Part shown: one piece after another, positions 1 through 64,000 of the stretch
Numbering within the stretch: the first letter of the stretch is position 1
How the letters are laid out: each line of letters opens with the position of its first letter
The notes under the pieces: generated by a model
The model's input: only the letters and a program-made list of their open reading frames with translations
Told to the model about the DNA's origin: nothing
Databases searched by the model: none
Program-made: the position numbers and the translations under genes
Source of the DNA: Desulfurococcaceae archaeon MEX13E-LK6-19
GTDB lineage: Archaea; Thermoproteota; Thermoprotei_A; Sulfolobales; Desulfurococcaceae
DNA: 64,000 nt
Direction of reading: 5' to 3'
NCBI GenBank assembly: GCA_029637525.1
Contig: CP072660.1
Location: 1,823,612 to 1,887,611, forward strand

Positions 1-939
1 TGTTAAGGTGTATTCAACTAATTCCATTTCATGTTTTCTAACATTTTCCATCCCTATTTTCATTAGGTATTTTGCTGCTTCGGCTAGGCCTATTGCGCCG
101 GCAATATTAGGTGTACCCGCCTCAAACCTCCAAGGCAAATCATGCCAAACAACATCATCCAGCGTCACATCCTTTATTGTATCCCCACCAACCTTAAATG
201 GCATCATTTCTTCAAGAAGATCCTTTTTACCCCATAACACACCTGTCCCTGTTGGTCCTAGCATTTTGTGTCCACTGAACGCCAAAAAGTCAACATCAAG
301 ATCACGTACATCAGTCGGCATATGAGGAACACTCTGAGCACCATCAGCAACAACAATAGCGCCAACACTATGAGCCACTTTGACAATCTTCTTTACATCA
401 TTAATAGTGCCAAGAACATTGCTCATTATTGGGAAGGCTACAACCTTGGTTTTCTCGGTTATAAGCTCCTCTAACTGCTCATATTTCAAGTAGCCTCTAT
501 CTGTTATGTCAACATACTTTACTTTAGCTCGTTTTATAGCCGCTATATTCCTCCATGGCAACATTGAACTATGATGATCCATAACAGTTAATACTATTTC
601 ATCCCCTTCGTTTATGTTCTTAAATCCCCATGCATATGCTACAATGTTTAGGGCATCAGTAGTATTACTACAGAAAATAATTTCATCCCAGGAGCGGGCG
701 TTGATGAATTTAGCTAATATTTCATGAGCTTCTTCATATTTTTGACTCGCTTCCTGGCTTAACGTATGCAGTCCGCGGTGTACATTGGCGTTGTATTTCT
801 TGTAGAACTCGGTAATAGCGTTAATGACTTGGATTGGTTTCTGTGTTGTTGCAGCATTATCGAAATAGATCAGCTTCCTCCCGTTTACTATCCTCTCAAG
901 TATCGGAAAATCCTTTCTTATCTCATGGGGGTCAAACAT
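1..939 (-). CDS. sufS: SufS/CsdA-type cysteine desulfurase, C-terminus cut by window edge
   Basis: PLP-dependent class V aminotransferase fold enzyme that takes sulfur from cysteine for Fe-S cluster and thio-cofactor assembly in the cytoplasm. The reverse strand is open from ATG at 939 to base 1 (313 residues). Visible signatures are YFDNAATTQKP near residue 25, the cofactor-contacting MDHHSSMLPW near 120, DGAQSVPH near 200 and the Schiff-base lysine in SGHKMLGPTG near 225, the group II (SufS) pattern. The loop carrying the catalytic cysteine would lie beyond the left edge, so activity cannot be judged. The gene is divergent from nnr, leaving about 134 bases that must hold both promoters. No SufBCD genes are in view. 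Confidence 0.93.
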   Translation of the reverse strand, partial: MFDPHEIRKDFPILERIVNGRKLIYFDNAATTQKPIQVINAITEFYKKYNANVHRGLHTLSQEASQKYEEAHEILAKFINARSWDEIIFCSNTTDALNIVAYAWGFKNINEGDEIVLTVMDHHSSMLPWRNIAAIKRAKVKYVDITDRGYLKYEQLEELITEKTKVVAFPIMSNVLGTINDVKKIVKVAHSVGAIVVADGAQSVPHMPTDVRDLDVDFLAFSGHKMLGPTGTGVLWGKKDLLEEMMPFKVGGDTIKDVTLDDVVWHDLPWRFEAGTPNIAGAIGLAEAAKYLMKIGMENVRKHEMELVEYTLT

Positions 940-1073
940 TTTTGGCGTGCACCAGTTAGTATTCAACCCTATAGAACTGTATTATTTTTATCTCCAAGAA
1001 TTAAGAGAACTAATTTATTTTGTAACAAATAGAATACCTTTTTGTAGAGAAAAATCCCCGGGAGGTATATTCC

Positions 1074-2603
1074 ATGGTTATAACAGTTAAGGAAATGAGG
1101 GTTATTGAGACCAATTGCGTAGGCTTAGGTATACCTTTGAGAATGCTTATGGAGGCTGCTGGTGCAAGTGTTGCCCGTGTTGTAGAGGAGAGAATAAGCC
1201 CTAATGGAGCTGGAAGAGTTGTTGTTTTAGCAGGTAAGGGTGGTAATGGTGGTGATGCCTTAGTAGCTGCCAGATACTTGTCGGGAAGGGGATACAGTGT
1301 CACTGTGGTTCCAGCCTATCCTTTTGAACAAGTAGAACATCCTGACGCCAGAGCTAATCTAGAGATCCTTAAGAGACTTGACACAGTAGAGTTTACGAAA
1401 CCTGGCGATACAAGTGTTCTACAAGATGCTGGAGTTATCATAGATGGTTTACTCGGTACTGGTGTCAAGGGAGAATTAAGAGAACCTATAAGATCTCTTG
1501 TTGAAGAAGCCAATAGATCGAGAGCTAGACTTAGAGTAGCCATAGACACTCCGACAGGTCTTAATCCCGATACGGGTGAAATCCATGGCGTTGCATTTAA
1601 AGCTGATGTCACAGTTACTTTCCATGATGTTAAGCCCGGGTTGTTGAAGAAGAAGGATATTGCCGGAGAAATTGTTGTTGCTAACATTGGTGTGCCACGT
1701 GATGCAATAATATACGCTGGACCAGGCGATGTAATACATAGGATCCCTCAGAAACCACTTGATGCACACAAAGGTGTTGGAGGGAGAATACTTGTTGTAG
1801 GCGGTTCGATAGAGTATACTGGTGCTCCTGCTCTTGTAGCTGCAGCGGCTCTTGCTGCTGGTGCTGACCTAGCTTTTCTCGCTGTACCTGCTAGTGTCAG
1901 GAGTATCATAGCATCTTATACCCCAGAGATAATAACTTATCCTGTAGGTGGAGAATACTTTAAGAAAGACGATCTACCCAAGATTGTTAATATAATTGAG
2001 AAAACAAGGCCGCATGTAGTAGTTGTAGGCAATGGCATTGGTAGAGAGGAGGACACTCTAGAGTTCGTTAGGGAACTCATAAAATTCTTAATCGAGAAGA
2101 ATATACCAATGGTTATTGATGCCGATGGATTAAAGGCATTTAAAGTAGGTTCTATAAGCTTCAAATGGACAACAGTATTGACACCCCATAGAGGCGAGTA
2201 TAAGAGCTTAACTGGCGAAACTTTACCGACAGATACCAACAGAGCTATTGAGAGATTAATGGAGGCATCCAAGAGATTAGAAGCAACAATATTACTCAAA
2301 GCACCAATCGACATGATTGTCATGGGGGAGAAGTATAAGTTAAATAAAACTGGTAATCCCGGCATGAGTATTGGAGGAACAGGTGACGTGCTTGCAGGTA
2401 TTGTAGCAGCTTTCCTAGCCAGAACAAGAGACCCATTTGTAGCAGCATATACAGCAGCATACATAAATGGTCTTGCTGGAGACTATCTTGTATCAATTAA
2501 AAAAGAAATACCGTCGCCAACAAGGATAGTCGAAATATTACCATTGATACTTAGCAGTCCACTGGAAACGCACTTAGAGACCTACATTAGGAGCGGCGCC
2601 TAG
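1074..2603 (+). CDS. nnr: Bifunctional NAD(P)H-hydrate epimerase / ADP-dependent NAD(P)H-hydrate dehydratase
   Basis: Repairs hydrated NADH and NADPH, which form quickly at high temperature: the N-terminal YjeF_N domain (about 1-215) epimerises the hydrate and the C-terminal ribokinase-like domain (about 220-500) dehydrates it using ADP. GKGGNGGDALVAARYL near residue 51 and DGLLGTG near 124 mark the epimerase; GGTGDVLAG near 434 is the phosphate-binding turn of the kinase-like domain. The 509-residue length is normal for the fused enzyme. ATG 1074 follows a strong GGAGGT site at 1061-1066. The 3' end overlaps the convergent ABC permease gene by 17 bases. Confidence 0.95.
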   Translation: MVITVKEMRVIETNCVGLGIPLRMLMEAAGASVARVVEERISPNGAGRVVVLAGKGGNGGDALVAARYLSGRGYSVTVVPAYPFEQVEHPDARANLEILKRLDTVEFTKPGDTSVLQDAGVIIDGLLGTGVKGELREPIRSLVEEANRSRARLRVAIDTPTGLNPDTGEIHGVAFKADVTVTFHDVKPGLLKKKDIAGEIVVANIGVPRDAIIYAGPGDVIHRIPQKPLDAHKGVGGRILVVGGSIEYTGAPALVAAAALAAGADLAFLAVPASVRSIIASYTPEIITYPVGGEYFKKDDLPKIVNIIEKTRPHVVVVGNGIGREEDTLEFVRELIKFLIEKNIPMVIDADGLKAFKVGSISFKWTTVLTPHRGEYKSLTGETLPTDTNRAIERLMEASKRLEATILLKAPIDMIVMGEKYKLNKTGNPGMSIGGTGDVLAGIVAAFLARTRDPFVAAYTAAYINGLAGDYLVSIKKEIPSPTRIVEILPLILSSPLETHLETYIRSGA

Positions 2604-3879
2604 CTTTTCTCTGGAACAATTTTGCCGTGAAGATCCTTTCAGTCGATATTAATTTTGCCGTTATTCCTAGTAGAGCTAGTGCATAGATTGGATTAGATAT
2701 ACTAGCAATTAATGCTTCATAGTCATATCCTAAAACCATGAACTTCGGCAGCATTGCCATGTTAATAAATGGGATAAGCGCTATAGCAAGCCTGCCCGAG
2801 CTCCCCAATGCACTTACATCAAGGAACATCGGCAAGATTAACGCGACAATAAGTGGCATGATAACATACCCGCTTACCATCTGTGCAGTTCTTACATCTT
2901 CTACAAACATACTCAAAACCAACGCTATTATCAGACCTAGAATAATCCCTCCTATAAGAGATAGAGCAAGATATGGCAGCATTTCAGGTGGTATAGTTAT
3001 ATTTACTGATACACTTTCTTCCCCTCCTGTAGTATTCTCTTCAGCCATTGGTGCTGTCGACATATAGAAGAGATAGTATATCATTATGAAACCATAGATT
3101 CCTCCAAAGATCAACGATATAACTATGGGGACAAGCAGTTTTACTCCGAGAATAGTCGTCCTCTTTACTGGAAGACTCAATAGTGTTTCAAGCATCTTCT
3201 CTTCTTTCTCTACAGCCATGCTTGTCGCCGCAAACTGGACGATCATGCTGACAAGGATAAGTGCTATCAACGGTGTTCCTATTGATAACAAGAATATTGT
3301 CCCAAATAATTCCTCGGGTCTCATTTCAATATTCCGCGAAGCAATTAATATCACTGGTGTTGTTCTTATCGGTGTTTTAATAAAGTCTTGAGGTATTCCA
3401 TGTTTTATGGCAATGGTTCTAGATATATTATCAGCGAATGAGTATACGTATTCTGATGCTCTACCACCTATACCAAGTTCTGTAAACGATAGTGATGTGG
3501 CTATCATATAGATTTTTACGTGAGCTGGAATGTTATTGGTTAGATTTTGACTAAATCCTTTGGGAATGAGTATTGCAACTTTTACTCCGTACTTTTCATA
3601 TGCTTCAATAGGATTATCTACTAAATACACTTTTGCACTAGCGTTTTTCTCTAAGAAATCAATGAATAATGAACTCCAGTTGCCTTTATCTTCATCTATA
3701 ACCGCGACGTAGCCTGCAGCCCTCTTTGCTTCTTCAAAACTGGTTCTCATTAAATAGCCCATACCACCATATATTGCTGCGACGAGTACTATTGGCACTA
3801 TGAACATTGCTATTAACATCTTTGGATCTCTTATTATACTACGTAGTTCTTTCCATAGAAGTGTCTTGAAGTGTCTCAT
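2587..3879 (-). CDS. ABC-2 type transporter permease (NatB-like)
   Basis: Membrane subunit of an ABC exporter. The 430-residue protein has one membrane helix near residues 20-42, a large external domain (about 45-185), then roughly five more helices between 190 and 405, which is the NatB/ABC-2 layout. KEEKMLETLLSLPV near residue 225 matches the coupling segment of this family. It starts inside the end of the upstream ATPase gene (4-base overlap, 3876-3879), so both are translated from one message. The substrate is unknown; NatAB relatives export sodium, drugs or lipids. The gene end overlaps nnr by 17 bases. Confidence 0.88.
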   Translation of the reverse strand: MRHFKTLLWKELRSIIRDPKMLIAMFIVPIVLVAAIYGGMGYLMRTSFEEAKRAAGYVAVIDEDKGNWSSLFIDFLEKNASAKVYLVDNPIEAYEKYGVKVAILIPKGFSQNLTNNIPAHVKIYMIATSLSFTELGIGGRASEYVYSFADNISRTIAIKHGIPQDFIKTPIRTTPVILIASRNIEMRPEELFGTIFLLSIGTPLIALILVSMIVQFAATSMAVEKEEKMLETLLSLPVKRTTILGVKLLVPIVISLIFGGIYGFIMIYYLFYMSTAPMAEENTTGGEESVSVNITIPPEMLPYLALSLIGGIILGLIIALVLSMFVEDVRTAQMVSGYVIMPLIVALILPMFLDVSALGSSGRLAIALIPFINMAMLPKFMVLGYDYEALIASISNPIYALALLGITAKLISTERIFTAKLFQRKARRRS

Positions 3880-4616
3880 TGCTCCTCACCTACAAGACGG
3901 GTGAATACTTCTTCTAGGTTTTTCGCGTCGAACTTCTCCTTCAACTCATCGGGTCTTCCCTCGATAAGCAATTTGCCTTTATGAATAATACCTATGCGAT
4001 CACAAAGATACTCTACTTCAAGCATGTTATGACTTGATAAGACAACTGTTACCCCATATTCCTTTGCATATGATTTTATTGCCTCTCTAACTTTCACCGC
4101 ATTTACAACATCAAGACCGCTAGTAGGTTCATCGAGAATAGCGACTTTTGGTTTAACCATGAGTGTTTTTGCTACAAGTAATCGCCTAAGCATTCCTTTG
4201 CTATAAGTCTTTATTTTCTTATTCAAAGCCTCTCCTAGACCACTTAGTTTAGCACCTTCAATAACTGTTTTTCTAATAATATCTTTATCACTAAAATAGA
4301 ACGATGCTATGAATTCGAGAAACTCTAGACCAGTTAAATACTTGTACCCACCGGCTTCTTCCGGGAGATAACTAATTATCTTCCGTACGTTATCAGGTTC
4401 TTTCGTGACACTATATCCAGCGATCAATACATCTCCTGATGTTGGCTCGAGAATTGTGGCCATTATTCTCAATGTAGTTGTTTTACCAGCACCATTAGGT
4501 CCTATAAGACCATAAATCTCTCCTTCATGTACCTTAAAGGAGATGTTATCAACTGCTTTTACGTTCTTAGCATATATCTTCACAAGATCCCTTACAACAA
4601 CTATCTCCTCAGCCAA
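3876..4616 (-). CDS. ABC transporter ATP-binding protein (NatA-like)
   Basis: ATPase subunit that powers the permease encoded immediately downstream. Walker A GPNGAGKTT lies near residue 40, the signature loop reads YSKGM near 135 instead of the textbook LSGGQ, Walker B with the catalytic glutamate is AILDEPTSGLD near 158, and the switch histidine is in SSHNM near 195. The 246-residue length is typical of single-domain NatA/CcmA-type ATPases. This is the first gene of a two-gene operon, and its promoter must lie in the 80-base gap to the unknown gene at 4696-5376, whose end it faces. Confidence 0.93.
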   Translation of the reverse strand: MAEEIVVVRDLVKIYAKNVKAVDNISFKVHEGEIYGLIGPNGAGKTTTLRIMATILEPTSGDVLIAGYSVTKEPDNVRKIISYLPEEAGGYKYLTGLEFLEFIASFYFSDKDIIRKTVIEGAKLSGLGEALNKKIKTYSKGMLRRLLVAKTLMVKPKVAILDEPTSGLDVVNAVKVREAIKSYAKEYGVTVVLSSHNMLEVEYLCDRIGIIHKGKLLIEGRPDELKEKFDAKNLEEVFTRLVGEEQ

Positions 4617-4695
4617 TTCACCACACCTTAACTACACTGGATTAAACAATTATACGCAACTAATATTATAGTTTTACTGAAAAATCTACGCTAAA

Positions 4696-5376
4696 TTAGC
4701 TTTTGTCTATTTTCTTTGTCAACGATTTAATCATTTCAACGAGTTTCTCATTCTTAAACACATATTTCTCGTATGCACGCATCCTAATCTGTTCATTGCC
4801 CACAAAGAGAGTCATATGGTTGGCATTGAAGTCTACGCCTACGAGAACATATACGGGATTCCACCTTATTTCGGGTAAGGGTTTCTTATCTAGACATAGT
4901 ACTTTAAGTATATCTCTGAGAACACTATACATGAGTCTATCTCCCATTTTAGCAGCTTGACGCATTGAAGCATCCATAACTAATCTGAAAGGAAAGATAA
5001 GGCTCGTAATAGCTGCTTTCCATAGACTAGAGGGTTTTATTGATGATTGAGCAAATTCTTTTGATGCTCTTACTAATGATGCTATAGCATAGTTTATATC
5101 GTCTACAAACTCCTGGAAGGTACATCTCTTTCTCTCGCCATGAGGGACTCTTAATGTTGGTGCATAGAGTATGTTTACCTTACTAGGAATTTTATTGATC
5201 AAGAAGAACCTTGAAACACCTTTTGGTTCTGTGTACTCGTTTATACAACAATCAACGAGGTATTTCTCATTAGGTTTACAGCTGGGTATTTCCATCAACG
5301 CCATTGGAAACCACATGAACTCATAATTTTTAGCGGCTTTCTGCAATATCGTTTTATCAACACCTATATACACCAT
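4696..5376 (-). CDS. Hypothetical protein, 226 aa
   Basis: I do not recognise this protein. It is soluble, mixed alpha/beta and basic, with cysteine pairs near residues 33 (SCKPNEKYLVDCC) and a lone CLDKKP near 152. A segment near 118-135 (LWKAAITSLIFPF) is hydrophobic but probably too short and polar at its flanks to span a membrane. The beta-rich C-terminal part (VYVLVGVDFNANHMTLFVG) reads like a compact domain. Codon use matches neighbouring genes, so it is likely a real chromosomal gene. It is transcribed away from the C/D RNA region at 5528-5595. Confidence 0.7.
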   Translation of the reverse strand: MVYIGVDKTILQKAAKNYEFMWFPMALMEIPSCKPNEKYLVDCCINEYTEPKGVSRFFLINKIPSKVNILYAPTLRVPHGERKRCTFQEFVDDINYAIASLVRASKEFAQSSIKPSSLWKAAITSLIFPFRLVMDASMRQAAKMGDRLMYSVLRDILKVLCLDKKPLPEIRWNPVYVLVGVDFNANHMTLFVGNEQIRMRAYEKYVFKNEKLVEMIKSLTKKIDKS

Positions 5377-5527
5377 AACTCACCTTTGAGACTGTAAGAC
5401 CTCTTTTATTAAACATATTTTCTCCGTTAAACATATGCACTTATACGCTCTTAAGGTGTTTTGAGACATATATTTATAATGTGGATATAGGACTAGATTA
5501 CATGCAAGTACGAAATTTATTATTGTT

Positions 5528-5595
5528 TAATCTAGTGATGAAGAAGGGAGTCTCTGAGAGAAACAGATATGCTGAGAAGCCGGATGCTGATATCC
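5528..5595 (+). ncRNA. Putative box C/D 2'-O-methylation guide RNA
   Basis: The 296-base gap 5377-5672 holds a candidate archaeal C/D sRNA. Box C GTGATGA is at 5535-5541, a 12-nt guide at 5542-5553, box D' CTGA at 5554-5557, box C' ATGCTGA (one mismatch to RTGATGA) at 5569-5575, an 11-nt guide at 5576-5586 and box D CTGA at 5587-5590. A pyrimidine tract ending in CCCATTTTT follows at about 5605-5613. A TATA-like tract lies at 5468-5480. The D'-C' spacer is 11 nt, longer than usual. Order and spacing fit the family; the methylation targets were not identified. Confidence 0.6.
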
Positions 5596-5672
5596 TACTC
5601 ATTCCCATTTTTAGATACTATTAATAGTATGGTATAACAATACACTATATTAGGATCGAGGGGTCGAGTAGA

Positions 5673-6461
5673 GTGCAAGAAAAATCCCTGACAACAAGAG
5701 TGTTGCTATTCCTCAAAGATTATCCAGGAGCTAGTGTCAAGGATGTAGCATCTTATCTCGGTATAAACATTAACTTGGCCCGTGCAATTCTCTACAGACT
5801 AAAAAATAAGGGAATTATAGAGAAAGTTGGTAACGGCTACATTTTGACTAAAAGCGGAGAATACGTTGTAGGAAAAATATCCACTACAGAACAAGTTATT
5901 CAACAAGAACAAGAAACCAAACAAGAAGCCCTTGTACAACAGAAAACAATGCAAGTATCAAAACCTAAAGAAGAAGCCATTACCCGTAAAGACATAAAGG
6001 ATACAAACAACATCAAAGCCGTAACACACGATATCAAATCTATTGAGAAGAATCTAGAAAATATCGAGAAAAAGATCACAGCATTAGAAAATGAGTTACT
6101 CCATCTCAAAGAGGAGCTTGCAAATATAAGGACTCTCATTAAGAAGATTAAAGAAAAAAGTGTAGAGAGGATAAAAACCAAGAGACATGTTGAAGAAAAA
6201 TTACCAAGACCTGTTATGCCTGTTCTGGAAGCCGAGAGAGTCTTAGGAGAAAAACTTAGATCACTAACATATACTGGTAAAATAGTAATAATCGGCTCCT
6301 TGGCAGTTGATGGTGAGTTCTATCAAGCATTCCTTTCTAAGTTTCCTATAAGTCGCCGCAATGCAGAAAAACTTCCCGAGGACGAAAAGATTTTGCTAGA
6401 GGAGATGAAGAAAGAGGGGAAAGTATATCTTCATGGAGGAAAAGAGTATCGCCTAGTCTGA
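5673..6461 (+). CDS. Winged-helix / coiled-coil protein of unknown function
   Basis: The 262-residue protein has an N-terminal winged helix-turn-helix (about 5-70: VKDVASYLGININLARAILYRLKNKGIIEK), a polar linker, a long coiled coil (about 110-172, with LENIEKKITALENELLHLKEEL) and a small C-terminal alpha/beta domain (about 185-262). This suggests a DNA-binding protein that dimerises, possibly a chromatin or regulatory factor, but no known family was recognised. The start is GTG 5673 within a GAGTAGAGTG context. It lies 83 bases after the C/D RNA and 18 bases before the DUF711 gene, so the two coding genes may form an operon. Confidence 0.75.
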   Translation: MQEKSLTTRVLLFLKDYPGASVKDVASYLGININLARAILYRLKNKGIIEKVGNGYILTKSGEYVVGKISTTEQVIQQEQETKQEALVQQKTMQVSKPKEEAITRKDIKDTNNIKAVTHDIKSIEKNLENIEKKITALENELLHLKEELANIRTLIKKIKEKSVERIKTKRHVEEKLPRPVMPVLEAERVLGEKLRSLTYTGKIVIIGSLAVDGEFYQAFLSKFPISRRNAEKLPEDEKILLEEMKKEGKVYLHGGKEYRLV

Positions 6462-6488
6462 GTATATCTAGGAATACAGGTGATTAGT

Positions 6489-7565
6489 TTGAGAAAACCA
6501 GTAATCCGTAGTGTCACCGTGTTTACAAGAAGAATAGATGACTGGGGACGAGGATTTATTAAGCATGTTATTGAGGAAGCAGAAGATCTTCTTGTCAAAT
6601 CTATTGACGAATTAAAAGAAAGAGGTTATAGTGTTTGGACAAAAAGAATAAGTTTCCCACAACCACCTCCATCGGCATATGAACATCTTCCATCTTTACT
6701 TACTGAATTCGTATCAGGAGACATAATGGTGAGCATAGGAGGTTTATTGATAGAAAGAATCCAAGTGAAAATACTAATGGAGCTTCTAGAAAAAGGATTT
6801 TACGTACCGTTGATACCACGTAACGAAACTGATTTCCTAAATGTAGCCGAACTACTTCATGTAGTAGCCAACATAAATCCTATTTACTGTTCTCAAATCG
6901 CTTTATCACTTACAAGAGCAACAATAGAAACACCCTATTTCCCATTATCAACTAGTATAAACGGATTAGGTGTTGGTATAGCCCTACTTTACCCCAACTT
7001 GCTGAGAGATGTATATAGCAAAAGAGGATTACGTGGGTTAAGGAAAGCCATTCGAGCCATAGAAACAGATCTTATCGATGCCCTTTCGCAAATAAAAACA
7101 CGTATCGGAATAGACTTCTCCATTAGCCCATGGATGGAGGAGAGCGTAGCAAATCTTGTGACCGCAATAACAGGTGCTTTACCCAATGAACCCGGCTTCA
7201 TAAACGGAATAGCCATTCTGAACAATATACTAAGAGAAGTCACAAGCGGAAAACCGCATGCAATTGGTTATAATGAGGTAATGCTGCCATTAGCTGAAGA
7301 TGATGGACTGAAAGAAATATCATTCAAAAATAATATCAAAGCAAGAGATTTCCTCTTATTCTCATCAGTATGTATTACAGGTCCCGACATGATTGTTGTT
7401 CCATGGGATAAGAACAAGCTTACAAGATACATTCTTGATGCAAGATCAATAGCCATTGTAAAGAGGAAAATCATGGGGCTAAGAGTTATACCTGTTGAAG
7501 ATAAAGAACCCGGTGATATCATCGATCTAGGCAAGTTCGGCAAGGTCCCCGTGATCCCATACTAA
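6489..7565 (+). CDS. DUF711 / UPF0210 family protein
   Basis: Belongs by overall pattern to the DUF711 (COG2848) family, proteins distantly related to the glycyl-radical/PFL fold with no settled biochemical role. Recognisable family stretches are RSVTVFTRRIDDW at the start, a central LSTSINGLGVGIALLYP region and SSVCITGPDMIVVP near residue 300. I chose TTG 6489 because GGTGAT (6478-6483) sits at the right distance; GTG 6480 would overlap that site. The product is about 358 residues and soluble. It sits between the winged-helix coiled-coil gene and the double ParB-like gene, all on the plus strand. Confidence 0.85.
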   Translation: MRKPVIRSVTVFTRRIDDWGRGFIKHVIEEAEDLLVKSIDELKERGYSVWTKRISFPQPPPSAYEHLPSLLTEFVSGDIMVSIGGLLIERIQVKILMELLEKGFYVPLIPRNETDFLNVAELLHVVANINPIYCSQIALSLTRATIETPYFPLSTSINGLGVGIALLYPNLLRDVYSKRGLRGLRKAIRAIETDLIDALSQIKTRIGIDFSISPWMEESVANLVTAITGALPNEPGFINGIAILNNILREVTSGKPHAIGYNEVMLPLAEDDGLKEISFKNNIKARDFLLFSSVCITGPDMIVVPWDKNKLTRYILDARSIAIVKRKIMGLRVIPVEDKEPGDIIDLGKFGKVPVIPY

Positions 7566-7587
7566 CATAACCATATGGTCCGGTATA

Positions 7588-8361
7588 ATGGCTCTCAGTA
7601 GATTAAAACTCGATACATGGCGCGATATAGAGCGGAGGATACCCTACATAATAAAATTCTTGAGCAGAGATTATACCCTGCGTTTTGTAGGAAAGAGAAA
7701 GCTTAACCCACAAAGGCTGTATTCTACTGAATCTGGCCTAGAGAGTGATAAACTAGGTATTGTCCTCAAGGCAATGCTCTATGAGGGATATGATGCACCG
7801 ATAATTGTCATACTAGGCTATATGGGTAGACTCTACATATTTGATGGACATCATAGATCTAGAGTTTCCCTATGGTTAGATAAACTAGTTGATGCATACC
7901 TTATTGAAGCACCAAGCTATAAGCCACGCATAATGATGCCATTAAAGGATACACCAATAGTGAATCCCCCTGTGACACCAAGCGATCCTGTTGCTGCAAC
8001 TTGGAAACATATAATTAATATCATAGGATTCCTAGAAGCACGCCACAAATCTATAGCTAAATTATGGAGAGAACAAGTAAGTATAGACAACCTTATTGCA
8101 ACTCAACCTCTCGCGAAACCCGTAACAAAATTCTATGGACCCGAGGTCCCACCCGTTCTTGTCTATAAATACTATGACAAGTATTATGTTGTTGATGGCC
8201 ATACACGTGTATGTGCAGCATTACTTAGTGGATGCAATAAGGTTGAAGCTATTGTATTCACGTTAAACAAGCCTATAGGTCTTATCGAAACAAGCAAGTA
8301 TTTTGGAGAACCAAAGTTTACGAGTAGTTATTGTTATAAAAAGGCTTTCAAGAAAACTTAG
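7588..8361 (+). CDS. Protein with two ParB/sulfiredoxin-like domains
   Basis: The 257-residue protein carries two copies of the ParB/Srx signature: FDGHHR near residue 85 and VDGHTR near 201, each preceded by hydrophobic strands and followed by an alpha helix. In this fold the DGxxR box binds nucleotides; relatives include ParB CTPases, sulfiredoxin and the free serine kinases SerK and SbnI. The tandem arrangement suggests an internal duplication or a pseudo-dimer. No helix-turn-helix is evident, so a chromosome-partitioning role is unlikely. It is 22 bases after the DUF711 gene and overlaps the convergent taw1 end by 4 bases. The function is unknown. Confidence 0.8.
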   Translation: MALSRLKLDTWRDIERRIPYIIKFLSRDYTLRFVGKRKLNPQRLYSTESGLESDKLGIVLKAMLYEGYDAPIIVILGYMGRLYIFDGHHRSRVSLWLDKLVDAYLIEAPSYKPRIMMPLKDTPIVNPPVTPSDPVAATWKHIINIIGFLEARHKSIAKLWREQVSIDNLIATQPLAKPVTKFYGPEVPPVLVYKYYDKYYVVDGHTRVCAALLSGCNKVEAIVFTLNKPIGLIETSKYFGEPKFTSSYCYKKAFKKT

Positions 8362-9473
8362 CCAGCTTCCTTTAATTCCTCGTATTCCTTGGATAAAGGT
8401 GAACACCATTTCTCCGGTTCTTCCACCCCGCCAGGACAACCTTTGCCAAACCTCTTTGGCTTCTTGACTCTGCTAAGCAATACTATTCTACTAGGAATAC
8501 TCTCCGATAATACCATGTAGCCGGTTTTTTCTGCTAGTTTCTTGGCAAATTCTCTTACTTCTTCATGCGAAGGCATACTTTCTGCTGACAACCTACCTCT
8601 ACTTCTTCCCATGTACATGTACGCTTTTACTTCAACGTAAGTAGGATTACCTTTTTCAATAAGTTTAGCAAATCCTTCAGCATCTTTGTCACTCATATTG
8701 AAGCCCTTGATTATAGTTATTCTAAATACTGTTGGTGCTTTAAATGATGGAACAAGTTCAATAGTTTTCAAAACAAGATCCCATGCACCCGGGACTATAG
8801 GTCTATTAAACTCCATATACATCTTCTTGTTCCATGACTCAAGACTAATATAGAGCTGGCTAGGTTCTTCTTCAAGACTGGCTAATACATCAGGTCTATA
8901 AGCATGTGTAACTAGAAATGTTGAAAATCCTCTCTTCTTGTATTCTCTTATGAGTTCACCTATTCTTGGATAGAGTGTGGGTTCGCCAGCAAGACTAATG
9001 GCTGCTTGATTTGGCTGTAGTGCTTCTTCATACATTTTGGGGTCTACACGAGGATTGCCTTTGAATCCACTAACAACTTTCCTGAATTCAATAATACTCT
9101 CTTCGACAAGTACCTCTGGGTCATCTATGACTGGTGGTTTTGTTTCATCCCATTCCATACCGATATCTTCTGGCTGAAGTCTCCAACAATGCAGACATCT
9201 ATTCCAGCACCAGGCTACAACTGGTGTCATCTGTATACAACGGTGACTTTCGATACCATACCATAAGCACTTATAACAGAATCTCCGTCTAACAAGTGCC
9301 TCTTTCGTCCAATAGCATCTCTTTATTGCCCCTATGGTTCCTATTATATGGTAACCTTGTTTTTTCAGGATCTCGTATATCCTCTGATATGCGGGACTGC
9401 TCTTCCAAAATTCTTCACGTTTCCTTCTAATTTCATCCCAGTCAATACTAAGTCTCAATAGTTTGTCAGCCAT
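8358..9473 (-). CDS. taw1: tRNA 4-demethylwyosine synthase (Taw1/TYW1), radical SAM enzyme
   Basis: Builds the tricyclic base of wyosine at G37 of tRNA-Phe from N1-methylguanosine and pyruvate. Counting from ATG 9473, the radical-SAM cluster cysteines are in CWNRCLHC at 89, 93 and 96, and three more at 53, 66 and 79, spaced by 13, can bind the second cluster, the same spacing I recall for methanogen and Pyrococcus enzymes. The C-terminal half has the expected TIM-barrel remainder. ATG 9473 is chosen because GGGGTG lies 10 bases upstream; the frame is open further, to ATG 9536. The length is 371 residues. Confidence 0.93.
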   Translation of the reverse strand: MADKLLRLSIDWDEIRRKREEFWKSSPAYQRIYEILKKQGYHIIGTIGAIKRCYWTKEALVRRRFCYKCLWYGIESHRCIQMTPVVAWCWNRCLHCWRLQPEDIGMEWDETKPPVIDDPEVLVEESIIEFRKVVSGFKGNPRVDPKMYEEALQPNQAAISLAGEPTLYPRIGELIREYKKRGFSTFLVTHAYRPDVLASLEEEPSQLYISLESWNKKMYMEFNRPIVPGAWDLVLKTIELVPSFKAPTVFRITIIKGFNMSDKDAEGFAKLIEKGNPTYVEVKAYMYMGRSRGRLSAESMPSHEEVREFAKKLAEKTGYMVLSESIPSRIVLLSRVKKPKRFGKGCPGGVEEPEKWCSPLSKEYEELKEAG

Positions 9474-9539
9474 GTATTTCATGCACCCCGCTACTCTACC
9501 TATAATGTATAAGCGGGTTATAATATCATACCGCAATGA

Positions 9540-9610
9540 ATATTGAATAATACAATGTTAGAAAAGGAGTCTTTTTTATGTATTAAAAAACTTAGGCAGT
9601 TATTCAATAT
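9540..9610. repeat. 11-bp inverted repeat upstream of taw1
   Basis: ATATTGAATAA at 9540-9550 is repeated as its exact reverse complement TTATTCAATAT at 9600-9610, separated by 49 bases of AT-rich sequence. It lies in the gap between the small winged-helix gene (ending 9640, minus strand) and taw1. It could be an operator pair or a chance event in AT-rich DNA; nothing else supports a function. Confidence 0.35.
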
Positions 9611-9639
9611 AATCCTTTTCATGAAACTTCTTGCTTGAG

Positions 9640-9840
9640 TTATTTTTTAACGTATTCCTTGTACATCCATCCACTCTCTGTTCTAACAGCAAGTCCTTCT
9701 CTCTTGAGATCCTGTAATCTGCCCCTTATTGTATTGTAGTTTAAGCCAGTTATTTTCTGGATCTCTTTAGGTGTTAGGGGTCTTTTCTCTTTTTTAAGTA
9801 CCTCTAATACGATCTCCTTGGCAGTCTTTCTCTCAGACAT
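9640..9840 (-). CDS. Small winged-helix DNA-binding protein, 66 aa
   Basis: A single winged-helix domain and nothing else. KEIVLEVLKKEKRPLTPKEIQKITG (in part) and the recognition helix NYNTIRGRLQDLKREGLA, followed by the wing SGWMYK, are typical of MarR/ArsR-like minimal archaeal regulators. ATG 9840 is the only good start and the length is complete for the fold. It is transcribed toward taw1's upstream region, with no partner gene in an obvious operon. Targets are unknown. Confidence 0.8.
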   Translation of the reverse strand: MSERKTAKEIVLEVLKKEKRPLTPKEIQKITGLNYNTIRGRLQDLKREGLAVRTESGWMYKEYVKK

Positions 9841-10148
9841 TGCTTCTCAACCCCCATTCGATTCTCTAACTAGATCTGATCCAAACACCTTTTTAAAATT
9901 GATCCTGCTCAAGATCAAGAGAATTACATTGGTTGACATAGAAGGCATTTTACTAACATATGATCTTATTGATAATGAAGATTATTCAGGGAAAAGATTT
10001 GAGGAAAGTGATCCGGGCGCGAAACCTTCATCACTATATCAGCAAGGGCCCATCCTTGTATTCTTCATTCATTTATGTTATATTTGGGTCGTGTAAGAAA
10101 TATTTTACTTCGCTATAGCCATCAATTAAATTAGGTGTAGTTTGAGAC
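9841..10148. other. 308-base intergenic region between two divergent genes
   Basis: This holds the promoters of the winged-helix gene (minus) and the Nip7-like gene (plus). A short GC-rich patch at 10011-10050 stands out. On the minus strand it contains a perfect C box (GTGATGA, 10028-10034) and a 12-nt spacer followed by CGGA (10012-10015), with CTGA at 10037-10040 and 9986-9989, but no credible C' box, so I do not call an RNA. The plus-strand frame open here (to 10096) has no protein-like character. Confidence 0.5.
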
Positions 10149-10682
10149 GTGAAGAAAATAGCGTTTAAGAAAGCAATACTTAGTAGGAATGAGGTATCGC
10201 TTATAAAGCATTATCTAGAGGACGTTCTGGATGTGCCTATGGTTCATCTTCAGTTTAAGAAATTGGTTAAAACCTGTTTTGATGAATTATGTATAGTCTA
10301 TGAAGACGATGAAAACTTGGATACAGTTATCTATCAAGGCAGATGGATTGCTGGTATAATAGGCGGTGATGTGTTTTTATCGCCTTGGCTTTATAGCAGT
10401 ATTTATAGTATGTTTGGGTTTAAGGCGTGTATTGTTGTTAATAAAAAAGCTCTAGAGATTTTTCTATACGGAGGAGATATTTTCGCTTCCTCAATAACAA
10501 GGTTTTACGAGCCAATAGATAATGTTGTAGCAGTCATTGATCCACGCGACAATACTGTTGTAGGAGCTGCTAAACCCATTGTAAAAGGCGAGATGCTAAG
10601 GAAGATTATTAATGATAAAAGAGAAGAGCCTGTGTTCAAGAATTTATTTGATCTAGGTGTGTTTCTGAGAGAATTTGGTTAA
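10149..10682 (+). CDS. Nip7-like PUA-domain protein, ribosome biogenesis candidate
   Basis: A 177-residue protein with an N-terminal alpha/beta pre-PUA domain and a C-terminal PUA domain (about 95-177). The pattern of KKALEIFLYGGDIFASSI, then VIDPRDNTVVGAAKPI and the ending FKNLFDLGVFLREF follows the Nip7/UPF0113 family, whose eukaryotic member acts in 60S ribosome assembly and rRNA processing. RNA binding by the PUA fold is family knowledge; identity as Nip7 rather than another PUA protein is an inference. The start is GTG 10149. The gene is convergent with pheS with a 4-base gap. Confidence 0.72.
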   Translation: MKKIAFKKAILSRNEVSLIKHYLEDVLDVPMVHLQFKKLVKTCFDELCIVYEDDENLDTVIYQGRWIAGIIGGDVFLSPWLYSSIYSMFGFKACIVVNKKALEIFLYGGDIFASSITRFYEPIDNVVAVIDPRDNTVVGAAKPIVKGEMLRKIINDKREEPVFKNLFDLGVFLREFG

Positions 10683-10686
10683 ATTA

Positions 10687-12270
10687 TTAAAATGGTGCTT
10701 TCACGACTTTTACTTCTTGGGCGCTTGTTTTCCGTAGGAAGTAGGGTAGTGTTGGTGTTCTTAATTTCTCTAGGAAGTCTAGGTCCGGCGAGAACAGGTC
10801 TCTTATATCCTCTATTCCGAGGACTGTCATAGCAACTCTATCTATGCCTATACCCCATGCCACCGCCCTAACACTGCCTGCCCCGAGAATCTCCATTACC
10901 TCGGGTCTAAATACTCCTCCTGGGAACACCTCTACCCAACCGAGTTTAGGATGCTTAATGAAGCCTTCAACACTAGGCTCGGTAAATGGGAAGTATCCTG
11001 GCTTGAACCATATCTCCTTTATACCTAGTGCTGCTGCAAACTCTCTGAAGAATGCAAGAAGATCCTTGAACGATACGTTCTTCCCTACAATAATTCCATC
11101 CAACTGGTAGAACTCCATTGCGTGTTTCGCGTCAAGAGTTTCAGGCCTAAACACTCTGTCGATGGTGAAGCATCTATATTCTCCTGGACCTCTCTCATAT
11201 ATTATCCTGGCTGAAACAGCTGTAGTTTGAGTTCTCAAGACAGGTGTTAGTGCTTTGTCTACACTCCATTTATACTTCCATCCTTTTTCATGTATGCGTC
11301 TTGCTCTTTCCAATAATTCCTCTACTACCTTGCCACGGAAACTTGTCTCGAGAAAGAATGTATCATGGATTTCTCGTGCAGGATGATCCTGCGCCTGGAA
11401 TAGTGCATCGAAATTCCAGAACTCGAGCTCAACATGTGGCCCTTTCACTTCTTCAAAACCCATTGATACAAGTATTTCTCTAGCTAGATCGAGGAACTCC
11501 ATGTAAGGATTCTTCCTAGCAATGCGCATTCTTGGCGGTGTAACCGATAAATCAAATTCTTTGATCATAATCTTATCAAATAATCCCTTTTCCACTAACT
11601 CAGGAGTAACGACTGTTACTAGTTCAGCTTTCTCAATCGCTTTCTTACTCCATAAGTTCTTGAGTTTATCAGTGGGCTTTACAAGTACTACACTTGATTT
11701 CTCGACTGTAACCATTTTCCTACGTTTAAGAACCTTAATTATATCTGGCGACGCTTTTCCGCCTGCCAGTATGTTTTTCAGCACTGATTTGAGGAAACCT
11801 GCGTTTTCAATAATGTTGACACATTCTTGCTGAGAGGAGTACTCTACAAGACCATTAATTACTCTCAAGCATTTCCCTTTGACAAGGTATTGGAACCCTA
11901 TAGTAGCATGCTCTTTATCAATACCAGTTTCTCTTACGACACAATCAATAAATTCATCAACTCTTTTTCCTACACACTTCTCCACTGCTCTGTAAACTAT
12001 TTCTTCGGGGAATCCTTTTTCAAGAACAAACTTCGCTTCATCAGTGAGTACTATTTTCTCAATGGTTTTTCTTGAAATAACGACAAGCTCTTTAGCTTCA
12101 AGCTCAGCTAGATCCCTCATCAAGTCTTCTATTCTTAACCCAATCTTCCTAGCAACAGCACTTAGCTCAACAAAATCGGTTTTGTCCACAAGTTCTTCTA
12201 TTATCTTGTACTGCCTAGGAGTTACAGTAATCTTCTCCAAACTATTAACACCTATGACTACTCTATACAC
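10687..12270 (-). CDS. pheS: Phenylalanyl-tRNA synthetase alpha subunit
   Basis: Class II catalytic subunit that charges tRNA-Phe together with PheT, which is not in this window. An N-terminal winged-helix region (about 1-200) of the archaeal/eukaryotic type precedes the catalytic core. Motif 2 elements FRPETLDAKHAMEFYQLDG lie near residue 375 and motif 3 GAGSVRAVAWGIGIDRVAM near 475. The 527-residue length from GTG 12270 is slightly long; a TTG 27 bases inside (LEKITVTPRQ) with GGTGTT upstream is an equally good start. It follows the small gene at 12345-12530 on the same strand with a 74-base gap. Confidence 0.95.
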   Translation of the reverse strand: MYRVVIGVNSLEKITVTPRQYKIIEELVDKTDFVELSAVARKIGLRIEDLMRDLAELEAKELVVISRKTIEKIVLTDEAKFVLEKGFPEEIVYRAVEKCVGKRVDEFIDCVVRETGIDKEHATIGFQYLVKGKCLRVINGLVEYSSQQECVNIIENAGFLKSVLKNILAGGKASPDIIKVLKRRKMVTVEKSSVVLVKPTDKLKNLWSKKAIEKAELVTVVTPELVEKGLFDKIMIKEFDLSVTPPRMRIARKNPYMEFLDLAREILVSMGFEEVKGPHVELEFWNFDALFQAQDHPAREIHDTFFLETSFRGKVVEELLERARRIHEKGWKYKWSVDKALTPVLRTQTTAVSARIIYERGPGEYRCFTIDRVFRPETLDAKHAMEFYQLDGIIVGKNVSFKDLLAFFREFAAALGIKEIWFKPGYFPFTEPSVEGFIKHPKLGWVEVFPGGVFRPEVMEILGAGSVRAVAWGIGIDRVAMTVLGIEDIRDLFSPDLDFLEKLRTPTLPYFLRKTSAQEVKVVKAPF

Positions 12271-12344
12271 TTCCCATACTGGTAATAAACTCTATCCTCG
12301 GTTCACCATAAATGTATACTGTCCAATACTCATGGAGTTCAGTT

Positions 12345-12530
12345 CTATTTTACAAGCCCTTTCTTTTTCAAGAAAACCAATACATCTCTTCTATCAAGCA
12401 ATCTTTCATAAGGTAGTTCTTCGAGTATTCTTCTAGCTGCCTCTCTAACATCGGGAGAGAGATCTTTTAAAACTTCATTTATTAGTTCTTTCTTTTTCTT
12501 CATCAAATCATCTGGTTTCAAGATTGACAT
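12345..12530 (-). CDS. Small conserved-looking alpha-helical protein, 61 aa
   Basis: A 61-residue highly charged helical protein (LINEVLKDLSPDVREAARRILEELP, in part, then RRDVLVFLKKKG). It reads as two or three amphipathic helices. No family was recognised. It is directly upstream of pheS on the same strand and may be co-transcribed with it. ATG 12530 is the natural start. Confidence 0.65.
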   Translation of the reverse strand: MSILKPDDLMKKKKELINEVLKDLSPDVREAARRILEELPYERLLDRRDVLVFLKKKGLVK

Positions 12531-12693
12531 TACATACTACCCGTTTTCAACCACTATCTCTATCTTTATGCAAACTAGTATTAAATCGAATATACCATGT
12601 ACCCAATGATTGTTCTACTATTCTGTTTACAGGGTAATTAATGGGGAAAGAATAATACTATTACTAACCAATTATTCATACAGGTGCAGGATA

Positions 12694-12900
12694 GTGAGCA
12701 AAAAGATCACATGCCCGTATTGCGGATTCACAGGCGAGCCTAAAGACTTCTATTTCATATATGAAGTGGTACTGTATACAACTAATACCAATGATGTAGT
12801 TAGGGAGGAAAGAGAAAGACCTCCTTTGGTAGTTTGCCCAAAGTGTAAACAAGGATTCTTCTTGGAATCTCCATATAAGAAGTTTTATGAAAAACAGTAA
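12694..12900 (+). CDS. Zinc-ribbon protein, 68 aa
   Basis: A very small protein with two CPxC knuckles: CPYCGF at residues 7-12 and CPKCKQ near 50, which together can bind one zinc ion as a zinc ribbon; a charged strand-rich insert lies between. The frame is open upstream to 12610, but GTG 12694 is preceded by AGGTG at 12682-12686, and the region before it is not protein-like. Possible roles include RNA or DNA binding or a transcription subunit; none is supported specifically. It is flanked by convergent serK. Confidence 0.72.
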   Translation: MSKKITCPYCGFTGEPKDFYFIYEVVLYTTNTNDVVREERERPPLVVCPKCKQGFFLESPYKKFYEKQ

Positions 12901-12994
12901 CATAAATCTAGAAATTATACTGCTAGCTAACATTAACTCAAGAAGAAAAATAAAAGAATAGGGGATGGGAAACTAAATTATGTTATTACAGCCT

Positions 12995-13861
12995 TTACTC
13001 AAATACATAAAGTTCTTCTTCATATTTTCTATCAAGAACAGTGCCGGGTGGCAGTCTTTTTATCTTTTTATTCGATAACAAGTCCACTAATTTCTTCCTA
13101 GCTTCTTCGAGAGGTATTTCTCCAGTCAACCAGTTTAACGGTATGTTTATGTTGAGTGGTCTCGCGGGTATGACGTGTCTTGTTGTTTTATGAGTGAATA
13201 CCTCTCCGCGTAAAGCAACTTCTCTTACTTCTTGTTTTGTAACTGTTGGTGTGATCAAAGATGCTATAACCTCTTTTTTAGACGCCATAGAGAGAGCTTC
13301 GTCTTCGGTGACGTAGCCAATCTCGTAGCCTTCTTCTTTGAGTTTTTCCTCAATCTTTTTTATTAGATCGTATATTTTCTTTATGTCTTTTTCAGGATAA
13401 ATTATACTAATGTATTTTTCTCCATAAGTGGCTATTGAGATTGCTTTCCTCTCCTTTAATAGATCAAATATTTCATCTTTCTGTACTTCTTGTAGGCTAA
13501 AGCCTAGACTCTTAATTATTTCAAGTATGTTATCGAAATTCCCTGGACCCTTCTTGATTATTCTACACCATGAGCCTAGTTTTATGTTGGGATTATCGTA
13601 GTCAACAAGACATACTGGTATGTATGGGAATCCTAGTTTTTCTGTTGCAGCGACACGATGCATGCCGTCGAGTACTACAAGAGTTTTTTCATCGACTATG
13701 ATCGGGTCCTTGAAGAATTTGTCTTTCTTTATTTTCTCTACTAGCCAGTCAAGAATTTCTGGAATTATTTCTTCGTGGATATGTAGTTTCTTTACTTCCT
13801 CAATAGTTATTTTTAATGTAATTAATGGCGTTTTTATCTCGTATGCATTAGACAATCCCAT
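12995..13861 (-). CDS. serK: Free L-serine kinase of the ParB/Srx fold (SerK)
   Basis: Phosphorylates free L-serine to O-phosphoserine, the precursor for archaeal cysteine synthesis. The 288-residue protein has the ParB/Srx nucleotide box VLDGMHRVAA near 64-73, an acidic patch HEE at 29-31 where the catalytic glutamate of the Thermococcus enzyme is expected, and a C-terminal extension shared with SerK. Whether ADP or ATP is the donor cannot be told from sequence. It follows serA on the same strand after 100 bases; having phosphoglycerate dehydrogenase next door fits a serine/phosphoserine pathway. No phosphoserine phosphatase or aminotransferase is in view. Confidence 0.82.
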   Translation of the reverse strand: MGLSNAYEIKTPLITLKITIEEVKKLHIHEEIIPEILDWLVEKIKKDKFFKDPIIVDEKTLVVLDGMHRVAATEKLGFPYIPVCLVDYDNPNIKLGSWCRIIKKGPGNFDNILEIIKSLGFSLQEVQKDEIFDLLKERKAISIATYGEKYISIIYPEKDIKKIYDLIKKIEEKLKEEGYEIGYVTEDEALSMASKKEVIASLITPTVTKQEVREVALRGEVFTHKTTRHVIPARPLNINIPLNWLTGEIPLEEARKKLVDLLSNKKIKRLPPGTVLDRKYEEELYVFE

Positions 13862-13961
13862 CCACCTAATAATTTCTAGCTAAGAGAGAAATTTTAATGA
13901 TTCCTTACAAGAGTAAGAAAGGAAAAAAGAAGTAAAGAAAAAAGTGAAGAAAACCTGATTA

Positions 13962-14894
13962 TTATGTCTTCTTCTTGAGGATTTCAATTATTTTTTCAAC
14001 TATTTGCATGCCTGCTCTTTCTTGTGCTTCCCAAGTATTTGCGCCAATATGAGGTGTTAGTACAACGTTATCAAGTTGTCTTAATGGGTGGTCTGGTGGT
14101 AATGGCTCCTCTTCATAGACGTCGAGACCTGCTCCAGCAATCCATCCTTCTTTTAATGCTTTCACAAGAGCGTTTGTGTCAACAACTGCTCCTCTAGCTG
14201 TATTGATTAGAATAGCTGTTTTCTTCATTAACTTAAGCTTGTTTTCATCAATGAGATGATATGTTTCTTTGACTAACGGCACATGTATGGTCACAATATC
14301 GCTTTCTTTAAGTAACGTGTCGAGGTCAACATATTTCATTTTTAGTTCTTCCTCAAATTCTTTAGAGCATCTAACAACATCGTAGTATAGGATCTTCATA
14401 TTGAAGCCATAATACGCTATTCTAGCGACTTCTCTACCAATCCTACCCATACCGATTACGCCAAGGGTTTTACCGTAAAGCTCATGTCCTAGTGCTTCTT
14501 TCTTAGGCCATTTACCTTCTCTCATTTTTCTGTCGGAGAACGCTATCTTTCTCAAAACATCTATCATTAACCCTATTGCTAACTCTGCAACACTTCTAGT
14601 TGGTGCCCCTGGAGTGTTAACTACTTCTATACCTTTTGCTTTAGCTGCCTCAACATCAATGTTATCTATACCGACACCCGCTCTACCTATAACTTTTAGT
14701 TTCTCGGCAGCGTCAATCACTTTCTTTGTTACAACAGGTTTACTTCTTACAATCAATGCATCTACGTCTTTGACGAGCTCTATTAATTCTTCTTCACTGG
14801 GATATTCTTTGTATACTACCTCGAAACCTTCTTGCTTCAGCTTCTCTATTGCTTCAGGATGTATAGGTGCTGCAACGAGAACCTTCATTTTCAT
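13962..14894 (-). CDS. serA: D-3-phosphoglycerate dehydrogenase
   Basis: First step of serine synthesis, 3-phosphoglycerate to 3-phosphohydroxypyruvate with NAD. The 310-residue protein is the short form without ACT regulatory domains. The nucleotide-binding motif GVIGMGRIGREVA lies near residue 146, the catalytic arginine is in INTARGAVVD near 230, the glutamate in VYEEEP near 262 and the histidine in LTPHIGANT near 282. ATG 14894 (or the ATG two codons in) is a good start. The related glyoxylate/hydroxypyruvate reductases cannot be fully excluded, but adjacency to serK favours SerA. Confidence 0.88.
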   Translation of the reverse strand: MKMKVLVAAPIHPEAIEKLKQEGFEVVYKEYPSEEELIELVKDVDALIVRSKPVVTKKVIDAAEKLKVIGRAGVGIDNIDVEAAKAKGIEVVNTPGAPTRSVAELAIGLMIDVLRKIAFSDRKMREGKWPKKEALGHELYGKTLGVIGMGRIGREVARIAYYGFNMKILYYDVVRCSKEFEEELKMKYVDLDTLLKESDIVTIHVPLVKETYHLIDENKLKLMKKTAILINTARGAVVDTNALVKALKEGWIAGAGLDVYEEEPLPPDHPLRQLDNVVLTPHIGANTWEAQERAGMQIVEKIIEILKKKT

Positions 14895-15051
14895 GTCACC
14901 TTACAACTTCGCACTAGAGAACTATAGGCTGTCTCAGATAAAATCTCCTACTCTAAACCCGACACGACATTGGTAATTCATGCAAAAGTTATATGAAATA
15001 CTATAGGTTTTTGTAGGTAGTTGATATATAATAAACCTAGGTACTAGTGTC

Positions 15052-16851
15052 GTGATTAAGAAGGAAAAATCAATTTTATTTACAGCTACAATGTTAATGC
15101 TTATGGTAATTATAACCACATTTTTCATGAACTACATTGAAATATACATTAAACCACCAAGCTCTAAAACTAATAAATTATTTACTACATCACCCATTGA
15201 TGATGCATCATATAGTTCTCTTGCAGGAACAAGCATATGGAGAAGCCTTAAAACAGTCAACATAAAGAATCCCAATGTAACTCTTTTACTAGGTAAATTG
15301 AGGACAATGTTATTTGACTACAATTGGGCAAGAAACCAAAGCTTGTTCGATGTTTATAGAGTATGGCTTATAGACAGTAATGGTGTAGGCCCTGCTACAA
15401 GAGTTATTTTATTCAACGATCCCATGGAGCTCTATAAGAAATATGGACTAAAGAATATCAAGCTTCATATATCGATTTATGATCAAATGTTCAAAAACAC
15501 GTCCATAAAACATAGCCTGTCAGGCATCATAAGGATAGGTAGAATACTCCTACCTCATGGAGTAGAAATTATTTTATTAGCAGTAGTTAATAACGACAAT
15601 ATCATTATAGGTTACGATGATACAAAGATATACAATATAACAACGCTTAAATTCATAATTTACGCCCACCCCTATGACTTGGATGCCTATAGATTCTTTC
15701 TTGAAGTTCATAAGTTCTATGGCAGACCCCCACCGATAGGGGATGTCTACAAGGAGAAAGTAAAACCCGGCAAATGGAGATGGGCACTTTACAAAACATT
15801 TATTATATCAAACAAACCATCACTTGTATTGAAAAATAATTCGAGAATATATTTGGAATACATAGCTATTCTTGAAGAATATCCATATACTGGATGTAGT
15901 ACAGAAATACTTTGGAGCCTATTTTATCGTAGCTTAGTTTTCTCATTAGCACTCAATCTTGCTTTACCAGCTAATACTAGTGAAGCAGAATACTATTATT
16001 ATGCATTAAAGACCGCTAGTAAACTCATGGTATACAAACCATACTATTACCCCGAAAATACCCTTGTTTATTGTCTTCCAGAATTAGCCAGAATCGGTGG
16101 TTTCTGTTATGAACACTCCCTTACAGGAATGGAAGTATATAATCTCGTATTCAGATTACCTTATTTCATATTATTCATGCATGCACGTGTAACAGGGTTA
16201 GGCCATAGTGTCGGCATAGTGGTTGTACCAAGTATTTATGTTAATAAGACAAATCAGTTTAATGTACCACCAGAACAACCATACATGTATGAAGGAGGAC
16301 TACTTTTTTCAGGAATAGATTTTGATGGCGATAGGAGCCCTGATTACATTCTGGAAGTTGTTAATACTGGTGGGACAAGTATCTATGAAAAAATGGCTTA
16401 CCGTCCTGGCGAGCTATTATTCCTGTTGGAGAAAAATGTTGTATGGGGTCTAGATCATTACTATCCATTTAGGTATATTATAGAAACACCATATGGAGAA
16501 TTCGCTGATATTTCATATTGGAGTGGTTTAGAAGCAATAAACAACTTGCTCAGAAGCCATCCATGGTTTAAGCTCCCATATTATAATAGAAGCGAGAAAA
16601 TGCTATCCAAAATACATGAACTTGAAGAGAAATTTGTACTAAACAGAGCAGGAATCCCAACAGTAGGTACTCCAGCGCGATACGACATAGCAACAAAATA
16701 TGTTCTAGACTATGACCATTATCTTTACTACGTTGTAGCAAGTAGAGTAACTTTTCCACCTATACCTATGAGCCCCAGTGATATCAACAATACCTGCTGG
16801 ATACCAGTAATACTTGTTATCAAGACGCCAGAAACTAATCAAAAAACTTAG
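15052..16851 (+). CDS. Membrane-anchored external protein with transglutaminase-like triad
   Basis: The 599-residue protein starts with a positively charged end and a hydrophobic helix (about 11-30), so the bulk is probably outside the cell, tethered or secreted. In the second half, FCYEHSLTG near 349, GLGHSVGIVV near 383 and IDFDGDRSPD near 422 give an ordered Cys-His-Asp set like transglutaminase/papain-like superfamily enzymes. Many N-x-S/T sites would be compatible with N-glycosylation. GTG 15052 is the start. Assignment to the superfamily is an inference; it could be a protease, an amidase or an inactive binding protein. It stands alone between serA and gdhA. Confidence 0.65.
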   Translation: MIKKEKSILFTATMLMLMVIITTFFMNYIEIYIKPPSSKTNKLFTTSPIDDASYSSLAGTSIWRSLKTVNIKNPNVTLLLGKLRTMLFDYNWARNQSLFDVYRVWLIDSNGVGPATRVILFNDPMELYKKYGLKNIKLHISIYDQMFKNTSIKHSLSGIIRIGRILLPHGVEIILLAVVNNDNIIIGYDDTKIYNITTLKFIIYAHPYDLDAYRFFLEVHKFYGRPPPIGDVYKEKVKPGKWRWALYKTFIISNKPSLVLKNNSRIYLEYIAILEEYPYTGCSTEILWSLFYRSLVFSLALNLALPANTSEAEYYYYALKTASKLMVYKPYYYPENTLVYCLPELARIGGFCYEHSLTGMEVYNLVFRLPYFILFMHARVTGLGHSVGIVVVPSIYVNKTNQFNVPPEQPYMYEGGLLFSGIDFDGDRSPDYILEVVNTGGTSIYEKMAYRPGELLFLLEKNVVWGLDHYYPFRYIIETPYGEFADISYWSGLEAINNLLRSHPWFKLPYYNRSEKMLSKIHELEEKFVLNRAGIPTVGTPARYDIATKYVLDYDHYLYYVVASRVTFPPIPMSPSDINNTCWIPVILVIKTPETNQKT

Positions 16852-16959
16852 ATTAGATAAGCAGAAGTGGTTCAGTTTATTATATGTATCAAACTATTTA
16901 GATTCCTATATATTTCCCACAAATAGATGATAATAACGAACTGTTACCGAGTCAATAGT

Positions 16960-16967
16960 TATTTAAA
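16960..16967 (+). promoter_or_regulatory. TATA box of gdhA
   Basis: TATTTAAA at 16960-16967 is a near-consensus archaeal TATA box, 51 bases before the gdhA start codon. Transcription would begin near 16988-16992, leaving a leader of about 27 bases that includes the GAGGCGA ribosome-binding site at 17004-17010. A well-formed promoter fits the high expression usual for glutamate dehydrogenase in hyperthermophiles. Confidence 0.65.
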
Positions 16968-17017
16968 GCCTTACCATAACTATAATATAATTGAGTGCGT
17001 TCTGAGGCGAGTTGATT

Positions 17018-18292
17018 ATGTCCGTAACACCCTTACTTTATGAAAACGATCCTACATATCAGATGGCTGTTAAACAACTAAAAGATGCCGCTGCACTCCT
17101 AGGCTTGCCCGATGAGATCGTCGAGGTTCTAAGGCATCCAGAGAAACTTATACAGGTCAAGATCCCTGTCAAGCTTGACAATGGTAAAATTGCTGTATTC
17201 CTTGGCTGGAGAAGCCAGCACAACAGTGCATTAGGTCCATACAAGGGTGGTATAAGATATCACCCAGATGTAAGACCCGGTGAAGTAGTTGCCCTAAGTA
17301 TGTGGATGACCTGGAAGAACAGTCTCGCAGGAATACCCTATGGTGGAGGCAAAGGAGGAGTTAGAGTAGATCCCAAGAAACTTAGTCCCAGAGAACTAGA
17401 AGAACTATCAAGGAAATACTTTGCAGCAATAGCAAAAGATGTTGGGCCAGACGTTGACATACCGGCTCCCGACGTCTATACTAACCCACAGACAATGGCT
17501 TGGTACTTCGACGAATACTCCAAGATCGTGGGCTACAACGCATGGGGTGTTGTAACAGCCAAGCCTCCAGAGCTAGGTGGACTCTACGCAAGAGTAGTGA
17601 GTACAGGCTACGGTGTAGCATTATGTGCAAGAGAGGCTGCAAAGAGAGTGCTCGGAGGAGTTGAAGGCAAGACTGTTGCAATACAAGGATTCGGTAACGT
17701 CGGTAGGTTTGCAGCAAAATATCTTGCTGAGTGGGGTGCAAAAATAGTCGCTGTAAGCGACAGTAAAGGCGGTATCTACAACTCTAAAGGACTAGACGTA
17801 GAGAAACTATTCGAGATCAAGGACAAGACTGGCAGCGTCATCAACTATCCCGACGTTGAGAGAAAGATATCAAACGAGGAACTACTAGAGCTAGACGTAG
17901 ACATCCTCATACCAGCTGCCATCGAGAACGTCATTACTGAGAAGAACGCCGACAGGATAAAGGCTAAAGTGATTAGCGAGGGTGCAAACGGTCCAACAAC
18001 ACCCGAGGCAGACGTCATACTACACAAGAAAGGAGCAGTAGTTATACCAGACATCCTAGCAAACGCTGGCGGCGTAACAATGAGCTGGATTGAGTGGAGC
18101 CACAACAGAATGGGCTGCTACCTAACAGACGAAGAAGCACTAAGCAGACTAGACAAGATAATGTCACACAACTTCAACCGCGTCTTCGATGAATGGCAGA
18201 AGAAATACAGTGACCACCCAATGAGAGCAGCAGCATACGCTATTGCAGTAGACAGAGTAGTAAGAGCTATGAAGCTTAGAGGCTGGATCTAA
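17018..18292 (+). CDS. gdhA: Glutamate dehydrogenase
   Basis: Interconverts glutamate and 2-oxoglutarate plus ammonia, the central step of amino-acid fermentation in peptide-using hyperthermophiles. The 424-residue protein has the substrate-site lysines in [11 protein letters not shown] near 68 and [11 protein letters not shown] near 107, and the dinucleotide motif [15 protein letters not shown] near 225; [13 protein letters not shown] near 347 belongs to the C-terminal part. ATG 17018 is preferred over TTG 17012 because the GAGGCGA site is at a proper distance. Codon use shows more C-ending codons than nearby genes, consistent with high expression. A T-rich tract at 18330-18336 may end the transcript. 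Confidence 0.97.
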
Positions 18293-18335
18293 GTAGAAAC
18301 TATTTAAGTAAGAAAGTTAAACCCCTAGGGTAATA

Positions 18336-18605
18336 CTATTTTTTAGACCCCCCACCCCTCCTACTATACACTATCCTTCCATTTCTGGTCCTAATTTCTT
18401 CGACTCTGTGAAATGGAATATATTCTCCTCCTGAAACAATGTACCCTCTGCGAACATCATCTATCTCATCGCCGAAAATAGGTTTCAATTCTTCAGTGTT
18501 ATCACCGCTCCTACGGTATCTTATGTATACAATATAATCACTCTGATGCCCTCCCCACTTTATCCTCTTGAGCCATTCCTCGATTTCTCCTCTCTTTTTA
18601 GTCAA
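18336..18605 (-). CDS. DUF504 / UPF0248 family protein
   Basis: An 89-residue basic protein matching the DUF504 pattern: an early IKWGG segment, a central YRRSG..EELKPI stretch and the diagnostic IPFHRVEEIR near residue 64. The family is widespread in archaea and some members may bind RNA, but no defined reaction is known. ATG 18605 is the start. It is convergent with gdhA, with a 43-base gap. Confidence 0.85.
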   Translation of the reverse strand: MTKKRGEIEEWLKRIKWGGHQSDYIVYIRYRRSGDNTEELKPIFGDEIDDVRRGYIVSGGEYIPFHRVEEIRTRNGRIVYSRRGGGSKK

Positions 18606-18724
18606 ATCACCACCATCCCACTAGACTCTACAGACAATACTTTTCCAAAGAAACTATTAAAAATACAGTTACGACTACTATCTAATGAGTACATTAGAGT
18701 ATTGCATCTACGAGGTTTCACCAA

Positions 18725-19072
18725 ATGGATTATTACTGGTGGCTAAGATTCCTGCGAAGATACCCAACACTACTATTAGCTCCCTCACCGCAACCATACC
18801 AGTTGCTTCAGCCATTTTTACAAAACCAATTGCCGAGTACAAATAATATGAGTGAACATGGAAAACCCGCATTAATATTCAACAGAAACCTACATGTACT
18901 TCCACCTATACCACCGCCACAAACTCCTGAAGATGAGTTAAAGCTTTTAGAGGGGTACAAGAAGCTTTTAGAAGAAGACCTAGCGGAAATTCAGAGAGAA
19001 CTTATACGTGTTGAAGAAAGGATAAAGGAGCTTAAATCAATAATTAATAGAAATAATCATCAAGAAAAATAG
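18725..19072 (+). CDS. DUF5320-like protein with C-terminal coiled coil
   Basis: A 115-residue protein. The N-terminal half is rich in aromatic, proline and glutamine residues (YYWWLRFLRRYP, then QPYQLLQPFLQNQ) and low in order; the C-terminal half from PPIPPPQTPEDEL to the end is a charged coiled coil of about 50 residues. This combination is seen in short archaeal DUF5320 proteins. The function is unknown. ATG 18725 is the start; the C-terminal coil alone, from an internal ATG at about residue 42, is another possible product. Confidence 0.6.
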   Translation: MDYYWWLRFLRRYPTLLLAPSPQPYQLLQPFLQNQLPSTNNMSEHGKPALIFNRNLHVLPPIPPPQTPEDELKLLEGYKKLLEEDLAEIQRELIRVEERIKELKSIINRNNHQEK

Positions 19073-19082
19073 CTTACAATCA

Positions 19083-20171
19083 CTATTTTTCTCTGTAAAC
19101 GAGTTTTTTCAATAACCACTTAAGTAGTTCTTTAACGTTGTCATGTATTTTTGATTCTTCGAGTACACTCAAGGCTTCTTCATAGTATTTCTTTATTATT
19201 TCTTCACTATAGTCTAAGCTACCTGTTTCCTTAACGATTGCTCTTACCCTTTCTATATCATCGATGCTGATTTCTTCAGGTTGTTTTAGATCATATATTT
19301 CTTCGAGAAACTTCTTGTCATCACTACTAGCTAGCTCATAGGCTTTAATTATGAGTAATGTCTTCTTTTTCTCCTTTACATCACTACCGACAGGTTTTCC
19401 AGTAACACTTGGATCACCATAAAGCCCTATTATATCGTCTCTAAGCTGAAATGCTATACCAGCGGGTTTAGCCATACGTGTATAAAGCTCATAAATCTTG
19501 GGATCATTTATTCCCGCAGCTATTGCACCAAGATGGAGAGGCATTTCCACCGTATAGGATGCTGTTTTCAGCTCATGGACTTTGAGAACATGCTCTTCTC
19601 TAACATCTCTAAGCTTCATATAAGCAAATAACACATCAAGATACTGTCCGTATGCCACTGTTCTTAGACCCAATACATACCGCTGGACAAGTTTTACTAC
19701 ACGTTCAGGGGGTAATGGTGCTGAGGCAAGCATTCCCACAGCTAGGGCTTCCAAGTAGTCCCCTGCTAGAATAGCTTGCGAAATTCCGTAGTGAATACAA
19801 TCGCCAAGTAATCCTTTTTCTCGGCAATACCTCTCATACATTACATGAAGTGTTGGACCGCCTCTTCTCACAACATCACGGTCCATTATATCATCATGAG
19901 CTAGGAAATAGCTTTGGAGAAACTCTATAGAAGCCATAACGTGTTTAATGGGTTCAATAGGCAAACTTGGGTCAAGACTGTAATAGCCAGCCAATATAAG
20001 CATTGCACGTAATCTCTTCCCGCCGCGAAGAGTGTAATCACGTGGATAATCAACAAGTTCTTTAAGATACTCATGAATACCTATCGCTTCACTTAGTTTA
20101 TCCATAAACTCTTTTGATAAAACTTCTTCAGTAATAGCTTTGGCTTTTTGAAGAAATTCCTCAGGCCTCAT
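19083..20171 (-). CDS. Polyprenyl diphosphate synthase (geranylgeranyl/farnesyl type)
   Basis: Makes C15-C20 or longer isoprenyl diphosphates for archaeal ether lipids. The first aspartate-rich motif DDIMD is at residues 93-97 (the short DDxxD form) and the second, RDDIIG, near 243; GKRLRAMLIL near 51 and GKPVGSDVKEKKKT near 258 bind diphosphate. Tyrosine at residue 88 takes the fifth position before the first motif, where bulky residues limit chain length, but product length cannot be fixed from sequence. The 362-residue length is normal for archaeal enzymes. It follows the glycosyltransferase gene on the same strand after 68 bases. Confidence 0.92.
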   Translation of the reverse strand: MRPEEFLQKAKAITEEVLSKEFMDKLSEAIGIHEYLKELVDYPRDYTLRGGKRLRAMLILAGYYSLDPSLPIEPIKHVMASIEFLQSYFLAHDDIMDRDVVRRGGPTLHVMYERYCREKGLLGDCIHYGISQAILAGDYLEALAVGMLASAPLPPERVVKLVQRYVLGLRTVAYGQYLDVLFAYMKLRDVREEHVLKVHELKTASYTVEMPLHLGAIAAGINDPKIYELYTRMAKPAGIAFQLRDDIIGLYGDPSVTGKPVGSDVKEKKKTLLIIKAYELASSDDKKFLEEIYDLKQPEEISIDDIERVRAIVKETGSLDYSEEIIKKYYEEALSVLEESKIHDNVKELLKWLLKKLVYREK

Positions 20172-20239
20172 AACGCATCACACTCTTTACAAGGGAGAAT
20201 ACTATATAGACTTATAATATTATTACGGTTGATCATTTT

Positions 20240-21469
20240 TTAGATCTTTGCATGCAAGAATTTATAGTCTACATGCTGTCTACGCTCAGTTTTATACCAC
20301 CCTATTTTAGCCGGTAGAGTTAATGCTATGAAGGCTATTATGCCGAGGAAAAACCAGTAGATAGGAAGGAGCAGTAATTGCTTGCGATGTCTGTGTTCAA
20401 TGTCAGGGAGAATATATAGTGGTGCAGACAAAGTCGATAACACTATCAAGAAAGATAAAAGCAAGACAATATTGTAAATGTTTAGCATTAACATCACAAA
20501 TAATGCTATATAAGCTAAAGCTATAGATGCAATCAATAATGGATTAGAATACGTCAACAACAATTTTATCCTACTAGTGAAGCTAATTCCTTTAGACTTA
20601 ATGACGTAAAGAAAACAATCTATATGACCTCTATACCATCGCAATCTCTGTCTCACAAGACTTGAAATATTTGCTGGCGAAGCCTCATAAACATCACTAG
20701 ACAATAAATGTATCTTTGCACCAAGTTTCTCCGCATATATAGTTAAGAACGCGTCCTCGGTAAGAGATTCAGGAAGACCACCTATTTTCTCAATAAAACT
20801 CCGTTTCAAAAATAATCCTTCCCCACTGACAAGCGGTGTCTTAAGTATTTTAGCTAAACTAGGTAATCCTATCTTAATCCATATTAATGTATCAAAGAAG
20901 ACAAGTCTACCGATAATCCCTTTTCCTGTTCTAAAAACACGAGAACCAACGATATCATAGCCTTCATTAATTTTCAGCGCTGCTTTCAAGAATTGTTGTT
21001 TATCATAAACAACATCGCCTCCATCATATATAGCTACTATATCGCCAAACTTGACATTATTTAAAACATAATTAACTGCCGTTGCCTTACCTTTCCTCAC
21101 ACCAGGCTTAATTAGTACACTTATATTACCTTTATTGCTTTGAGGAAAACTGCTGATCACTTTAACAACATTTTTAAGCGTTGCTTCATCATCCTGCTCT
21201 ACGACTATAACTATTTTCAATAAGTTATGTGGGTAATCCTGACGAAATATGCTTTCAAGAGTTGTTTGAATATCCGATTCAGACTCTCTAAAAAGAGGTA
21301 GTATTACTAGAATCCTAGGCAGCTGACCACCATTGAGTAAGCCAATATCTTCACTGTGCCATACCTTATAATAGACGTTGGTTAGTATCCCGATGATACT
21401 GATTATACTACGTGTTATTGACAATAGGTAGACTGTGAGTATGATAGATGTTGCTAGTAATTCTATCAA
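20240..21469 (-). CDS. Membrane-bound family 2 glycosyltransferase
   Basis: Processive-type GT2 enzyme of the inner face of the membrane. One N-terminal membrane helix (about 3-25) precedes the GT-A domain with PLFRESESDIQTTL near 55, the DxD-type DGGD near 153, the acceptor-side ED in LTEDAFLT near 239 and the QRLRWYRG box near 275 (the QxxRW motif of cellulose and hyaluronan synthase-like enzymes); about four helices follow between 300 and 395. The start is TTG. The sugar and acceptor are unknown; a cell-surface polysaccharide or glycolipid is likely. Confidence 0.88.
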   Translation of the reverse strand: MIELLATSIILTVYLLSITRSIISIIGILTNVYYKVWHSEDIGLLNGGQLPRILVILPLFRESESDIQTTLESIFRQDYPHNLLKIVIVVEQDDEATLKNVVKVISSFPQSNKGNISVLIKPGVRKGKATAVNYVLNNVKFGDIVAIYDGGDVVYDKQQFLKAALKINEGYDIVGSRVFRTGKGIIGRLVFFDTLIWIKIGLPSLAKILKTPLVSGEGLFLKRSFIEKIGGLPESLTEDAFLTIYAEKLGAKIHLLSSDVYEASPANISSLVRQRLRWYRGHIDCFLYVIKSKGISFTSRIKLLLTYSNPLLIASIALAYIALFVMLMLNIYNIVLLLSFLIVLSTLSAPLYILPDIEHRHRKQLLLLPIYWFFLGIIAFIALTLPAKIGWYKTERRQHVDYKFLHAKI

Positions 21470-21595
21470 CTTTCTTTATCCCTAAACCAGTACTCCAGTT
21501 ATTTTATTTTTAAACGGTTGTGAAAAATAAAAGTTAACATCACCTATTATGGGCTTCTTTAACATACACAGCATCGAAAATATTTGAAAAACTGC

Positions 21596-22270
21596 TTACA
21601 CAAATTCATTAATTATTCTTTTAGCGACATCTACTGGATCAGAAGACTTTGTTATTGCTGAACCTACAATAACTATGTCAACACCTATATCCTTGAATAC
21701 ACCCACTCTGCCGGGCTTTAACCCGCCTGCAACAGCATATTTCACATCCTTCTTTTTGGTTTTTTGAATAATAGTTTTTATTTCATCAAGTAATTTATCC
21801 ACTGTAATTCCTCTCTTTTTCTGGACATCAATACCAACATGATAAATAATTATATTGACACCAAGGTCAATAAGCTCAGATGTCCTCTCAACAGTGTTGC
21901 TAACACCAATTAAATCAACTGCAACAAGCTTACCTCTTTTTTCTGCTTCACTTACAGCCTCTTGAATTGTTGAATTATCAGCTACACCAAGAAGACTTAC
22001 TATATCGGCTCCTCTGTCAAATACTATTCTTGACTCAAGACCGCCAACGTCAACTGTTTTTGTGTCGGCGAAAACTATACATTCTGTAGTCTTCTTCAGC
22101 ATTTCAACAGCTATTCCTCCCCAAGACTTTATCAATGGCGTACCAGCTTCTATAATGAGGTTTTCACAACCAATATTCGTTGACAATAGAGATGCTATAC
22201 GAAGAGCTTCACCTAGATCAGGAGTATCGAGAGCTACTTGGAGAAAACGCTTATTGTCTAGCATCCCCAT
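21596..22270 (-). CDS. hps: 3-hexulose-6-phosphate synthase
   Basis: TIM-barrel enzyme of the OMP decarboxylase superfamily. In archaea lacking the oxidative pentose phosphate route it runs in the cleavage direction, giving ribulose 5-phosphate and formaldehyde. FADTKTVDVGG near residue 68 is the active-site strand of the family, LQVALDTPD near 10 opens the barrel and VAGGLKPGRV near 185 plus VIVGSAIT near 203 form the phosphate site. The partner isomerase (PHI) is not adjacent. ATG 22270 follows GGGTG. Related decarboxylases (KGPDC, OMPDC) are less likely from the DTKTVDVGG motif. Confidence 0.85.
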   Translation of the reverse strand: MGMLDNKRFLQVALDTPDLGEALRIASLLSTNIGCENLIIEAGTPLIKSWGGIAVEMLKKTTECIVFADTKTVDVGGLESRIVFDRGADIVSLLGVADNSTIQEAVSEAEKRGKLVAVDLIGVSNTVERTSELIDLGVNIIIYHVGIDVQKKRGITVDKLLDEIKTIIQKTKKKDVKYAVAGGLKPGRVGVFKDIGVDIVIVGSAITKSSDPVDVAKRIINEFV

Positions 22271-22325
22271 ATAGCACCCAAGGAAACTCTTTCACCTTCC
22301 ATCTATATTGGTTTTAGGGTGCTTG

Positions 22326-23066
22326 GTGTTGGACGATATAAAGAAGATTAAACAGGAAATTAGAGAGAGAATATGGAGACTTCTCGAGGAAAAGAATGTA
22401 GCTCTGTTTCCTCGCCCCGTCTATGGGCGTATACCTAATTTTGTAGGTGCTGAGAAGGCTGCTGAGAAAATAGCTAGGATGAGTATATGGAGGAAAGCAA
22501 GTGTTATAAAAGCTAATCCAGATAGCCCACAAAAGCCTTTGAGAGCACGTGCTCTTCTCGAAGGGAAAAAGGTTGTAATGGCGTCTCCTAGGCTTAAGAA
22601 GGGATTCATTCTCTTGGATCCGCAGCAGATACCTCCTAGTAAACTTGTTTATGCATCAACGATCAAAGGGGCATTTGTTTATGGTAAAATTTTGAGTTTA
22701 AACGAGATACCTATGATAGATCTCGTTGTGACGGGATGTGTCGCAGTAGATAAGAAAGGAGCTAGGCTAGGAAAGGGTGGTGGTTACGCGGAGCTTGAGT
22801 ACGCTATACTCCGTGAACTAGGTGTTATTGATGACGATACATTAGTTGTAACAACAATTCATGATCTCCAGTTAGTAGATAATATACCGCGTGAACCCCA
22901 TGATCTCACTGTAGATGTTGTCGCAACGCCAACAAAAATAATTAAATTCGAGCCACGTCCGCCGAAACCAAAAGGGATAATATGGGAGATCCTGGGCGAG
23001 AAGAAAGAGCTTCCTCCTTTAAAAGAACTTAGATCTATTATTCAGCAAAAGAAGGTTAAAACTTAG
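22326..23066 (+). CDS. 5-formyltetrahydrofolate cyclo-ligase-like protein
   Basis: Member of the COG0212 family by the GARLGKGGGYAELEYA box near residue 148, which corresponds to the nucleotide-binding GxGKGYYD loop of the ligase, and by the LPRPVYGRIPNF-like N-terminal region. True ligases convert 5-formyl- to 5,10-methenyl-tetrahydrofolate; archaeal members are often annotated this way without proof, and the loop here differs (GGGYAELE), so another nucleotide-dependent role is possible. GTG 22326 follows GGGTG at 22317-22321; the frame is open from 22308. The end overlaps the convergent trpS by 11 bases. Confidence 0.75.
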   Translation: MLDDIKKIKQEIRERIWRLLEEKNVALFPRPVYGRIPNFVGAEKAAEKIARMSIWRKASVIKANPDSPQKPLRARALLEGKKVVMASPRLKKGFILLDPQQIPPSKLVYASTIKGAFVYGKILSLNEIPMIDLVVTGCVAVDKKGARLGKGGGYAELEYAILRELGVIDDDTLVVTTIHDLQLVDNIPREPHDLTVDVVATPTKIIKFEPRPPKPKGIIWEILGEKKELPPLKELRSIIQQKKVKT

Positions 23067-24171
23067 GGAATTCTACTATATCGTCTATGATGCCTTCATA
23101 TTCTCGTGCTTTCTCATTAACTTTTTCAAGTATCTCAATGAGTTTTCTAGCAGCCTTCCTCTTGCACTCGCCACACAAGAGTTTTCCTCCACGACACCTA
23201 CTGTATATATCGTAAAGCTCGTCATCGTCTTCTGTTAGATAATACATGTAGAGCTCGTATACAGTACATTTCTCTGGTTCTCCGCCAAGACGTTTTTGTT
23301 CTTCAGCTGTTGCTCTTCCTCCAGTCAAGGCGTTCATTACTTTTTTGTATACAGTATCCTTATCGTCAGACAAGAATATCGCATAATCGGGTTTAGAGCT
23401 ACTCATTTTATTTCCGTCGAGCCCTCTTATGAACTTATGGTATGTTGATGAAGGTCTTCTTAGCCCTAGTTCATTTTCAAATCTGTCGGCTAGATCCCTT
23501 GTAAGTCTTATATGGGGATCCTGGTCGACTCCTACTGGTACTAAGACGTACTTGTAACCACCGTATTCTGGAAGTTGTAGATGAAGAATATCGGATGCCT
23601 GCGTTAAAGCAGCCATAACTTTAGCTGGCTCAAGTTCACCATAAATAGCTTCCATTTCGGCCATAGTTATTTTTCTCGAGAACATCTGTATAAGCCTATA
23701 GTATGCCGTGCTGTTATTTGTCTGGAAATAATACCTTGTTTTCTTGGGGTCAAGGCCTGCTGCAAGAGAGTATTTGATATATTCTCTAGCGTATTCAAAC
23801 AATTTTTTGCGGGGAATCCTGCGGACAGCGTAAGCCTCTGCATCAGCTATAGCGATGTTAATACTCACGCCAAGATCCTGGTAATACTTTAGTTCCTGGA
23901 ATAACATGAAATGCCCTAGATGAACATGACCACTTGGCATAAACCCTGTCAGTATCGCCACTTTCTCTCCTTTATTTAGGGCATCAAGCCATTTATCATA
24001 GTCTCTATGTCCAAAAATTATTTTTCTCCTGAAAAACTTATGTTTGACAGGCAGTTTCTCAAGGATCTTTTCGTCTATAGGATTTATACCAAACTGCGAA
24101 AACAGTTTCTCATATTTTTCTATAGCGAAGTGGCCCCATGGATCAAGTTTTTGCGCCAAATAAGGCATCAC
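23056..24171 (-). CDS. trpS: Tryptophanyl-tRNA synthetase
   Basis: Class I enzyme charging tRNA-Trp. The HIGH-type motif PSGHVHLGHF lies near residue 79 and the KMSKS-type motif DGNKMSSSKPD near 250; TGGRATAEEQK near 290 and the cysteines in CRGGKLLCGECK near 335 agree with the archaeal/eukaryotic type. There are several candidate starts: GTG 24171, ATG 24168 and TTG 24159, the last spaced correctly from GGTGAT. The message probably begins at the promoter near 24311 and then contains the C/D RNA at 24216-24277 in its leader. Confidence 0.95.
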   Translation of the reverse strand: MMPYLAQKLDPWGHFAIEKYEKLFSQFGINPIDEKILEKLPVKHKFFRRKIIFGHRDYDKWLDALNKGEKVAILTGFMPSGHVHLGHFMLFQELKYYQDLGVSINIAIADAEAYAVRRIPRKKLFEYAREYIKYSLAAGLDPKKTRYYFQTNNSTAYYRLIQMFSRKITMAEMEAIYGELEPAKVMAALTQASDILHLQLPEYGGYKYVLVPVGVDQDPHIRLTRDLADRFENELGLRRPSSTYHKFIRGLDGNKMSSSKPDYAIFLSDDKDTVYKKVMNALTGGRATAEEQKRLGGEPEKCTVYELYMYYLTEDDDELYDIYSRCRGGKLLCGECKRKAARKLIEILEKVNEKAREYEGIIDDIVEFPKF

Positions 24172-24215
24172 CAGTATAGCCTATTTGCTTTCATACAACA
24201 ATATATAGGTTTCTC

Positions 24216-24277
24216 GTGGATCAGAGCCGGAGATCCCCTCTTCACCTATCTGTGTGGACTAGGACTCATCATCTCAT
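24216..24277 (-). ncRNA. Putative box C/D guide RNA in the trpS leader
   Basis: Read on the minus strand: box C ATGATGA (24266-24272), a 13-nt guide (24253-24265), box D' CAGA (24249-24252, one mismatch to CTGA), a 3-nt spacer, box C' GTGAAGA (24239-24245), a 14-nt guide (24225-24238) and box D CTGA (24221-24224). A TATA box at 24306-24318 predicts a transcript start about 13 bases before box C. The same D'-3 nt-C' GTGAAGA layout recurs at 37393-37451. RNA targets were not found. The trpS start is 45-50 bases downstream, so the RNA may be cut from the trpS message. Confidence 0.68.
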
Positions 24278-24305
24278 TTCTTCACTTATTTTGATTCCTT
24301 ATTAC

Positions 24306-24318
24306 ATTTTTTAAACCC
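24306..24318. promoter_or_regulatory. TATA box serving the trpS/C-D RNA transcript, possibly bidirectional
   Basis: GGGTTTAAAAAAT (minus strand) lies about 34 bases upstream of the C box of the guide RNA at 24216-24277. Its plus-strand reading, TTTTTTAAACCC, is also the only TATA-like element ahead of the winged-helix gene starting at 24344, though that would leave almost no leader, so the plus-strand use is doubtful. Confidence 0.5.
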
Positions 24319-24343
24319 ACTCTTATAATCAATGGGTGCTATT

Positions 24344-24604
24344 ATGTCTACCACAAATACTATGAGTGTAAAAATTGATCTAAAGAAACTTTATCTTAAA
24401 CTTGTTTTTAACCACAAACGATTCGTTAGATTACACGAGATCGCTAGAGATCTCTGTGTAACACCTAGAACTGCAGGAAAAATACTATCCATGATGGCAA
24501 GGCTAGGATATGTAGAGAGATGGACTACAGACATGTATCTTGTAAGAAGCCTCGATGAACTAAGTAGTAAAACAGGCAAGCAATTTAATAGATCACCTGC
24601 ATAG
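24344..24604 (+). CDS. Small winged-helix protein, 86 aa
   Basis: A helix-turn-helix DNA-binding protein: VRLHEIARDLCVTPRTAGKILSMMA (in part) is the HTH core and YVERWTTDMYLVRS the wing, so nearly the whole chain is one winged-helix domain. ATG 24344 is preferred over ATG 24332 because GGGTG at 24334-24338 is then correctly spaced. The gene precedes a surface-protein gene on the same strand by about 20 bases, so the two may be co-transcribed. No target is known. Confidence 0.8.
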   Translation: MSTTNTMSVKIDLKKLYLKLVFNHKRFVRLHEIARDLCVTPRTAGKILSMMARLGYVERWTTDMYLVRSLDELSSKTGKQFNRSPA

Positions 24605-24624
24605 TATTTATTTGTGAATTGCGC

Positions 24625-25932
24625 ATGAAATCACGTACAGCATTCTACCAAGAAGTAACAAGTAAATTCATTATAATGTTACTTGTAGTATTAATAATAC
24701 AGCTTCATATCGAGACTACTGAAGCCCAAGACTATGCTATAGTTAAGATAAGTATTGTCTATCCTGATTCCGAGCCAGCAAGCAATATACTTGTTGTATT
24801 AAGCTATGATGTTCTCGACAGATGTCCCTACTGCATAATTGGGAAAAATACAACCGATACAAACGGCTCAACAGAAATAATTGTACCACAAAAATACATT
24901 GGACGTGAAATCTATGTCAATGTGTTTCTCCCCATATACAATATACCATTGTTAAAATCTTATCCTCTAACCATAAACTCAACAGGACATGTAGAAGTAC
25001 CAATGATAACACTCGATACTAAGCCAGAGTACTCAGCCATAATGCTTAGTGTTTCAGACGAATACGCTAATCCATTAAATGCTTTGGTTAAACTATTTTA
25101 TGGTAACGAGCTTATATATGAAGGTTATACCAACAATACATCTTTATCTATAAACATGACTTTAAAAGGGATCCCTATAGTCTCTAGCGATTGGCTACAA
25201 CAACAAGATGCAGACCCATTCTATAAAGTTGTGGCTCAGTATAACGGTGCTGTCACCGAAAAACTTGTTAAAGCACCTTCTATCACACATATCATAATTG
25301 ATAGACATCCTCCAGCAATAACTAGTATCGACGCCCTCGTGAAATATTATACTAAAATAAACTACGTCAGCATAGTTGTAATCGTACACGTAACCGATGG
25401 TCTTAACACTAATTACACTACTGTCTCTTCAAAACTCACATACAATACTAGATCAATAATACTACGTGTAGAAGAAGAAAAAATAGTTAATAGGACAAAA
25501 ATAGTTAAGCTATCCTATTCTTTCATAGATTTCGGCGGTGTTTTCAAATCATGTATTCAAGCAAATAATGTATACATACATGTTACAGTAAATGATCATG
25601 GCGGACATATAGTTGAAGAAACTATTGCTCCAGTAATAGAATTCGACAACGAAATTACCAGTGTAACAACTACTACATCACCACAGTTTACACAAACATT
25701 CACTAGCAATAATACTGGTAGCAATACAGGCACTATAACTACCACGTACCCGTCTCCAGGTTTTACTAGTTTCAATGGAAATGCATCATTTATGCCTCCA
25801 AACCAAGGCAGTATTGTAGAGGAAGAAGATGAATACAATAAGATTTTACTAGGGGTTGTATTCACAGTATTGGGTACAACTACTTTTGCTTTGGAATACT
25901 ATCGTCGACGTATACAAGATACTTATCAGTAG
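24625..25932 (+). CDS. Secreted cell-surface protein with C-terminal membrane anchor
   Basis: The protein has about 435 residues. An N-terminal hydrophobic signal (about 15-32) ending near TEAQ suggests signal-peptidase cleavage. The body holds beta-rich repeats resembling Ig-like or carboxypeptidase-regulatory folds (VVLSYDVLD..., then ALVKLFYGNELIYEGYT near 150), followed by a Thr/Ser/Asn-rich stalk (about 345-400) and a C-terminal membrane helix (LLGVVFTVLGTTTFALEYY) with basic residues after it. Many N-x-S/T sites are present. ATG 24625 is chosen; TTG 24619 is possible. A role in S-layer or surface contact is an inference. The last 53 bases overlap the convergent gene. Confidence 0.75.
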   Translation: MKSRTAFYQEVTSKFIIMLLVVLIIQLHIETTEAQDYAIVKISIVYPDSEPASNILVVLSYDVLDRCPYCIIGKNTTDTNGSTEIIVPQKYIGREIYVNVFLPIYNIPLLKSYPLTINSTGHVEVPMITLDTKPEYSAIMLSVSDEYANPLNALVKLFYGNELIYEGYTNNTSLSINMTLKGIPIVSSDWLQQQDADPFYKVVAQYNGAVTEKLVKAPSITHIIIDRHPPAITSIDALVKYYTKINYVSIVVIVHVTDGLNTNYTTVSSKLTYNTRSIILRVEEEKIVNRTKIVKLSYSFIDFGGVFKSCIQANNVYIHVTVNDHGGHIVEETIAPVIEFDNEITSVTTTTSPQFTQTFTSNNTGSNTGTITTTYPSPGFTSFNGNASFMPPNQGSIVEEEDEYNKILLGVVFTVLGTTTFALEYYRRRIQDTYQ

Positions 25933-26599
25933 TACTCGTCTTTTGCTTGAGCTCGTATAACGCTTTTCTCGCGAGACCAACAGCTTTCCTTGGCCTCATT
26001 GATATACCTATTCCTGCCCTGATATAGTCTGGGAGAACATCCATTATTCTCTTGTATGTATCCATTGGCATAACTCCTAGGATTATACTTCCACCAAGAT
26101 AACAAGCTAGTCCACCATACCTAGTTATAATGCTTAGCATATGGCTATAGATCTCCATGATGTTTATGTATGATTCAAAGAATGTTATCTCTAGAGCTTT
26201 AATGAAACCACTTACATCAAGGAAAAGCACTACATTAGGGTCCTCGTCCCCGTTTTCGTAATAGAATGACATGGTTGTCTCGTTTAGTATTGATGAAGCT
26301 TTTAATTGTGCTGTAAAGGGATATGGGTGTATAACAGATACAAGTCTTATCTTGAAAGGTATTTGTTCGGATAGAAAACTATGTATCTCCTCGTGTACAT
26401 CTCTTGAGATACCGTTTGAGAGCACAATAAAATTATTATAACTAACCGGTAACACAAAACCTCCATGCTTTCTAAAGATCTGGTGAAGCATCGTGTATAT
26501 CAGGGATTGCTGGAGCTGTATAATGTCTTCTTCTTCAAACCCCACAGACGAAATCCATTTCCCTATACCCTCCAGCGAGACGACAGTAATCCTCGGCAT
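25880..26599 (-). CDS. arfA: GTP cyclohydrolase III (ArfA type)
   Basis: Opens the ring of GTP to give a formylaminopyrimidine nucleotide, the first step of archaeal riboflavin and F420 synthesis. The start (RITVVSLEGIGKW), the region HGGFVLPVSYNNFIVLSNGI near 45 and the second half LACYLGGSIILGVMP near 165 and RAGIGISMRPRKAVGLA near 190 follow the two-domain, nucleotidyl-cyclase-like layout of the Methanocaldococcus enzyme as I remember it. The length of 239 fits. ATG 26599 is the start. The 3' end overlaps the surface-protein gene by 53 bases, an unusually long convergent overlap. No other flavin genes are nearby. Confidence 0.82.
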   Translation of the reverse strand: MPRITVVSLEGIGKWISSVGFEEEDIIQLQQSLIYTMLHQIFRKHGGFVLPVSYNNFIVLSNGISRDVHEEIHSFLSEQIPFKIRLVSVIHPYPFTAQLKASSILNETTMSFYYENGDEDPNVVLFLDVSGFIKALEITFFESYINIMEIYSHMLSIITRYGGLACYLGGSIILGVMPMDTYKRIMDVLPDYIRAGIGISMRPRKAVGLARKALYELKQKTSTTDKYLVYVDDSIPKQK

Positions 26600-27049
26600 A
26601 GCCTACTACATCCCCGTGACAGTCAACATTCAATCATTATAAACTACAGACAATACCTAGAGACATAAATCCCGACCACACTACTCAATCATTTCTCGTA
26701 CTCCTACATAATTAAGAGTTCGGAAAACTAACATAGGTGAATTACCTAATAGAAATCAAAACAATTGTTGAAACCATATGGTTCACAATAATTAGAAGGA
26801 TGTAAATGAAGTAATACAAGATCAAAACTGCAAGACATAATTGAGATACAAACATCTTTTACCTGATATAAACTACATTACTATTAATGGAATACAGGTT
26901 TCTTCATTATTAAAGTAGCATGCTAATACTAGTATAAGGTGGGTTTAAAATAGGTTTAAGAGATGGTTTTTCTTTAGCTAGTAGCTTTATTCGGTAAAGT
27001 AGGTATTGTTTTATTAGATTTTTTGTATAAAGTATATTATGGTGATTAG
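26600..27049. other. 450-base AT-rich intergenic region between divergent genes
   Basis: It lies between arfA (minus) and the mdh-mae operon (plus). No convincing reading frame, repeat or RNA motif was seen. A TATA-like GGGTTTAAAATAGG at about 26941-26954 is a possible promoter but would give a leader near 70 bases; a weaker tract, GTATAAAGTATAT, lies at about 27026-27038. The GGTGAT ribosome-binding site of the first gene is at 27040-27045. Confidence 0.6.
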
Positions 27050-27991
27050 TTGACTCGTCTTAAAGTTGGTATAGTTGGGACCGGTAGGCTTGGATCTGTT
27101 CTTGCTTACCGTATTCTGGTCTCGGGGATGGTTAAAGAGCTTTATCTTGTTGATATAAGAAAAGATGTTGTATGGGGTGTTAGTGAAGATTTAAAACATG
27201 CCCTTGGGTCTTTGAGGAGAGAAGTTGTGATCAATTATTCCAGTGATCCTAGTGATTTATCGAATATGGATCTCATACTCGTTACCGCTGGAAAGCCTAG
27301 GATACCAGGTGTGCCCATGACACGTGAAGAATTAGCCGAAGCCAACGCCAATATTATACGTGATATAGCGTTAGCTGTTGGGGAACGTAATCCTGGCGCT
27401 AAGTATGTTATAATAACTAATCCTGTCGATGTAATGGCGAGCCTGTTTCTCTACTACAATAGATCTAGCTATGTGTATAGTAGTGGATGTAGTTTGGATT
27501 CAGCACGGCTCCGATGGTTTATCGCTAGGGAGACGAATACTTCTCTTGATGAAGTTAGTGGGTTTGTTATTGGTAGCCATGGCGTTGTACAAGGTATTGC
27601 AGAATCACTATTGTTCATAAGGGGAGTGCATGCACGAGAATACCTAGGCGAGAAATACGATGAATTCATTATTCGGGCCAGAGACTACGTAGAGAAGATA
27701 GCCAAACAAGTTATTGATGCCGCTGGCGCCACCATATTTGGTCCAACCGAGGTATTCACGAGAATAGTAATGGGACTAGCGGGCCTCGATATAGTAGAGA
27801 GTATAGGGTTGCCATACAGTATTAATGGCTATAAGGTCTTCGTAAGTATGCCCGCAATAATATCTGGTGCTGGAGTACAGGGTCTACCTCATTTGCTTAA
27901 TGATGAAGAAAAGAATCTTTTAGATAAAGCAGCTAGACATGTTCTCAATGTTTTTCTTAATATAATGAAGAAACTTGGTGAGGCACCATGA
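27050..27991 (+). CDS. mdh: Malate/lactate dehydrogenase family protein, divergent
   Basis: NAD(P)-dependent 2-hydroxyacid dehydrogenase. The Rossmann motif GIVGTGRLGSVLAY is at the start, ITNPVDVM near 124 and LDSARLRWFIA near 150 are conserved, and the catalytic histidine is in IGSHGVV near 175. Two features are unusual: the substrate loop reads GKPRIPGVPMTREEL, two residues longer than the common GxPRKPGMSREDL, and the segment after the histidine (GVVQGIAESLL) lacks the usual DSMVP. Substrate preference is therefore open, although the following malic enzyme (4-base ATGA overlap) favours malate. The start is TTG 27050, after GGTGAT. Confidence 0.82.
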   Translation: MTRLKVGIVGTGRLGSVLAYRILVSGMVKELYLVDIRKDVVWGVSEDLKHALGSLRREVVINYSSDPSDLSNMDLILVTAGKPRIPGVPMTREELAEANANIIRDIALAVGERNPGAKYVIITNPVDVMASLFLYYNRSSYVYSSGCSLDSARLRWFIARETNTSLDEVSGFVIGSHGVVQGIAESLLFIRGVHAREYLGEKYDEFIIRARDYVEKIAKQVIDAAGATIFGPTEVFTRIVMGLAGLDIVESIGLPYSINGYKVFVSMPAIISGAGVQGLPHLLNDEEKNLLDKAARHVLNVFLNIMKKLGEAP

Positions 27992-29316
27992 GTGGGGAGA
28001 AGAAGAATTATTATGAGATAAGTATTAAACTCCACGAGATCTATCGTGGTAAACTAGAAGTTTTCCCTAAAGTACCCGTTGAAACCAGAGACCACTTTAG
28101 CGTATGGTATACCCCGGGAGTAGCAGGTCCGTCACGCGAAATCCATAGAGATCCCGATAAAAGCTTCATGTATACATGGAGATGGAATACTGTAGCAGTA
28201 GTAACTGATGGAACACGTATTCTGGGTCTAGGCGATATCGGGCCTGAAGCAGGGCTCCCCGTAATGGAGGGTAAAGCACTATTATTCAAGTACCTTGGCG
28301 GTGTTGATGCTGTACCACTTGCGCTGGCGACAAAGGATCCCGATAAGTTTATTGAGATAGTGAAACTTCTTGAGCCGAGCTTCGGTGGCGTGAATTTAGA
28401 GGATATCGAGAGCCCCAAGTGTTTTTACATACTTGATAAACTACGTGAAATCCTTAACATACCTGTATGGCATGATGACCAACAGGGGACAGCGCTGGTA
28501 ACACTTGCCGCGCTATTTAATGCATTGAAGCTTGTTGGCAAAAAGATCAGTGAAGTCAAGATAGCTATAATCGGGGCTGGTGCAGGCGGATACAGGATCC
28601 ACCACTATCTGCTTCTCGCTGGCGCAAAACCACAAAACATAATCGTCACCGACAGCAAGGGCATAATATATGATGGAAGACCAGATCTCGACTCCCCGAG
28701 AAATCAACACAAGAAATGGATAGCAAAGAACAGTAACCCCGAGAAAATAACTGGCGGCATCCCAGAGGCTATGAAGGGTAGCGATGTAGTCATAGCTATA
28801 TCAAAACCCGGCCCAGGAGTCATTAAAAAGGAGTGGGTTAAAACAATGGCGTCAGACCCAATAGTATTCGCATTAGCCAACCCGGTACCAGAAATATGGC
28901 CCTGGGAAGCAAAAGAAGCCGGTGCAAAGATCGTAGCAACAGGTAGAAGCGATTTCCCCAACCAAGTCAATAATAGCCTCGGGTTCCCAGCTGTTTTCCG
29001 TGGAGCACTAACAGTCATGGCGAAGAAGATAACAGACGGCATGGCACTCGCGGCAGCAGAAGCACTAGCCAAGTATGCTGAGGAAAAAGGGCTCTCGGAA
29101 GACTACATAATACCAAGTATGAATGAAACCGGGGCATACATCAAGGAAGCACTAGCAGTAGCACAAAAAGCTATAGAAGAAGGAGTAGCAAGAAGAAAAC
29201 CATCAACTACGGAACTCGAAGAAGAAATAAAGACTCTTATTGAACGCCCGAAAAAGTATCTCAACATAGCTATTAACAACATGCTCATAATAGATCATAC
29301 GAAGAAGTTCTTTTAA
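27988..29316 (+). CDS. Malic enzyme (malate dehydrogenase, oxaloacetate-decarboxylating)
   Basis: Oxidatively decarboxylates malate to pyruvate. Signatures: YTPGVAGPSREI near 45, the catalytic tyrosine/lysine region VTDGTRILGLGDIGPEAGLPVMEGKA (in part) near 73-98, the metal-binding WHDDQQGTA near 160, the dinucleotide motif IIGAGAGGYRIHHYLL near 192 and ANPVPEIWP near 305. The 442 residues match the compact bacterial/archaeal type without a phosphotransacetylase domain. ATG 27988 overlaps the mdh stop by 4 bases, so translation is coupled. The pair can run malate to oxaloacetate or pyruvate depending on cofactor. Confidence 0.94.
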   Translation: MSGEKKNYYEISIKLHEIYRGKLEVFPKVPVETRDHFSVWYTPGVAGPSREIHRDPDKSFMYTWRWNTVAVVTDGTRILGLGDIGPEAGLPVMEGKALLFKYLGGVDAVPLALATKDPDKFIEIVKLLEPSFGGVNLEDIESPKCFYILDKLREILNIPVWHDDQQGTALVTLAALFNALKLVGKKISEVKIAIIGAGAGGYRIHHYLLLAGAKPQNIIVTDSKGIIYDGRPDLDSPRNQHKKWIAKNSNPEKITGGIPEAMKGSDVVIAISKPGPGVIKKEWVKTMASDPIVFALANPVPEIWPWEAKEAGAKIVATGRSDFPNQVNNSLGFPAVFRGALTVMAKKITDGMALAAAEALAKYAEEKGLSEDYIIPSMNETGAYIKEALAVAQKAIEEGVARRKPSTTELEEEIKTLIERPKKYLNIAINNMLIIDHTKKFF

Positions 29317-29329
29317 AAGAAAATAAGTA

Positions 29330-29393
29330 CAGGCTCAGTGACGGGGGCAGTTCATCCCGGTCTGGTCACAGGTAATACCATTCATCATTGCTT
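29330..29393 (-). ncRNA. Putative box C/D guide RNA, possible 16S rRNA 530-loop target
   Basis: Read on the minus strand: box C ATGATGA (29382-29388), box C' GGGATGA (29352-29358), a 13-nt guide (29339-29351) and box D CTGA (29335-29338). D' is either CTGT at 29368-29371 (10-nt guide) or CAGA at 29361-29364 (17-nt guide). The region is markedly GC-richer than its surroundings. The first guide is complementary to GGTAATACCA (29371-29380), which matches the universal 530 loop of archaeal 16S rRNA as I recall it. The RNA begins just after the stop codon of the minus-strand gene 29400-29720, so it may be processed from that transcript. Confidence 0.65.
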
Positions 29394-29399
29394 AATCTG

Positions 29400-29720
29400 T
29401 TACTCTTCTTTTTTAGCCTCCTTAATTATCCTTATTTTCTCCTTCATTTTCTTAAGTCTCAGCAACCCAATATAGCTAGCTATTATTCTGAGAGAAGTAG
29501 TGATTTCTTCCTCGAACCTGCACTGACTTTCAACACTCGTGCCATCAATAAGTATGACACGTAATTTCTTAAACCTCTTTTTATCACAATCAATAACCTC
29601 AACACGGTCAACAAGCCCATTCATGGCAAGTGCTTCAAGAAAACGCGGAGGACAATCACTCCTACATATAATATATTGGGATATATCTGGTGTCTCATCC
29701 TTTTTATTCTCCACAAACAC
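29400..29720 (-). CDS. Hypothetical protein, 106 aa
   Basis: A small basic protein of no recognised family. The centre (VDRVEVIDCDKKRFKKLRVILIDGTSVE) is strand-rich, and a C-terminal amphipathic helix (about 70-106) ends in a lysine-rich tail. Three cysteines (residues 18, 22 and about 45) could bind metal but do not form a standard motif. ATG 29720 is the likely start. Its stop lies 6-12 bases from the C/D RNA on the same strand, suggesting a shared transcript. Confidence 0.6.
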   Translation of the reverse strand: MFVENKKDETPDISQYIICRSDCPPRFLEALAMNGLVDRVEVIDCDKKRFKKLRVILIDGTSVESQCRFEEEITTSLRIIASYIGLLRLKKMKEKIRIIKEAKKEE

Positions 29721-29934
29721 CGCCCCCAGTGAAGGGGTTCGCTGAGGAGAATTAGCATAGAAGCCTAATAATAAGTGTTATCTATCAGTTAAGTAGGAGT
29801 TAGTGTATAAGCATGTATAAGATGTTCCATAGGCTTCAACGGGTGATGCAACACTGTCGAGGATAAGGAGAAGAGTCGTCGGGAAAATACTGTGGAGCAG
29901 TATATCGAGGAGAACAAAAACAGTCTTCATACCG

Positions 29935-31356
29935 TTGAGAAAAATCAGAGATGGTTATCATACATATACCGTTGTTAGAACATTGATACCATACTTTAAA
30001 ATGGTCATAGAGGAATACAGGGAGGAACACAGGATAACAAGTAAGAGGATCCTCTTGAGAACTCACACGAAACCTGTTGTTCCCGAGGAAGTGGGTTTCT
30101 CGCTAAGTGTTCTATCATTAATGCATTTCCCTAAAATGGTAGCGAAGCTAGGGAAAACCATGCCTATAGCTGCACTTGTCTACGGGTTAAGTAAGGACGA
30201 GTCTTTCCTAGTAACAGCCTCTTTTACCTATAGTGATGACATGATTGAAAAATGGGTTAACACGCCTATAAGACCATTTGTCATAACAATAATAGCGTCA
30301 AAAGAAGCTGTTGACCCGAAGGAGACATTTAAGCTTATAGAGAGTAGATTGAAGGATGATCTGGAATATGTTGTAAAGAACTCTCTATTAATAATAAAAG
30401 GACTACAAGATAGCTTATACCCGGAGAAATACGTCATTGAGCTAAAAAGTAAACCACATATAAGCATGATAGTTGCACCAGCATTTACAACACATGAAAT
30501 TATTGTCGAGTACAGTGATGGCATTGAAACTCATCAATTCACTATACCCCTGAAGAAACCTTCATGGAGTATAAACGATTTCCCAGATAAGATCAGAGAA
30601 GAAATCGAGACAATAATAGTTAAACCCTATAAAGACAGACAAGCCTATGCACCAAGAGGAACAATAATAATTGGTCCTCCAGGTGTCGGTAAAAGTAGTT
30701 TAGCTGAAGCAATAGCCAGTGCTCTCGAGACAAAAGTAGTCAAACTCACTCCAAGCACTTATAGATCAATGTGGTATGGTGCCACAGAAAGAATACTCTC
30801 GTCAATATTCAGTAAGCTAAGAGATAGAAGAGATGTCACAGTAATAATTGATGACGCCGAGTTCATAACAGGTAGGCATATAGCTGTCCATGAGGTAAGC
30901 ATTGCCGAGGTATCAATTTTCCTTAATATACTACAAGACGAGAGAAGACCATTCACAATAATGACAAGCAATGCTCCAGAACTCATTGATCCAGCACTCC
31001 TTAGACCAGGTAGGATAGACATTGTCATACTAATGGGCTACCCCGATAGAGAATCACGTAGAAAAGCAGTAGACGTACTACTCAAGAAGTATGGTATCTC
31101 AGCAAGCAGTGAAGTTGTTGAAGACATTGTATCTAAGACCAAGTGGTTTAGCCATGCTGAAATAGATGCTTTGATAAGACTTGCTGCAAGCAAATCAGGA
31201 GGGAATACGTTATCTAAAGAAGCTGTTGAATGGGCCTACAAGAAATTTAACATAAATGAGGGAGAGAGAAAGCGAATCCAAGAGTACTTGAGATGGTATG
31301 TAGATAAACTACAGGGAATGACTATATCGTTTATAGCTAGAGAAACAGAGATCTAA
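29935..31356 (+). CDS. AAA family ATPase
   Basis: A classic AAA module occupies the C-terminal half: Walker A GPPGVGKSS near residue 246, Walker B VIIDDAEF near 303, sensor 1 IMTSNA near 345, the arginine-finger region LLRPGRID near 357 and a helical lid to 473. The N-terminal 200 residues are not a Cdc48 N-domain I recognise and may bind substrate or partners. Cdc48/proteasomal-ATPase or AAA chaperone-like activity is likely, but the target is unknown. TTG 29935 has no clear ribosome-binding site; the frame is open upstream to 29833, and GGTGAT at 29842-29847 suggests a longer protein starting near 29854. Confidence 0.85.
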   Translation: MRKIRDGYHTYTVVRTLIPYFKMVIEEYREEHRITSKRILLRTHTKPVVPEEVGFSLSVLSLMHFPKMVAKLGKTMPIAALVYGLSKDESFLVTASFTYSDDMIEKWVNTPIRPFVITIIASKEAVDPKETFKLIESRLKDDLEYVVKNSLLIIKGLQDSLYPEKYVIELKSKPHISMIVAPAFTTHEIIVEYSDGIETHQFTIPLKKPSWSINDFPDKIREEIETIIVKPYKDRQAYAPRGTIIIGPPGVGKSSLAEAIASALETKVVKLTPSTYRSMWYGATERILSSIFSKLRDRRDVTVIIDDAEFITGRHIAVHEVSIAEVSIFLNILQDERRPFTIMTSNAPELIDPALLRPGRIDIVILMGYPDRESRRKAVDVLLKKYGISASSEVVEDIVSKTKWFSHAEIDALIRLAASKSGGNTLSKEAVEWAYKKFNINEGERKRIQEYLRWYVDKLQGMTISFIARETEI

Positions 31357-31369
31357 AACAATATTGTCT

Positions 31370-31723
31370 TTAAGGTCTTATTCTCCTTAATCCCACATCA
31401 AGATCCCTAATTTTCTCCAGGGCATCCTCAGATACTCTAGGCCCGCCACCATAGAGTATTACTATGGGTTTTGCGTTTATTTTTTCAGCTGCTTTAGCAT
31501 AAGCTTCTATCTCGTCTCCACTTATTGTCTTCGTCTCGTAGAATACTTTTATGGCTAATTTTTTACCTTCTTTCGACGCCACAAGATCGAAAACTACGTC
31601 TCCAACTTTTACATCTTTTGATACACTATAACCTGCCGCAACATATCTGCCAGCGACCTCTCCTATAACACCATATTTTTCACGAAGTTTTTTCCAAGCA
31701 AACCTCTCTTTGGCTGTAACCAT
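31370..31723 (-). CDS. PD-(D/E)XK nuclease-like fold protein, probably lacking the full active site
   Basis: The 117-residue protein has the alpha-beta-beta-beta order of small restriction-endonuclease-like folds: a helical start with a conserved glutamate (GVIGEVAGRYV), then VGDVVFDLVA with the aspartate, then KKLAIKVF where the usual E-x-K is A-I-K, and a helix (EIEAYAKAAEK) before the strand PIVILYGG. Loss of the acidic residue suggests a binding rather than cutting role. ATG 31723 is chosen because GGTGG is properly spaced. It is convergent with the AAA ATPase gene. Confidence 0.62.
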   Translation of the reverse strand: MVTAKERFAWKKLREKYGVIGEVAGRYVAAGYSVSKDVKVGDVVFDLVASKEGKKLAIKVFYETKTISGDEIEAYAKAAEKINAKPIVILYGGGPRVSEDALEKIRDLDVGLRRIRP

Positions 31724-31798
31724 TTTCACCCACCTTCTGTTTTCTGCTAATGAATGCTTTAGACGAGTTTTTTATGTGTAACGTTGTGTAGTATGACG

Positions 31799-31831
31799 GG
31801 TGAGAGATACCTCTTAAAGACATCTTTCACC
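31799..31831. other. 10-bp stem hairpin downstream of the GTPase gene
   Basis: GGTGAGAGAT (31799-31808) can pair with ATCTTTCACC (31822-31831) across a 13-nt loop, with one G-T wobble. It lies 65 bases beyond the stop of the minus-strand gene 31896-33245 and before the nuclease-like gene. It could be an RNA processing or termination element; archaeal termination usually needs only a T tract, so the role is uncertain. Confidence 0.3.
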
Positions 31832-31895
31832 TAAAATATAAACCTAACCATAAAATAGTTAGATTCTTAAGAAATGTAAATTAGTTGAAAAAAGC

Positions 31896-33245
31896 TTACT
31901 CACTTGATTCGAGTTTCCTCCTGCCTTTTTCTAAGAATTCTTCTACTAGCTCTTCTATCGTTGGACCTTCAACAATCTTTACTCTAAATGATACCCGGGT
32001 AACTGGTTTTTCTACAGTAATTAGTCTTGTTATATCGCTAGGTGTACCAAGTACTATGGCGTCCGCTGGTATTTTCTTTAATGTTTCCTCGAGGTCTCTT
32101 AGTTGTTCTGGACTATAGCCTGTGCTTGGTAGTACAGGGCCCATGTGCGGGTACTTTTCGTAGAGTTCCTTAATTATCCCTACAGCATAGGGTCTGGGGT
32201 CAATTATTTCGGCTGCACCATACTTCTTTGCTGCGACATATCCTGCTGCATACGGTAGTCCTCCATGTGTCACCGTGGGCGAGTCCTCTATTACAACAAC
32301 CTTCTTTCCTTCAATAACTTCCGGTGCATCAACTTCAACAACACTTTCTGCAAGGCTTATCTTTGCTCTTGGATTAACTTTCTTTATATTGGCTATGATT
32401 TTATCTATGTCTTCCTTCCTGGCTTGATCAACTTTATTTATTATGACCGCGTCGGCTAGCCTAGTATTTACTTCTCCAGGGAAACTGCCTACTTCATGCC
32501 CGGGTCTCATCGCATCTGCTACTGTTATCATGTAGTCTGGTTTATAGAATGGCCAGTCATTGTTTCCTCCATCCCATAATATGATATCGTTTTCTTTTTC
32601 AACAATTTCTAACAGTTTACCATAGTCTACACCAGCGTAAACCGTTAGCCCCATTTTTATGTAGTGCTCGTATTCTTCTCTCTCCTCGATAGTGGCTTGA
32701 TATTTGTCTAGATCCTCGTATGAAGTGAATTTCTGTATAGCCATTTTTTCTAGATCACCGTAAGCCATTGGATGTCTTACTATTCCTACGCGATAATTCT
32801 TCGATATCAAGTACCTTACTACTTCACGTGAAACACTGCTCTTACCGGCACCTGTACGGACAGCAACTACTGCTATCACCGGCTTACTTGACTCAATCAT
32901 TGTCTCGACTGGACCTAGAATCTTGAAGCTTGCTCCAGCCGCTAATACACGACTCAATATATGACCTACATCATCATATGTTAAGTCACTAAAACTTAGA
33001 ACAGCTTCTTCAACACCATATCTTGTTATAACATCCTCTAGGAGGTCAAGTGACATAATAGGTATACCATTAGGATACAACTTCCCTGCAAGACTTGCCG
33101 GATAACGTTTTCCAGTAATACCAGGTATTTGTGTTGCAAGAAACGCTACTACACGGTAATTTGGGTTATCCCTGTATACTACATTAAAGTTATGAAAATC
33201 TCTTCCACCTGCACCTATAATAACGATTTTCCTTGGTTCAACCAA
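31896..33245 (-). CDS. Cyclic 2,3-diphosphoglycerate synthetase-like GTPase
   Basis: COG2403-type protein. An N-terminal Rossmann-like part (IVIIGAGGRDFHNFN near residue 4, ITGKRYP near 45) precedes a P-loop AVRTGAGKSS near 136 and a GTPase-like INKVDQ near 282. In methanogens related proteins make cyclic 2,3-diphosphoglycerate, a thermoprotectant; crenarchaeal members are untested, so the specific product is an inference. The start is TTG 33245, with GGGTG at 33252-33256; the frame extends to 33284 but the extra residues are not conserved-looking. It faces away from the CdvB-like gene, with about 240 bases between. Confidence 0.8.
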   Translation of the reverse strand: MVEPRKIVIIGAGGRDFHNFNVVYRDNPNYRVVAFLATQIPGITGKRYPASLAGKLYPNGIPIMSLDLLEDVITRYGVEEAVLSFSDLTYDDVGHILSRVLAAGASFKILGPVETMIESSKPVIAVVAVRTGAGKSSVSREVVRYLISKNYRVGIVRHPMAYGDLEKMAIQKFTSYEDLDKYQATIEEREEYEHYIKMGLTVYAGVDYGKLLEIVEKENDIILWDGGNNDWPFYKPDYMITVADAMRPGHEVGSFPGEVNTRLADAVIINKVDQARKEDIDKIIANIKKVNPRAKISLAESVVEVDAPEVIEGKKVVVIEDSPTVTHGGLPYAAGYVAAKKYGAAEIIDPRPYAVGIIKELYEKYPHMGPVLPSTGYSPEQLRDLEETLKKIPADAIVLGTPSDITRLITVEKPVTRVSFRVKIVEGPTIEELVEEFLEKGRRKLESSE

Positions 33246-33426
33246 AACAGACACCCTGATCAAAGAGTATTTTATACTTGACAAATAAATGTATTAGCCT
33301 TATAGTTAATAAATTATAGCACTAAGTATACCAATAATGCGACCATAGTATTATTCAACTACTCATACCAAGCACTATCCATAAACTTCTTTAATACTAT
33401 CCCACGTTATTTCACGAGCCCTACCC

Positions 33427-33436
33427 TTTAAATTTA
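33427..33436 (+). promoter_or_regulatory. TATA box of the CdvB-like gene
   Basis: TTTAAATTTA at 33427-33436 is a good archaeal TATA match 50 bases before ATG 33486, predicting a start of transcription near 33458 and a leader of about 28 bases that contains GGTG. The rest of the 200-base gap shows no repeat or RNA motif. Confidence 0.5.
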
Positions 33437-33485
33437 ATCTAAAGACAATCGTGTAAACAGGACTATGGGCTAAGGTGTAGGATTA

Positions 33486-34214
33486 ATGGATCCTAAGTCT
33501 TATATGAAGAATTGGTATGGATCAAACCAGCCGACAATTGCCGATAAAATAAGGAGTTTCCTAAAACCAGATAACGAGCCTCTTGCAAAGAAGGCTATAA
33601 CTGCCCACTACAGAATAAAATCAGCTCTAAGCAGAGTCAAAGCCTATATTGATAGACTTAATGAGAAAGACAAAGAGCTCTTCGAGAAAGCTGTTGAAGC
33701 CCTCATCAAGAGAGATGAAGTTCACGCTAAAATGTATGTAAACGAGGTAGCCGAAATAAGGAAAATTGCCAAGCAGCTATTAATGGTCGAATATGTACTA
33801 GAACAAGCCAGCCTAAGACTAGAAACAATAATGATACTCGGCCAAGCATTCGGAGACATCGCCCCAGTGGTAAGCATCATTAAAGACGCTGGATCACTAC
33901 TACGCGGCATCGCCCCTGACATATGGATCGAGCTAACAATGGCTGCAAATGACTTAAGCACTGTACTCGCAGCAACAGGTGTAGACCTAGGAGGCGAGAC
34001 AAGTATATCACTCAGCCAAGAAGCGAAGAAGATCTTCGAAGCAGCCCGTATTGCAGCAGAACAAAAGATCAAAGAAGCATTCCCAGACCTACCAACAACA
34101 CTATCTCTCTCAACAAAAGAATCTGCAGAGAAAGAACTACTCGAATCGAGCTTGGGAACAGGTATTGATAGTCTAGACAAGAAAAAGAAGAGCGAAGTCA
34201 AAGACCTAGTCTAG
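33486..34214 (+). CDS. CdvB/ESCRT-III (Snf7) family protein, stand-alone paralogue
   Basis: Crenarchaeal cell-division or membrane-remodelling protein that polymerises on membranes. The 242-residue chain is almost entirely helical, with the Snf7 core (about 20-175: AITAHYRIKSALSRVKAYID, KMYVNEVAEIRKIAKQLL, LRLETIMILGQAFGDIAPVV) and an acidic, flexible tail. AFPDLPTTLSL near 198 resembles a MIM2-type motif that could bind the Vps4 homologue CdvC. No winged-helix domain is present, unlike the main CdvB, and cdvA and cdvC are not adjacent, so this is probably a paralogue rather than the core division gene. It has its own TATA box. Confidence 0.88.
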   Translation: MDPKSYMKNWYGSNQPTIADKIRSFLKPDNEPLAKKAITAHYRIKSALSRVKAYIDRLNEKDKELFEKAVEALIKRDEVHAKMYVNEVAEIRKIAKQLLMVEYVLEQASLRLETIMILGQAFGDIAPVVSIIKDAGSLLRGIAPDIWIELTMAANDLSTVLAATGVDLGGETSISLSQEAKKIFEAARIAAEQKIKEAFPDLPTTLSLSTKESAEKELLESSLGTGIDSLDKKKKSEVKDLV

Positions 34215-34352
34215 AGCTAGAGCCAAAACATTTTGCCAATAAAATATTTCATCAAGAACTAAAACTAAAGAGTTTTTAAATAAACAAAAGTAGCTTTCCC
34301 GGAAAACCACTTAGTTTCTATTCACGTAAAAGGAAAATACCTTAATTGGTTT

Positions 34353-34874
34353 TTATTTTGCAAACTTCTTTTCTGCAGCAATACTCATTAGCTCTACTTC
34401 AGGAATAACTTCTTTGAGTACGTATTTTATATCATTCTGTTTCGCGGCAAGCTCATCAGCATCAGCAGGGTCTACCTCTAGTTTCAGAACAAGCCTTCCC
34501 ATTTTCACGACACCGCTTCTTAGCTCTACAGAATAATCTTTTGCACGAACAACAACAGTTTCCTCAGACTTGCTATAAGACAATGTAATTGTTTTTGGTT
34601 TATGTCTAGTAATAACTAGCCTATCATCAAGCACACTTATGCTCCAGAGAGGTTCCACAACAATAGTTTTAGGGGACTCAATATCACCGTATGCCTTCTC
34701 TACAGCAAGAAGTGTTTTCTTCACCAATGATATCAAGTCCTGTATTCTCTTCGCCAAACTAACTATCTGGGGTTTTAACGTAGCTGCTTGCGAAATCACA
34801 TTATTCTCTATCCTAGTATTCAAAGCATCAAGTACTGTTACAGCAGCATCGATTAATTCTTTTAGCTTAGCCAT
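34353..34874 (-). CDS. Hypothetical protein, 173 aa
   Basis: An N-terminal helical region (about 1-65, ELIDAAVTVLDALNTRI... QIVSLAKRIQDLISLVKK) is followed by a beta-rich domain (about 75-135: VLDDRLVITRHKP, TVVVRAKDYSVELRSG) and a helical end. No family was recognised. ATG 34874 follows AGGGGG at the correct distance; the open frame begins at 34889. It is convergent with the CdvB-like gene, about 140 AT-rich bases apart. Confidence 0.65.
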   Translation of the reverse strand: MAKLKELIDAAVTVLDALNTRIENNVISQAATLKPQIVSLAKRIQDLISLVKKTLLAVEKAYGDIESPKTIVVEPLWSISVLDDRLVITRHKPKTITLSYSKSEETVVVRAKDYSVELRSGVVKMGRLVLKLEVDPADADELAAKQNDIKYVLKEVIPEVELMSIAAEKKFAK

Positions 34875-34968
34875 AGTCTTCCCCCTCAATAACTCTTAAG
34901 CTAACTTATGATTCATAACTGCTACACAATAAAAATCTGTTGCTAAAGAAGTATTTTTCTCGATTACC

Positions 34969-35967
34969 TTAACTCCACAGCTTGTATATTTCATCAACAA
35001 TAGCTTCCTTTACAACAGTCTTTCTACTACCCTCAATAACTTCGAGAACAGGCTCACCTCTCAATACTTCGCCACAGATACTGTACGGTATTTTCTTGCT
35101 TTCAAGAATACTCGTGACATCCCTGACATTGTTTCTTGGAACAGTGGCTATCAATGCACCACTACTCAATAACTTCAATGGATTAATGCCTAGCGGCTTC
35201 GTAACAGCTTCAACTACATCATCAACTTTTACTTTATCTACATAAACTCTTATCGTAGTATTGCTAGCTATGGCTGTCTCAAGCAGTCCTTCCAATATGC
35301 CTCCTTCAGTAGGGTCATGCATTGACGATACATAATCCCTTATAGCGAGAGCTTTATCGACAACACTTACCCGCCATACATAATCGCGGGCTTTCACGAT
35401 AATCTCTTCGCTAACACCCTTGTCTCTCAGCTTATCCGGGAAATCCCATGCAATAACGCTTGCTCCTTCTCCACCTACAGGACCAGCCACTAGAATTAAG
35501 TCTCCGGGTCTAGCATCGCATGTTCTTATAACTCGTTTTCTCGTGTAGCCTATTGCTGTGGTAACTATAATTGTCCTTGGAATACCCGGCGTGACTTCGG
35601 TGTGCCCACCTATGATTACCGTATTTATTGAACTAGCCGCTTTCTTCATCTGGATAATAATTTCCTCGAGCTCACTACTATCAGTTCCTGGTTTCAACAG
35701 TATTGTAGTAAGCAGCCATCTCGGTCTAGCCCCACGTACAGCAACATCATTACTGGCTATATGAATAGAAAGCCACCCCGAGAACCGTGATGCAGTCGTA
35801 ATAGGATCAGTATGTGATACGAGGAAACCATCGCCCATTCTAACTACTCCCGCATCTTCACCAAAAGCAGGTCCCTGAACTACATCAGGATCAAATAATT
35901 CGCTAAAATGCTTGTATACAATGTTTTCAAGTATTTCTCGCGGAGGCTTTCCTTCCCCCAGTTTCAA
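34969..35967 (-). CDS. AIR synthase-related protein (PurM/HypE superfamily)
   Basis: ATP-binding protein of the PurM/HypE/ThiL/SelD superfamily. FGEDAGVV near residue 41 and SHTDPITTA near 53 form the nucleotide/metal-binding first strand, VAVRGARPRWLL near 77 is the domain hinge, GGHTEVTPGI near 121 the central signature and MHDPTEGGILEGLLE near 215 the second-domain signature. Closest in overall look to HypE (thiocarboxamide to cyanide on carbamoylated HypE), but the HypE C-terminal cysteine tail is absent and no hydrogenase genes are present. The specific substrate is unknown. Its start overlaps the upstream zinc-finger gene by 41 bases. Confidence 0.78.
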   Translation of the reverse strand: MKLGEGKPPREILENIVYKHFSELFDPDVVQGPAFGEDAGVVRMGDGFLVSHTDPITTASRFSGWLSIHIASNDVAVRGARPRWLLTTILLKPGTDSSELEEIIIQMKKAASSINTVIIGGHTEVTPGIPRTIIVTTAIGYTRKRVIRTCDARPGDLILVAGPVGGEGASVIAWDFPDKLRDKGVSEEIIVKARDYVWRVSVVDKALAIRDYVSSMHDPTEGGILEGLLETAIASNTTIRVYVDKVKVDDVVEAVTKPLGINPLKLLSSGALIATVPRNNVRDVTSILESKKIPYSICGEVLRGEPVLEVIEGSRKTVVKEAIVDEIYKLWS

Positions 35968-36229
35968 TTTTATACAACCCCTTTCTCATACACTCTTTAC
36001 AGACATAAGAAACCAGAGTGACCTGTATTAAACAATCCTCACAACCCACACGACCACAAATCATACAATAGCCTATAGCCGGGTATTTACCACAGATTTC
36101 ACACTTAGTAGCAGTACATACACTACAAAGACCAGTAGATTGATCATAGTCATCGTCACAAACGGGTCTACCACAGAGCCTACATTTATGGACTGCTTCT
36201 TTTCTCTCACAAATAGCGCATTTAACCAT
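35927..36229 (-). CDS. Cysteine-rich zinc-finger protein (B-box-like), 100 aa
   Basis: About 15 cysteines occur in regularly spaced pairs: CAICERKEAVHKCRLCGRPVC, then LCSVC..CEICGKYPAIGYCMICGRVGCEDC and YVCKEC. This suggests two or three cross-brace zinc sites like B-box or HIT-type fingers found in archaeal proteins. Possible protein- or RNA-binding adaptor; no enzymatic residues are visible. ATG 36229 is the start. The gene overlaps the following PurM-like gene by 41 bases in another frame, implying coupled translation. Confidence 0.8.
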   Translation of the reverse strand: MVKCAICERKEAVHKCRLCGRPVCDDDYDQSTGLCSVCTATKCEICGKYPAIGYCMICGRVGCEDCLIQVTLVSYVCKECMRKGLYKIETGGRKASARNT

Positions 36230-36275
36230 TTATACCGCCAGGAAACCTTTATCCTAACTATAGGGTACAGAAGTA

Positions 36276-36473
36276 ATGCATAGCATTTATCGTATAAAAA
36301 TAACTAAGTGCTTGGACATAGTGCTACATGCTTTAAACGAAGAGGAGGCAATAATGCTTGCCAACGAGTTCTTTAACAAAATCTGTGAGGGAAAAGGGAA
36401 AATCTACGTGCATGAGCTCGGGAAATCCGCTAGAGAACTCTATGATAAGAAGCTGATATACCAAAAACACTAA
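36276..36473 (+). CDS. Small hypothetical protein, 65 aa
   Basis: A short ORF between two genes on the other strand. The sequence (a strand YRIKITKCLDIVLHAL, then helix NEEEAIMLANEFFNKI, strand GKIYVHEL, then a helix) has the regular alternation of a real small alpha/beta domain. ATG 36276 has a TATA-like TTTATCC about 25 bases before it and may be leaderless. No family was recognised. Confidence 0.5.
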   Translation: MHSIYRIKITKCLDIVLHALNEEEAIMLANEFFNKICEGKGKIYVHELGKSARELYDKKLIYQKH

Positions 36474-36510
36474 ACTGTATCCTGGGAGCACGGGTTTTCT
36501 CTAGATCACG

Positions 36511-37374
36511 TTACGGGTAATTAGTATGATATGCTTTCACAACATTATCCACATTTATCTTAAATAATGTCTCTTCATCAACCACTTGTTCTTCAAGCAG
36601 TTTTAACTGATTATCAACTATATCCCATGGATAAGAGGATACACCGGGCCTCCTTGGGTCATCTATGAAATCCGACTCCGGGATCATTTTCTCTGTTGTT
36701 TTTTGCTGAAACACTTTCTTTAAAGTCTTGTACTTACCCGGCACTGTATGCCATAAGCCTTTTCTGTCAGCCCATATGTTCTCGTTAACGCTACTATGGT
36801 GGAGAAAAACCTTATCCTTCCCTATCCTTACTAATTGAATTAGTTTATCTATTGATTCTACTGTAGCATACCCTCCTTGTTCTAGGTGTAAATGGACAAG
36901 CATATCATTATCTCTTGCCAACTCAAGTGCTTTCAGCATTATTAACTCGCTTGCAACAAACCTATTGGGTGCTGTACTATAGTGTTGTCGGCCTACCTCA
37001 CCTATTCCATCAACAAGACCTTTTCTATGTAGCTCCACTATCTTCTCTAGAACCTTGTAGGCAAGAGAAATAATTTCCTCAATACCCATGCCACGCTTAA
37101 AGTACTCATCTACTTCAGCTGGGTGAAATCCAAGAAAAACCCTTGCCTCAAGACCTTCTTCACGAATATACTTAGCCTCCCTAATAACTATCTCAAAGGC
37201 TTTAACGTAATCGTCTAAGGTACCTCCTTTGAATCCATAATGATAGGGCGGTAGACTAACGAGTGCAATAAACCAGCCACCATTCTTCTTAAACCTACGT
37301 GCAATAGCTCTAGCACCCATACCACTAACAGGATTAGAGTGACAATGACCATCAGCAAATACTAGTTTAGCCAT
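36511..37374 (-). CDS. TatD-like metal-dependent hydrolase
   Basis: TIM-barrel amidohydrolase-superfamily protein, possibly a nuclease or phosphodiesterase. The metal-binding set is visible: DGHCHS at residues 8-13 (HxH), GEVGR near 123 (bridging glutamate), LHLE near 161, HHSS near 190 and the late aspartate in PESDFIDDP near 240. Loops are longer than in bacterial TatD. The 287-residue start at ATG 37374 is clear. A C/D RNA (37393-37451) and its TATA box sit immediately upstream on the same strand, so the gene is probably transcribed together with it. Confidence 0.85.
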   Translation of the reverse strand: MAKLVFADGHCHSNPVSGMGARAIARRFKKNGGWFIALVSLPPYHYGFKGGTLDDYVKAFEIVIREAKYIREEGLEARVFLGFHPAEVDEYFKRGMGIEEIISLAYKVLEKIVELHRKGLVDGIGEVGRQHYSTAPNRFVASELIMLKALELARDNDMLVHLHLEQGGYATVESIDKLIQLVRIGKDKVFLHHSSVNENIWADRKGLWHTVPGKYKTLKKVFQQKTTEKMIPESDFIDDPRRPGVSSYPWDIVDNQLKLLEEQVVDEETLFKINVDNVVKAYHTNYP

Positions 37375-37392
37375 AGTACACCAACCCTGAAT

Positions 37393-37451
37393 TTATGTCA
37401 GTACTTAAAGGCGTCTTCACTCATCCGTGAGTACAGCCTTCATCATCCAGT
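37393..37451 (-). ncRNA. Putative box C/D guide RNA, textbook spacing
   Basis: Read on the minus strand: box C ATGATGA (37440-37446), a 12-nt guide (37428-37439), box D' CGGA (37424-37427, one mismatch), a 3-nt spacer, box C' GTGAAGA (37414-37420), a 12-nt guide (37402-37413) and box D CTGA (37398-37401). A TATA box at 37471-37483 predicts transcription from about 37451, just before box C. The second guide holds a 9-nt complement to ACTTAAAGG, present around position 909-917 (E. coli numbering) of archaeal 16S rRNA as I recall it. The TatD-like gene starts 24 bases after box D. Confidence 0.78.
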
Positions 37452-37470
37452 GTCTACCTAGGTACCGGAG

Positions 37471-37483
37471 ATTATTATATATG
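37471..37483. promoter_or_regulatory. TATA box between the C/D RNA and the coiled-coil gene, possibly bidirectional
   Basis: ATTATTATATATG at 37471-37483 is placed about 30 bases upstream of the guide-RNA C box (minus strand) and about 44 bases upstream of the TTG start at 37521 (plus strand), the distance expected for both. It is the only TATA-like element in this gap, so the two divergent transcripts may share it. Confidence 0.5.
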
Positions 37484-37520
37484 ACTTGGCTAGAGATAGT
37501 ATTTGTTGAAGGTGCATAAT

Positions 37521-38282
37521 TTGAGCAGAGAGAAGAAGGAAAGAGTATTGATAATAAAGATACCCGAAGAACTATACATAGCATTAAGAGAACGAAGCAA
37601 AGCAGAAGGCTATACCTTACTCGCTGATTATATTAAAGCAATACTCATGAAGGAACTAGGGTTTGAAGTAACCCCTTCTCGTATCGAGGAGATAGAGAAA
37701 CGTATTAGTGAAATAGAGGAGCTTACCAAAAACATTGATCTAACAAAAATAGAGCGTAAAGTCATGAGGAAAATAACTGACATGATTAACCCATTTACCG
37801 CGAAAATAGATGACCTAGCCAGGAAGTATAGTGAGCTTGTCGAGAGAGTGGAAAGAATAGAGCAAGTAATCAAGAATATTGAAGAAAAACTCGAGAAACC
37901 ACCAGTACAACCACAACCAGCAGTGAGACATGAAGCAAGGAGAAAAACTGGTCTCGAAAGACTAAAAGAGCAAGGTGTATTATTTGAAAGCGAACTACAA
38001 AGATTAAGGGACCGTGATAGCTTCTTCCTTTATTTGAGAAGAGGGGGAGCCAAGGTAATTGAAGCCGTTGGGGAAAGAATAGCCATTGACAAAGACTTCT
38101 GGGAGAAGTTTAAGAGAAAACTATTCGAGGAAATAACTACTAATAACGATGAACAAATAAAGATGTATTTATCAAAAATAGAGTACAGACTCTTTGAAAA
38201 ACTACGAGAAAGTGGTCTCATATACTTTGATTCAACTGAAAGAAAATGGAAACCTACCTCAAGAGAACTTATTGAAGAATAA
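37521..38282 (+). CDS. Putative ribbon-helix-helix / coiled-coil protein
   Basis: A 253-residue protein. The N-terminus (VLIIKIPEELYIALRERSKAEG, in part, then LADYIKAILMKELG) resembles a ribbon-helix-helix DNA-binding motif. A long coiled coil follows (about 55-130, IEEIEKRISEIEEL and VERVERIEQVIKNIEEKL), then a proline/glutamine linker and a C-terminal helical domain (about 150-253). This suggests a dimeric DNA-binding structural or regulatory protein; no family was recognised. TTG 37521 is chosen because GGTG at 37511-37514 is correctly spaced; TTG 37503 is also in frame. Confidence 0.72.
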   Translation: MSREKKERVLIIKIPEELYIALRERSKAEGYTLLADYIKAILMKELGFEVTPSRIEEIEKRISEIEELTKNIDLTKIERKVMRKITDMINPFTAKIDDLARKYSELVERVERIEQVIKNIEEKLEKPPVQPQPAVRHEARRKTGLERLKEQGVLFESELQRLRDRDSFFLYLRRGGAKVIEAVGERIAIDKDFWEKFKRKLFEEITTNNDEQIKMYLSKIEYRLFEKLRESGLIYFDSTERKWKPTSRELIEE

Positions 38283-38363
38283 TAGTTTAAGCAACTTCTA
38301 ATATCCTAACCATAGTAAGAGTGTAGATGAAACAACCAGCAGATAACACGTGGAGGAAGCGAC

Positions 38364-39398
38364 TTGCAGAAACTTAGTATAACCAAAGGATTAACCAACA
38401 TAGTTGACATCACCAAACGTGGAGCAATCCTCTTAGGTAAAAACTTTGCTGTTGATGGGCCCGAGAAGAGGCCTGTTAGAGTGATTACTCATGCTCACAG
38501 CGATCATTTAATTGGCTTGGAAGAGAGTCTCCAGTATTCATCAATGGTCATTGCCACGCCTGCCACGATAGAATTGATACTCGAACTATGTAGACTAAAT
38601 ACTACGTATCGTGTCTTATTTAAGCAGAAAGCTGTTCCCCTAGATTACAACCAAGAAATAAATATTAATGGAGAAAAACTTACTCTATTGTATTCAAACC
38701 ATATTCTAGGCTCAGCACAAGTACTTGTCGAGACAAACGGGTATAGGCTTGGTTATACAGGCGATTTCCGCATAAAAAACACTCCCGTCATGAAGGATCT
38801 AGATATCTTAGTTATAGAAGCAACTTATGGTAGCCCAAAGACTATACGTGAATTCAAAGACGAGGTTGAAGACTATATAGTAGACGCTGTTTTAGACGGA
38901 TTAAGTAGAGATGAACCAGTAAGGATCTATGGATACTATGGTAAACTCCAAGAAGTAATGGTGCTACTTAGAAACAAAGGTATAAAAGAACCATTTATAA
39001 TGCCTCCTAAAATCTATAGGATAACAAAAATCGCTGTGAAATATGGATACGAAATAGACAATTTCTACAATTCAAATACCAGAGAAGCCATGGAGATAAA
39101 AAGAACTGGAAGATACATTTTATTCCAGCACATGATGACTGCTTCGAGAAGAAACCTCGATAAAGGAGTTAACATTGTCTTATCTGGATGGGAGTTCGAT
39201 AAACCGATAAAAAAGATTGACAGAAATACATGGCTTATAGCCTATAGTTCTCACGCTGATTTCAATGAATTACTTGAGTATGTAGAGAAAGCTCAGCCAA
39301 AGGTTCTCATAGTGGACAATTCAAGAGAGAGCTACGCATACGAGTTCGCCAACGAAGTGTCCAAGAGACTAAAAATACCAGCAATAGTATTACCATAG
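38364..39398 (+). CDS. Metallo-beta-lactamase fold nuclease, beta-CASP-like
   Basis: COG1236-like protein (the family of SNM1/Ysh1 and archaeal exonucleases). The HxHxDH zinc motif is THAHSDHLIG near residue 41; the next ligands are the histidine in SNHILGSAQ near 113 and the aspartate in YTGDFRI near 136, and a late histidine is in SSHADFNELL near 297. The overall 344-residue size is shorter than CPSF-type enzymes and lacks a KH domain. DNA end or RNA processing are both possible. TTG 38364 follows GGAGG. It lies 82 bases after the coiled-coil gene on the same strand. Confidence 0.82.
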   Translation: MQKLSITKGLTNIVDITKRGAILLGKNFAVDGPEKRPVRVITHAHSDHLIGLEESLQYSSMVIATPATIELILELCRLNTTYRVLFKQKAVPLDYNQEININGEKLTLLYSNHILGSAQVLVETNGYRLGYTGDFRIKNTPVMKDLDILVIEATYGSPKTIREFKDEVEDYIVDAVLDGLSRDEPVRIYGYYGKLQEVMVLLRNKGIKEPFIMPPKIYRITKIAVKYGYEIDNFYNSNTREAMEIKRTGRYILFQHMMTASRRNLDKGVNIVLSGWEFDKPIKKIDRNTWLIAYSSHADFNELLEYVEKAQPKVLIVDNSRESYAYEFANEVSKRLKIPAIVLP

Positions 39399-39486
39399 AA
39401 TCATAACCAAATAGCTTATCTAAAGAAGAATTATACTCACCTAGTAAAACCAAATTTATTACTACTCAAAACAATACCTTATACAA

Positions 39487-39555
39487 GAGGGATGATGTGC
39501 GCCTGCGACGTATGATCAAAAGAGATGACGACTGGAAGAGCCGTTCTGACCGTTT
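39487..39555 (+). ncRNA. Possible C/D-like small RNA (weak)
   Basis: A GC-richer island in an AT-rich gap. ATGATGT at 39492-39498 may be a degenerate C box, ATGACGA at 39525-39531 a C' box, and CTGA at 39546-39549 a D box 14 nt later, followed by TTTTCATT. A TATA-like AAATTTATTA lies at about 39450-39459, at the right distance. No D' box is recognisable and the first interval is long, so this may be another kind of RNA or nothing. Confidence 0.35.
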
Positions 39556-39566
39556 TCATTAATCCT

Positions 39567-40295
39567 CTAGGATATCCTATAATTACTCCATCTAGCAAAT
39601 GTATGTACTAATAAAACAAGCATTACAACCGAGGTTATGTAGGCTAGTGTTTTCACTACATCTTTAGATATTAATGGCGATACCGATGAGCCAGCAAGTA
39701 TTTCTTGTGGCTCTAGTTTTATTGCCAGATATTCTATCGTAAAGTTCTCTTTAACGATGAGCTCTACATTGTTAACAACGATTTCAGTAATATACACCCT
39801 GAGAGTTCCACCGAGAAGTATGCCGTTTTTTACATCACGATATTCAATAGAGTTATCACGATAAACAACATCTACCTTAACTATTAATGCTCCTACCGAT
39901 AAGTATGTGTATGAAACATGTCTTGCATTGTCTGGAAATCTGCTATATGGGCTTGTATTATTGATCCATTTCTCTATTAGGATTCTGGTGAGTTTCTGTA
40001 CAAAATCTTCTATTTTAACATGTTTTAGCGTATAAAGAAATTCTGACACAGTTATACGTGATGTTTTATTTATGACTATATTGTCATCCTGATCTATTAT
40101 TGCTCCAAGAGAGTAAGACATGCTTATATGCTCTGAGCGCACCATGAACAAATATTCAACATAATACTGTTGCAGACTAGCAACAGGTTCTCCAGTCCAA
40201 GGAAATAATGTCAGTAGGAACAGAAGAATTATGGCGATTTGGGTTTTTGTTTTCAAAAAGCTTGTATTTGTATTGAGGATACTCAGAAAACTCAA
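39567..40295 (-). CDS. Membrane-anchored external protein, 242 aa
   Basis: Two hydrophobic segments bracket the protein: an N-terminal signal or anchor (about 18-33, [14 protein letters not shown]) and a C-terminal helix (about 215-233, [19 protein letters not shown]) followed by basic residues. The domain between is beta-rich and most likely outside the cell. No family was recognised. ATG 40295 overlaps the stop of the pyrophosphatase gene by 4 bases, so the two are co-translated, although a functional link is not obvious. Confidence 0.7.
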
Positions 40296-40825
40296 TGTTT
40301 CTCCCTATACCGTTCTATAGCCTTCTTTATCCTCTCAAGTGCTTCGCTACGCCCCTTCCACCCTGTTACTTTTACCCATTTACCTGGTTCTAACTCCTTG
40401 TAGTGCTCAAAGAAGTGTTTGATCTTGTTCTTGATTGCTTCAGGAAGATCGTTGATGTCGTTTATGTTCTTGAATCTTGGATCGATCTTGTCTTTAGGTA
40501 CAGCAACTATTTTTGCGTCGGGTCCTTCCTCATCCTCCATTTCAAGAATACCTATGGGTTTAGCTTCTATGACAACACCTGGGCTTAAAGGCTCATAGCC
40601 TACAACAAGTACATCAACAGGATCTCCGTCTTCCTCAAGGGTCCCTGGAACAAATCCATAGTTGAATGGATAATGCATTGCTGTATAGAGGATTCTGTCC
40701 ACTTTAATTACTCCCGTCTCTTTATCGACTTCATACTTTATGTAACTGTTCATGGGTATCTCAATCACTACGTTGATTATTTCAGGAGCTTTCTCTCCAG
40801 GCCCAAGTTTCTCATAGACACCCAT
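40292..40825 (-). CDS. ppa: Inorganic pyrophosphatase, family I
   Basis: Hydrolyses pyrophosphate from tRNA charging and nucleic-acid synthesis. The 177-residue protein carries the family I core: [12 protein letters not shown] near 25, the YNYGFVPGT-like [21 protein letters not shown] near 50-70 with the metal-binding aspartates of DGDPVDVL, then [14 protein letters not shown] near 105 and the lysine pair near [10 protein letters not shown] near 150. ATG 40825 is the start. It leads a two-gene unit with the membrane protein at 39567-40295. Confidence 0.96.
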
Positions 40826-40894
40826 TATACCACTCCCCTCATGTTTTCACTTCTACATAGATTACGTGTTGTTTAGAATAAAAAGCTCTATTTC

Positions 40895-41773
40895 TTATTT
40901 CTCCAAGAGCTTCTTTAAGAGTACGGGTATGTCACTAGGCTTGTCTGCTACAGGTACGCCGGCATCTTCTAGCGCTTGTTTCTTAGAATCCCATGTACCC
41001 ATGCCCATCGATATTATGGCGCCTGCGTGACCCATTCTCTTACCTGGAGGAGCTGTCTTGCCTGCTATGTAGGCTACTACGGGTTTCTCTAATCCATGTT
41101 TTTTAATATAGTCTGCAAGCCTCTCTTCTGCGTCACCACCTATCTCTCCAACAATGACGACGGCCTTGGTCTCATTGTCTTCTAGAAACATTTTGTATAC
41201 ATCGATAAAGTTGAGACCAGTGATAGGGTCTCCGCCAAGCCCTAACACTGTTGATTGCCCGAGCCCGTGTTTGTTTAATTCACGTGCAATCTCGTAGGTT
41301 AGTGTCCCGCTTCTCGATACAATACCTATTTCTCCTTTAGTAAATACGTGACCAGGCATGATACCTATTTTTGTTTCACCAGGAACTATAATGCCTGGTG
41401 TATTCGGGCCAATTACCACAACGCCATGACGGCGAGCATAGTCAATCATCTTAAGCTCATCCCATAATGGTATACCTTCCGTTATAACCACTAGAACCTT
41501 GATCCCATTGTCTATAGCCTCGTATACGGCATCAGCTGCAAATCGTGCTGGCACAAATACTATAGATGCATTGATGTCAGGGTGTTTCATGAGGGCTTCT
41601 GAAACGCTATCATAGACAGGTACTCCATGTACCTCATTGCCACCTTTGCCCGGCGTTACGCCAGCAAGAATCTTTGTACCGTATTCAAGCATTAATTTCG
41701 TGTGGAAACTACCTTCTCTTCCCGTGATCCCTTGAACTAGTACCTTTGTGTTCTTATCAACAATTATAGCCAT
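40895..41773 (-). CDS. sucD: Succinyl-CoA synthetase (ADP/GDP-forming) alpha subunit
   Basis: Works with SucC to interconvert succinyl-CoA and succinate with nucleoside triphosphate formation. The CoA-binding Rossmann domain begins [13 protein letters not shown] near residue 12 and the phosphorylated histidine lies in [10 protein letters not shown] near 247; GPNTPGII near 122 is also conserved. The length of 292 is normal. The gene follows sucC after 6 bases. In peptide fermenters related enzymes serve energy conservation from CoA thioesters, so acyl-CoA specificity may be broader than succinyl-CoA. Confidence 0.95.
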
Positions 41774-41779
41774 CCAACA

Positions 41780-42907
41780 TCACCCCGCTAATTCAACAGC
41801 TTTTTTAACAGCATCATCAAGCTCTGAAAAAGCATGAATACCTGCTTCACGTAGAATTCTTCTTCCTTCTTCTTCATTTGTACCCAGTAGTCTCACTACC
41901 ACGGGTTTTTTAGAACCAGTCTCCTTAAGGGCAGCTACAAGACCAGCGGCTACTTCGTCACAACGTGTTATACCACCGAAGATGTTGACAAGGACTACTT
42001 TTGTCCGGGGGTGCTTTAACAATATTTTAACGGCTTCTTTGACGCGTTCTCTACTGGCGCCACCGCCTACATCAAGGAAGTTGGCTGGTTTTCCTCCATA
42101 TAGATTAACCAAGTCCATCGTAGCCATTGTGAGACCTGCTCCATTTCCTATGATACCTATATCGCCGTCGAGCTCCACGTAAGCAAATCCTAGTTTTCTG
42201 GCTTCAAGCTCGACACCACTATACTCTCTCAACGACTTCTCGGCAAACTCTTTATGTTTATACAACGAGTTATCGTCAACAATGATTTTTGCATCCAAAG
42301 CAACTAGCTCCTTATTACAAGTCAATGCTAATGGATTAAACTCGACAAGCTCTAAGTCAAGTTCATTCATCATTTTCCACATGCCTTCAAGGATTTTCAT
42401 CAAAGAACTCGTGTAGCTTAATGGTAGTCCAAAATGCTTCACAATGTATCTAGCCATATAACTAGTAATACCTATCCCTGGATCCACATGGATCTTTAGT
42501 AACGACTCAGGATGCTCACGAACAAGCTCCTCTACTTCAACACCACCCATATAGGATGCAAGGATTACGGGTTTCCTAGCAAACCTATCAACAGTCATTG
42601 ATAGATAGTACTCTTTTTCAATACAGGCTTTTTCTTCGACAAGAACAGCCTCTACTCTAACACCTCTAATAGTTGAGCCAAGCAGTTTTTCGGCTATACG
42701 CCTAGCTTCATCTGGGGTATCCGCAAATAGTATACCACCAGCTAGACCACGCCTACCAACTAAAACCTGCGACTTAACTGCAACGGGCTTTCCTATTTCT
42801 CGGGCAACAGCTTCTGCATCGTCAGGCGTAAAAGCAACCTTGCCTCGGGGAACAGGTATACCGTACTTCCTGGCAAGTTCCTTTGACTCATATTCATAGA
42901 GTTTCAA
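41780..42907 (-). CDS. sucC: Succinyl-CoA synthetase beta subunit
   Basis: ATP-grasp subunit. MKLYEYESKELARKYGIP at the start, KSQVLVGRRGLAGGI near 45, the ATP-grasp glutamates with VEFNPLAL near 193 and KVVLVNIFGGITRCDEVA near 312 are all typical. The length is 375 residues. Together with sucD it forms an operon; the upstream gap to the metallopeptidase gene is about 80 bases and probably contains the promoter. GDP versus ADP preference is not readable. Confidence 0.95.
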   Translation of the reverse strand: MKLYEYESKELARKYGIPVPRGKVAFTPDDAEAVAREIGKPVAVKSQVLVGRRGLAGGILFADTPDEARRIAEKLLGSTIRGVRVEAVLVEEKACIEKEYYLSMTVDRFARKPVILASYMGGVEVEELVREHPESLLKIHVDPGIGITSYMARYIVKHFGLPLSYTSSLMKILEGMWKMMNELDLELVEFNPLALTCNKELVALDAKIIVDDNSLYKHKEFAEKSLREYSGVELEARKLGFAYVELDGDIGIIGNGAGLTMATMDLVNLYGGKPANFLDVGGGASRERVKEAVKILLKHPRTKVVLVNIFGGITRCDEVAAGLVAALKETGSKKPVVVRLLGTNEEEGRRILREAGIHAFSELDDAVKKAVELAG

Positions 42908-42985
42908 TTCTTTCCACCAGGAATAATAATTAGCAAGAATTATAGTTAAAAATAAATCTGGAAAACTTTACTAATCACCTTTTAG

Positions 42986-43375
42986 TCAATTACTATTCAA
43001 CCTTTTCTTATATATTTTAAACAGTTTTTTAACTACATTATTGTTAACAAACTTGCCATGTGGACGAAGGCCTCCAGAAAACCTAGAGGGTATGTGGAGT
43101 AATTCATGGATTATTATCTTGATTTTCTCGTCATTGCTTAAAGGGTCATAGTTTTCTGAAACAACCTCAATAATATAGGTTGGCTCAAGACCAAGGACTT
43201 CACGCCAAATACGTGGGAGTGCATGGATACGTGCAATAGCTGTTGTTCTCGACCCCTTGCTTCTAACGAAAAATATCCTATTGATATCTATGTGACCAAA
43301 ATAATCGTTTAGTATAGTAACAATATTCTCCGCTAGTTTACGGACGTCATCAGCTCTTGTATAAACGGGTTTCAA
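42986..43375 (-). CDS. Putative zinc metallopeptidase with HELLH motif
   Basis: A 129-residue protein with the zincin motif IIHELLHIP near residue 88 and a downstream RPHGKFVN near 103 whose histidine may be the third ligand. This matches short archaeal putative metallopeptidases (COG4900-like). Substrate unknown. Its start overlaps the upstream gene's stop by 4 bases (43372-43375), so it is translated with the 117-residue protein before it and possibly with argS. Confidence 0.75.
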   Translation of the reverse strand: MKPVYTRADDVRKLAENIVTILNDYFGHIDINRIFFVRSKGSRTTAIARIHALPRIWREVLGLEPTYIIEVVSENYDPLSNDEKIKIIIHELLHIPSRFSGGLRPHGKFVNNNVVKKLFKIYKKRLNSN

Positions 43376-43725
43376 GCCTTAGAGACCTCTAGCATCTTCT
43401 CAATGATATCTAAGACGTTATCCTCGTCAACATCAGCATCAACTTGCTGAACACTAGCGTATCCGTGTTTCTTCGTCTTGTCAACAGTTCTCTTAACCAT
43501 TGCAACAGCTCTTCTCGTGGGATGCGTAACTATATCTACATATGCTCTAACAATCGCTGCTACTGTCGCTTCATGTAAAACTATTACTTGGTCTTTAAGA
43601 ACAATAGCCATCCTTAAATGGTAATGCCCCCTAGGTATTCCAGCGATAACCCCCTCAACTTCATCATTTCTATAGATACGGATCTTTTTACCATCAATAA
43701 TCTCTTCTATACTTTGTTGAGACAT
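43372..43725 (-). CDS. Conserved-looking hypothetical protein, 117 aa
   Basis: A soluble alpha/beta protein (IRGHYHLRMAIVLKDQVIVLHEATVAAIV region, then VKRTVDKTKKHGYASVQ and an acidic DVDEDNVLDIIEKML tail). It resembles short archaeal proteins of unknown role; I cannot name the family with confidence. It lies between argS (19-base gap) and the HELLH peptidase gene (4-base overlap) on the same strand, so it probably belongs to the argS operon. Confidence 0.7.
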   Translation of the reverse strand: MSQQSIEEIIDGKKIRIYRNDEVEGVIAGIPRGHYHLRMAIVLKDQVIVLHEATVAAIVRAYVDIVTHPTRRAVAMVKRTVDKTKKHGYASVQQVDADVDEDNVLDIIEKMLEVSKA

Positions 43726-43744
43726 AACCCTAGTTCCTCGTCAG

Positions 43745-45739
43745 CTAGATATGCGGCAATGGTTTTATACCGAATAACCTTAGTCCATGCCCGATAACAT
43801 GCCTCACACCATACGTTATAGCTAGCTTCAAGTTCATTAACCCTTTGTCACTCTCATCAATAATTCTTTCCTCACCATACCATCTATTGAATTCGTCGGC
43901 AAGAGTTAGCAGGTATGATGCTAATAGTTCAGGCGATAGATCATCTGCTGCCTTTGACGTTATCCAAGGGTATTTTCCTAGAAGCCATACTAGCCTTTTC
44001 CTAGTTCCATTACCTAGTTTACTGTAGTCTATATTGTCCCAGTCAACACCGCCAGCCTTCTCTAGGACACTGTTTGCCCTAGCATATGTATACATTAGAT
44101 ATGGTGCACTATTCTCCTTCATGCTAAGTGCTTTCTCGAAGACAAATGTAAGCGGTTTCAATGGATCTGTTCCAGCCATATAGAATTTTATCGCTGCTCT
44201 TGCAACCCACCACGCTATTTTCCTGCGTTCATCTTCATCGAGATCACTTCTTCTCTTATCAACTTCTTCTTTAGCACGGTGATAAAGCTCATCTAAAATC
44301 CAATCAAGAGTAATTATTCTGTATCTTCTACTACTCATCTTCATGCCGGGTAAGATAACCATTTCATAGATATACGTGATGAGATTCTCGGCCTCTTTTA
44401 CATGGCCTATAGCATATAATGCTAGTTTTATCTGGGCTTGCGGAAGTCTTTGCTCGGCACCAATAACGTTGATTACCTTGTCGGCGTTAAAGTCCTCGAA
44501 CTTATAGATAGTGTACGCTATATCTTTTGTGGTATAAAGTGTGGTTCCATCACTTCTCCTAAGGATGAGTGGAGGTATTTCCCCGCCAATCGTTATCGAT
44601 AGTTTTTCTCTAACATTCTTGTCGGCCGCTAGTTTACCTACATCAAGTGCTTCGGCTCCCTTGTGCAATGTGAAATAAGGCGATGATTTAGCTTTTTTAA
44701 TGACTTCATCTACAAGCCCGCTCCAAACAAGTTCACTCTCGTAATCCCATTTGTCAAACCTTACTTCTACTCTGTCAAGAGTTTCTCTTATACCCTTGAG
44801 AGCTAAGTCGACTACTTTCCTAACAAGTTCCTTAGCCCATTCTTCTCCTTTCTCATAAGCAAACATGATTTTCTTTATCTCCTCATCAAAATCACCCTCA
44901 AACTTCATTATCGCCTCACTTAGTTTATCAAATAGTTCTTTGTCTTTCTCCCACAATCTCCCTAAATCAGCGGCTATCTCATCTTGTTTCCTCACTAACT
45001 CACGATACTCATCCATAGTCTTTTCATCAAGAGAACCCTCGACTTTATACTTGGTTTCTATTTCTTTTAGTTTGTCGCGAATAACCTTGAGCTCCATTAA
45101 TAAATTAGTTAGCGCATAAATTCTTCCAAGCCATTCATCAGGCTTAACTCCTGGTGGTGGTTCAGGTTTTCCTAGAAGTTTATATCCAAAAGCAAGGATA
45201 GCTACTTGCCTACCGGTATCATCTACATAGAATCTCGTTTGAACTATGTGTCCTCTATTTCTCAATAAATTGGCTAGTGTATCGCCTAGAAACGAGTTTC
45301 TAGCATGTCCTATGTGTAAAGGATGTATAGGATTAGCACTGGTATGCTCAACTATGTAGCGTAATGGTTTTTCTACAGGAACACTACCATAATCTGGATA
45401 CTCTTTAATAGAGTCTATAACGAGATGTGCAAGATACTCAGAGGAATAAAAGACGTTCACATACCCACCAATAATCTTAGTATCACTAACACCTTCAATA
45501 TTCTTGAGCTGCTCCTGTATTTTCTCAGCAAAGCTTCTGACATTAACACCAGCTTTCTTAGCAAACCTTGCAACCATGACTCCAAGGTCGCCGAGACTTG
45601 GGGAAGGCGGTTCAGCTATTTGCAGCACGACTTCTTTTTCACTAAGTTCTACCCCACTCTCTTTCATTTCATCGACAATGATTCCCACGATATCGCTGAC
45701 AAGTTTACCAAACGGATCCCTATAGACATGCAACTCCAT
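43745..45739 (-). CDS. argS: Arginyl-tRNA synthetase
   Basis: Class I synthetase. The N-terminal additive domain (about 1-110) recognises the tRNA D-loop; the HIGH-type motif is PLHIGHARN near residue 138; the KMSKS-like region reads MKMSSRRYR near 460; the anticodon-binding helical domain fills the last 180 residues and ends in a conserved YGVRHVIGHGLRLFGI. The 664-residue length includes a charged helical insertion (about 215-290) common in archaeal enzymes. ATG 45739 is the start; it follows the PfkB gene by 9 bases. Confidence 0.96.
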   Translation of the reverse strand: MELHVYRDPFGKLVSDIVGIIVDEMKESGVELSEKEVVLQIAEPPSPSLGDLGVMVARFAKKAGVNVRSFAEKIQEQLKNIEGVSDTKIIGGYVNVFYSSEYLAHLVIDSIKEYPDYGSVPVEKPLRYIVEHTSANPIHPLHIGHARNSFLGDTLANLLRNRGHIVQTRFYVDDTGRQVAILAFGYKLLGKPEPPPGVKPDEWLGRIYALTNLLMELKVIRDKLKEIETKYKVEGSLDEKTMDEYRELVRKQDEIAADLGRLWEKDKELFDKLSEAIMKFEGDFDEEIKKIMFAYEKGEEWAKELVRKVVDLALKGIRETLDRVEVRFDKWDYESELVWSGLVDEVIKKAKSSPYFTLHKGAEALDVGKLAADKNVREKLSITIGGEIPPLILRRSDGTTLYTTKDIAYTIYKFEDFNADKVINVIGAEQRLPQAQIKLALYAIGHVKEAENLITYIYEMVILPGMKMSSRRYRIITLDWILDELYHRAKEEVDKRRSDLDEDERRKIAWWVARAAIKFYMAGTDPLKPLTFVFEKALSMKENSAPYLMYTYARANSVLEKAGGVDWDNIDYSKLGNGTRKRLVWLLGKYPWITSKAADDLSPELLASYLLTLADEFNRWYGEERIIDESDKGLMNLKLAITYGVRHVIGHGLRLFGIKPLPHI

Positions 45740-45748
45740 CTAAACCTC

Positions 45749-46696
45749 CTAATCTTCAAGAACCCATTCAGGAGGGTTTTTGAGTTTTTCAACCATTGTC
45801 TCAGCCAGTTGTTTATTAAATAATGTCTTATTAAAGCAAAGTCTACTACCTCTACACATAACCTTTAGGGCTGCTGCTGCAAGCCCGTACTCAAGCGCTT
45901 TACCAACATCTTTACTATCAAGGTATGCTGCATTGAAAAATGCTGCAAACGCGTCACCAGCACCTGTTGTATCAACAGGTTTTCGAATGGGTTTAGATAA
46001 GCCATGATATACCGTTCCGCCTGGTTCTATAGCATATGCTCCAGCTGCACCCTTCTTAATAACAATAATCCAAGGGCCTCTATTCAGCAACTTGCTTATA
46101 TCGGGTCCAACTAAAGCCTTGGCCTCGGCTCTGTTTAGGAAGAGTATGTTTGTATAGTTAATGACATTAAACACGATATCTTTTGACTCAAAAACCCCGC
46201 TACCTGGGTCATAACTCACGAGTACACCCAGACTATTAGCCCTCCTAGCGATCTCTAGTGCTACACTCGGTTCAACGCTAGCTATATGTACTATACTAGC
46301 TTTCTCAAGAAGATCTCTTGGGACATCATTTGGTGAGAGCATAGAGTTTACGCCACGGTGTTTGACCATTATTTTTTCTCCTTTAGAATCAACTATTATC
46401 GACACTATGCCGGGGATCCCGTCAACTCTTTTTATGTAATCTGTTCTAACACCTATTCTTGCAAGATCCTCTATTACATGGTCGACAAAACTATAGCTGG
46501 AAGTTGATGCAATCAGATAAGCTATGTGACCATAGTAAGTTACAGCTACAGCATAATTTGATGCAGCTCCACCAGCACCTATACGGGCATCTGATGCAAT
46601 CAAAGATTCGTCAGGGCCAGGAAGCTTATTAACATAGAGTGTGATGTCAATGTTTAAATTACCTATTGCGACATGTACATGTTGTTTCTTAGGCAT
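45749..46696 (-). CDS. PfkB-family sugar/nucleoside kinase
   Basis: Ribokinase-fold kinase. GAGGAASNYAV near residue 42 and the anion-hole signature DTTGAGDAFAAFFNAAY near 243 are the two PfkB motifs, with a GxGD aspartate as catalytic base. It directly follows a nucleoside phosphorylase gene (14-base gap). Together they could convert nucleosides to ribose-1-phosphate and then to a bisphosphate, as in the archaeal pentose bisphosphate pathway, or the kinase may use nucleosides or ribose. ATG 46696 is chosen because GGGAAGGGA precedes it; the frame continues to 46726. Confidence 0.85.
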   Translation of the reverse strand: MPKKQHVHVAIGNLNIDITLYVNKLPGPDESLIASDARIGAGGAASNYAVAVTYYGHIAYLIASTSSYSFVDHVIEDLARIGVRTDYIKRVDGIPGIVSIIVDSKGEKIMVKHRGVNSMLSPNDVPRDLLEKASIVHIASVEPSVALEIARRANSLGVLVSYDPGSGVFESKDIVFNVINYTNILFLNRAEAKALVGPDISKLLNRGPWIIVIKKGAAGAYAIEPGGTVYHGLSKPIRKPVDTTGAGDAFAAFFNAAYLDSKDVGKALEYGLAAAALKVMCRGSRLCFNKTLFNKQLAETMVEKLKNPPEWVLED

Positions 46697-46710
46697 AAAC
46701 ATTCCCTTCC

Positions 46711-47562
46711 CTAGGACTTCATCCACTTTACTATGAGTTGTGGCGATACGTACTTCTTGCCAAGAGATTTCTTTAGTTCATCCCATTCACTAAGAATCTT
46801 TACTGCCTCATTAGCAACCATTATAGCGTCTTCAACACCTGCGTCAACAACAAATTCTTCTGTTTCCCTATTGGCTATGGCCGCACAGACAGCGCCGGCT
46901 CTTAGTCCATAAATGTTTGCGAGAGTGAATATTGTGGCGGCTTCCATTTCAAAGTTGAGTACATTAACTGATTTGAGGAAGTCTATTAAACCTTTATTGA
47001 ACGGTGGTAGGTATCCCTTGAAGCCAGGTCTTTCTTGTCCAACATAGAATGAGTCCGTAGAGGCTGTCAATCCAAGGTGGTAACGTGCACCAAGTTCTTC
47101 AGCAGCCGCAATCAAAGCCAATACAACTTCATACGAAGCTACAGCAGGATACTCCGTGATAACATATTGTTTACTTGTTCCCTCAAGTCTCACGGCACCA
47201 GTAGATATTATCAAATCACCTATCTTTATCTCTCGTCTCAACGCACCGGTTGTACCAACTCTTATGAAAGTATCTGCACCCACACGGGCAAGCTCCTCAA
47301 TCGCTATGGCTGTTGATGGTGCTCCTATACCTGTGCTTGTAGCACTTATGAGTACCCCTTTATATCTACCAGTATATGTTGTGTATTCCCTATGACTCGC
47401 TACATGCCATGCTTCATCCCACTTGCTTGCAATCTTCTTTACTCTCTCAGGATCACCTGGTACAAGAACATACCTTGATACATCACCCGGCTTCACACGT
47501 AAATGATACTGTAAACCCTCCTCTGTTTCCGGAGTACTTGCGCTTTTCATTCTTTCAGGCAA
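46711..47562 (-). CDS. Nucleoside phosphorylase (uridine/purine type)
   Basis: PNP_UDP_1 family enzyme that cleaves nucleosides with phosphate. The phosphate-binding start YVLVPGDPERVKKIA lies near residue 30, STGIGAPSTAIAIEEL near 78, RVGTTGAL near 101 with the family signature, and NFEMEAATIFTLA near 203 binds ribose. Uridine phosphorylase is the likeliest of the group, but purine or 5'-methylthioadenosine use cannot be excluded. TTG 47562 is chosen because GAGGTGG is correctly spaced; the open frame runs to 47610. Confidence 0.88.
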   Translation of the reverse strand: MPERMKSASTPETEEGLQYHLRVKPGDVSRYVLVPGDPERVKKIASKWDEAWHVASHREYTTYTGRYKGVLISATSTGIGAPSTAIAIEELARVGADTFIRVGTTGALRREIKIGDLIISTGAVRLEGTSKQYVITEYPAVASYEVVLALIAAAEELGARYHLGLTASTDSFYVGQERPGFKGYLPPFNKGLIDFLKSVNVLNFEMEAATIFTLANIYGLRAGAVCAAIANRETEEFVVDAGVEDAIMVANEAVKILSEWDELKKSLGKKYVSPQLIVKWMKS

Positions 47563-47721
47563 GGACGAACCACCTCTCCTTTTGATTATGAAAATATGTG
47601 TTACTACCATAAAAACATGCCTTTAGATATCCTTATGAGACAAAAAGGTAGATCAATTCTTCTCCAATTACGATACTGGATAACAATGTTGTCTACAGAA
47701 CACAATAAAATATGGTTATGT

Positions 47722-48243
47722 TTATATCTTGATGAATTCTGCTTCAAGAGTTTTTGTATCAACAATAGCTATTGTTGCTTCACCACTAAGGAATCCATAT
47801 ACTTCTCCTGGATTTAGAACTATTTTATCATTGGATAATTTCTTATAGTCTTTCCTATGTGTATGACCATAGAGTACTATGTTAGCATCTATTTTCTCTG
47901 CAATAGCGTAGACAATATTTTTCGTGAATTCAATACTACCAAAACCATGCATAGCCAGTATTTTTACACCATCTATCTCTATAAAACACGGTCCCTCGCT
48001 AATTACCCAGTTTCTTTCTCTGAAGAGCTTTTGTAAGAGTATTTTATCTCCATCATTGTTGCCATAGACAGCATAAACAACAAGATCGTTCCAAGATTCC
48101 TTAATCATTCTCCTAACAATAAATGGCGATATAATATCTCCTAAGTGTATGATCGTATTTACACCTCGTTCTCTAAAGAAGTTAAACGCTTTGACAACAT
48201 TCTCCATATTATCATGAGAATCACTCATAACGCCGATAATCAT
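47722..48243 (-). CDS. YfcE/MJ0936-type phosphodiesterase
   Basis: Calcineurin-like metallophosphoesterase. The metal-binding sequence SDSHDN near residue 7, HLGDI near 36, YGNND near 63, MHGF near 104 and YGHTHR near 131 appear in the expected order. Relatives hydrolyse phosphodiester bonds in small molecules; the natural substrate is unknown. ATG 48243 is chosen with GGGGTG upstream; the frame is open to 48270. The length is 173 residues. It stands alone between two minus-strand genes. Confidence 0.9.
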   Translation of the reverse strand: MIIGVMSDSHDNMENVVKAFNFFRERGVNTIIHLGDIISPFIVRRMIKESWNDLVVYAVYGNNDGDKILLQKLFRERNWVISEGPCFIEIDGVKILAMHGFGSIEFTKNIVYAIAEKIDANIVLYGHTHRKDYKKLSNDKIVLNPGEVYGFLSGEATIAIVDTKTLEAEFIKI

Positions 48244-48363
48244 AAACGACACCCCTTTTTGTATATACATCTTACCATTATTGGCTCTCTAGAAAAACCT
48301 TGTTACATTTGTTTATAATTAATAAAAATATCTGCTTATTTTTATTCAAGAAATCAATCCTTC

Positions 48364-48909
48364 TTACTCAACTTTTATGTCATAACCTTTTTCTATTGGC
48401 TCAATTTTCTTTAATCTAACTTCAAGTACGCCATTCTTGTAGCTTGCTTTGGCACTGGAAGGATCTACAGGAGCGGGTAATTCGACTTCTTTATAGTATT
48501 TCCTCTTCTCATTACTTGCTCTGATGATTAGCTTTCTACGGTCATCAGATACTTTTACTTGAATCTTGTCTTTCTCGACACCAGGGATCTCAGCTATGAC
48601 GACAATGTCCTTATCTTCTTCAAATACGTCTACCAGGGGCTCTCTTTCCTCGCTAATAACTGGTCTTCCATGGACTCTCTTTACATTACCGAACTCCTCT
48701 ATTCTCGGTTTTCCGTCGGGGCCTATTGTTATTCTAAACCCGTAAACGTATGGACCATAAACTTTTACTTCTCCCTCACCACCCTTTTCCATAAATTCTC
48801 TTCCAAACCACTCAAAATCCCTCATAAGTCTATAGAACTCCTCTTCAATATCTCTGAAGAATTCATCAAATAGATCGAATATACTCTTTCTTCTCCTACG
48901 CCAACTCAT
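48364..48909 (-). CDS. hsp20: Small heat-shock protein, Hsp20/alpha-crystallin family
   Basis: ATP-independent chaperone that holds unfolding proteins. The N-terminal region is basic and aromatic (SWRRRRKSIFDLFDEFF). The alpha-crystallin domain spans about 88-175: DVFEEDKDIVVIAEIPGV, KVSDDRRKLIIRA and the GVLEVRLKK strand. The C-terminal tail is very short, and an I-x-I-like KGYDIKVE ends the chain. ATG 48909 is chosen because AGGGTGG is 5 bases upstream. A TATA-like CTTTTATTAA (minus strand) lies at about 48957-48966. Confidence 0.95.
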   Translation of the reverse strand: MSWRRRRKSIFDLFDEFFRDIEEEFYRLMRDFEWFGREFMEKGGEGEVKVYGPYVYGFRITIGPDGKPRIEEFGNVKRVHGRPVISEEREPLVDVFEEDKDIVVIAEIPGVEKDKIQVKVSDDRRKLIIRASNEKRKYYKEVELPAPVDPSSAKASYKNGVLEVRLKKIEPIEKGYDIKVE

Positions 48910-49062
48910 AGACTCCACCCTCTACCTGTTTCGGTAAGAAGTAATTTCTTTATGCCTTAATAAAAGCACGCTTTTCACCGTGTTGCGAAGAATAAATATA
49001 GCATACTAAATTTATTCTTAGTCAAGTAAAAGAATAAAGAAGCCCATAAATGGTGGTTTAGG

Positions 49063-49476
49063 TTGAAAGTATTTTTCCACGAAATAGTATTCTCTACAGA
49101 AAAGAAGTTCCAATTAGTAGACATAACTCATGAAGTAGAAGAAGCCGTTAGGAAAAGCGGTATTAAGAACGGTTTATGCCTTGTATTCGCTCCACATGCT
49201 ACAGCCGCGATTATCGCTAATGAACATGAGGGTGGGCTAATGGATGATATTCTAACTAAAATCAAAGAGCTTGTACAACCAGATAGGGCTTGGAAACACA
49301 ATATTATAGATGATAATGCACACGCACATATAGGAAGCGCGTTGATATCTGCTGATAGAGTTTTCCCGGTAAGAAACGGTAAGCTGGTGCGCGGTACTTG
49401 GCAAAACATATTCTTTGTCGAAATGGATGGCCCGAGGTACAGGAGATACGTCTTAATCGAAGTTATAGGCGAGTAG
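49063..49476 (+). CDS. YjbQ / UPF0047 family protein
   Basis: A 137-residue protein of the YjbQ family, structurally related to thiamine phosphate synthase activities. Conserved boxes are LVFAPHATAAIIANEHEGG near residue 42 and HNIIDDNAHAHIGSALI near 82, with GTWQNIFFVEMDGPR near 112; conserved histidines suggest metal binding. Bacterial members show weak thiamine-phosphate synthase activity. The start is TTG 49063, with GGTGG upstream. It precedes pncB on the same strand by 79 bases. Confidence 0.92.
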   Translation: MKVFFHEIVFSTEKKFQLVDITHEVEEAVRKSGIKNGLCLVFAPHATAAIIANEHEGGLMDDILTKIKELVQPDRAWKHNIIDDNAHAHIGSALISADRVFPVRNGKLVRGTWQNIFFVEMDGPRYRRYVLIEVIGE

Positions 49477-49555
49477 TAACACAAATTATTTTTCACAACA
49501 ATATCTCACACAAGAAGGGTACTCGAGCTATATAGTCTTCTAGGGTGCTTACTCA

Positions 49556-50725
49556 ATGAATCCATACATGGTTTCCTGGAATGAAATAAAAGAAGGTAGT
49601 GTAACTGATATCTACTTCGTGAGAACCAAGAAGATTCTCGAGAAAGCTGGTATTAGGAAAAAAGTTAGAATGGAACTTCATACAAACAGTCTTCCAAAAG
49701 GCTATGAATGGGCTGTTTTTGTTGGAGTAGAAGAAGTAATCAGATTATTTGAAGGTCTTCCTGTCACAATATATAGTCTGCCTGAAGGAACATTGTTTAA
49801 AGCCGGCGAACCATTAATGATTATCGAAGGATATTATAATGATATAGCTGTTTATGAAACACCCCTATTAGGTATACTAAGGCATGAAACTAGTATAGCA
49901 ACAAAAGCAGCTAGAATAAAGAAGCTAGCAATGGATAAAACCATACTCTTCTTTGGATTACGTGCACTACATCCCGCCCTTGCAGTTATAGCTGATAAGG
50001 CAGCATACATTGGAGGCGTTGATGGAGTTTCTGGTACAGCAAGTGAAAAACATTTAGGATTAAAACCCGTGGGCACAATGCCTCACGCACTAATTATTGT
50101 ATCCGGTAGCCAAGAAAAAGCGTGGAGTTTATTTGATAAGTATGTCGAAGAAGATGTCCCAAGAATAATGCTTGTTGATACATTTTATGATGAGAGGATA
50201 GAGAGCCTTATGGCCGCTAAACTGCTAGGCAACAAATTATACGGCGTACGCCTCGATACACCCAGTAGTCGTAGAGGAAACATGAGAGCAATAGTTAAAG
50301 AAGTGAGATGGACGCTTGACTTACATGGATATAAGCACGTGAAAATTTTTGTCAGCGGAGGTATTAACGAGAAAGAAATTATTGAGCTAAGAGATCTCGT
50401 AGATGGGTTTGGTGTAGGTACATCTATAGCATTTCCACCAAACATAGACATAAGCATGGACATAGTTGAAGTATATGAAGATGGCAAATGGGTACCCATA
50501 ACCAAGAGAGGTAAATTACCAGGAGCCAAACAATTATACCGTAAAAGACCTGGTTTAAACGATATAGTCCTTCCATGGGACTCTGAAGCACCAAAAGACT
50601 ACAAACCCATGCTCATCAAGGTCTTAGATAACGGCAAGATCGTCAATAAATTACCTACTATAAAGGAGATACGCAACTACGTATTAGAACAATTGAAAGA
50701 ATTACCGGAACCCCAGCCTATCTAG
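49556..50725 (+). CDS. pncB: Nicotinate phosphoribosyltransferase
   Basis: Converts nicotinate and PRPP to nicotinate mononucleotide in NAD salvage. The 389-residue protein has the type II PRT barrel: SDIYFVRT-like [12 protein letters not shown] near residue 18, the [18 protein letters not shown] region near 102-120, [23 protein letters not shown] near 142-164, VDTFYDE near 205 and the phosphate-site GGINEKEI near 270 and GFGVGTSIA near 284. ATG 49556 follows GGGTG. The compact archaeal type is similar in size to that of Thermoplasma as I recall it. Confidence 0.92.
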
Positions 50726-50767
50726 AAATTAGCTAAACAATGTTTTTACATAAAAATAAAAATATTG

Positions 50768-52486
50768 TTACCTGAGGACAGGCGGTCTTTTCTCTTTTAT
50801 TTTTTCTCTAACTTCTTTAACTGTATTATCTATCTTCTCGAGGAAGTCTTGAGGCAGCTTAGGGAATAATGGAGAAGGCTTACCAATTCTATGACCAGGT
50901 TTTACGGGTAATTCTTTGATTGTTTTAACTCTGCCAGGAGACCATAATGGTTCTTCCATACCTAACTGACTCCATATCTCTTCTGCTTTACGTGGTATAA
51001 TAGGTGCTAGAAGTACTGTCAGCGCGTAAACTATGTTCACGCCGACCCACATTGTTGTAGCAGCATTTTCTGGTTCCGTCTTTATCTTCTCCCAAGGCGC
51101 TTTCAGGTTTATGTACTGGTTACCCGCCCATGCAAGCTCAAGTATTCTCTCCAAAGCTAATCTAAGACGGAGTCTCTCATATTCATGATCTACTTTATCG
51201 ACGGTATCCTTGATCTTGTTTATTAGTTCTTCATCAGGCTGTTCGAGTTTACCAGGTTTTGGTACAACTCCTTCGAACCTCTTGTAAATAAAACTCAGTA
51301 TCCTATGTATAAGATTTCCTATATCATCACATAACTCTTTATTTATTATTCTATAGAATTCTTTCCAGCTAAAGTTGGCATCTCTTTGTTCAGGCCTAAG
51401 CCTGATTAATGCAAACCTCCAGTAGTCCGCCGGCATGATCTCAAGAGCCTCATCAATCCATACTCCGATGCCGCGACTCTTACTAAACTTCTCTCCCTCA
51501 AACAATAGATACTCTGTAGCAGCAATACTCCAAGGCAGTACATAGCCTTCTTTACTTGCTATAACAAGAGCGGGGAAGATCACACTATGGAACGGTATAT
51601 TATCCTTACCTATAAAGAAGACCACTCTCGTGTCCTTGTCTTTCCAGAATTCAAGCCACTTCTCGGGCTCATTCTTTTTCTCGAAATACTCTTTAGTAGC
51701 ACTAATGTAGCCTAGAAGAGCATCAAACCATACATAAATAGTCTTGTTTTCAGCACCAGGGAAAGGAGCAGGTATACCCCATTTATTGTCTCTTGTGAGA
51801 CTACGAGGTTTAAGACCTTCTCCAATCCACGATAACGTGAAGTTTCTCACGTTATCAGGGAGATTAGGGTTATTTTTCACCCACTCAAGGATCTCGTCTT
51901 GAAGCTTAGGTAAATCGAAGAACCAATGCTTGGTCCTTTTGAAAATCGGTTTTGAGCCACAAAGTACACAACGGGGTTCGAGTAGTTCTGTTGGATGAAG
52001 AAGTCTACCACAATTATCACACTGGTCTCCACGCGCTTTAGGGTACTTACAGTAAGGGCATGTTCCTTCAACGAATCTATCCGGCAAGAATATGTTATCA
52101 TTGGGACAATAGGGGACAATATCTTCTTGCTCAAATACAAACCCATTCTCATAAACCTTCATGAGAAGCTCTCTTACAAACTCCTTATGTGTAGGCGTTT
52201 CTGTTCTTGTATAATTATCAAAACTTATACCCCATTCTGCAAAGAGTTTTGATACATACTCATGTACCTGATCGGTCATCTCTTTAGGTGAGATCTTCTT
52301 TTTCATAGCTTCTACTTCAATCGGGGTTCCATGCTCATCGCTACCACTAACGAATACAACATCATCTCCACGTAGCCTCATATATCTTGCAAATACATCA
52401 GCAGACAATATACTCCCTATAAGGTTGCCCAGGTGAGGCACACTGTTGACATAGGGCCACGCAGCTCCAACAACCCACTTCACCAT
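50768..52486 (-). CDS. metG: Methionyl-tRNA synthetase
   Basis: Class I synthetase of about 572 residues without the C-terminal dimerisation domain. The HIGH-type motif is [15 protein letters not shown] near residue 12, zinc knuckles are [18 protein letters not shown] near 141 and a second CVLCG set near 170, and the KMSKS-type motif is GEKFSKSRG near 335; the anticodon-binding helical domain follows. ATG 52486 is chosen with GGTGG upstream, giving the natural [14 protein letters not shown] start; the frame is open to 52507. Confidence 0.95.
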
Positions 52487-52611
52487 TTCTGTCCACCATA
52501 CACTCATACATTGTTAATTTTGAGTTAAACAGATACAGGAGACAGGATATATAGATTTACCTTCTTTAAAAATCAAACACCTGGTTCTCTGATACATGAA
52601 ATTAAGAATGA

Positions 52612-53304
52612 TTAAGGATTTTTATAGACAATGATGTGTCTTAGAGGGTTGTTGTCAGGGTATATTCTAATAGCTCTATATTTTTCCTCAATACTATGGC
52701 TTTCTTTAGAACAAACTCCGAGGATACTCCTTCTCCAAACATTAATGAAGACCTCCTTGTCCTGTACATTACATATCTTTGTTTGTCTACAGAAATCAAT
52801 AAGAGGATCTATTCTTCCCTCCTGTAGCAAATAGCCGAGCAATATCATATCCTCAAGCCTATATGTAGGAAGATCGTTATCATGTTTTTCATCAATAATT
52901 AAGTAATAGGCTAAATTCTTACTCGGAAGAAATAGTGACAACGGTTTGGAATATGCTAGATTCTTGTGGTATATTGATATAAGGAATCCCCCCGTAAACA
53001 ACATATGATAAATAGCTTCTTCTAGAAGAGAACTAGGCTTCTCGTTTTTAAGTATACACTTTGAGAAGATTTCTTCTACAATGTCACCTCCTAGGGTAAA
53101 GGGTATATTGTTTATTTTATTTACGCGGCCATTACTTGTAGTAATTAAAACCATTCTATAAGGATAAACAGTAAATCCTGCTATTGCATCATATATTCTC
53201 TCTCTTGATTCCCCGATAATAACGATACTAGGAATGCTGTATGTTTGTTTAATGTACTTTCCCGTATACACTTTTATATCACATCCATGTCTCAGATAAT
53301 TCAC
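52612..53304 (-). CDS. Hypothetical protein, 230 aa
   Basis: I do not recognise this protein. Early residues (SIPSIVIIGESRERIYDAIAGFTVYPYRMVLITT, in part) look like an alternating alpha/beta domain. Later parts are helical and contain several cysteines (near residues 83, 173, 178 and 196). No signal peptide, membrane segment or catalytic signature is evident. It is divergent from the membrane-tethered winged-helix gene, with 50 bases between, and upstream of metG on the same strand. Confidence 0.6.
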   Translation of the reverse strand: MNYLRHGCDIKVYTGKYIKQTYSIPSIVIIGESRERIYDAIAGFTVYPYRMVLITTSNGRVNKINNIPFTLGGDIVEEIFSKCILKNEKPSSLLEEAIYHMLFTGGFLISIYHKNLAYSKPLSLFLPSKNLAYYLIIDEKHDNDLPTYRLEDMILLGYLLQEGRIDPLIDFCRQTKICNVQDKEVFINVWRRSILGVCSKESHSIEEKYRAIRIYPDNNPLRHIIVYKNP

Positions 53305-53353
53305 GTGATTTCTTTATAGATAAAATATAGATTTAAGTGGTTAAAGAAACATT

Positions 53354-54427
53354 ATGTACCAGGGTTGGAAAAAGAAAGAGGTGCACCAAATAGTGTATAA
53401 TATTATGAAGAAAAAGACTGTAATACCCATAGCTACTATTTACATGTTATTATTACTTGTATCTTTCATCCCAATTACTTATCTTAATGCATCTTCTCCC
53501 GACCCTTCATTAAATATTCTCATACTAGGTGACCCCGTAGCAAATACCTCCTATGTAGAGCTAGATCTACGCTTCGATAAACCTACGTCAGGGATCATTG
53601 ATATACCCTTGGTTATTGATGGCACAAATATAGCAATAATAAATGTTACTGGTGTTACTTCCACAAACAACCTAGTAGACTTGACTAATGCAACATCATT
53701 TGATACAACAACACAAAATATTGTGGTTGTTGCTGACGATATTATTAAGATCGCTATAAAAATACTCGTTTACGGTATATTCGATGTTGAAGGTATTGAT
53801 TCCTATTTTCTAAACGTTAACTTGACACGAATTAGCAACGACATTAGTTTATCATGCGAATTAAGAATAATGGGGAACTATACACCGATAATAGTATCCA
53901 TAGGCGGATATAGTATCGAGAAAAAACCTAATATGCTAATTATACGATTTTCTGATAAAACAAACTACTTTATAACAATTTATCCTGAATTAAGCGAAAA
54001 TATCTTGCCTCCAATAGTAGAGACAACGACTACAACTAATGAAGAGAACACTGGAGTAATAGCTACAAGCAATAACAACTTTCTATTGTACATCATAGCT
54101 TTACTCACCGTAGCAATAGTTGTTGCCCTAGTGTACTTCTTCTTGAAAAGATCTAGAGCTGTCGTCATTGAAGAACTATCGTCCAAAGACCTTCTATCAG
54201 ATGATGTCATTAGGAACATCATAGTAGCCATAGGGAAAACAGGGGATAAAGGTATTGTACAAGCTAGATTACCAGAAATACTAGGTAAACCTAAATCAAC
54301 TATATCAAGAAAAATAAAAAGACTCAGTGAAGAAGGCTATGTCAATGTTATAAGAAAAGGGAAAATCAATATACTTAAACTGACAGAAAAAGGTTGGAAA
54401 GCATATAAAAAGATCGCTGAGGAGTGA
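53354..54427 (+). CDS. Membrane-tethered winged-helix protein with external domain
   Basis: The 357-residue protein has an N-terminal signal/membrane helix (about 23-44), an external beta-rich domain (about 50-225) with many N-x-T sites, a Thr-rich stalk, a membrane helix (about 237-258, LYIIALLTVAIVVALVYFFL) and a cytoplasmic winged helix-turn-helix (about 280-355: KSTISRKIKRLSEEGYVNVIRKG). This is the layout of one-component membrane sensors/transcription factors. Its stop overlaps the start of the next gene by 4 bases. The start may be internal (MKKKTVIPIATIYML at residue 19), as no clear ribosome-binding site precedes ATG 53354. Confidence 0.75.
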   Translation: MYQGWKKKEVHQIVYNIMKKKTVIPIATIYMLLLLVSFIPITYLNASSPDPSLNILILGDPVANTSYVELDLRFDKPTSGIIDIPLVIDGTNIAIINVTGVTSTNNLVDLTNATSFDTTTQNIVVVADDIIKIAIKILVYGIFDVEGIDSYFLNVNLTRISNDISLSCELRIMGNYTPIIVSIGGYSIEKKPNMLIIRFSDKTNYFITIYPELSENILPPIVETTTTTNEENTGVIATSNNNFLLYIIALLTVAIVVALVYFFLKRSRAVVIEELSSKDLLSDDVIRNIIVAIGKTGDKGIVQARLPEILGKPKSTISRKIKRLSEEGYVNVIRKGKINILKLTEKGWKAYKKIAEE

Positions 54428-54957
54428 TACTAGTGGAAGAACCAAAACCCATATATGCACAAGGATTCTTTGTAATCCATAAACATGGACTTTTCAATCA
54501 GATAATAATATTTGACTACTATGACCCCGACAACTATTATTACAAGCTTTTACGTAGAAAAAACGCGTTAGCCGAAGAAAAAGAAGTTCTTAAAAACAAT
54601 ATGCAATACTTCCTAGACCAAGAAAAAGTTCTTATAAACGGTAACGAGTCAAGACCCATTGTTAAAGATGTAGAAATAGGAGTACGTGGAAGACCAGACC
54701 TAGCATATATTATATTCAATATTGAGTTCTATGGAGAACTCACCGAAGGAGTTAATGTCTACGAGAATATCTACGAGGAAGAAGAAGTGGAATACGACTA
54801 CATAGTACAATGGATAATTCATGAAAAAGGTAGGTTTATTGACGCAGAACTTGGTGTTGCCTACGAGCTAAGAAATAATTCTAGACTACTTCTCTTCAAA
54901 GTGCCGCGTGGAACCAAAGTAGGAGGCTACGAGAAAATAGTATTTGAATTATTTTAG
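54424..54957 (+). CDS. Hypothetical protein coupled to the membrane-tethered regulator, 177 aa
   Basis: A soluble acidic protein with strand-rich ends (YAQGFFVIHKHGLFNQIIIFD at the start, in part; ELRNNSRLLLFKVPRG near the end) and a charged centre (YEEEEVEYDYIVQWI). No family was recognised. GTG 54424 overlaps the previous stop (GTGA); GTG 54433 after GAGGAGTGAT is equally good. Co-translation suggests it works with the membrane-tethered winged-helix protein, perhaps as its partner or the regulated output. Confidence 0.6.
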   Translation: MILVEEPKPIYAQGFFVIHKHGLFNQIIIFDYYDPDNYYYKLLRRKNALAEEKEVLKNNMQYFLDQEKVLINGNESRPIVKDVEIGVRGRPDLAYIIFNIEFYGELTEGVNVYENIYEEEEVEYDYIVQWIIHEKGRFIDAELGVAYELRNNSRLLLFKVPRGTKVGGYEKIVFELF

Positions 54958-55029
54958 ATGCAAGCCATATCCTATTAGAACCAATGATTCAAGAATTATG
55001 GAAAAGTATTTCTTCAAGAAAAACTAGTT

Positions 55030-55138
55030 ACTACATGATGATGAGTGGGGACCTCCCATAAATTCCTGAAAGATGATGTAGGGCCATAATCTGATATATT
55101 CTACTGAACGGTGAAGAATACGCCATCGGCTGAATCAA
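55030..55138 (+). ncRNA. Putative box C/D RNA cluster upstream of priL
   Basis: The 325-base gap 54958-55282 contains an ordered row of C/D boxes. First set: C ATGATGA (55038-55044), D' CTGA (55066-55069) after an unusually long 21 nt, a 3-nt spacer, C' ATGATGT (55073-55079), an 11-nt guide and D CTGA (55091-55094). Second set: D' CTGA (55104-55107), a 3-nt spacer, C' GTGAAGA (55111-55117), a 12-nt guide and D CTGA (55130-55133). Read as one RNA, the C-like box at 55073 could be the true C box. TATA-like elements at about 55150-55158 and 55230-55240 belong to priL. Confidence 0.55.
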
Positions 55139-55282
55139 TTCATCATAATACTTTTAAATACCTTAAACCTATTTGCTTAATATAAACCATAACATCATAT
55201 AATTAAACATTGTACCATAGTTTTAGTTCACGGCTTAAATACTCTAGCTTCTAGTATCTAGAGTGACTGAGGAACACTAGTG

Positions 55283-56449
55283 ATGCTTAGAATCTATAGC
55301 ATTGACTACAAAAAATATCCTTTCCTTGCTAATCTTAAAGAGATTATGGAGTCTAGGTGGCCGGGTTTATCTCTAGAGGATCTTCTTAAGTCTAGAACAG
55401 GCGTTATTTATGAGAGAGCTATTGAAATACTCAAAGGGGTAATTTTTTCAGGCCAAATAAAGTATTCGCCACGTGTAACAACCGAAGATGAAGTAGTTGC
55501 TTTCAATATCGCACTTATGATACTTAGCTTGATAGGAAATAAATGGCTTCGCGATAGATTTGCTGTATCGTTTGCAAAATACGTTCATGAATTCTTGAAG
55601 AAAGAGCCTCCAGAGAATATTGAAGCAATAGCACGAGCTCTTGGCATGGACGTGAGATACGATCCCAGCAATTGTCCAAAAATACCGTTACTGAAAAGGA
55701 GTATGCTGTTCTACAAGATAATACCCTTCAGTATTAATGTCAAAGACTATCTTAAGTATGCAAAGAGGCTGATAAATGATCCGAAATATGCTTTGATAAA
55801 CCAGATTGTTGATCATGGACGTGTTTATGTTGAGAAAGATATCTTGACAAGAATAATTGTCGAAGCTATAGCAAGTAGTATTCAGGAAAAAATAGTTCTC
55901 ATAAGTGAAGTACCAAGCGATGTAAAACCGCTTATAGAGGAACTTAAGAAAGAGTTGGGATTAGATCAACAAACACAGAATACACAAGAAACGTCGTTTT
56001 CCCAACAAATTTCAGTAACTCTTAAAGATAAACAACCAGTACAGGGAGTAATAGATTTCGATGCCTTCCCCCCATGCATGAAAAACCTTGTCGACCAATT
56101 AAAGAGAGGAGAGAATCTGAGCCACCAAGCCAGATTCACCATAACAGCTTTTCTAACAAGAATAGGCATGGATGTAGACAGTATACTTGAATTATTCAGT
56201 AATGTACCTGACTTCAATGAGAAAATAGCTAGATACCAAATAGAACACATTGCAGGACTTCGTGGTTCGAGAAAACAGTATCTCCCCTATAGTTGCGCCA
56301 CTATGAAAAGTCTAGGTCTTTGTCCTTTAACAGAAAAGGATTGTAATACCAAGAATCCACTAGTAGCATATTGGAAAAACCTTCGATTAAAACAACGAAA
56401 AAGAGAAAGAGCTGACAAAAGAGGAAAAGAGAAAAAAGCCACATCGTAA
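55283..56449 (+). CDS. priL: DNA primase large subunit
   Basis: Non-catalytic partner of PriS in the archaeal/eukaryotic primase that makes primers for replication. The N-terminal half is helical (about 1-215). After a Gln-rich linker (about 225-250), the C-terminal domain carries the iron-sulfur cysteines FPPCMKN near 262, YSCATMKSLGLC near 340-351 and DCNT near 358, the pattern expected for the 4Fe-4S cluster. ATG 55283 is favoured over GTG 55280. It heads a plus-strand run with the next three genes. PriS is not in the window. Confidence 0.93.
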   Translation: MLRIYSIDYKKYPFLANLKEIMESRWPGLSLEDLLKSRTGVIYERAIEILKGVIFSGQIKYSPRVTTEDEVVAFNIALMILSLIGNKWLRDRFAVSFAKYVHEFLKKEPPENIEAIARALGMDVRYDPSNCPKIPLLKRSMLFYKIIPFSINVKDYLKYAKRLINDPKYALINQIVDHGRVYVEKDILTRIIVEAIASSIQEKIVLISEVPSDVKPLIEELKKELGLDQQTQNTQETSFSQQISVTLKDKQPVQGVIDFDAFPPCMKNLVDQLKRGENLSHQARFTITAFLTRIGMDVDSILELFSNVPDFNEKIARYQIEHIAGLRGSRKQYLPYSCATMKSLGLCPLTEKDCNTKNPLVAYWKNLRLKQRKRERADKRGKEKKATS

Positions 56450-56506
56450 TATTTTAAAAATCCTTCCATATCATTATCATATCGTAAGAGGATAAGGTGC
56501 TCTATA

Positions 56507-56923
56507 ATGATTGATACAGGGAAAACAGTCATTATATTATCTAAAAAGGGGAGAATTATTGACAAAAAAGTGGTCAACGAAAGCTTAAGAGACACTATTA
56601 AGAAAGTAGCAAAAGAAGCTCTCGAGAAATGGGAACCTTTTGAATCAGGTTTCGACATAATACCTTATGAGCATGAAGTAGAAAAACCTCTGCCATTAAA
56701 GCCTGAAGAAGTAGACATCATTTTAAAGCTTAACCCAATAAGGATGAAGGATCGCGTACTAATAAAGATCCCAATGTTTATAGTAAGCTATAAGAATTAT
56801 AGGATGGGAGAACAGACAATCGACGAAGAAGTGTATGTTGTAGCACCATATATAACTGATGAGTATATCAAAATCATTGAAGAAATAGCTGTACTAACAA
56901 CAAGCGAAGAAGCCCAACAATAA
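56507..56923 (+). CDS. Hypothetical protein, 138 aa
   Basis: A small alpha/beta protein (strand KTVIILSKKGRII, helix DTIKKVAKEALEKW, then strand-rich DIILKLNPIRMKDRVLIKIPMFIVSY in part). No family was recognised. ATG 56507 is preceded by GGTG. It lies 57 bases after priL and 18 bases before the PAP2-like gene, all on the plus strand, so it is probably part of the same transcript; the content gives no functional hint beyond that. Confidence 0.6.
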   Translation: MIDTGKTVIILSKKGRIIDKKVVNESLRDTIKKVAKEALEKWEPFESGFDIIPYEHEVEKPLPLKPEEVDIILKLNPIRMKDRVLIKIPMFIVSYKNYRMGEQTIDEEVYVVAPYITDEYIKIIEEIAVLTTSEEAQQ

Positions 56924-56941
56924 ATATCGCTACGGTGTTTA

Positions 56942-57526
56942 TTGAGTTTGAATATACAAAGAATTCTACGTATTGTATCAGTGTTTTCATCATCACCATT
57001 TATAGCACTGCTAATACCCATATATTTCTTGATAATAGATGTAATGTCTCTATTCGAGTTTATTCATGCACTGATATTTCTTTTCATAATACCATTGTTC
57101 TTACCTTATTATTGGTCTCTAAGAAAGGGAATTGAATGGGATTATCCCAATAGAAAAGAACGGATTATGCCGTTCACTATGGTCACGATATCATATATTA
57201 TTGGCTTTGCAACCATCTCATTATCGGGCAGTAACTTCTTAGTTAAATGTTTACACTTATCTTATGCGATCACAAGTTTAACTGCATTGATGATAACAAT
57301 GTATTACAAAGTAAGCATACATATAATGGGTATTATTGGTCCTGCCACTTTCTTGTTCTGGGCAGGTTATCTAGTGCTCTCATTATCATTAATAATTTTA
57401 TCCATAGTGGTTAGCTATGCCAGAATAAAGCTGAAAAGACATACATTAGACCAGGTTATAGTTGCTTATATTGTAGCCTTGATCGTTAACACCGCGGTCT
57501 TCCATGTATATAAACTTCTTTCCTGA
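56942..57526 (+). CDS. PAP2-superfamily membrane phosphatase
   Basis: A polytopic membrane protein of 194 residues with about six helices. The three PAP2 active-site motifs are recognisable in degenerate form: KERIMPF near 74 (KxxxxxxRP-like), the SIHIMG segment near 122 (PSGH-like) and ARIKLKRHTLDQV near 162 (SRxxxxxHxxxD). Such enzymes remove phosphate from lipid or isoprenoid phosphates; here a role in archaeal lipid or dolichol phosphate recycling is an inference. The start is TTG 56942. It lies between the 138-residue unknown and nmd3. Confidence 0.68.
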   Translation: MSLNIQRILRIVSVFSSSPFIALLIPIYFLIIDVMSLFEFIHALIFLFIIPLFLPYYWSLRKGIEWDYPNRKERIMPFTMVTISYIIGFATISLSGSNFLVKCLHLSYAITSLTALMITMYYKVSIHIMGIIGPATFLFWAGYLVLSLSLIILSIVVSYARIKLKRHTLDQVIVAYIVALIVNTAVFHVYKLLS

Positions 57527-57581
57527 TTGAGTTAAAAGTAGGACAACAAAATTACTTAAATGGATCTTTAGGATGATATAG

Positions 57582-58307
57582 ATGGTCAAATACTGTATAT
57601 ACTGTGGCAGGGTTCATACACAGGAGAATCCTGTTGTCAATAACATTTGTCTTGAGTGCATGATAAGGAAAGGGAAAATTATTGCTCTTAAAAAGGATGT
57701 AATAAAAGCAAGTTTATGCAAGGTCTGTGGTTCAGTTAAGATAGGTTTTAAATGGGTTGAAACACACGGTTTTGAAGAGGCTATTGATCGTATTGTAAGG
57801 GAGGTTGTCCCCCAATTAATTACCCCAGCACCCGGTGTTGAACATATTGAAGTGAATGAATACAGATTAAAGACAGTTGCTTCATGGCGTACAGTAGTAG
57901 AACTACGCATTAACGGTATTTATGGCGGCAAACAATTTAGTATATCTACCGATCTCATTATAATGCTTGAACCGACAAAGTGTCCACGATGCATCATGTA
58001 TGATAGTCGCGAATTTGATGCAGTCATACAGATTAGAGGCTATGACTTAAAACGTGTAAGCAAAGTTATTGAAAAAATAGTAAGCAAGGACCACAAGATC
58101 TTAAGAGATCTAATAGATACCATTGAAACAGGAAATGGTGTCGACTTATATTTTTATGGATTTGGAGCCGCTAGAAAACTTGCTAGAAAACTCGCTACTC
58201 AACTAAGAGCCTCCCTACATGAATCATTTGAAGAAACTGGTACGCGGAGCGGCAAGAAACGTTCAAGACTATACATTAGTCTAAAACCTTCTAATAAGTC
58301 CCACTAA
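57582..58307 (+). CDS. nmd3: NMD3-family protein
   Basis: The archaeal homologue of the eukaryotic 60S export adaptor. N-terminal zinc-binding cysteine pairs are visible: YCIYCGR at 4-10, CLEC near 26 and CKVCG near 45, with a later CPRC near 135, followed by the alpha/beta NMD3 core and a basic C-terminus (GTRSGKKRSRLYISLKP) likely to touch rRNA. The archaeal role in large-subunit maturation or anti-association is inferred. ATG 57582 is the start. It lies in the plus-strand run after the PAP2 gene. Confidence 0.9.
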   Translation: MVKYCIYCGRVHTQENPVVNNICLECMIRKGKIIALKKDVIKASLCKVCGSVKIGFKWVETHGFEEAIDRIVREVVPQLITPAPGVEHIEVNEYRLKTVASWRTVVELRINGIYGGKQFSISTDLIIMLEPTKCPRCIMYDSREFDAVIQIRGYDLKRVSKVIEKIVSKDHKILRDLIDTIETGNGVDLYFYGFGAARKLARKLATQLRASLHESFEETGTRSGKKRSRLYISLKPSNKSH

Positions 58308-58364
58308 CTACATTAAAGCTATAGAAAATTTATAGACTACAGTGGGATTAGGTTATACGAGGGA

Positions 58365-58901
58365 ATGTACTTGAGTAAAGCAAACAACCAGACAAACGAC
58401 CGAGACCTAATACTGATAAAAGAGCTTGTAAAAAACGGTAGAGCAAGCTACTCATACTTAGCACAAGTAACTGGCTTAGCCTACACTAGTGTTCGCGAAA
58501 GAATAGAGAGACTAATAAATAAAAAACTCTTAGAAATAAAACCACTTGTAAGCCCAAAGATCTATGGCGATAAAGCAGCTATTCTTAGAATAGCAACAAA
58601 AAATCCCGAAGACGTTGCTTTGATTTTATCTAGATGCAATAGAGTAATTTCAATTGTCAAGACAAATAATGATATTGTAGCTATAGTTGTAGGGAAAACA
58701 AAAATAGAGCTCATATACATAATCGAGTACCTATTGAGAAAATGCGATCATATAGAAGAATTTAGTATAGAATATGGCTCAATACCATCAATGTTCATGA
58801 TTCCTTTGAAAAACCCACTGGTGGTATGTGATAATTGTGTACAAAAGAATTCAGCGAAATGTAGTGGTTGTCTACCAATACTTAGAGCACGAAAACTATA
58901 G
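58365..58901 (+). CDS. Lrp/AsnC-type transcriptional regulator with C-terminal cysteine cluster
   Basis: The N-terminal helix-turn-helix (about 15-60: KNGRASYSYLAQVTGLAYT in part, VRERIERLINKKLL) is the AsnC type. A RAM-like sensory domain follows (about 65-140), and the C-terminus carries CDNCVQKNSAKCSGCLP near 155, a four-cysteine cluster resembling metal-sensing tails (TRASH-like) of some archaeal regulators. Metal or redox sensing is therefore plausible. ATG 58365 is the start, with TTG 58371 as an alternative. No target gene is evident; the neighbours are nmd3 and an unrelated convergent gene. Confidence 0.8.
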   Translation: MYLSKANNQTNDRDLILIKELVKNGRASYSYLAQVTGLAYTSVRERIERLINKKLLEIKPLVSPKIYGDKAAILRIATKNPEDVALILSRCNRVISIVKTNNDIVAIVVGKTKIELIYIIEYLLRKCDHIEEFSIEYGSIPSMFMIPLKNPLVVCDNCVQKNSAKCSGCLPILRARKL

Positions 58902-58950
58902 CTTCTCTTATCCTTCATTTAAGAAATTAGAATAAAATAGTCATCAATTA

Positions 58951-59250
58951 TCATAGATGTTCTTCATATTCATAAACAGTATTGATACCTATACCTAGTT
59001 TCAATAATTCCATAGCTTTCTCTTCACCAAGTACTAGAGATGCTATCTTTAATACATGTTCTAGATCAGGGTTTCTCCGTACTTTGTATACAAGTCTTCG
59101 ATACTCTGGATGCTCGTATACTATCATTCTAACAATTTCTTCAAAGATTTTCCGTCCATCACTATTTAGTACATCATTATGAAAAAACCTGTGATACCCG
59201 ATAAGTAGTTTCTTCAACAAATTCCCTATGTCTTTTCCAAACTTAGTCAT
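58951..59250 (-). CDS. Hypothetical helical protein, 99 aa
   Basis: A fully helical small protein (LLKKLLIGYHRFFHND, KIFEEIVRMIVYEHPEYRRLVYKV in part, then LEHVLKIASLVLGEEKAMELLKLG). No family was recognised. Its start overlaps the stop of the DUF2797 gene by 4 bases (59247-59250), so it is co-translated with it. Confidence 0.62.
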   Translation of the reverse strand: MTKFGKDIGNLLKKLLIGYHRFFHNDVLNSDGRKIFEEIVRMIVYEHPEYRRLVYKVRRNPDLEHVLKIASLVLGEEKAMELLKLGIGINTVYEYEEHL

Positions 59251-60200
59251 TTCACTAACCCTATTGTATCTCTATGGAGTAATTCTTTAGATTTAACTAA
59301 AAAGTATCTATTTGAGTTCGTATCTGCGAGAAGTAAATAACCTAGCCAATAACCATATATTTCCATTCTCTTCCCGACAATATCTCTAAGCTGAGTATTT
59401 TGTGCTTTAATGAAGTCGGTTATATCGTTATTATAGGGTATTACTCGGAAAACTTTTCGCCACTCGTTTTCAATCCCGTACTCTTTTGAAAGCTTGTTAA
59501 CAGCATCGATAAGTTTACGGTAGGATAATTTAGGTGGGCGAGCAAGTACATCTTTAATACTTCTTTTATGAGGTCTTTCTGTAAAGCCCTCTTTTAACCC
59601 AATTTTTATCTCTAATTCACGTGTTTTTACTGCACTATCATATTCTACTAATTCCGCAGCTATTACATGTGGCTGCTCGCCAACTCTATCAATGAGCCTC
59701 CATTTTCTTGTACTACCGACTTTAAAACCATATCCGTAATCCAGAAGGTATACTACATACTTTAGCTCATTCTTAAATCTACTATCGAGTTCATTACAGT
59801 AGGAGAGCCCGTGAAGTGTTGATGAACTGAAGCATTTATCATAAATTGCTCTAATAGAGTTATCGTGCTCTCTACAATATCCTAACCGCGTGTAAGAGTA
59901 TCTCCTACAATAAACTCTTTTTAATGGATCATCTCTCTTATCTAACGGACCAGTATGCCATTTACAATAACTTGTATACCCTGGTGACAAGACTATGTAG
60001 TCGTTAAGCGATATAAGAAATAACTCGTTTTCTTCAATATTCTGAACAATTATTCCATGGAAAATCTGTGCATACTCTTCAAAATACTCTATCGTGGTTG
60101 TTTCGTTTTTCAATCCAAGATAGTTCTCTAGACCAATATTCTCGACTCTTTCACGTGACCTGAACACTGTTTCGGTATAAAATACTCTTGGCACGTACAC
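59247..60200 (-). CDS. DUF2797 family protein with cysteine-rich first half
   Basis: The 317-residue protein has the DUF2797 landmark VVYLLDYGYGFKVGSTRKWRLIDRVGEQP near 150-180 (quoted in part), a sequence that resembles GIY-YIG-type nuclease folds, and an N-terminal cysteine/histidine set (SYCKWHTGP near 78, CRRY, GYCREH near 107 and CFSS) that may bind zinc. The biochemical role of the family is not known. ATG 60200 is the start. It is co-translated with the 99-residue helical protein. Confidence 0.75.
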   Translation of the reverse strand: MYVPRVFYTETVFRSRERVENIGLENYLGLKNETTTIEYFEEYAQIFHGIIVQNIEENELFLISLNDYIVLSPGYTSYCKWHTGPLDKRDDPLKRVYCRRYSYTRLGYCREHDNSIRAIYDKCFSSSTLHGLSYCNELDSRFKNELKYVVYLLDYGYGFKVGSTRKWRLIDRVGEQPHVIAAELVEYDSAVKTRELEIKIGLKEGFTERPHKRSIKDVLARPPKLSYRKLIDAVNKLSKEYGIENEWRKVFRVIPYNNDITDFIKAQNTQLRDIVGKRMEIYGYWLGYLLLADTNSNRYFLVKSKELLHRDTIGLVK

Positions 60201-60328
60201 TATAGTGCCACCTTCCCCCCTAACAACTATAAGATATGTCGTCTCTCTAAAACCATTGGTTCCGCATAGATATTTATCTACGAAAATAGTGATAAACTAT
60301 AACCACTATAGAGTAATAGGGTGATTCC

Positions 60329-60994
60329 ATGAGGATAGTTCTTTTAGGTCCTCCGGGAGCCGGTAAAGGTACCTATGCCAGCTACTTTAAAGAGAAATAC
60401 TGTATTCCCCATATTAGTACAGGCGATATATTTAGAGAAGAGGTAGCAAAGGGTACTGAGCTTGGCAAGAAAATAAAGGAATATCTCGATAAGGGGCTTC
60501 TAGTCCCCGATGAGATAGTTATTGAAGTTGTTAGAAAGAGATTAAGCCAGCCAGACTGTCAACGCGGTTTTATATTAGACGGATTCCCCCGAACTATAAA
60601 CCAGGCAAAAGCACTAGATCAAATGACCAAGATAGATGCAGCAATACATTTGTATGTTCCATTAGAGGTGTCAATTGATAGACTAAGTAACAGATACATT
60701 TGCCCGAAGTGCAACAGAATTTATAACCTGAAATATAATCCGCCTAAGAACGACTTAAAGTGTGATTATGATGGAACCCCGCTGATTAGAAGAAGTGATG
60801 ACACACCCGAAGTTATCAAGAAAAGATATGAGATATACTATCAAACATTCAAACCAATACTTGAGTACTATAAAGAGAAGGGAATACTCATAGAGTTCGA
60901 TAACACCATAGGTAGTGATATAGGTAGGAAAAAGCTCGAAGAACTATTGAAAGAGAAAGGTATACTAAAAATAGAGCCATGTAAGGAGATGTAG
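60329..60994 (+). CDS. adk: Adenylate kinase
   Basis: Interconverts AMP, ADP and ATP. The 221-residue chain is the bacterial-type long form: P-loop GPPGAGKGT at residues 7-15, the AMP site STGDIFR near 30 and GFPRT near 84, and a LID with zinc ligands CPKC at about 128-131 and CDYDGTP near 148 (three cysteines plus aspartate). It is not the trimeric archaeal adenylate kinase found in Sulfolobus. ATG 60329 follows GGGTG. TATA-like GATATTTATC lies about 60 bases upstream. Confidence 0.95.
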   Translation: MRIVLLGPPGAGKGTYASYFKEKYCIPHISTGDIFREEVAKGTELGKKIKEYLDKGLLVPDEIVIEVVRKRLSQPDCQRGFILDGFPRTINQAKALDQMTKIDAAIHLYVPLEVSIDRLSNRYICPKCNRIYNLKYNPPKNDLKCDYDGTPLIRRSDDTPEVIKKRYEIYYQTFKPILEYYKEKGILIEFDNTIGSDIGRKKLEELLKEKGILKIEPCKEM

Positions 60995-61016
60995 TTTTCT
61001 ACATAAAACAGTATTT

Positions 61017-62276
61017 TTATGGTACAAGTCTTGTCCTATCTCTAACGAATATTATTGCTTCTCTTATGTTTTCAAGGCCAAGCATGCTAACCATCAATCT
61101 TTCGAGACCGAGACCGAATCCTCCATGAGGAGGCATACCGTACTTGAACGCTTCTAGGTAAAATGAGAAGTTACTGGGATCTAGGCCTTTATCTTTCATC
61201 GCCTCAACAAGTTTATCATACCGATGTTCTCTTTGTCCACCACTTGATATTTCTAGACCCTTATAGTCGAGGTCAAATTTTCTTGTATGGTATCCGTCTT
61301 CTTCTCTCATATAGTAGAAGCCTGTTGTAGGCCACGGGAATTTTGTTATGAAGTATATTTCATATCCTTTCTCCATCAATATTTCGCCTAGTTTTCTTTC
61401 AGCAGATTCACTGAGGTCTTCGCCTTCGGGAACCTCTATACCTTCGCTTCTCAGTATATCGACGGCTTCTTCATATTTTATCCTCTTAAAAGGCACTGAG
61501 AGAGGCTTTATTTCAACACCGAGTATTTCAAGTTCTTCTTTACAGTTACTTCTAACGTAATCGACAATGTACTTGACAAGGTTCTCAAGAGTATTCATGA
61601 CATCTTCTTCGCTTTCAATGAAGCCCTGCTCTACGTCAATACCCCATGATTCGTTTAAATGTCTTCGTGTATTGAATTTCTCTGCTCTAAAATAAGGTGT
61701 TATCTCATAAACTCTCGGTATACTAGTCATCAACATTTGCTTATACAACTGTGGGCTCTGGCTCAGATATGCTTTGTACTCAAAGTATTGTACGGGAAAG
61801 AGTGTTGCTCCGCCTTCAGCACCAGCAGCAACTATTTTTGGTGTATGTACTTCTAGGAACCCATTTTTCTCGAAGTACTCACGTGCAGCTTTGAGTATAC
61901 TTGCACGTATTCTGAACAATGCCTTCTCTATGGGATTCCTTAACAACAAGTACCTGTACTTTATACGGGTATCAAGTAACGTCGGTACTTTACCAACAGT
62001 GTCAACAGGTAATGGCTCAACAGGCTTAGAGTACACTTTGACGCTCTTAGCAATATACTCTATACCACGTTTACTCTTCTGTTCAGGAGCAATTTCTCCT
62101 TCAAAGCAAAGAGCTGTACCTACATCAAAATTCTTTGCCTGCTCGAAAAGCTGCGGCTCCCTATCCTTCTTAAAAACTATGACTGCAGGTTTGACGTGTT
62201 CTCCTACACTAAGCTCTACTATAACTACTTTACCCAAGACCTTTTGTCTAATAACCCAACCACAGACTCGTGGCAT
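61017..62276 (-). CDS. aspS: Aspartyl-tRNA synthetase (archaeal type)
   Basis: Class IIb synthetase. An OB-fold anticodon-binding domain (about 1-95) precedes the catalytic core; motif 1 lies near FRIRASILKAAREYFEKNGFLEVHTPKI (about 118-145, quoted in part), motif 2 is PYFRAEKFNTRRHLNE near 196, and motif 3 is GFGLGLERLMVSML near 392. Whether the enzyme is discriminating or also makes Asp-tRNA-Asn is set by a few anticodon-site residues that I did not resolve. ATG 62276 is the start. The gene is transcribed away from the GC-rich RNA region. Confidence 0.95.
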   Translation of the reverse strand: MPRVCGWVIRQKVLGKVVIVELSVGEHVKPAVIVFKKDREPQLFEQAKNFDVGTALCFEGEIAPEQKSKRGIEYIAKSVKVYSKPVEPLPVDTVGKVPTLLDTRIKYRYLLLRNPIEKALFRIRASILKAAREYFEKNGFLEVHTPKIVAAGAEGGATLFPVQYFEYKAYLSQSPQLYKQMLMTSIPRVYEITPYFRAEKFNTRRHLNESWGIDVEQGFIESEEDVMNTLENLVKYIVDYVRSNCKEELEILGVEIKPLSVPFKRIKYEEAVDILRSEGIEVPEGEDLSESAERKLGEILMEKGYEIYFITKFPWPTTGFYYMREEDGYHTRKFDLDYKGLEISSGGQREHRYDKLVEAMKDKGLDPSNFSFYLEAFKYGMPPHGGFGLGLERLMVSMLGLENIREAIIFVRDRTRLVP

Positions 62277-62415
62277 AATTCATCCTCTAGCACTAGAAAC
62301 TATGGGATCACGAATAAAAGCTTGCCCTAAAAACGTTTCTTACGCAATAAACCAATCCAGAATATCTAGTATTAATAATATAGAACTAGTAAAATAATTC
62401 AGTAGTATCTAGTAA

Positions 62416-62432
62416 TATTTTAAAATATATAA
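62416..62432 (+). promoter_or_regulatory. TATA box of the GC-rich structured RNA
   Basis: ATTTTAAAATATATAAG at 62416-62432 is a strong TATA-type tract whose centre lies about 26 bases before 62450, just upstream of the point where GC content jumps. It is oriented to drive a plus-strand transcript starting near 62448-62452. This supports the transcription direction and 5' end of the structured RNA; no protein gene on the plus strand could use it within the window. Confidence 0.6.
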
Positions 62433-62449
62433 GTATGCTTAACAGAAAA

Positions 62450-62640
62450 TACTCTCGGCGGCCAACCGCCCAGCGCCGCCAGCCTACCCGGACCCGGGCA
62501 AGTGAGTCCAATAACATGATGTACTATCATGTTTTTGGGCGAGCCTGGGGCAACCACGGGCTGGCGGCGACCCCGAGAGGGGTGGGCTCCCGGAGGTGGT
62601 ACCGGGTCTCCGGGGCCCCTGGGCGGGCTATGGCTCATTT
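62450..62640 (+). ncRNA. GC-rich structured RNA, four-way junction, unknown family
   Basis: In the 472-base gap 62277-62748 a 190-base block of very high GC content stands out from AT-rich DNA. By hand it folds into a closing stem (62466-62473 with 62619-62626, 8 bp) and three arms separated by single unpaired bases: a long arm (62474-62484 with 62559-62569, 11 bp) with an internal loop, a second 7-bp helix (62493-62499/62543-62549), a kink-turn-like G-A pair element at 62504-62505/62541-62542 and a long hairpin; a 4-bp stem with a GAGA tetraloop (62571-62582); and an 11-bp arm (62584-62595/62608-62618). A T-rich end at 62637-62641 may terminate it. Overlapping small frames are not protein-like. 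It does not look like SRP, RNase P, 5S or tRNA. Confidence 0.75.
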
Positions 62641-62748
62641 TCGCTATCAAGTTCTGTTATAAATGTTTTGTCTTCACATACACACAATACGGGGTTTTTG
62701 TTATTAAAAGCAAAAATATTGAATTTAAGGCAAATAGTTTTGTTTAAA

Positions 62749-64000
62749 TTAGGGTATTGTTTTTATTATTCTCTTTCTTATTTCCTCGATTACTATTATG
62801 GTATGGCTTAATAGCATAATAGCCAATAGCTCTATAAGATATGGGGTTACTGCTCCAAGTAACCAAGGTACTAAGAATACTGGCGCTATAGTTAGTATGA
62901 ACCCTGCTATATAGCTTAGCGGGTGGTATTTGTTTCTCAATAACCCTATTTCGAATAATGATTTATCTGGACTCCTTATGTTGAAGCTGTGTGCCAGCTC
63001 ACCTATTGATAATGTTAAGAACGCAAGTGTTGGTCCATGTAGTTTGAATAACTGGGCAGAGGCTCCTGTAAGCAAGGATAACATTGCACCTATGTAGAAC
63101 AAGTATATGAGCCCTGTTTTACCAAGTAATGGCTTGAGACTTGTAGGCGGCTTTTTCATAACATCTGGTTCAGGCGGCTCTATACCAAGTGTTATTGCTG
63201 GCAGGGAGTCTGTTACAAGATTTATCCATAAAATCATCGCTGGTGTTAAGAGTAGTTCCTTCAACAATACGATGCTACCAAGCACAATCATTACTTCAGC
63301 CATATTAGCAGATAAGAGGTACAGTGTTGCTTTCCTTATGTTATTATAGCTTGTCCTGCCTTCCTCTATAGCTGCAACTATTGTAGCAAAGTTATCGTCC
63401 TCAAGAATAAGGTCAGCAGCCTCTCTAGCAACATCGGTCCCCCTGAGACCCATGGCAACTCCTACGTCAGCAAGTTTTAGTGCTGGCGCATCATTTACAC
63501 CATCACCAGTCATGGCAACAACTTCGCCTTTCTTCTTTAATGCTTTCACAATCCTTAGCTTGTGTTCTGGAGTAACACGTGCAAACACAGCAACTCTATC
63601 TATGATTTTTTCGAGTTCATCATCACTCATCCTATCTAAATCCTTACCAGTAAGCATTAGTTTCCCTTCTAAGGGAAGCCCAATCATTTCAGCGACAGCC
63701 CTAGCAGTCAACAAATGATCTCCCGTAACCATAATGACCTTTATTCCAGCTTCAATAGCCTTCTTGACCGCTTCTGGAACCTCTGGTCTAGGCGGGTCTA
63801 TGAGCCCAGTGTAGCCTATGAATACAAGGTCTTCCTCTAATTCTGTGTCCTGCAGCTTCACCTCTTTGAATGCGTAAGCAAGGACTCTAAGACCCTTGGC
63901 AGCCATTTCTTCAGCTATAGCCAGCAACTGTTTCTTTTCTTCATCACTAAGCTTTAGTACAACACCATTCCTCACTATATAATTTGATTTCGCGAGAATG
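62749..64000 (-). CDS. P-type cation-transporting ATPase (calcium-type), N-terminus cut by window edge
   Basis: The C-terminal part of a P2-type ATPase, open through base 64000. Visible: the end of the nucleotide domain (about 20 residues read before GTG 63975), VMVTGDHLLTARAVAEMI and the hinge MTGDGVNDAPALKLADVGVAMG (in part), then membrane helices with NMAEVM and WINLVTDSLPAITLGIEPPEPDVM (in part), the M4-M6 type ion site of the Ca/Na/K P2 group, and four further helices. The phosphorylated aspartate (DKTGT) and the first half lie outside the window. It is transcribed toward the structured RNA. Calcium or manganese export is likely; the specificity is unproven. Confidence 0.92.
   Translation of the reverse strand, partial: ILAKSNYIVRNGVVLKLSDEEKKQLLAIAEEMAAKGLRVLAYAFKEVKLQDTELEEDLVFIGYTGLIDPPRPEVPEAVKKAIEAGIKVIMVTGDHLLTARAVAEMIGLPLEGKLMLTGKDLDRMSDDELEKIIDRVAVFARVTPEHKLRIVKALKKKGEVVAMTGDGVNDAPALKLADVGVAMGLRGTDVAREAADLILEDDNFATIVAAIEEGRTSYNNIRKATLYLLSANMAEVMIVLGSIVLLKELLLTPAMILWINLVTDSLPAITLGIEPPEPDVMKKPPTSLKPLLGKTGLIYLFYIGAMLSLLTGASAQLFKLHGPTLAFLTLSIGELAHSFNIRSPDKSLFEIGLLRNKYHPLSYIAGFILTIAPVFLVPWLLGAVTPYLIELLAIMLLSHTIIVIEEIRKRIIKTIP

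Follow-up and report, generated by a model that had tools for sequence, protein, structure and literature searches.

A candidate stand-alone RNA gene of the Desulfurococcaceae with a self-docked fold and a predicted splicing-endonuclease site at its ends

The window, the whole stretch of 64,000 nucleotides analysed here from the genome of Desulfurococcaceae archaeon MEX13E-LK6-19, contains a candidate RNA gene at positions 62457-62641 of the plus strand, preceded by a TATA box, built around a four-way junction and ending in a U-rich stretch. The gene is flanked by aspS, the gene for aspartyl-tRNA synthetase (61017-62276, minus strand), a divergent neighbour in conserved synteny, and by a P-type ATPase gene (62749 onward, minus strand). 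A first-pass annotation of this DNA had described a GC-rich island in AT-rich intergenic DNA, a TATA tract upstream of it and a structured RNA gene with a four-way junction, and these three points stand. GC content is 0.61-0.71 inside the island against 0.20-0.30 in the flanking intergenic DNA. The TATA box, TATATAAG (62426-62433, plus strand), lies 23 nt upstream of the predicted first transcribed G (62457), and a TATA-like box is visible in homologues 23-30 nt ahead of the terminal helix. The probable termination region is the TTTT at 62638-62641 (plus strand); in most homologues the RNA is likewise followed by U-rich stretches. The minimum free energy is -112 kcal/mol; dinucleotide shuffles average -86.7 (sd 4.5), which gives a z of -5.7, and none of 200 is as low. 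The fold of the homologue L002 has a z of -4.1. We reject a coding reading because the 75-aa open reading frame across the RNA is not kept and the homologues vary from 124 to 182 nt. An RNA on the minus strand is less likely, since G-U pairs of the conserved helices would turn into A-C there and the fold is weaker.

Searches of the window and the homologues with Rfam 15, at gathering and at permissive thresholds, gave only chance matches, none of which exceeded a cut-off within the RNA region, in keeping with the annotation's remark that the family was unknown. The open-access literature yielded no description of the RNA, subscription journals being mostly outside the coverage. On the comparative evidence given below, the locus is a real and unrecorded gene, predicted to encode a stand-alone non-coding RNA of a family that is not in Rfam.

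BLASTN with the RNA gave a single real relative, L002, which shares the gene order, and covariance models were therefore needed. A model built on two sequences added L040 and L041, a four-sequence model added two Staphylothermus-type genomes and two of genus g16, and searching around aspS with the filters disabled extended the set to more genera. Two of the carrier genomes we take to be Staphylothermus hellenicus and S. marinus. With a model of 19 sequences, 20 genomes of the class were recovered at E-values of 1e-12 to 1e-21, all of them in the window's own family, the Desulfurococcaceae; taken together, the covariance models place relatives in most genera of this family (about 24 genomes). 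Among 400 genomes sampled across the phylum, matches fell in the Desulfurococcaceae only, under the stricter filters that large genome scans use and that weak relatives elsewhere could escape. The 19-sequence model also gave one match in another family, L128 (E 0.039), which was discarded as antisense inside a coding gene. L042 and L064-L066 were rejected as well, since they looked like chance matches. A DNA-pattern scan of genome contigs gave two true matches, both known carriers, the rest being unrelated bacteria and one Halorubrum record. The predicted RNA family was thus found only in the Desulfurococcaceae among the genomes searched.

The homologues allow the secondary structure to be evaluated pair by pair. 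Stems P2 (62474-62484/62559-62569), P3 (62571-62582) and P4 (62584-62595/62608-62618), drawn in the first-pass annotation from one sequence, are all present at these positions on the plus strand. Its P1 (62466-62473/62619-62626) is present too, but is better described as a helix of 7 bp, 62467-62473 with 62619-62625, followed by a bulge and a 4-bp helix, so that the 3' strand of P1 and the GGCU of the short helix together occupy 62619-62629. Double-sided changes are seen in five of the seven pairs of P1 (helix 2), in 10 of the 11 pairs of the lower P2 stem (helix 3) and in eight of nine pairs of P4 (helix 6). Above its internal loop P2 continues as an upper stem, 62493-62499 with 62543-62549 (helix 4), and a variable apical hairpin (62506-62540). 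P3, a CCCC-GAGA-GGGG hairpin in the window, is also variable; it is absent from the Desulfurococcus-type forms, which are about 143 nt long and therefore have a three-way junction. Standard pairs occupy 98.5% of the pair cells in the 19-sequence alignment, and 30 of the 41 pairs undergo double-sided changes, so that the stems are kept by compensatory change. Neither an Rfam match nor uncompensated loss of stems, two outcomes that the first-pass annotation had named as refuting it, was seen. Covariation scores 0.62, whereas slid partners reach at most 0.12 and shuffles 0.19; the alignment (A10) was fitted to the structure, which biases pair counts in its favour, and the slid controls are still far lower. 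Comparison thus shows both the gene and its predicted fold.

A further contact, absent from the first-pass annotation, joins the P4 hairpin loop to the two strands of the P2 internal loop by base pairing. In the window, the 5' half of the apical loop (GUGGUACCGGGU, 62596-62607, plus strand) docks with the right strand of the pocket, GUGGU (62596-62600) facing ACCAC (62553-62557), and its 3' half with the left strand, CCGGGU (62602-62607) facing ACCCGG (62486-62491). The same pairings are rewritten in L041, as UGGC/GCCA with GCCUGGGG/UCCCGGGC, and read UGGAG/CUCCA with GCCUGGG/CCCGGGC in L060, GGGGG/CCCCC with CCUGG/CCAGG in L088, GGGGGC/GCCCCC with GCCUGGU/ACCAGGC in L106, and UGGGU/ACCCG with UGCGGGG/CCCCGCA in L102. 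Over 17 sequences, docking involves 3-7 bp on the right-hand side and 6-8 bp on the left. Before scoring, the limits of loop and pocket were drawn manually on the folds, and docking was tested by strand-wise permutation; a column-wise pair count on alignment A10 was not used because its pocket columns are out of register. Nine clade representatives score 281, whereas permutation among clades gives 210 (sd 12.8; none of 20,000 as high) and shuffled loops give 163 (sd 10). Read by hand, the lower P2 stem matches P4 approximately in length within every species, with 11 and 11 in the window and about 6 and 7 in L106; arms that lie side by side would be expected to match in this way. The predicted docking is thus shown by comparison as well, and comparative support for this unusual fold is strong. 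The only forms without docking are those of three Thermogladius-type genomes, one of them presumably T. calderae, in which the RNA at this locus is 124 nt long, its P4 is short and a docking loop is missing (L113 2116-2239, plus strand; L129 888-1011 and L130 913-1036, both minus strand). To our knowledge, a double contact between a loop and an internal loop is otherwise known only between separate molecules, in H/ACA RNAs.

The base of the RNA forms a bulge-helix-bulge (BHB), again absent from the first-pass annotation. A BHB is defined as a helix of four base pairs with at least one three-nucleotide bulge, and the splicing endonuclease of this group of archaea is relaxed in specificity (PMC4731332); cleavage separates the second residue of a bulge from the third (PMC2738675). 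In the window, the central helix pairs GGCC (62460-62463) with GGCU (62626-62629). It is bordered by a 5' bulge AAC (62464-62466), mostly RRN across the family, and by a 3' bulge AUG (62630-62632), whose first base is A in all homologues listed, and beyond the latter an outer helix pairs GGC (62457-62459) with GCU (62633-62635). The polarity of this element is that of tRNA-intron sites. Cuts predicted between 62465 and 62466 and between 62631 and 62632 would release an RNA of 166 nt (62466-62631, plus strand), possibly circular, and modelling this segment as a circle keeps all four arms. The central helix, GGCY/GGCY, forms in 23 of 24 homologues as aligned, and in L041 after a shift of one base. 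The sequence GGCYRR...GGCYA (62460-62466 and 62626-62630 in the window) is nearly invariant, the rest of the RNA being rewritten; a plain BHB site would not need it.

The outer helix provides the test of this geometry. With a 3' bulge of 3 nt, outer pairing in 16 clade representatives scores 77, whereas permuted flanks score 25.8 (sd 9.7; p < 1/5000), and bulge lengths of 0-2 and 4-7 gave null results in the same representatives. The signal belongs to the set: single species have 0-5 bp, and only 0-1 bp is found in L002, L040, Staphylothermus, g16, g15 and the g4 group. Comparison in this way shows the predicted BHB geometry and gives good support for a splicing-endonuclease site at the ends. 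Because outer pairing arises only at a 3' bulge of exactly 3 nt, the tRNA splicing endonuclease probably excises the RNA of about 166 nt, and closure of the excised RNA into a ring is slightly favoured. Several species without an outer helix have their predicted start near the central helix, so use of the BHB is uncertain there and cleavage may not be universal. It is to these species that the strongest competing explanation appeals, according to which the family and its docked fold are the same but the RNA is linear with natural ends, the 4-bp helix and the 3-nt bulge being an uncut closing part of P1. The TATA spacing that places their start near the central helix agrees with it, as does the conservation of the GGCY/GGCU sequence, which an endonuclease would not require. 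However, a linear RNA would account neither for an outer helix that arises solely at a 3-nt 3' bulge, with letters that differ between clades, nor for a polarity that is that of a BHB site, and we regard it as rather unlikely.

Excision remains the preferred reading, and its nearest precedent for the ends is the permuted SRP RNA of Thermoproteus, which the splicing endonuclease releases at a BHB, which is circular and whose TATA box lies 26 nt upstream of its start (PMC4731332). Both are stand-alone, TATA-box non-coding RNA genes with a structured body bounded by a BHB, in hyperthermophilic crenarchaeal hosts with a relaxed splicing endonuclease. The window RNA differs in having no SRP match in a genome with its own SRP RNA elsewhere, in a predicted start at, or a few nucleotides before, the central helix rather than a 23-nt leader, and in a circularity that is here only predicted. 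With the BHB motifs of tRNA introns and pre-rRNA it shares the 4-bp central helix, the 3-nt bulges on opposite strands and the polarity; here, by contrast, exons of tRNA or rRNA are lacking, the conserved element is the part that would be excised, and the central helix is conserved in sequence.

Wherever the genomic context is available, the RNA and aspS are nearly always divergent, which raises the question of whether the RNA regulates that gene: the divergent RNA or a shared promoter region might control AspRS levels, or the RNA might bind AspRS. The linkage is kept even though the other neighbour varies (P-type ATPase or rpl35ae), and in G009 the element has moved yet stayed beside aspS. 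But there the RNA sits 3' of aspS and not upstream (L114 528-676, minus strand), in G008 (L041) the upstream ORF seen is not aspS, and the genomes of genus g6 have aspS while the RNA was not found in them; in addition, the RNA lies outside the aspS mRNA, and synteny could persist by shared ancestry alone. We therefore hold regulation of aspS to be improbable. A functional link to the P-type ATPase, which looked perfect in four genomes, fails with Staphylothermus, where the neighbour is rpl35ae. For the ATPase gene beside the RNA (62749-63999 of the window, L044-L046), close relatives were found only in genera g1, g3, g7 and g9 of the family, its other matches being distant.

The first-pass annotation had also noted a resemblance to an H/ACA pocket without a fit to a simple H/ACA guide, and a kink-turn-like element. 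The resemblance can now be explained, as the pocket is filled by the RNA's own P4 loop. The kink-turn-like element, a bulge AAGU plus GA at 62500-62505 opposite GA at 62541-62542 (plus strand), does have tandem G-A pairs in the window and in L002, but it is not family-wide. Against the L7Ae-binding form, with its 3-nt bulge and tandem sheared G-A pairs, the k-turn is by sequence canonical in L002 (UAG+GA/GA), has a 4-nt bulge in the window and reads GA/UA in L040, and none was seen in the Desulfurococcus-type forms read by hand. With the motif altered in L040 and lost in the latter, L7Ae cannot, as judged from sequence, be essential family-wide. One may nevertheless ask whether the RNA is a diverged H/ACA guide, with P2 as the guide hairpin and the P4 loop as a substrate in cis. 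As in an archaeal H/ACA sRNA with bound substrate, a lower stem, an internal loop, an upper stem and a k-turn follow in the same order, and the internal loop is occupied by two short duplexes, often with two unpaired bases at the base of the upper stem, much like a substrate. The k-turn or k-loop of such RNAs lies 5-6 nt above the pocket (PMC7991803), whereas the upper stem here has 7 bp in the window and about 7-8 bp in homologues, as counted by hand, and the Desulfurococcus-type forms do without a k-turn. ACC in the window and GCC in L002 stand after the P2 stem in place of ANA. The pocket strands, themselves unconserved in sequence, covary with the RNA's own P4 loop, which takes the part of the substrate strand; there are extra helices; and a conserved target uridine is missing, with no U in the linker of L040, L098, L106, L111 and L114. 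The linker bases of these species also lead us to reject pseudouridylation in cis. The RNA may therefore look like an H/ACA pocket with its substrate in place, but on the features tested it is not a member, and descent from an H/ACA guide is, if anything, a shade less credible than regulation of aspS.

A known archaeal RNA in diverged or permuted form, such as RNase P or SRP RNA, compatible with the size and GC-richness of this RNA, with the structured, GC-rich nature of archaeal RNase P RNA (RF00373) and with the permuted SRP RNA of Thermoproteus (PMC4731332), is almost certainly not what lies here, as both identities are refuted by the genome's genuine genes away from the window RNA (RNase P RNA at G000:C1:424656, SRP RNA at C1:356052), neither RF00373 nor RF01857 matches at the RNA locus, and the scores of all Rfam families stay well short of their cut-offs. 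RF01857 detected no SRP RNA in seven Desulfurococcaceae genomes (G001, G002, G006, G008, G011, G014 and G015); some of the genomes without a match are rated 93-99% complete, and diverged SRP RNA or assembly gaps may be responsible.

Based on these comparisons, we propose that the best explanation as a whole, and in our judgement a likely one, is an unlisted RNA family with a docked fold, excised at a BHB, closed into a ring and acting as a structural RNP. The TATA box would direct a short transcript, whose four helices (three where P3 is lost) would join at a tight junction. With the P4 hairpin lying beside the lower P2 stem, of similar length, pairing of the P4 loop to the two internal-loop strands would hold both arms together. 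The transcript ends would form a BHB with the polarity of tRNA-intron sites, at which the heterotetrameric tRNA splicing endonuclease would cut both bulges and free a body of about 166 nt. RtcB could subsequently close this body into a ring, with the nearly invariant GGCYA capping P1. The product might function within an RNP as a heat-stable structural RNA acting in trans, bound by L7Ae wherever a k-turn is present and touching its partner through the GGCYA cap; this trans-acting role, with the cap as contact site because GGCYA is the best-kept sequence, we advance tentatively. Whether the RNA represents an undescribed archaeal class, an endonuclease-excised circular cruciform of about 166 nt locked by a loop that pairs with both internal-loop strands at once, appears to us evenly balanced.

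In either case, Rfam lacks a conserved RNA gene that most genera of this well-studied family carry. If the BHB is used, this would be a rare stand-alone gene for a BHB-excised, possibly circular product; we know of such products otherwise only from tRNA, rRNA and the SRP RNA of Thermoproteus. Excision, fold and binding are directly testable in cultivable species.

Within the family, we found no copy of the RNA in genera g6 and g13. The nesting of g6 among carriers in an aspS tree built without an outgroup, in which some of these nodes have low support, suggests that the RNA was lost there. Some g6 genomes carry a tRNA-Met gene upstream of aspS (L105 2183-2257, L132 681-754 and L133 652-726, all minus strand); in L104, L107 and L110, where ARAGORN made no call, similar GC-rich sequence suggests intron-bearing tRNAs.
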